From: Chrysochromulina tobinii
Lineage: Eukaryota > Haptophyta > Prymnesiales > Chrysochromulinaceae
Assembly (NCBI GenBank): GCA_001275005.1
Contig: JWZX01002393.1
Location: 1 to 22,381, forward strand
Direction: 5' to 3'
Length of the DNA stretch: 22,381 nucleotides
Position numbers and translations under genes: made by a program. Below, piece after piece: positions 1-22,381 of the stretch (the first letter of the stretch is position 1; each line of letters opens with the position of its first letter). The notes beneath the pieces were generated by a model. It was not told the DNA's origin. It saw only the letters and a program-made list of their open reading frames with translations, and made no database searches.

Positions 1-416
1 AGGATGGCATTTGTTGAGTTCGGTATAGCATGTCCCGCCGCCTTAGCTAGAGACCGGTTTGGTTTCTTTCTAACAAGCCTCTTACCCCCGGTCACTCCAT
101 TATGCTAGTGAGGTTGGTCTCTCCCTGCAGAAACTGGTTCTCTCGCCGTTTCTCGCCGCAGCCACCCCCTTCGTCGTGAGGCAGCGCCGTGTTGGGCCTT
201 GACCGTGTACACCCCCGCTCAATAACGAATAACTTGTTGTTTCTTCGTCGAGAGGTTTCTAATGGGATTTTTAAGGACTGTACAAAGCCCTCGAGAGAGG
301 ACGGGTGGAGATAATGATGAAGAGGGGAGACGCGGAGGAGAGAACACAAGATGACGCTCTCTACGTGCGTCTTTGGGGGACAACCTCAGCTCGTCGAGAA
401 AAAGAGGGTGGTCGGT
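1..416. other. Region downstream of arsS, no gene seen
   Basis: This stretch follows the arsS stop and SECIS candidate and presumably holds the rest of its 3' UTR and intergenic DNA. It is less GC-rich than the coding regions (for example AATAACGAATAACTTG near 221). Only short ORFs without recognisable domains occur on either strand. No polyadenylation signal or RNA gene could be assigned. Confidence 0.5.
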
Positions 417-491
417 GGTGCGCATGCTCCTTCAGCCAGTCAGCGAGCGTACATCGTCGCCCTTACGCTGCCAGCGTCATCCGCGCGCACC
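417..491 (-). promoter_or_regulatory. Candidate SECIS element in the arsS 3' UTR
   Basis: On the minus strand, outer arms GGTGCGC (485-491) and GCGCACC (417-423) form seven perfect pairs. Just inside is ATGA (480-477), then exactly 12 nt, then AA (464-463), and 20 nt later TGAC (442-439); an alternative 3' partner is TGAA (434-431). AGCGT before the AA pairs with ACGCT on the far side; an alternative pairing is GGCAGCG with CGCTGAC. This follows the eukaryotic SECIS plan: non-Watson-Crick quartet, helix of about 12 nt, unpaired AA in the apical loop. It lies over 100 nt after the TGA, as eukaryotic SECIS elements must. No folding program was run, and the helix II pairing is imperfect. Confidence 0.6.
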
Positions 492-569
492 GAAGGTGTG
501 GTGGTGTGTGGAAGGCCCAGAGCGCGCCTATGCCGCGCATGCTCGGCCTTCACCATCGGGCGTCGTCGC

Positions 570-1993
570 CTACGACCCGACGGTGACCCCCTGTCATGAG
601 GAGCCCCTGCCAGCGGTGCAGCCGAAGCAGTGGTTGCTCGTGGCCACCGCGCTGCCCGTGAGCTCCTCGAAATTCTCGACCTCGTAGATCGAGCTGCGCC
701 GCTGGCTTGCCGGCGGGAGTCCCAATGGTATCGCGAGCGCCTGGTTGAAGTCGCAGTCGTAGAGTGAGCCGTCGTGGCTCACCGACACGAGCGTGCGGCA
801 CATGGTGTCGTTGACCGTCACCGGGTTGAAGGAGTCGACCAGCAGCTTCATATACTCCTCGAGCTTCCCCTGCTTGGCGAGCAGATCAGCGAAGCGCTTG
901 ATCGGCATGTTGGTCATCGTGAAGAGCTCATTAAAGACGACTCCAAATTTGGACTGGAGCTCCTCCGTGTACTTCGCATGCAGCATCTCCTGCGCCGGCG
1001 GCAGGAATGCGCCGCCGGGATTGTACACGAGGTCCAGCTTGAGCCCACTGCCCGCGACGCCGTAGCCGAGCGCGTTCAAGCGCTTGAGGCCTTCGATCGA
1101 GCGTTCGAAGACCTTGCTGCCACGCTGCGTGTCGACATTGCGCTCCGAGTAGCACGGTAGCGAGGCTGTGCGCGCGAGGGAGCGCCGCAGCGGGCGTCGG
1201 CCGAGGGTTCGAGGCCGCCGTGCGATCTCGGAGCATATCTCGGAGCATATCTCGGAGATGGCCGAGGGTTCGAGGGCGCCGTGCGCCCAAACAGGGCGGT
1301 AGGCAAGGCGGCCAGGGCTGCGCAGGCGCAGGAGCGAGCGCGCGGCGGCTCACCAACGATTCGGACCTTGTGCTCCTTCAGAAAGGGGCCGAGCCACTGC
1401 ATGCTCGGCTCGACCATCACGGTCAGGTTGCACCGGTCGATGACCTCCACGCCCAGCTTGGTCGCGCCGATCACGAGCGGCTTGAAGGCGCTGTTCATCT
1501 CAGGCGCGCCTCCGGTAATGTCGAGCGTCTCGATCGAGGGTGAGGCTGCGAGCACCTGGAGCACGCGCGCGACCGTCTCATCCGACATCGTCTCCGTCCG
1601 CTTCGGTGACGACTCGACGTGGCAGTGGTTGCACGCCTGGTTGCAGTACAGCCCGACGTTGACCTGCAGCATCGTAGTGGCCCGGCGTGGCAGCTCCTCA
1701 CCCTTGGTGAGGAGTCCACGCTCTGCGAGGAAGGAGTTGAATTCGGGCACGCCGATCGCATCGAGCGCGCGGCGCCGCTTCTTTTTCTCCTCGAGTGTCA
1801 GCCGCTTCTGACCCATCGCACGCAGCGAAGCTGCCGTAGTTTCCACGCCTTCGCTGTCGCCCGAGTTCTCAGCCATCTCCTTGAGTGTGATCGGAATGAG
1901 CGACTCGTCGGAGGGGGCGGTATTCAATAAACGAGTGCCCGCCTGCAGGCTGCGGCGGACATTGACGGTCCGGTAAAATCGTCGGCTGAGCAT
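570..1993 (-). CDS. arsS: Arsenosugar-biosynthesis radical SAM enzyme ArsS, two exons, probable selenoprotein
   Basis: Exons 1993-1354 and 1165-570 join to 411 codons plus stop. Visible: a radical SAM cluster motif C-x3-C-x2-C (C117, C121, C124), the DITGGAPE strand, VIDRCNL, then LPCYSERNVDTQRG across the junction, LVYNPGG, NMPIKRF, MCR and DCDFNQ. The tail reads NHCFGCTAGRGSS, then TGA, then QGVTVGS and TAG. These are hallmarks of ArsS (TIGR04167; some bacterial members carry Sec). In bacteria ArsS acts after ArsM methylation and attaches a SAM-derived deoxyadenosyl group to dimethylarsenic, leading to arsenosugars. The TGA is therefore read as Sec404, with C393 and C396 nearby. The Arg-rich N-terminus (MLSRRFYRTVNVRR) resembles an organelle transit peptide, probably mitochondrial (inference). 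No arsM is in the window. If TGA is a true stop, the protein ends after residue 403 without its last conserved Cys-type residue. Confidence 0.88.
594..596 (-). other. In-frame TGA, predicted selenocysteine codon of arsS
   Basis: The TGA follows HCFGCTAGRGSS, where ArsS homologues have Cys (or Sec) in a GSSC/GSSU motif. The frame stays open for seven more codons (QGVTVGS) that resemble the family's usual continuation, then meets TAG at 570-572. A SECIS-like hairpin starts about 100 nt further downstream. Recoding is an inference from this context. Confidence 0.75.
1166..1353 (-). other. arsS intron (188 nt) carrying direct repeats
   Basis: On the minus strand the donor is GTTG|GTGAGC and the acceptor CACAG|CCTCG. 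Removal joins V-A-S-L-P-C-Y in frame, as ArsS family conservation requires, and total coding length becomes divisible by three. Inside, a 26-nt sequence (1199-1224 and 1260-1285, one mismatch) flanks almost three copies of the 12-nt unit ATCTCGGAGCAT. Confidence 0.9.
1199..1285. repeat. Nested direct and tandem repeats inside the arsS intron
   Basis: Copies of a 26-nt unit beginning GGCCGAGGGTTCGAGG lie at 1199-1224 and 1260-1285. Between them, 1225-1259 is a 12-nt tandem repeat (ATCTCGGAGCAT, about 2.9 copies). The GGTTCGAGGCC stretch resembles a tRNA B box, but no tRNA fold surrounds it. Confidence 0.85.
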
Positions 1994-2232
1994 GCCAATC
2001 TAAGCCTCCCGCATTCTGGCGACTTCACACCAAAAGTTTGTCGTCAGTCAGCCTACCGAGCCTCCAGAGTACTCCAGAGCTCTAGAGAGACGGCATTCTT
2101 GATTGCCCTTGCCATCAACAAATCCGCAAATGGCGGGTGTGATATTATGCAGTGCCCCTCCAACAATTGACGCTTGACCTCCGACAATTTACCCTCCGGC
2201 ATCCGAGGGCAGGATCAGCATTTCAGCGGGCG
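1994..2232. promoter_or_regulatory. Shared upstream region of divergent arsS and CEP57-like genes
   Basis: These 239 bp separate two divergent start codons, so both promoters and 5' UTRs must lie here. Two short upstream ORFs precede the CEP57-like start: ATG at 2130 (15 codons) and ATG at 2147 (7 codons), both closed before 2233. No TATA box stands out. Confidence 0.55.
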
Positions 2233-3992
2233 ATGGCGTCGGAGCTGTCCGAGCTTTCCTCCCTAGCACGTGGCCTTGACCTAGGCGCAAGCGTGGCCAG
2301 CGGTGGCGCCTCAAAGGCGTCCGCCGAGGACTCGCTCCGCGAGCTGCGTTCCACGATGCAGGCATCGGCCTTTGACTTGCCGCCGGTCGACGATTTCCTC
2401 ACGGGATCCGTGCTGCCCCGAAGCAGTGCAACGTTGTTGCAGTCGACCTCTCCAAAACGTGCTACACCCGCCCCCGCTGGAAAGCTCGACTCTCCCACCC
2501 ATGCGGCCGGTACGCCGCTGCTCGACTCCTCGAGCTCGTACCAGCTGCCAAACACAGCCAATACCAAGGCCGTGGCTAAGGCGATGACAGCGCTCAAGGA
2601 CAAGGTCGCGTCGCTAACGGCCGAACGTGACGAACTCTCGAGCAAGCTCTTGCAGCTGCAGACGGCGCACAATGCGTTGCGCGCGAGCTCCGCCGACGCA
2701 CAGGCCATCGCGGCCAACGAAGTGCGCACGGCGGTCGCGGGCATGGACGCTCAGAACCTTGCGCTGCACAAGGAGCTCGATTTCGTCAAAGACATCGCGC
2801 AGGCGGCCGAGTCGGAGAAGCGTACGGCGCAGGCGAGCGTCATCTCGCTCGAACGGCAGCTCGCGGGCATGCGCTTCGACGCCGAGACGCGCATGCACGA
2901 GCTCGAGGCGCGCGCCACGAGCGCCACGCAGGCCGAGGCGCTCGCGCAGTCGCGCGCGAGAGAGCTCGAGGCCGAGTTGGGGGCCCTGAAGGCCAAGTAC
3001 GACGAGCAGGCGGGCCAGAAGAGGCGCGTGGACGAGGCGTTACGCTCTGTGCTCGCCATCAACGAGGCCCTTCTCACCCGCGTCTCCGCAGTCGATGGGC
3101 CTCGTGCGCAGTACGCCGCCAATGCTGGCGCGCTGCCTCGTAGGGTCCTCAAACGGCCGACAACACGCCCATTGGACGCCTTGATGGACCCCGATGGCGG
3201 CGGCGATGCTGCCGCTGCTGCTGCCCACCTTGGGTTTCGCGGCGCAGCTGGTGCTGCTGGTGCTGCTGGTGCTGCGGGCGCTGCGGGCGCTGCGGGCGCT
3301 GCGGGCGCTGCGGGTGCTGGTTGCAGCCTCAGGCTTAGCGACGACGATCCACTAGCACTCGCAGGTTGGATGCTACCAGGCTGCGGCGGGCGCGACAAGC
3401 TCCGCACGACGAGTGCCGTCGGCTTGGCGGACGCGGGCTTGGCTGATCGGGCTCGTATGACCCAACACGTCGCGATGCGCACCTGGGCGATGGAGGCCGG
3501 GTCTGCGAGCGTGAGCTCATCCGAACCGCTGAGGACGGAGGCGCTCGAAGACCAGGCGCGGCGCCAAGTGCCACTTGCACCGTCACTTGCGCCAGCAGAG
3601 GGGCCGCCGCAGCCGCCACCGCCGCCACCGCCGCCACCGCCAGCCCCGCCGTCGTGCAACTGGGAGATGTGCGGGGCGTCGCTCGCCTCCGCCTCGTACG
3701 AGCTGCCGCACGAGCTCTTCGCAGAGGGTGCCGCGGCGCGAAGAAAGCATGCGGCGAGCTGCGACGCGCCGCTAGGATCACACATGCTGGTGCGTGCGGA
3801 GCGCCCGAGCGTCGGGGTGGAGCGCGCCACCCTCGCGTCGTATCGGCGCTCGGCCGACCACCCGGTACGTACCGGTACAGCACGTCGAAAGGGGTATGAT
3901 GGCAACTACGACGCCACCTTCTCTGGCCGCCCCTCCGCACGCCCCCAGAGTGCGTACGACTCGCTCGCCGCCGCCGTACAGCAGTACGATCT

Positions 3993-4043
<51 letters not shown>

Positions 4044-4851
4044 GTGCTTACGAGCCACGAGCGCGCGGGAGCTGCACCGAGCCACCACGAGTCGTTGGGC
4101 CGGGGCCGATCTTGCCGTGCAGCGCAAGTCGAGCGTCGGCGCTCTGCGCGCCTCGAGCACATGCGCAGCGGCGCGCGAGGCGGTCGCAAACGCTGGACGT
4201 TTGGTTGCACGCAGCGCCGTCGGTACCGGCAGCGGCGGGAGCGCGCGCAACGGGCCTCGGCAGCCACTCAGCCACGAGCGGCACAATCGAGCGATCCTCT
4301 CGGCGTCCACGACACGAAGCAAGCCGGTGCCGCCCAAGGCCATCCAAGTTCTCGGCCGTGACAGCGCCTCGGCGGCGGTCGAGGGCGAGCTCACAGGCGC
4401 ACAGGCGCAGGTGATGGCCGTGGTGCGATCAGTCGAGGCGGAGCTCGCGGAGCTCAACCTGCAATACAAGCGTGCCGTGGCCCAGCTGCGAGCTCCCCAG
4501 GCCTCAGGCGAGGAGGAGCAGGTGCATGCGCGGCTGCGCGACCTAGTGCTGCAGATGGAGCAGAAGAGTGCGCAGCTCGCGGCGCTGCGGCGTACGCACA
4601 CGGTGATGACTGATCACCTCTCCGGCGTGCGTGACGAGCTACTCGCGACGCGGGCCGCCCTCGAGGAGGCGGCCGAGACCGCGGCTGCGCGCTTCCATCG
4701 AATACGGCAGGCTCGAGCTCGAGCAGCAGAGGGCGGGGACTGGATATTGACAAACCCCACACCAGCGCAGGGGATCCGGTTTGGGTACGGGGTACTACGC
4801 GTAGGAGAGACAGAGAGTCCATCACGTCAGGAAGGGAAGGTGACTGGGTGA
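2233..4851 (+). CDS. CEP57: CEP57-like centrosomal / basal-body protein with low-complexity inserts
   Basis: 872 aa from ATG 2233 (MASELSELS). The frame opens further upstream but has no ATG there. About residues 105-290 form a long coiled coil that begins NTKAVAKAMTALKDKVASL and contains LHKELDFVKDIAQAAESEK and SLERQ, matching the pattern of the CEP57 centrosome-localisation domain. About residues 716-830 (VVRSVEAELAELNLQYKRAV, then LRDLVLQMEQKSAQLAALRR) match the CEP57 microtubule-binding domain. Animal CEP57 acts at centrosomes and centriole duplication; here basal bodies are likely (inference). The middle of about 430 residues is disordered: eight Gly-Ala-Ala units, ten or more prolines and a 16-Gln run. 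It is much longer than typical CEP57 (about 500 aa) because of these inserts. The last 45 residues lack family resemblance. Confidence 0.8.
3240..3318 (+). repeat. 9-nt tandem repeat encoding Gly-Ala-Ala units
   Basis: Units of the form GCNGCTGGT/GCTGCGGGC repeat about eight times in frame and encode (GAA)n. The 3' half is more uniform (GCTGCGGGC) than the 5' half (GCTGCTGGT), which suggests recent expansion. Confidence 0.85.
3994..4041 (+). repeat. (CAG)16 microsatellite encoding poly-Gln
   Basis: Sixteen uninterrupted CAG codons lie within the disordered region of the CEP57-like protein. The lack of CAA interruptions predicts length instability. Confidence 0.95.
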
Positions 4852-5026
4852 ACTAGGCATCTATCAGTTCACAGCCGTAAAGTTTACACGCGGTCTGTGA
4901 CGTCCCCTACGGCCTACGCTATTCCTAATTAGGAAACAATTAGCTTGACGAAGTTTGAAGACGGACGCTGAGGTGCTGCTGCTGGTCCGCATCAGCCATC
5001 ACGGCTTTATCTTCCGTACGTACGGT
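4852..5026. other. Convergent intergenic spacer with a 14-bp palindrome
   Basis: The CEP57-like and EF-hand genes converge here, so both 3' UTR ends lie within about 175 bp. TTCCTAATTAGGAA at 4922-4935 is a perfect 14-bp palindrome in an AT-rich patch. No gene is present. Confidence 0.6.
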
Positions 5027-8000
5027 CTAGACAAGTCCACCTCGACCTCGAGCTTGCACTTGGGGAGCCGCAAGATCACGTTTCTCGCGGCGGCGGCGGC
5101 GATCCCGTTGCGGCTGCACCTGCTGCTGCACCTGTTGCTTCTCGGTGGAGCCTCCTCCTCTGGCATCTGCACGCTGCTTACGATTCGAGCCGCGTCGCGC
5201 ACGCGAGGACGACTGAGCTGTCGGCTTGCCGATGGCCGGCATGCGCTCGTCGACGGCCAGCAGCTCGAGGAACCCCACGAAGCTCAGCGTTTGTGACGGC
5301 TCGAGGCCGCGCTGCTGGTAGATCGCGTGAGCCTCGCGCATGCCGATCGTCGAGGAGGCGGCTCTGCGCACCGCTGCGCTCTTGGGCCCTCGGGCAGTGG
5401 AAGCGCTCGGCTCGAGGGCGGTGCTCGCCGCACGCTCAGCGAGGAGGGCGAGGAGGGCGACAAACTCATGGAGGGTAAGGGCACCGTCGCCGTCCGTGTC
5501 GAGGTCGTCGAAGAGATGGGCCAGCGCGCGCAGCTCTGCACGCCCAAACGGAGCCGCGGTCCCTGCGACCTTCTCGAGGAAGGGCGTTGCTGACGTCAGC
5601 AGGGCCGCCACGCGCCGATGCCTGATGGCCTCCGCTTGGGCAACGGCGGGGCTGCAGAGGGGGAGCTCCGATGGGACTTTGGCCGGTGCGCTCCCGTCGT
5701 CCAAGGCGGCTCCTTCGGCACTGCCTCCGGTGGCGAGCAGGGAGGCGAGTAGCCAGGGATCGGCTGTCTTGGCAATGGGGCTGGCGGCCATCAGGTGCAG
5801 GTAGAGCTCGTTCAGGTCGATGGTCCCGGAGTGGTCCGTGTCTGCACGCTCCCACAGCAGCTGTGACTCCATGTGCGTTGGCGGTCGGCCACCCGCCTCC
5901 ACCGCCACGTTGTTCACCAGCGCGCAGAATTCGTCAAACTCGAGATAGCCTTTCCGCCCGCGGTCGTACCGGCGCATCAGCAGCACACACTCCTCTATTG
6001 TCTCATCAGGCGCCCTCAGTACCGACCCACGGCGCCCGGCGCCAGCACGTTCGCTGTGGAGGGCGTTGGCGTCCGGGGCCTTTGCAGTCTGGCGACGGTG
6101 TTCAGCAGCAGCGCTCTCGAGTTTGACCATGGAGCGCGCCGCCTCGTGCAGCACACGTGCCCGGTAGGCCTCGAGCTCCGCAGGTGCCTCGAGCTGCAGT
6201 CCAAGCTGCTCCAGAAGCAAGAGTACCTCGAGCACGTCCAGGCTGCCCGCAGTCGCAAGGTCCGCAGTCTCAAAGAGGCAATCCACCTCCTTGGTTGAGA
6301 AGCGCACTCCGTTCTGACGGCTAATGAGCCCGAGTAGCCGTGCAAACTCATCCGGCTGCAACCGCCCGTCGCCATCGGCGTCAAAGCGCTCATACAGCGC
6401 GAGGGCGGACGATAGGTGGTCCGACGAAAGGGCCGCGAGCGCCGCAGCGCCCTCACGGCTCAGCTTGGCGCTCGCGGCCTGAGACACAAGCTTGGCGAGG
6501 TAGGCGTGGAGACGCTCGTCCTCGACCTCGCTGATCTGAGCCCGCTCGCGCGCGCGCTCGGCCGCACTCGCCTCCGCCTGGGCATCCTGGGCGGCCTCGG
6601 CCGCGTTCGTGTATCGCGGGGGGCGGGTGTGGGCGCCGTATCGGACGCGAGGCACCTCGAGCGTCGGGTGTGGGGAAGTGTGACATGCTCCGGGAGAAGA
6701 ATCCCGCGCAACGGGCGCCGTACCGAGCGGATCAGGCGCCGTGCCGAGCGCCTCGTGCGGCGCCAACGGCTCGAGAAGGTCGAGCGTCGCGGCGGCTCGC
6801 TGCTGCTGCTCGCGGAGCGCCTTCTCCCGGGCGCTCACGGACGATGTGAGCGCACCTGGCGCAGAGGCTCCGAAGACAGCCACCGCCGCCTTGCCGCGCA
6901 GACCCGACTCGCGCTTCGTCTTGATCCCTTCGAACCAGGGCGAAAACTCCGAAGACCACAGCGAGCTTTCGTAGCGCTCGTCCTCATCCGCCTCGTCGCC
7001 GGCGCCAGAACTGCCGGCGGTGATGCCAGCGGTGGTGCCAGCTTGTCGTTGCTGTCGTCGTCCGGAGGCCTTCGCTCGTCTCGTCGTCTTGTGCTTGTCG
7101 CGTGCCTGCACTACCTGAGCGCCTCTCATCGCCCCCTCGCCCTCCATGGCCGCCACCTCGCCCTCGGCCACGGGGCCATAGAGCAGCTCAAGCCATGCGC
7201 AGATGTCGACCCGGCCAGCGGATGCAATGGCAGCAAACCAGAGGCGAGCCTCCATCGGCCCAATCGGGCGCCTTGACGAACCTTGCAGGAACTTTGCATG
7301 CGAGGTGAGGCCGGACGCATGCGCTGCCTTGAGCGCTTCCTCAAACTCATCGAGATCGAGGCTGCCCGACGCGTCACGATCGGCGCGGGCGAAGCACTCA
7401 ACGGCGGCACTCGAGGCAGAGTCGCTCACCCTCAGCAGCACCCTCGCACCGTTCGCGTCACCGCCGAGCCGCTCGAGACAGCGCTCAATCATCTTGGCAC
7501 GATGCGCCTCATTTAGCGCCGCCTCATTCACAGCCTCGTTCACAGCCTCATCCGGCGCCGCCATGCTCGTCGGATCGGTCATCGCGACGGCCGCGGCCGA
7601 CATTGTGATGCGGGCCACCTCCGGACTTAGACTCGGCGCGGCGGCTGCTGCGAGCCGCTTACCGCTCGACGATGCAGCTCTCCGAGGTAGACCCTCTCGT
7701 GCGACCATCTTGACGAAACTCGCGCCCTCCGCGACACGTGGCACGATGCCGCTCGTGAGCAGCCGTACGAATTCGTTAAAGTCCACGTGCCCGTTGCCGT
7801 CCGTGTCAGCAAACACAAAGAGCGCCTGCGCCGCCTCCACAGCTTCGTTTCCACAGCGCAGGCGCTCATCTACACCAGCCGAGCTGGGCGCCGTGCTGGG
7901 CTGGACGATGCCCTTGCTCGCGCCCATCTCCCTGGAGCCGGCAGGAGGCGAGCTCAACATCTCTCGAAGCTCGGCCTCGCGGGTCGTGTGCGTGCACGAG

Positions 8001-10138
8001 GCGATCGGCAACGCAACCGGCGCGTTGTGGCCCGCAAGGCAATCGGTAGCCAGGCCTGATGCGATCTCCGATGCAGATGCGATCTCCGATGCAGATGCGA
8101 TCCCAGAGCGCTCCCCGATCGAGCCGAGCGCTGTCTTGAGCGAGCGCAACGGTCGGGCGAGGCCTGTCCACGCCCACGCGTCCTCGCGAGCGTCTTCGGT
8201 GGCGGCCCGAGGCGCGAGTGCCGCCGCCGCCTTCTCCGCCACCTTCTCCGCCGCCTTGGCCGCCGACGACCCCTGGGGCATCCCGGGCTTTTCGGCCGCT
8301 CCGATGGCCAGTCGCGTGTAGGCGTCACTCAAGACTGCCTGCGCGCCCTTGCTGTTGGCAACCGTAGCTGCATTGGAGGCGGCGGCGGAGGCGGCGGCCG
8401 CCCGAGACGGCGCCTCGGGTGCGAGCGCCCGAGTTACAAAGGCTGTCTCGGGTGCCCGAGACGGCGCCTCGACTGCTCGAGACGGCGCCTCGGGTGCCCG
8501 AGACGGCGCCTCGCGTGCGAGCGCCCGAGTGACAAAGGCTGTCTCCAGAGCTGGGACGAGCATGAGGACGAAATCGGTGCGCTCGAGCGTGCCGCACTGC
8601 TGATGGTCAAACCGCCGGAAGAGGCGCAGCGCGCGCAGCAGCAGCCGATGATCGGGCAGCTGGTCAAGATCGAAGTGAGAGCCAACGGAGCGCGCTTGCT
8701 CAACCAGTTTCGTCAAATAGGTCTCGTCTGAGAGCAGCGCGGAGTCGGCGGCTGGCACGAGCGAGAGATGGCCGAAGCGCGCCGTGTGCTGCTCGGCGCT
8801 CGCCGCACCGCCGTGCGCCACCTCCGCCGCATGCCCGGGTGAGGCCGCGTAATCAAGCGTCGCGTGCACGCCCAAGTGAAACGTCGGCGCATGCATCGAG
8901 GAGGGTGCACGGTACAGCTCTACCATCGGCAGCGCGTCGCGTCCCTGTAGGTAGTGCACGAGCTCGTTCAAGTCCACCTTGCCGTCGCCGTTTAGATCCG
9001 CGCGCCGAAACGCCGTGTGCCAGTCGCCCTTTCGCTCAGCAAAGGGGTTAGCGTCGACGGCGTCGGCGCCAGCGCTGGACGCGGCAGCGTCGTCGCCCCC
9101 CCCGCTCGCACTGCGGGCATGAGCGAGGAAGGTATTGAGGGCGGCATACAAGGGTGGAAAATCTTCCGGGCCAAGAAGAGCGCCCACGCTCGTGTCGAAC
9201 GCGGCAAACAAGTGCACAGCACCCTCGAGCTGAGCGCCGGAGAGTGGCGTCAGGGAGTCGATGTGTGTGAGTGAGCTGCAGTGCGCCGTGAGCATGATCC
9301 CGTACAGATGGCGCGCCGCATTCTGGTGGCGCGTGGCGAGGATGCGCTGCTCGACGGCCATCGCACCGCCCGCCGCCGCCGCCGTCGGCCTCGCCCTCGT
9401 CACACTCGCCGCCGTTGGCTGCGCCACGCTCGGCACTCTTCCAGCAGCGAAGGTGCCGATGGGCGCGAGCTCATCCACGAGATCGTCACCAAGCGTTAAC
9501 CTCTCGCGGACGAGCTGCGTGTAGCGCCGGAGGGCCTCGGAGCGCCTGCGCGAGCCGGCACGCTCCGCATCGCTCGCAAAGTGCCCGTGCGATGCCTCAA
9601 AGCATATGTCCAATTCGCAGAGCTCCTTGCGCAGACGCGCTGCCTCGAGCGCCTGCACGGCGGCGCGTGACGCGGTGGCGCTCTCCTCATCCGTGAGCGG
9701 TGGCGCCGTCTCGACGCCTCGCGCCACCATAGCCGCAGCAGCCACGGTGCGCCCGACGTCGACGAGCTCGCCGTTGGTGGATGAGCGCACCATCGGGGCC
9801 GCCGGCTTGAGCTGCACTGCCCACGGGTTGGGTGGCATCGTCTTGATTGGCTTGGAGGGCGCCGATCCGTAGGGCTGCGCACCGCCGCTGTCTGGGTCGA
9901 TCGCTGCCACACGGAACGAGTACCACGTCTCCGGCTCGAGCGTGTCCACGACCGCGTGCCCAGCATCGGAGCGCGTGTCTGAGATCAAGATGGCCCAATC
10001 GCCAGCGCCGCCCGCTTGTGCGCTGATGCAAAAGCCGAGTGGCCGTGGCTCACCGGTCGGCACGGTCCAGCGCAGCTCCGCCGAGCGTACGCCCACGCTG
10101 ACAACCGTCGGCCGGCCGGGACGCTGCGCCGCCGACAT
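5027..10138 (-). CDS. Giant FN3 and multi-EF-hand calcium-binding protein
   Basis: 1703 aa from ATG 10138 (MSAAQRPGRP). An upstream in-frame ATG at 10234 adds 32 residues that look like translated leader. Residues about 7-100 form a fibronectin type III domain (RPTVVSVGVRSAELRWTVP, LEPETWYSFRVAAID). EF-hand loops follow at about residue 379 (DLNGDGKVDLNE), 776 (DTDGNGHVDFNE), 918 (DRDASGSLDLDE), 1250 (DADGDGRLQPDE), 1387 (DRGRKGYLEFDE), 1430 (DTDHSGTIDLNE) and 1542 (DTDGDGALTLHE). Degenerate partners sit near 311, 508, 965, 1288 and 1590, suggesting six EF-hand pairs. Ala/Glu-rich linkers and a basic Gln/Arg-rich tail follow. No signal peptide or membrane segment is seen. A calcium-sensing cytoplasmic scaffold is plausible, but the partner is unknown. 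Confidence 0.88.
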   Translation of the reverse strand: MSAAQRPGRPTVVSVGVRSAELRWTVPTGEPRPLGFCISAQAGGAGDWAILISDTRSDAGHAVVDTLEPETWYSFRVAAIDPDSGGAQPYGSAPSKPIKTMPPNPWAVQLKPAAPMVRSSTNGELVDVGRTVAAAAMVARGVETAPPLTDEESATASRAAVQALEAARLRKELCELDICFEASHGHFASDAERAGSRRRSEALRRYTQLVRERLTLGDDLVDELAPIGTFAAGRVPSVAQPTAASVTRARPTAAAAGGAMAVEQRILATRHQNAARHLYGIMLTAHCSSLTHIDSLTPLSGAQLEGAVHLFAAFDTSVGALLGPEDFPPLYAALNTFLAHARSASGGGDDAAASSAGADAVDANPFAERKGDWHTAFRRADLNGDGKVDLNELVHYLQGRDALPMVELYRAPSSMHAPTFHLGVHATLDYAASPGHAAEVAHGGAASAEQHTARFGHLSLVPAADSALLSDETYLTKLVEQARSVGSHFDLDQLPDHRLLLRALRLFRRFDHQQCGTLERTDFVLMLVPALETAFVTRALAREAPSRAPEAPSRAVEAPSRAPETAFVTRALAPEAPSRAAAASAAASNAATVANSKGAQAVLSDAYTRLAIGAAEKPGMPQGSSAAKAAEKVAEKAAAALAPRAATEDAREDAWAWTGLARPLRSLKTALGSIGERSGIASASEIASASEIASGLATDCLAGHNAPVALPIASCTHTTREAELREMLSSPPAGSREMGASKGIVQPSTAPSSAGVDERLRCGNEAVEAAQALFVFADTDGNGHVDFNEFVRLLTSGIVPRVAEGASFVKMVAREGLPRRAASSSGKRLAAAAAPSLSPEVARITMSAAAVAMTDPTSMAAPDEAVNEAVNEAALNEAHRAKMIERCLERLGGDANGARVLLRVSDSASSAAVECFARADRDASGSLDLDEFEEALKAAHASGLTSHAKFLQGSSRRPIGPMEARLWFAAIASAGRVDICAWLELLYGPVAEGEVAAMEGEGAMRGAQVVQARDKHKTTRRAKASGRRQQRQAGTTAGITAGSSGAGDEADEDERYESSLWSSEFSPWFEGIKTKRESGLRGKAAVAVFGASAPGALTSSVSAREKALREQQQRAAATLDLLEPLAPHEALGTAPDPLGTAPVARDSSPGACHTSPHPTLEVPRVRYGAHTRPPRYTNAAEAAQDAQAEASAAERARERAQISEVEDERLHAYLAKLVSQAASAKLSREGAAALAALSSDHLSSALALYERFDADGDGRLQPDEFARLLGLISRQNGVRFSTKEVDCLFETADLATAGSLDVLEVLLLLEQLGLQLEAPAELEAYRARVLHEAARSMVKLESAAAEHRRQTAKAPDANALHSERAGAGRRGSVLRAPDETIEECVLLMRRYDRGRKGYLEFDEFCALVNNVAVEAGGRPPTHMESQLLWERADTDHSGTIDLNELYLHLMAASPIAKTADPWLLASLLATGGSAEGAALDDGSAPAKVPSELPLCSPAVAQAEAIRHRRVAALLTSATPFLEKVAGTAAPFGRAELRALAHLFDDLDTDGDGALTLHEFVALLALLAERAASTALEPSASTARGPKSAAVRRAASSTIGMREAHAIYQQRGLEPSQTLSFVGFLELLAVDERMPAIGKPTAQSSSRARRGSNRKQRADARGGGSTEKQQVQQQVQPQRDRRRRREKRDLAAPQVQARGRGGLV
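8060..8105 (-). repeat. 18-nt tandem repeat encoding Ile-Ala-Ser-Ala-Ser-Glu
   Basis: GATGCGATCTCCGATGCA repeats just over two times on the plus strand and encodes IASASE-IASASE-IAS in the EF-hand protein linker. Confidence 0.8.
8398..8545 (-). repeat. Palindromic tandem repeats encoding E-A-P-S-R-A units
   Basis: Four copies of a near-palindromic core, CGAGACGGCGCCTCG, are embedded in units of about 21 nt. A larger duplicated block carries GTTACAAAGGCTGTCTC or its close variant at each end. The protein reads ETAFVTRALA then EAPSRAPEAPSRA variants, twice. It lies between the second and third EF-hand pairs. Confidence 0.85.
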
Positions 10139-10429
10139 CTTGGTTCCCGTCCACCAAGCACCTCCACACCTGTGCCACCCCCTCCAACCCGTATCAGTAC
10201 CTGTTCCACATTTGGTGTTTGGCGGCCGCGGCATGCCGCCAAACGAAACTCCGTCCCCGGCCCATCAGCTACACGTGTGCGTCTGCGACGCGGACCATTC
10301 GTAACATCCCCGTGCGGTTTCCACCACGACGACGCATGTGAATCCGAGCACGGCGATCCATTTGGGACACAGCTCAAAAGCGTGTCGGCTCAGGCCGCCA
10401 GGCGCGCCTCTAACCCCATCGACTTCTAC
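10139..10429. promoter_or_regulatory. Shared upstream region of divergent EF-hand and nucleotidyltransferase genes
   Basis: These 291 bp separate two divergent start codons and should contain both promoters and leaders. Both coding frames stay open into it (minus to beyond 10234, plus from before 10016), but the translations there are unstructured and overlap each other, so it is treated as non-coding. Confidence 0.5.
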
Positions 10430-12274
10430 ATGATGTTCAACTCGGACAAAACACCGCGTGGCGAGGATCGTGGGCTCCACAGAGCCGTCGAGTCTCACTC
10501 CCAGCTGAGACTGCCCGTCAAGCGGGATACATCGGATGCAACGACTGCGTTCGACGCCTTCTCAGTCAACCTAAGTGCGCAGCTCGCATCGCGCGAGACG
10601 CCACGAGGCGAGTCCTGCCACGACGATCCAACGGCCGGCTCGCAGGGAGGAAAGAGCCCTGCACCGCGCAAGGCCAATGACGCTCCAGCAACCCTCGAGC
10701 CCACCACCGCCTCCTTTGAGACGGGCTGGTTTAGCACGCGTATGCTCCATGACGGCCAGGACCCCGACGCGCCGAAAGCGACTGCTCTCAAGGACGCGCC
10801 CGAATCGTCTCGCCGCGCAACTCGTAGCTACACCGCCGACTACTCTTGCGCGCCGCGGACGCCGCCGAGCATCCACTCGGCTGCCAGCCCATCCTCAAGG
10901 GAGAAAAGGACGCGCGCCATACCGATCGACTTGCCAGCGCCAGTCGGCTTGCCAGCACCAGCCGATCCGGCACCAGTCGGGCCAGCACCGGGCGGCTTCA
11001 CACTCGCTCGGGTGCGCGGGTGCGCTTACGTCATGCAGCCTCGGGATACCCGCCCCCCCCCTCCTAGGCTCTTCGCTGAGACCCTCAAAGCAGACGATGT
11101 GAAGCCAACGTTTGACGACGAGGAGGGCGGCGGCGACGATGACGACGACACTCGCAGCCTACACGTCGACGATGACAGCCTACGCGTCGACGACAACGAT
11201 GACAGCGATCTTCGAGTGCGCTCGGGAGGCTGCCAAAAGGCGTTCTCGCAGATGGTTGCCGAGGGGCAGGCCGCCGATCTGCGCGCCATCCAACAGCGCT
11301 ACATCGCCACTCTGGAGCAGACGATGCTCTCGCCACGCGATGGGGCGTCGCCCGATGGGACGTCACCCGTGCGGCCTCTGGGCCCGAGCGAGGCCAATGC
11401 GAGCCGTAAGGGGAAGTTCACGGTCAACCTCAAAGGGAAGGCTGACCGGCAGCGCCAACCGTCGCTGTTAACCAAGTTCGCCCGCGCGGCCGGATTGGCC
11501 ACCACCTCTGACACCGCGAAGGTTGTGGTATTGCCCCCTTCGATTGGCCCAGCATCGCCGGTTAAAGCGACCGCCGAGGACGTGGAGCCCAGCCCGCCGC
11601 CCGACCCGTTCCTCGCGCCGCCCGCGCCGATGCCGGCGCTGCTGGCGGCGCTCGGGCTGCGTGACGTCGACGTGCTGAACGTCTGGTGCGGCGGCTCGAG
11701 GCTGTGGGGATGTGCGTCCGACGCGTCCGACTATGACGTGTACGTGGTCCATCGTTCCAAGGAGGCGGAACAGCGCGTGGCCACTGTCCGGCTCGAGAAG
11801 CCCGTGCGCATGGATGCGACGCTGCTGCATGCCGATGAGTGGGCTCAACGGCTGCGGCAGCACAACCCAACGTGGCTGCTCTTCCTCTCGCATCCGTACC
11901 CATGGAGGCTCGAGCTCGATCCGGCCGCCCTCGGTTTCGAGCTCGCGCCCGATCAGCTGCAGGCCGCCATGATGCAGCACTCGCTGCGCGAGTGGTCGCG
12001 CGTGCACCGGTACTTCCAGAGCGCTCCGCCCGACGTGACCGCGGGCCGCGAGACGCTCATCCATCTGCTGCGCACCTATGCGCTCGTCACGCAGCTCGTG
12101 AACGGTGCTGGGCGCGTGCGGGACTACCGCGCAGGCAACGCAATCCGCGACGAGATCCTCGGCTACCGGGAGACCGATTGGGTCTGGTGGCGCGACCAGT
12201 TCCAGCCTCGGCTCTCAGCAATTAACCAGGAGCTGCGACGCGCCACGAAGGAGGAGCGCGATCTTGCGTCGTAG
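10430..12274 (+). CDS. Disordered protein with C-terminal Pol-beta-type nucleotidyltransferase domain
   Basis: 614 aa from the tandem ATGs at 10430/10433 (MMFNSDKTPRGED). The first 390 residues are low complexity: TPRGE motifs, a PAPVG-type Pro/Ala repeat near 165-190, and an Asp-rich block near 225-260. The C-terminal 200 residues contain GGSRLWGCASDASDYDVYVV, the hG[GS]...DhD signature of the Pol-beta nucleotidyltransferase fold. D434 and D436 are the likely metal ligands, and D462 (RMDATL) is the expected third acid. A helical C-terminal part follows (WSRVHRYFQ, IHLLRTYALV, WWRDQF). The arrangement recalls predicted nucleotidyltransferases of the YcgL/RlaP type (Pfam PF10127), but that placement is inference. 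The substrate (RNA, protein or small molecule) cannot be told. Confidence 0.8.
   Translation: MMFNSDKTPRGEDRGLHRAVESHSQLRLPVKRDTSDATTAFDAFSVNLSAQLASRETPRGESCHDDPTAGSQGGKSPAPRKANDAPATLEPTTASFETGWFSTRMLHDGQDPDAPKATALKDAPESSRRATRSYTADYSCAPRTPPSIHSAASPSSREKRTRAIPIDLPAPVGLPAPADPAPVGPAPGGFTLARVRGCAYVMQPRDTRPPPPRLFAETLKADDVKPTFDDEEGGGDDDDDTRSLHVDDDSLRVDDNDDSDLRVRSGGCQKAFSQMVAEGQAADLRAIQQRYIATLEQTMLSPRDGASPDGTSPVRPLGPSEANASRKGKFTVNLKGKADRQRQPSLLTKFARAAGLATTSDTAKVVVLPPSIGPASPVKATAEDVEPSPPPDPFLAPPAPMPALLAALGLRDVDVLNVWCGGSRLWGCASDASDYDVYVVHRSKEAEQRVATVRLEKPVRMDATLLHADEWAQRLRQHNPTWLLFLSHPYPWRLELDPAALGFELAPDQLQAAMMQHSLREWSRVHRYFQSAPPDVTAGRETLIHLLRTYALVTQLVNGAGRVRDYRAGNAIRDEILGYRETDWVWWRDQFQPRLSAINQELRRATKEERDLAS
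11135..11214 (+). repeat. Asp-codon-rich imperfect repeat
   Basis: Related units (CGACGATGACAGCCTACGCG and variants) repeat imperfectly and encode the acidic stretch with SLHVDDD and SLRVDDN. This block sits ahead of the nucleotidyltransferase domain. Confidence 0.65.
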
Positions 12275-12963
12275 AGTCGGAATGGCCATACGCGGTGGGT
12301 AGCTCGTTGCCAGGCGAGGGGGCGGCTGCGGCGGGTGGCGGCGGTCGATACCTATCCGCCGCATCGACGAAGTGCTCGCAGAGCAGCGCAAGATCCGTAA
12401 AGGGGGGCGCCGTATTGCGGGTCACCACCAACTTCAAGCTCCCGGCCTACTCACTGCAGTGAACGGCCACAGCGTGTGTGACGCGACGATTGAAGGACCC
12501 ACCCTTTGCGCATTGAACCCTACCGAGTACACAGCATGTTTACATGTATGGGCACTCAGCTCACCGTGGCATGTCGCCCTTCTAAACCGCCCCCGTGTGC
12601 GGTACCCGCCATGTTGCTAAGGTAAGGTTGTGTGTGAATGTGAATGTGTGTCTGTGTGATTTCTAACACACCGACACTCAGCTCGGTGAACCCTTCAGAC
12701 GCGTTGCTCTGTACTGTACGACCGAAAACCGCGTCGGGGTCCGGGAAGGATGTCATCGCATCCCTGACGACAGTATGTACACACGCGTGCCGTCGCGAGC
12801 AAGCCCTTTGGACTGTGAGACTGCATGCGTGAGATCTTCTCACGAACAGTATAGGAATTTGCCGAGATCTGTTCGTTTTTTCGCATACAAAGTTGAAATC
12901 CATGAAGATAAAGTCACGCATTGACTTTGCGCCCGACATCGCGGGTCTCGATGGAGTCGCCAC
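12275..12963. other. Intergenic region with one copy of a duplicated 31-nt element
   Basis: No convincing gene. 12634-12664 matches 16282-16312. On the minus strand an ATG at 12612 lies 22 nt beyond the element and opens 16 codons ending at a GTGAGC donor-like site. A minus-strand ORF (12222-12446) could be a following exon in the same phase, but it overlaps the end of the nucleotidyltransferase gene and its acceptor is weak. The rest is less GC-rich and holds the presumed promoter of the next plus-strand gene. Confidence 0.4.
12634..12664 (-). repeat. Duplicated 31-nt element, copy 1
   Basis: On the plus strand it starts GTGAATGTGAATGTG and ends CTGTGTGATTTCT. It differs from 16282-16312 at one position. 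The minus strand is assigned because copy 2 precedes a minus-strand gene. A GTACCC lies to the left of both copies. Confidence 0.85.
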
Positions 12964-14233
12964 ATGCAGCTCCGAACTAAAGCGAGTCGCATGGGACTCG
13001 CGACGATATCACGCATCCGAACGAATCCACGTGACGCCGCCAAGGACTTGCGCAGCGGATTTCAACCTCTTCTGAATGTCTCAGACCCTTCTGGAACGTC
13101 CTCCCCCGGTGCAGTGACAAGCCCTGGGTTAAGCCCTGGGCCCACAACAATCGATGGCCGTTCGTCTGGGCCGGGCGATGACTCTGTCACTGTGCTGCAG
13201 GAGGAGCTTGCTGCCTCGCAGGCCCAGCTACACGAGCGCGAGCTCGAGCTGGTTGCTGTGCAATCAGTACAACGCGCTTCGATACAACGCGCGGAGAGCT
13301 TCGGGCCCCTTCGCATGGCGAAAACGTCTGCGCAGGAGGCCGCCACCGCAGCCATTGCGGCCGCGGCCGATGCACACCGGCTGGAGATGCTGCGCTTACG
13401 CCACGACATGCTCGCAGCGATGAGTGATTCGCATGCCAAGTGGATGCACGATGTGGCAGCATGAGAAGGATGCGGCCGAGAAGCGCATCAAGCTCTCATT
13501 CGAGTCATTATTCCAGGACTGCATGCGCCGCAATATGCACGAGATGATGCAGGCGTACGGCGTGCCGGCCGCTGTGAGCGACTGCCCTGTTGCCTACAGC
13601 GTTGCCGCCAACGCGTTGCCCAATGGGATTCCCATTAGGATTCCCAACGGGGTGCTCGGGCTCTCCACTGGACCACTCTCCACTGGACCTCTCTCCACTG
13701 GACCTCTCTCCACTGGACCTCTCTCCACTCGGGCACTCGAAACCCGCATACCCGAACCATGTGCCCCGCCTTATGCCCCGCCCCCCTCGGCTGGGGGCTC
13801 CCCTGAAGCGAGCTCAAATGACCTTCCTCGGCTGGTGAAGAGTGATTCTATCAACTCCGAAGATGAGCCGCTGCTTCGCTCTGCCACGCATTTGGCAAGG
13901 TGCAGATCGCCCTCGACTCCTTATTCGACTCCCCCTCTGCCGCCCAAGCTACCACCAAGGGACTGGGAACCAAACACCTTGTCGCCCGAGGTGCTGTCTA
14001 ACTCGTCGCCCGGGGTGGTGTCGGTCGCTTCCGCTGCCGCTGCCTGGCCGCCGCCCCCGCCGAGGAAGAGCGCTGAGAAGCTCTCCGTCGGTAAAATCGT
14101 CGCCGCCGACCTCATCATGTCGCCCTTCTTGAAGCAGCAGCCGCAGCCGCAGCCGCAGCCGCAGCCGCAGCCGCAGCCGCAGCCGCAGCCGCAGCCGCTT
14201 ATGCAGCCGCTTACGCAGCCGCCGCCGCCACCG

Positions 14234-14283
<50 letters not shown>

Positions 14284-14845
14284 GCAGCCGCAGCAGCCGC
14301 AGCAGCAGCAGCCGCCGCCGCCGCAGCAGCAGCAGCAGCAGCCCGTCGTACGCGTACGCCGACTCGAGCCGCAAGAAGAGGTAGCTCTGCACGCCGCTAT
14401 GATGAAGGAGCTAGCGGGCAGCCGGGGCCTGGAGGAGGCCGAAGCCGCCTTCTTCGCGCGCTTTCGACCTTCGGTCGAAGACGCGCCGCCACCGCCGCCG
14501 CCCCGCCGAAACAAGGTTGGTGGGGGTCGCGACTCGCCGGCTTCGCCGGGTGGTCGTGATTCCCCTCACCCCTTCGCCGAACGTGCCAGCGTCCTGTCGA
14601 GCGTCCTGAGGTCGAGCCCGCGCGTAGGCCAGCCTGATGCTGCCGGCCGCCGACACGTTCGGCTGTGGCATGGGCTGTGGATGCTCGCGAGTGCGCTTCT
14701 CGTGGTGTTGGCTGTGCTACTGTCGTCGGAGGCATCCGCAAGATATGTGACTGCCTTCCGCCAGCTGTCGGGCCGCCTGAGCACGCCCTCGCCGCCGAGC
14801 GTACCCTTGGTGTCGCCGCCGTCGCGGCAAGTCTTGCGCAGGTAA
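12964..14845 (+). CDS. Unknown coiled-coil, Gln/Pro-rich single-pass membrane protein (frame break near 13450)
   Basis: Not recognised. Frame A from ATG 12964 runs to TGA 13462-13464; frame B, shifted by +1, runs to 14845. A Glu/Gln/Ala-rich coiled coil (VLQEELAASQAQLHERELELV ... RLEMLRLRHDMLAA, AKWMHD) continues naturally into frame B (HEKDAAEKRIKLSFESLFQD), so both frames belong to one gene. Then come five STGPL units, (Pro-Gln)n, long Gln and Pro runs, a conserved-looking helix (QEEVALHAAMMKELA), and one hydrophobic helix (LWMLASALLVVLAVLLSS) about 45 residues from the C-terminus, suggesting a tail-anchored or type II membrane protein. No splice pair explains the break; an extra base or sequencing error is likely. 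The start is uncertain (ATG 12991 is also possible). Confidence 0.65.
13661..13735 (+). repeat. 15-nt tandem repeat, five copies, encoding S-T-G-P-L
   Basis: CTCTCCACTGGACCT repeats five times; the first copy has one change and the last is diverged (CTCTCCACTCGGGCA). The central copies are identical, indicating recent expansion in frame. Confidence 0.95.
14134..14342 (+). repeat. CCG/CAG compound microsatellite encoding Pro/Gln runs
   Basis: (CCGCAG)n giving (PQ)n, then CAG runs broken once by CAA, alternating with CCG runs. It lies between the repeat-rich linker and the C-terminal helical region. Confidence 0.9.
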
Positions 14846-14898
14846 GCTACGTGTGGGGGATGACGCGTGAGCGCCTTCGCATCCCATTTTTGCCGCAG
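14842..14898 (+). other. Candidate 57-nt intron overlapping the apparent stop codon
   Basis: CGCAG|GTAAGC is a textbook donor, and the apparent TAA stop lies inside it. CCCATTTTTGCCGCAG|AA ends a short pyrimidine-rich acceptor. Splicing would replace the stop with R-S-V-R-L-R-K-G-G-R-Q-P-V and a TGA at 14936-14938, giving a basic tail after the membrane helix. Unspliced translation ends at 14845. Confidence 0.5.
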
Positions 14899-14938
14899 AA
14901 GCGTGCGTTTGCGTAAGGGAGGGCGGCAGCCCGTGTGA

Positions 14939-15602
14939 GCCCATGTGAGGATGGCAGCGGCAAGCCGGCAACTGGAATGAAGCTTACGCCGCGGTGGCCC
15001 ATACAGCATACTCCTGTACTACGGAAGGATGGGCCTGGGCGCGGACGCGCGGCGGTTCTGTTTCGTACATGTGCCGCATTCCGGCGGCCGGTGAGCAAAG
15101 CGGCGTTGCGACCATTTCGTGCGAGACATACGGCCGTACTACATGCACTCCGCTCGTGTGCATCCACACCGTAACGGAATACCGTACGGGGTGGCTGGGG
15201 ATGCGAGAGTGCCACCCGACCGCGCGAAGGATCACCACGATCAGCGACGGCGGCGCCCGGCGCGGCCACGATCCGCGCGATCGCCGATCCGGATCCGGCC
15301 GCGCCCGTCCGGATGCGGCATGGGATGCGGGTGGCGTGTTAGTGGCGTGCGTCTGGACAGGGTCGCGAGTGGGAGTGTCCGGTCGCGCGCGCGAGCCGGT
15401 TTACAACCCCAACTAGTGCTCATGTGAAAAAGACGTCCTTTGAAAGCGTAGGCGCGTAAAAAGTGGCACGTATATCAGGCAAACTGCCTGTCCGTGCGCT
15501 AGGGCGACTGCGCCGACAGCCGGCGCGCTAGGGTCCGCCAGGATGCAGGAAGCTGACGCTCCGCTCATGGCCAAGTAGCTCCAAGCCGAGCCGCCATGGC
15601 TT
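14939..15602. other. Convergent intergenic region, no gene seen
   Basis: It lies between the 3' ends of the plus-strand membrane protein gene and the minus-strand F-box gene, so it should hold both 3' UTRs. ORFs on both strands are short and Arg/Ala/Gly-biased, without domains. Short self-complementary patches occur (such as TACGGCCGTA near 15129). Confidence 0.5.
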
Positions 15603-16241
15603 TCACCGAGCTTCTGTCTCGAGCTCGAAATCGTCCACCTCTGCAAAGTGCTCCACCAGGCGCCGGAGCTTCTCCTCGGTGAAAGCCTCTTGCATCCTCG
15701 TGGGCCGCTTCTTGAAGGTTGTACGAGCGGATGCGGCGCTGGACACAGATGGATGGATCTGCGGTGCTGCTCTCTTATCGATGCTGTGCTGGCTCGACGC
15801 GACTGCCGCAGGCGAGGGAGGTCCTGCTGGCGAGAGGACCTGGGCCGTGGTGGCGTTGCTGCCGCTGCTGCCGCTGCTGCCGCCGCTGCCGTCGCTGCCG
15901 CCGCTGCTGCTGCTGCTGCTGCTGCCGCCACTACCACTGCCCTTGCTGCTCGGTAGCTTCGAAGCTGAGGGAGCCTTGCGGGACAGCAGGCGTGGGAAAT
16001 TGTATTGAGAAGCGGGGGCCGTCTCAAGCTTTTCCTCGTCGAGCTCAGCAAAGGAATGCTTCAGCTTGTGAAGCCTTTCCTCCTCGGGGTGAGCGATCGC
16101 CCACAGCCGCAGGAAGCCGTGCTGGCGCATGATGTCGCGAAAGCGATGGCAAGTCTGGCCGAGCTTCTGGGCGCTCTTTCGAGCGTGAAGAATGAGCATG
16201 ATCTTGGTCAGCAGCTCGTCGTCGAGCGCGAGCAGCGCCAT
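15603..16241 (-). CDS. F-box-like protein with Ser/Gly linker
   Basis: 212 aa. Residues about 3-50 (LALDDELLTKIMLILHARK, LGQTCHRFRDIM, FLRLWAI) fit the F-box pattern of hydrophobic positions, LxxL start and Cys/Arg/Phe 'C..FR.I' segment. F-box proteins connect substrates to SCF ubiquitin ligases through Skp1. A Ser/Gly run (about 97-125, from AGC/GGC triplets) separates two similar helices: LHKLKHSFAELDEEKLETA near 62-80 and LRRLVEHFAEVDDFELETEA near 190-210. No LRR, WD40 or Kelch substrate domain is present, so the protein is short for an F-box adaptor or ends at an unseen exon. The terminal CGGTGA overlaps a possible GT donor. Confidence 0.65.
   Translation of the reverse strand: MALLALDDELLTKIMLILHARKSAQKLGQTCHRFRDIMRQHGFLRLWAIAHPEEERLHKLKHSFAELDEEKLETAPASQYNFPRLLSRKAPSASKLPSSKGSGSGGSSSSSSSGGSDGSGGSSGSSGSNATTAQVLSPAGPPSPAAVASSQHSIDKRAAPQIHPSVSSAASARTTFKKRPTRMQEAFTEEKLRRLVEHFAEVDDFELETEAR
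15855..15935 (-). repeat. GCC/GCT triplet repeat encoding the Ser/Gly linker
   Basis: Mixed CTG and CCG triplets on the plus strand (AGC and GGC codons on the minus) encode SSSSSSSGGSDGSGGSSGSS in the F-box-like protein. Confidence 0.85.
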
Positions 16242-16506
16242 ATGGTCGCACTCCCGCCGAACTACTGTACCCGGTTGTAGCGTGAATGTGAATGTGAGTC
16301 TGTGTGATTTCTCCTTGGGGAGGGTTTTTCATCACTTTACACTTAGGTAGTTTCCCTATGGTGTTTCAACATAGTGAAGGGCCGACGGTACGGTCCAGGA
16401 GAGATCCCCTCGATTTACTCGATTCGTACCGTACTTGGTCTCTACCCGGTACCCTTTTGGGCCGCTGAAAAGTAGCAAAAACCAAGGCAAGGCCGTGCAC
16501 CACGCG
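16242..16506. promoter_or_regulatory. F-box gene upstream region, with duplicated element and 8-bp inverted repeat
   Basis: This is both the 5' region of the F-box gene and the 3' region of the next minus-strand gene. The 31-nt element (16282-16312) ends 41 bp before the F-box ATG. ACGGTACG (16385-16392) and CGTACCGT (16425-16432) are perfect inverted repeats with a 32-nt loop, about 75 nt past the stop of the upstream gene. Confidence 0.5.
16282..16312 (-). repeat. Duplicated 31-nt element, copy 2
   Basis: It differs from 12634-12664 at one position (A for T at position 16). GGTTG follows on the same side in both copies, extending the similarity to about 38 nt. It sits in the probable leader or core promoter of the F-box gene. 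Confidence 0.85.
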
Positions 16507-19317
16507 TCACGCCGATGGGGCGTCATCGTCCCCGTCCCTCATCTCGAGGGGGATCTCACTGAAAGCTCGGATGCGCGACTCCTTCCACGAGATGCTCGCG
16601 CCGATGCAGCGCCAGCAGAGCCGGTGGCTGCCCGCGTGGCACTGCAGCCCGCGCCACTTGGTCGAGACCGCGTCGCCACACTCCTGGCACTCTCCCGCCA
16701 CCTGCCAATCCGTCCAGCCCGCGGGCACGAGTGGGCGGAGCACGCCACACAGCGGTTTGACGAAGCGCGCGAAGCTGCTCAGCTCGGCGATGATCAGTCG
16801 CGCCTCGTGCTCCTCGCGCTCGGAGAGAGGCTTCCGTGTCTGGTAGGGCTCCTCCAGCTGCGTGATGTACACGTAGAGCTGGCGCATGAGCGTGTCGAAG
16901 CGCGCGCCCGCCACGCAATCCAGCTGCGCGCCGTGGTAGTACTGCTGCCGGGGACAGCGGCGGCAGACGGCCTCGCGTACGGCACCCGGCTCCCGCCGGA
17001 AGGGTCCGAGGGCGTCAAACAGGGACTCGACGTCGTACGGGTTCTCGTCCCTCCATAGGATGCGTGGCTGCGTGCTCACAGGCACGACCAGCCGCCCTTC
17101 GGTGGCGCCGAGCCCGCGCAGGCTGCTCAGGTTGAAGGGGTGCACCGTCTCCTGGAGCGTCGGGTTGAGCACGTCGCGATGGCGCACCACAATCTCGAGA
17201 TCGGGGAACTTGGACGGGGCGAGCGAGAGGCCGCCGTGCATGCCGACCAGATGCTTCGCATCGAGCATCAGCCGCGCCGTCGGCCACTCGTCGTAGTACG
17301 ACGTCGCCGTCTGCATGGGCACTGTGGCTGCCTCTGCTTCCCAGTCGGGTGTCGAGTGGACGCGCACGTGAAAGTGGACGATGCTGGGGAAGGGGGCGAA
17401 CTGGCGAGGCTCCAGCGTCCCTATGCCGCGCCGCCGCCACGTGCCCGTGCCCGGCCGCTCCTTGCTCGCGTCGATGAGCGGCGCCGTTTCGGGCGCACTC
17501 CGTGGCGGCGTCGCCCCACGGGATGAGGTGCGCGGTGTGCGCGGTGTGCGCCCACCACCACCTCCTCCTTTGCTGCGCGCGTCCTCCTCTTCGGGCACCA
17601 GCACGCCCTCGCGGAAGGTGGCGCGCGCGTTGCGGAAGATGACGAACCACGCCTGATCGGGCTCTTCGAGCTGTGGAAGACGGACGGCTGACGGTACGCT
17701 GTGAACGGGCGGTGAGCGTGGAGTGGGTGAGGGGCGCAAGGGCGGGCGCGAGGGCGGATTGTGCGCCGAGATGGGCGCGTGCGTCGTGCCGGGCGCCACC
17801 GTCGAGCTCGACGGAAGGCGGCACGCCGACGAGGGTGCCTTTGCCTTGGGCGTCGGGCGATGGCGGCTTGGATCGAGCTCATCATCGTCGTCATCCACGT
17901 CGCCCGAGGCAGTGGCGCCGCCGCCTGCGCCACCTGCACCTCGCTGCCCTCTAGCAAGAGACTTGGAGGAGATGGCTAGAGTTGGCTGGGAAGCGGTTGC
18001 GGCGTCGTCGGAGTTTCGTCGGAGGGTTTCGTCGGAGTTTCGTCGGAGGGTTTCGTCGGAGTCGAGAGGCGAGAGTGCGCCCTTGACGAAGCCCTTGACG
18101 CAACGGGCGCTCGCGGGCGACTTACGAGGCGTTGCCTCCGGTACGGGGGCACGTGCTGGCAGCGGAGCAGCAGCGGCAGGGGCGCACGCGGCGGCCACTG
18201 CCGGGGAGTTCCCCGACACACTCGAGCGCAGGGTGCCGAAGACGCTTGGCACGACGCTCGGCGTACCGCCAGTGACTGATCGGAGTGTGCGGAGCGGTGG
18301 CACCTGTAGCGGCCCCGGCCCACAACCGGTCGAGACCGTCCATATTGACCGTGGCAGGGTCTGGACGCCGACCGTGCGCGGAGGTAGCAGCTTGAGAAGG
18401 GGCAGGCTGCGAGAATCGATCGGGTCGCAGCCTGTCGTCTTGAGCTTCGGGAGCTCGGGTGGCGCGAGCGTTTGGATGGAAGCGTCACATGCGACCGTTA
18501 GCACGAGGGACGCCTGCGTGGCGGCCTCGCACGTCTTGGGAGCAAGAGGCGGCGGCGGAGTCGTTGGAGGCGGCGGAGGCGGAGCAGGAGGCGGCGGGGG
18601 AGGAGCGGGAGGAGGAGCTGGAGCGACAGGTGGAGGAGGAGCAGGAGCGGCAGCAGCAGGAGGAGCTGGAGCGGCAGCAGGAGGAGGAGCTGGAGGTGCT
18701 GAAGGTGGTGGTGGCGAGGAAGGCGGCCGAGGCTTTGGCGGCGATGGTGGCAGCGGCGGTGGAGGCAGCACAAAGGTAGTTGAAAAGACGGTGCGTGGCG
18801 ACGACTTTGAAACTGGCCTAGTGATGGCGATTGGCCCAGCATACGCATCTTTGTCTTCACCACCGTGGCAGCGCATGGCGATGCCAACCACGATGACGCA
18901 CGCAGCCATTATGAACAGCACGAGGTTTGCGGCGCCGACTGGAGCGCCCGAGGTATTGCGCGTAACCACGCTGATCGCGATGCCAAAGGCCCACGCACCA
19001 ATTGCTATACCACGGCGTGCGAGCCACGGCAGAACCGCGAGCGGCAGAGAGAGTGCCAGCCAAAGTTCGAGCGCGAGGCTCCTCGAGGATTGCATTTCCG
19101 TAGACCAGACGGTGAGAGTGCCCACCGTGAAGCTTCCAAGAAGTAGCGCCCACGGCAGGACAGCCTGCTGCGTGAGCATGTGTGGTGGCGGTGACGGAGG
19201 GGGCAAGGGTGGCGGCTTCGTCGGAGGCGGCACTGCGCCGCCCTGGAGCAGAGGCGGCGGGCGGCCACCAAACGAGGGCGGGGATTGCGATTTCGGATAG
19301 TTTTCGGATTGGCCCAT
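16507..19317 (-). CDS. Four-helix membrane protein with proline-rich linker and C-terminal Cys/His cluster
   Basis: 936 aa from ATG 19317 (MGQSENYPK). An upstream in-frame ATG at 19437 adds 40 unlikely residues. A Pro-rich start is followed by hydrophobic helices at about 51-71, 81-100, 103-118 and 130-149. Residues about 175-260 are nearly all Pro/Ala/Ser. The middle is disordered, with a twin SDETLRRN repeat and an Asp run. From about residue 600 the sequence is more ordered (QAWFVIFRNARATF, IVHFHVRVHSTPDWE). The tail has CRRC-x12-C near 785-801 and ECQECGD-x11-CHAGSHRLCWRCIG at 876-906, a Cys/His pattern that could bind two zinc ions (RING or B-box-like, not a standard RING). Function is unknown; membrane-tethered binding or ubiquitin-related roles are guesses. 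Confidence 0.78.
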   Translation of the reverse strand: MGQSENYPKSQSPPSFGGRPPPLLQGGAVPPPTKPPPLPPPSPPPHMLTQQAVLPWALLLGSFTVGTLTVWSTEMQSSRSLALELWLALSLPLAVLPWLARRGIAIGAWAFGIAISVVTRNTSGAPVGAANLVLFIMAACVIVVGIAMRCHGGEDKDAYAGPIAITRPVSKSSPRTVFSTTFVLPPPPLPPSPPKPRPPSSPPPPSAPPAPPPAAAPAPPAAAAPAPPPPVAPAPPPAPPPPPPAPPPPPPTTPPPPLAPKTCEAATQASLVLTVACDASIQTLAPPELPKLKTTGCDPIDSRSLPLLKLLPPRTVGVQTLPRSIWTVSTGCGPGPLQVPPLRTLRSVTGGTPSVVPSVFGTLRSSVSGNSPAVAAACAPAAAAPLPARAPVPEATPRKSPASARCVKGFVKGALSPLDSDETLRRNSDETLRRNSDDAATASQPTLAISSKSLARGQRGAGGAGGGATASGDVDDDDDELDPSRHRPTPKAKAPSSACRLPSSSTVAPGTTHAPISAHNPPSRPPLRPSPTPRSPPVHSVPSAVRLPQLEEPDQAWFVIFRNARATFREGVLVPEEEDARSKGGGGGGRTPRTPRTSSRGATPPRSAPETAPLIDASKERPGTGTWRRRGIGTLEPRQFAPFPSIVHFHVRVHSTPDWEAEAATVPMQTATSYYDEWPTARLMLDAKHLVGMHGGLSLAPSKFPDLEIVVRHRDVLNPTLQETVHPFNLSSLRGLGATEGRLVVPVSTQPRILWRDENPYDVESLFDALGPFRREPGAVREAVCRRCPRQQYYHGAQLDCVAGARFDTLMRQLYVYITQLEEPYQTRKPLSEREEHEARLIIAELSSFARFVKPLCGVLRPLVPAGWTDWQVAGECQECGDAVSTKWRGLQCHAGSHRLCWRCIGASISWKESRIRAFSEIPLEMRDGDDDAPSA
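18005..18060 (-). repeat. 24-nt tandem repeat encoding S-D-E-T-L-R-R-N
   Basis: Plus-strand GTTTCGTCGGAG occurs in alternating units (with and without GGG), giving two full SDETLRRN units and a partial third in the protein. Confidence 0.85.
18540..18775 (-). repeat. GGA/GGC purine-rich tract encoding poly-Pro/Ala
   Basis: The plus strand is strongly purine-rich (GGAGGA, GGCGGC, GGAGCA units) over more than 200 bp; the coding strand gives PPPPAPP-type runs. Strand asymmetry of this sort can form triplex or G-quadruplex structures. Confidence 0.8.
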
Positions 19318-19439
19318 GTTGTGATAAAAGGCTCGTGAAACTCTCGTGCATGCAAATCTGGAATCGATGTACGAGAACCAGCATGGGAGTATCGTCCTGG
19401 TGCTGAAACAGATGAGAAGTTCCCAAAAGTCGTGCATGC
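19318..19439. promoter_or_regulatory. Short divergent promoter region
   Basis: Only 122 bp separate the divergent starts at 19317 (-) and 19440 (+). It includes GCATGCATG-type repeats near 19434. Both promoters or leaders must be compact or overlap the genes. Confidence 0.5.
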
Positions 19440-22381
19440 ATGTGCCAACGGTGTTGTGAAAAAATAGAAGGGCAGTTATTGTGGATGCAACTGGTGGCGT
19501 TCTGCTTGGCGGCGGCGTCGGCTACGACGCCGCAGCAGCGTGACCGCTGGCAGCACCTTTCAGAACTCAAGGAAGTCGAGTACGAGCCCGTGCCTCACCG
19601 TCGGAAGCTCGAGCACACGAACTCTGCCGCCTTCGGCTCGTTCGGCTCGTTTGGTTCGCACGCACTCACATCGCTCGTCGTCTTTGTTCCGTCGTACGCA
19701 TCCTTGCCAGTTGCCGCGCCGCTCTCGCCTCCGCCACCCTCGCCCATGCCTCCACCGCGCCCCTCGAGGCCGCCGCTGCCGCTCGCGCCTCCACCACCTC
19801 CAGCTTTTCCCGGACAGAGCCTCGTGGGGCTCGGCTGCACTGACCCCGGGGCGGACAACTACGTTCCAGGTGCGACCCGAGAGGATGGTTCGTGCACCTA
19901 CAACAGCATCGTGGGGTGCACCGACTCGCGCGCTGCCAACTACATCCCCCAAGCCAACGTGGACTCGGGTCAGTGCATCATCCCCGTCATCGGCTGCACC
20001 GTCCCTTGGGCCCTCAACTACAATCCAGATGCCAATCTGTACAACCCGTTGGTCGTGGCTTGTGACTTGACGATCCGCGGCTGCACGGACTCTCGGCAGC
20101 TGGGGTACAATCCGGAGGCGTCGCAGGACGATGGCACCTGCATCCCCAGGGTGTATGGGTGCCTCAGCTCGCACGCGCTCAATTACAACATTTCGGCCAA
20201 TTCCATGCGCAGCGCGAGTGACTGCCGGTTCGTGACGTACGGCTGCATGGACCAAGCGGCGATCAACTACAACCCGCTCGCGACAGCCGAGCATCCGTCG
20301 GGGGCGCCGCCATATGCATGCAGGCCCTCCGTCCCAGGTTGTTCCTCGCCGATGGCTCTCAATTATTGGCGGGATGCGACTACGGACGATGGTTCGTGTT
20401 ACACGCCGGTACTCCTGACGCCCGCTGAGGTGACGAGCGCGTGCTTCATGCCAGCGTGCTCGACCACGAGGACGACGGGCTGCGCGCTCAATAGCGACCT
20501 CGCACTCCTCGACAACGAGATAACTCGAATCCCCCAGGCGCGCCGACAGGCGGTGGCGAGCACGTGTGCGGCAGGTAGGGCACTGGCCACATGCTACTTC
20601 TGCGACAGTCTGCTGCCGGCCGTGGCCTCCACGCCGGGCGCGGCCAACTTCACGGGGACGCGCGCCTACCTGCAGCAGATCCACAGCTTCCTCGTCCAGT
20701 TCTGCACTGGATCCCCAAACCCTCTGAACCAATGCTCGCTGATTGTGGACGGATGCGTCGTCCCCACAGCCTCCAACTACAACCCTCTCGCCACCATGCA
20801 GATCATGGCGCAGTGCGTGTACACGACGGCCGGCTGCAAGGACTCCAGCGCGCTCAACTACAACGCACGCGCGCAACTGGCAAACAACACGATGTGCCGT
20901 CACACGCGGATTGGCTGCGCTCTCCAGGGCGCGGCCACCTTCGACCCTGATGCGACGCAGCAGTGCCTTCCAATCGACAGGTGCTGCGTGTTTGACCGAC
21001 ACGGCTGCACGGAGCCGAGCGCCCTCAATTTCAATGCGCTCGCCAACATCGAGGACGGCTCGTGCAGATACCCCGCCGAGGGCTGCATGGACCCCGGCGC
21101 GCTCAACTACAATGCGAGTGCCACCGTCCAATCGACTCCAAGCCTATGTACCTATCGCTCTCGAGGTTGCCGCGAGAGGAGTGCGCTCAACTATGCATCG
21201 TTCGCTACCGTCGGGTGCGAGCACAATGTGTCCGGGGATGTGCGGCCGACCGATCCGTGCCCATGCGCGTATTCGGGCTGCGCGGTCAGCACCGCCTCCA
21301 ACTTCCGGCCGAAGGCCAACACGCTCACCCTCATCGCCGCCCGAGCTCTTGTCCTCGTCAACGGAAGCACCTACACGAGCGCGGCGGACGCGTGCACGTT
21401 TCCGGTCGTCGGCTGCCGAAATTCGGCGGCGTCGAACTACAACGCGCTGGCGACCGGAGGCGACGCCTCGTATTGCCAATTTACAGGGTGCCTGCGCTCC
21501 GATGCGCTCAACTACAATCCGACCGCGCTGGTGCCCGGCCTCTGCCGGCTGAATGTGACGGGGTGCACCGACACGAGTGCTGACAATTACAACGCGGCGG
21601 CAACCGTTGACGACGGCACGTGCATCCTTGCGGGGTGTACCGACTCGCGAAACCCATTTGGGTACGACCCGCGTGCGAACACGTACCGGTGCAACGAGGC
21701 CTATCATTTCGGATGCACCGATTCGACGGCCTTCAACTACGATCCCGCTGCCACGCACGACCCCACGGGGACCGCCTGCATGCACATCGGCTGCCTCGAC
21801 AGCACGTTCGACACGTACGGCGTGCGTCACAACGGCCAGCTGCATGGCATCAACAGCGCGGCGTACTTGGCGGGCGGCGCGTGCTGCGCACGCAGCACCC
21901 CTTACTGCCCCGATCCTCAGGCATCCAACTACATCGCCGCCTTGCACGCGAGAGCCAATCAGACCACTACCGTATGTGGGACAATGATCCCTCTGCTGAA
22001 GCCGACTCTCACGCGATGCACGTACGGTGGGTGCCTCGACCCCACGGACACCACCTACAACCCCTCCGCGACATGGAGCGACGACTCCCGGTGCAGTGGC
22101 ATCCGCGTTCCCTCGCCGCCACCCAAGCCGCCGCCACCCTCGCCACCGCCGCCCTCGCATCCGCCCTCGCCGCCACCGCCGCCGGTACCACCACCTTCTC
22201 CGCCGCCTCCTTCGCCGCCGCCGCCCTCGCCGTCGTCACCTCCTCGGCCTCCTCCATCACCGCCGTCGCCGTCGCCGGAGCCCTCGTCGCCCCCCTCCCC
22301 TCCTGCGCCACCTCGACGACCGCAGAGTCCGCGGCCACCAGCTTTGCCCCCGTCCCCGAGCCCCTCGCCGCCCGCCCTCCC
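19440..22381 (+). CDS. Secreted cysteine-repeat (GCTD..NY..A..DGSC) protein with Pro-rich linkers, 3' end outside window
   Basis: The frame is open from 19416 to the window end, about 980 codons without a stop. ATG 19440 gives a 28-residue signal peptide (hydrophobic LLWMQLVAFCLAAASA); ATG 19485 would leave only 13 residues. A Pro/Ser linker (about 95-128) precedes some 21 repeats of about 20-40 residues, each GC-[TMLRK]-x-x-x-A-x-NY-x-x-x-A-x-(D-D-G-S)-C, such as GCTDPGADNYVPGATREDGSC. An unrelated Cys-rich insert of about 110 residues (20407-20748) interrupts them. After the last repeat (near 22078) comes a Pro/Ser tail (SPPPP, PPPSPPPP) reaching the window edge, like algal hydroxyproline-rich wall proteins. 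Two Cys per repeat suggest disulfide-closed modules. A cell-surface or scale role is likely; the binding partner is unknown. Confidence 0.88.
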   Translation, partial: MCQRCCEKIEGQLLWMQLVAFCLAAASATTPQQRDRWQHLSELKEVEYEPVPHRRKLEHTNSAAFGSFGSFGSHALTSLVVFVPSYASLPVAAPLSPPPPSPMPPPRPSRPPLPLAPPPPPAFPGQSLVGLGCTDPGADNYVPGATREDGSCTYNSIVGCTDSRAANYIPQANVDSGQCIIPVIGCTVPWALNYNPDANLYNPLVVACDLTIRGCTDSRQLGYNPEASQDDGTCIPRVYGCLSSHALNYNISANSMRSASDCRFVTYGCMDQAAINYNPLATAEHPSGAPPYACRPSVPGCSSPMALNYWRDATTDDGSCYTPVLLTPAEVTSACFMPACSTTRTTGCALNSDLALLDNEITRIPQARRQAVASTCAAGRALATCYFCDSLLPAVASTPGAANFTGTRAYLQQIHSFLVQFCTGSPNPLNQCSLIVDGCVVPTASNYNPLATMQIMAQCVYTTAGCKDSSALNYNARAQLANNTMCRHTRIGCALQGAATFDPDATQQCLPIDRCCVFDRHGCTEPSALNFNALANIEDGSCRYPAEGCMDPGALNYNASATVQSTPSLCTYRSRGCRERSALNYASFATVGCEHNVSGDVRPTDPCPCAYSGCAVSTASNFRPKANTLTLIAARALVLVNGSTYTSAADACTFPVVGCRNSAASNYNALATGGDASYCQFTGCLRSDALNYNPTALVPGLCRLNVTGCTDTSADNYNAAATVDDGTCILAGCTDSRNPFGYDPRANTYRCNEAYHFGCTDSTAFNYDPAATHDPTGTACMHIGCLDSTFDTYGVRHNGQLHGINSAAYLAGGACCARSTPYCPDPQASNYIAALHARANQTTTVCGTMIPLLKPTLTRCTYGGCLDPTDTTYNPSATWSDDSRCSGIRVPSPPPKPPPPSPPPPSHPPSPPPPPVPPPSPPPPSPPPPSPSSPPRPPPSPPSPSPEPSSPPSPPAPPRRPQSPRPPALPPSPSPSPPAL
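19813..22095 (+). repeat. About 21 tandem protein modules of the GC..NY..A..C type
   Basis: The modules are highly diverged at DNA level but share GC near the start, A.NYN in the middle and C at the end. Canonical modules start near 19819, 19915, 20080, 21004, 21562 and 21712. Divergent ones lose the DDGSC ending or lengthen the second half (for example near 21196 and 21277). Confidence 0.85.

Follow-up and report, generated by a model that had tools for sequence, protein, structure and literature searches.

The minus strand of the analysed window (the whole stretch of 22,381 nt, contig C1251 in an assembly of 53 Mb from the eukaryote Chrysochromulina tobinii) contains a complete two-exon arsS gene, in which an in-frame TGA is very probably translated as selenocysteine (Sec404) by the nuclear Sec machinery via a hairpin in the 3′ untranslated region, with translation stopping at the following TAG. 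The Sec reading, first proposed from the sequence alone, was supported by the assignment of the protein to TIGR04167, the position of the TGA in the conserved Cys/Sec column, the coding continuity past the TGA, the presence of a Sec-decoding system in the genome, and a SECIS-like hairpin downstream. The gene product would be a eukaryotic ArsS, a radical SAM enzyme transferring 5′-deoxyadenosyl onto dimethylated arsenic in arsenosugar synthesis. The adenosylation of arsenic in this pathway is assigned to a radical SAM enzyme in a passage of a review (PMC12159101). The features of the locus are listed in Table 1.

Table 1. Positions of the ArsS features in the window.
Feature	Position	Strand	Basis
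ArsS exon 1 (ATG, N-terminus MLSRRFYRTVNVRRSLQAG, radical SAM core)	1354..1993	-	PF04055 Radical_SAM on spliced protein
Radical SAM CxxxCxxC motif, CNQACNHC, residues 117–124	1622..1645	-	sequence; columns in relatives
Spliceosomal intron, 188 nt, GT-AG (GTGAG...CACAG)	1166..1353	-	spliced sequence
ArsS exon 2, C-terminal DUF3641 part, TAG included	570..1165	-	sequence and Pfam
TGA within the frame, proposed codon for Sec404	594..596	-	frame and family column
Proposed post-Sec tail, QGVTVGS	573..593	-	frame
Proposed true stop, TAG	570..572	-	frame
SECIS-like hairpin	417..491	-	structure-pattern scan; control stretches and shuffles

The ArsS gene and its in-frame TGA

The frame had been described as intact and complete apart from the TGA, and this was borne out by the clean intron, the length of the spliced product (1993–1354 plus 1165–570; 411 residues, with residue 404 being Sec if the TGA is read through), and the TIGR04167 profile, which scored 422.7 bits with the read-through protein (cut-off 300). 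The profile match spans positions 3–302 of 303 and so extends beyond the TGA. Pfam assigned Radical_SAM (PF04055) and DUF3641 (PF12345) to the spliced protein; other radical SAM families of NCBIfam were rejected, their scores being far under their cut-offs. The Cys columns of the CxxxCxxC motif were invariant in a 45-row alignment of ArsS relatives, and the residues across the splice junction (IVASLPCY) were the same in relatives (compared with P0122). The N-terminal part (SLIPITLKEMAENSGDSEGV...RLTLEEKKKRRRALDAIGVPEF) is like that of P0122 and of P0154 from Haptolina ericina, and its first 20 residues look, by eye, like an organelle presequence. By eye, the intron contains a short tandem repeat similar to ATCTCGGAGCAT (window 1201–1260). 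The main text describing the published C. tobinii genome (59 Mb, average one intron per gene; PMC4580454) contains no word beginning with 'selen' or 'arsen'.

On the minus strand, the frame reads ...NHCFGCTAGRGSS-TGA-QGVTVGS-TAG, and the C-terminal Cys-rich motif with the Cys/Sec column is present in it (HCFGCTAGRGSS-TGA-QG). Relatives were collected by two similarity searches, of which the best 120 of approximately 8000 matches each were taken, giving 223 proteins together. The proposal that the TGA of the ArsS frame sits at the conserved Cys/Sec column was upheld: the column is Cys in 136 of the 223 listed relatives. The codons after the TGA also proved to be in the family style, with Gln-Gly following it; all 136 motif-bearing Cys relatives have Gly at +2 after the Cys, as the window has after the TGA. 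Gln directly after the Cys is found in 18 of the 136, and two Cys relatives (P0013 and P0179) have C-termini with GSSCQGATV, near the QGVTV of the window.

Residues following TGA triplets were counted on both strands of 47 sequences from the genome, some of which overlap. Among the 4436 triplets, x-Gly followed in 281 cases, Gln-Gly in 14, and QG-x-T-V in three, which we infer to be the three copies of the ArsS site in the set (the window, L001, and L002). Judged from these residues, the post-TGA match to the family is more than chance. Elsewhere in the window, a 1735-aa open frame at 5027–10234 on the minus strand shows, by eye, a number of motifs resembling EF hands, among them DTDGNGHVDFNEF, and an open frame at 19440–22379 on the plus strand has many Cys-rich GCTDxxAxNYNPxAxxDDGSC-like repeats (by eye) and runs off the contig end.

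Hairpin and selenocysteine decoding

The hairpin scan required (A/G)TGA, unpaired AA or CC 7–14 nt further along, NGAN, six or more pairs in helix II, and helix I; in the strict form, ATGA, AA, and a helix II of at least 9 pairs were required. A single candidate was obtained in the next 594 nt of the contig (480–431, helix I out to 491–417). It comprises helix I, the ATGA core (480–477), a helix II of 10 pairs interrupted by one bulge, an unpaired AA (464–463), a small apical stem, and TGAA (434–431). The core begins 113 nt beyond the TGA, in the 3′ region and outside the coding sequence, and the combined energy score is −34.6. In control sequences scanned with the strict form (191,866 nt, 323 stretches of 594 nt), no site was found at or below −34.6, one at −30, and four at −25; of 1000 dinucleotide shuffles, two reached −34.6 and four reached −25. 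The hairpin is regarded as a candidate SECIS element of the ArsS 3′ untranslated region, recognised by its pattern.

Strict-form candidates were also found downstream of 9 of the 11 other in-frame-TGA genes of the genome (seven GPx, ArsM, and ArsM-like), their best scores ranging between −24.4 and −52.7. For the GPx gene L020, a hairpin was obtained under the CC rule only, and for L021, the 1500 nt beyond the match held no strict-form hairpin. The unconstrained fold of the ArsS hairpin is 4.9 kcal/mol better than its SECIS form, compared with 0 to 2.8 in ten other SECIS-like hairpins, and its 3′ core is TGAA, the core being NGAG in eight of those ten. The folding energy model gives no credit for the non-Watson-Crick SECIS core. 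The Rfam model SECIS_1 gave no match in window positions 1–2300 at E values up to 10 and none above the cut-off genome-wide (best candidates scored); it was set aside as uninformative because the GPx hairpins were missed too. MAFFT alignments of nine SECIS-like elements were rejected, as the stems were misaligned by eye.

The nuclear genome is judged from its gene content to decode Sec. One of six tRNA-Sec matches lay above the Rfam cut-off and has the anticodon TCA (ARAGORN), SepSecS (contig C322) and SelD were found in the same assembly, and 9 of 13 GPx matches hold one TGA each, in all nine at the active site NVAxxUG (one reads NAAxxUG). Nine Sec-GPx candidates (among L013–L023) are many for a single alga. 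The SepSecS protein matched a C. tobinii database protein without a mismatch over 355 aligned residues, with one gap of 47. PSTK was detected as a partial match (52 bits, cut-off 382). For eEFSec, the PF21208 profile had no match in the assembly, and the six checked of 16 TIGR00475 matches were EF-Tu, IF-2, LepA, two BipA-like proteins, and eIF2-gamma. The missing eEFSec can be accounted for by an incomplete assembly (53 Mb compared with 59 Mb published), by introns, and by profile models derived from prokaryotes.

In the proposed mechanism, the SECIS hairpin would cause the TGA to be decoded as Sec, and translation would end at the TAG seven codons past it. Sec404, together with Cys393 and Cys396, would lie in a mobile C-terminal tail and may bind or reduce trivalent arsenic or act in redox at the active site; the Cys of other members would have the same role. 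For the Cys relative P0013, AlphaFold gave a model with mean pLDDT 85.7 in which the last ten residues, including the Cys of the Sec column, are below 50, and this low confidence fits a mobile tail, with no bearing on function. By sequence, no solved structures were found for P0013. Foldseek matches of the model were other radical SAM enzymes, and the C-terminal tail was not placed.

ArsS relatives and the Cys/Sec column

At the Cys/Sec column, the 223 listed relatives comprised the 136 with Cys, 81 ending exactly there, one with Trp, and five unclassed, proportions that are uninformative for the whole family, as the relatives were chosen by similarity to this gene and include near-copies. The 81 end exactly after GSS or GST as protein sequences, the TGA being known from DNA for the window only. 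Near-copies are many among them, and 51 rows were left after thinning. Of the unclassed, P0031 has Cys in a variant motif, and the other four end differently or are without the region. P0218, the Trp relative, fell within the group of ended rows in the tree, and its Trp is probably a TGA translated under another code (TGA = W); it also has a CBS domain (PF00571), N-terminal by eye. P0002, a 99% identical relative, has an end that equals the antisense translation of this part of the gene (window 373–687, plus strand); it is probably a chimeric or inverted metagenome contig.

Relatives ending naturally at this codon had been named in the sequence-only reading as evidence against Sec. Such endings were found in number, but they do not act as a refutation: gene callers stop at a Sec TGA, so the endings fit a Sec codon, and in the tree they alternate with Cys. 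If the TGA were nevertheless a true stop, the extreme C-terminus of haptophyte ArsS would have been lost, and QGVTVGS would be a remnant or a chance frame. Besides the 81 endings themselves, this is favoured by P0012 and P0137, which are transcript-derived and called complete, and by the free fold of the hairpin, which differs from the SECIS form. Among the motif-bearing listed relatives, however, endings occur at this one codon only and alternate with Cys, the post-TGA residues are those of Cys relatives, the organism decodes Sec, and a SECIS-like hairpin lies downstream, so that a true stop is improbable. The TGA is also one base from TGC and TGT, as would suit a gene that became a pseudogene recently or a mistake in sequencing or assembly, but P0001, a 98% identical protein from ENA contigs, ends at the same residue as the pre-TGA position of the window, as do many divergent relatives, the rest of the frame is undamaged and its intron clean, and the SECIS-like hairpin would be left unexplained; this origin of the codon is hardly credible.

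For the tree, 263 motif rows of at least 250 residues were reduced to 222 by near-copy removal (112 Cys, 57 prokaryotic Sec, 51 ended, the window, and Trp). Of the 57 prokaryotic Sec rows, 15 were kept (180 rows), and 57 Cys rows of the first search were dropped at random, giving a 123-row tree. It was a quick maximum-likelihood tree, built without the trait column and without bootstrap, with the root placed at the prokaryotic Sec rows. The 51 ended rows, the Trp row, the window, and 18 Cys rows fell into a single group of 71 (SH-aLRT 95). The algal-named rows (Haptolina, Rhizochromulina, Guillardia, Tribonema, Micractinium, and others) were within this group, most rows being nameless, and the bacterial-named rows checked (P0072, P0079, P0088, and P0217) were outside it. 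The 15 sampled prokaryotic Sec rows formed one side of a branch with SH-aLRT 97. The minimum number of Sec/Cys changes over the tree was five, with every ending taken as Sec, and support within the tree was moderate. Cys was probably exchanged for Sec within eukaryotes more than once, on a tree in which the window is the only algal row whose TGA is known from DNA. In the sister pair P0195 and P0179, one sequence stops at the Sec column and the other has Cys there, which makes the pair a candidate for a recent Sec/Cys exchange.

Prokaryotic loci were sought with the DNA pattern CTAGxGSS-TGA, which gave at least 119 loci in genome contigs and four in viral contigs (123). By tblastn, 66 of the 123 listed loci encode ArsS, all of them prokaryotic, with the TGA at the column, as the pattern demands. 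No ArsS was found in the viral contigs by protein scans or by the pattern scan, the four pattern matches being without a tblastn ArsS match. TIGR04167 is counted among prokaryotic selenoproteins in a portion of PMC13188914. Sec-ArsS in bacteria, as noted in the sequence-only reading, is already established, by the family name and at least 66 prokaryotic TGA loci. With Sec-ArsS in so many prokaryote genomes, bacterial contamination, or a bacterial gene acquired with its bacterial SECIS, was also considered, but it is most unlikely given the spliceosomal intron, the eukaryote-type N-terminal extension, a hairpin that is eukaryotic in type and outside the coding region, and a tree that groups the window with algae across the SH-aLRT 97 branch from the sampled prokaryotic Sec rows.

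Known selenoproteins and the arsenic pathway

The window protein shares with TIGR04167 ArsS (rSAM_SeCys, the 'arsenosugar biosynthesis radical SAM (seleno)protein') the PF04055 and PF12345/DUF3641 layout, the CxxxCxxC motif, and the C-terminal HCxxCTAGxGSS-C/U motif, with the proposed Sec at the same column as in the prokaryotic loci. It differs from prokaryotic Sec-ArsS in being encoded by a nuclear gene with an intron, an N-terminal extension, and a 3′ untranslated SECIS-like element, and, unlike the prokaryotic Sec forms, it stands in the tree with Cys-type algal relatives.

Algal selenoproteins with an iron-sulphur name have been catalogued before. Among the 42 selenoprotein families in a survey of 137 algal species is 'FeSoxR: FeS oxidoreductase', and the main text of the survey contains neither 'radical SAM' nor 'arsen' (PMC7539508); passages of two further papers report a selenoprotein 'Fe-S oxr' in Aureococcus (PMC5917014) and a FeSoxR match in Picochlorum (PMC11092101). 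The UniRef name 'Fe-S oxidoreductase' is carried by the ArsS relatives P0184 (Tribonema) and P0076 (Brocadia), and with this name on a Tribonema ArsS, algal Sec-ArsS may already be catalogued, without the arsenic link. The algal FeSoxR family may be ArsS, the two having been compared by name only. The name is ambiguous, since the same label stands for GlpC (in a passage of PMC1794560) and PTHR43551 (in a portion of PMC13188914) among prokaryotic selenoproteins. The earlier suggestion that no eukaryotic nuclear Sec-ArsS had been described was accordingly not confirmed, as algal FeSoxR may be the same protein. Among the papers listed from the open-licence PMC literature, none was found tying algal FeSoxR or Sec-ArsS to arsenic.

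A second selenoprotein of the arsenic pathway is indicated by the best ArsM match of the genome (L026, C100:9193–9909, minus strand; about 282–286.4 bits, cut-off 263), which contains one TGA. Its frame, ALACUVAGAPLP, fits the UxxG Sec site of NF008823 as given in a portion of PMC13188914, and a strong SECIS-like hairpin (score −48.0) lies downstream. The arsenite methyltransferase ArsM is like ArsS in having a proposed Sec form in this genome (TGA at ACUVAG) and acts at the preceding step of arsenic metabolism; it differs in belonging to an unrelated methyltransferase family. Sec-ArsM is listed for prokaryotes (PMC13188914, in part), and its occurrence in eukaryotes is stated in print (PMC2398784, in a passage). 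An ArsM-like gene (L028, C2206:25003–25731, minus strand) has two in-frame TGA codons, the first of which may, by eye, be inside an intron; the second reads UVSG, fitting UxxG, and a SECIS-like hairpin (−30.9) was found 268 nt after the match.

The finding extends to two probable Sec enzymes within a single arsenic pathway and, should the relatives' endings be Sec, to a repeated Cys/Sec exchange in algae. The wider proposal is that ArsS of haptophytes and other marine algae went from Cys to Sec more than once inside eukaryotes, independently of prokaryotic Sec-ArsS and each time with a eukaryotic SECIS, and that in C. tobinii ArsM and ArsS are both selenoproteins, making arsenosugar output selenium-dependent; we consider it an even call. 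Selenium supply may be linked to arsenic handling and detoxification in this alga, as the sequence-only reading had suggested.

Many algal gene models may end before the likely catalytic residue, and, provided that the endings are Sec, the switching between Sec and Cys among algae would be a natural experiment on what Sec contributes to a radical SAM enzyme. Marine algae are held to be the chief producers of arsenosugars in food webs. Should selenium be required for both ArsM and ArsS in haptophytes, its supply could determine how much arsenic these algae convert to arsenosugars, and this is directly testable, C. tobinii being both cultured and sequenced.
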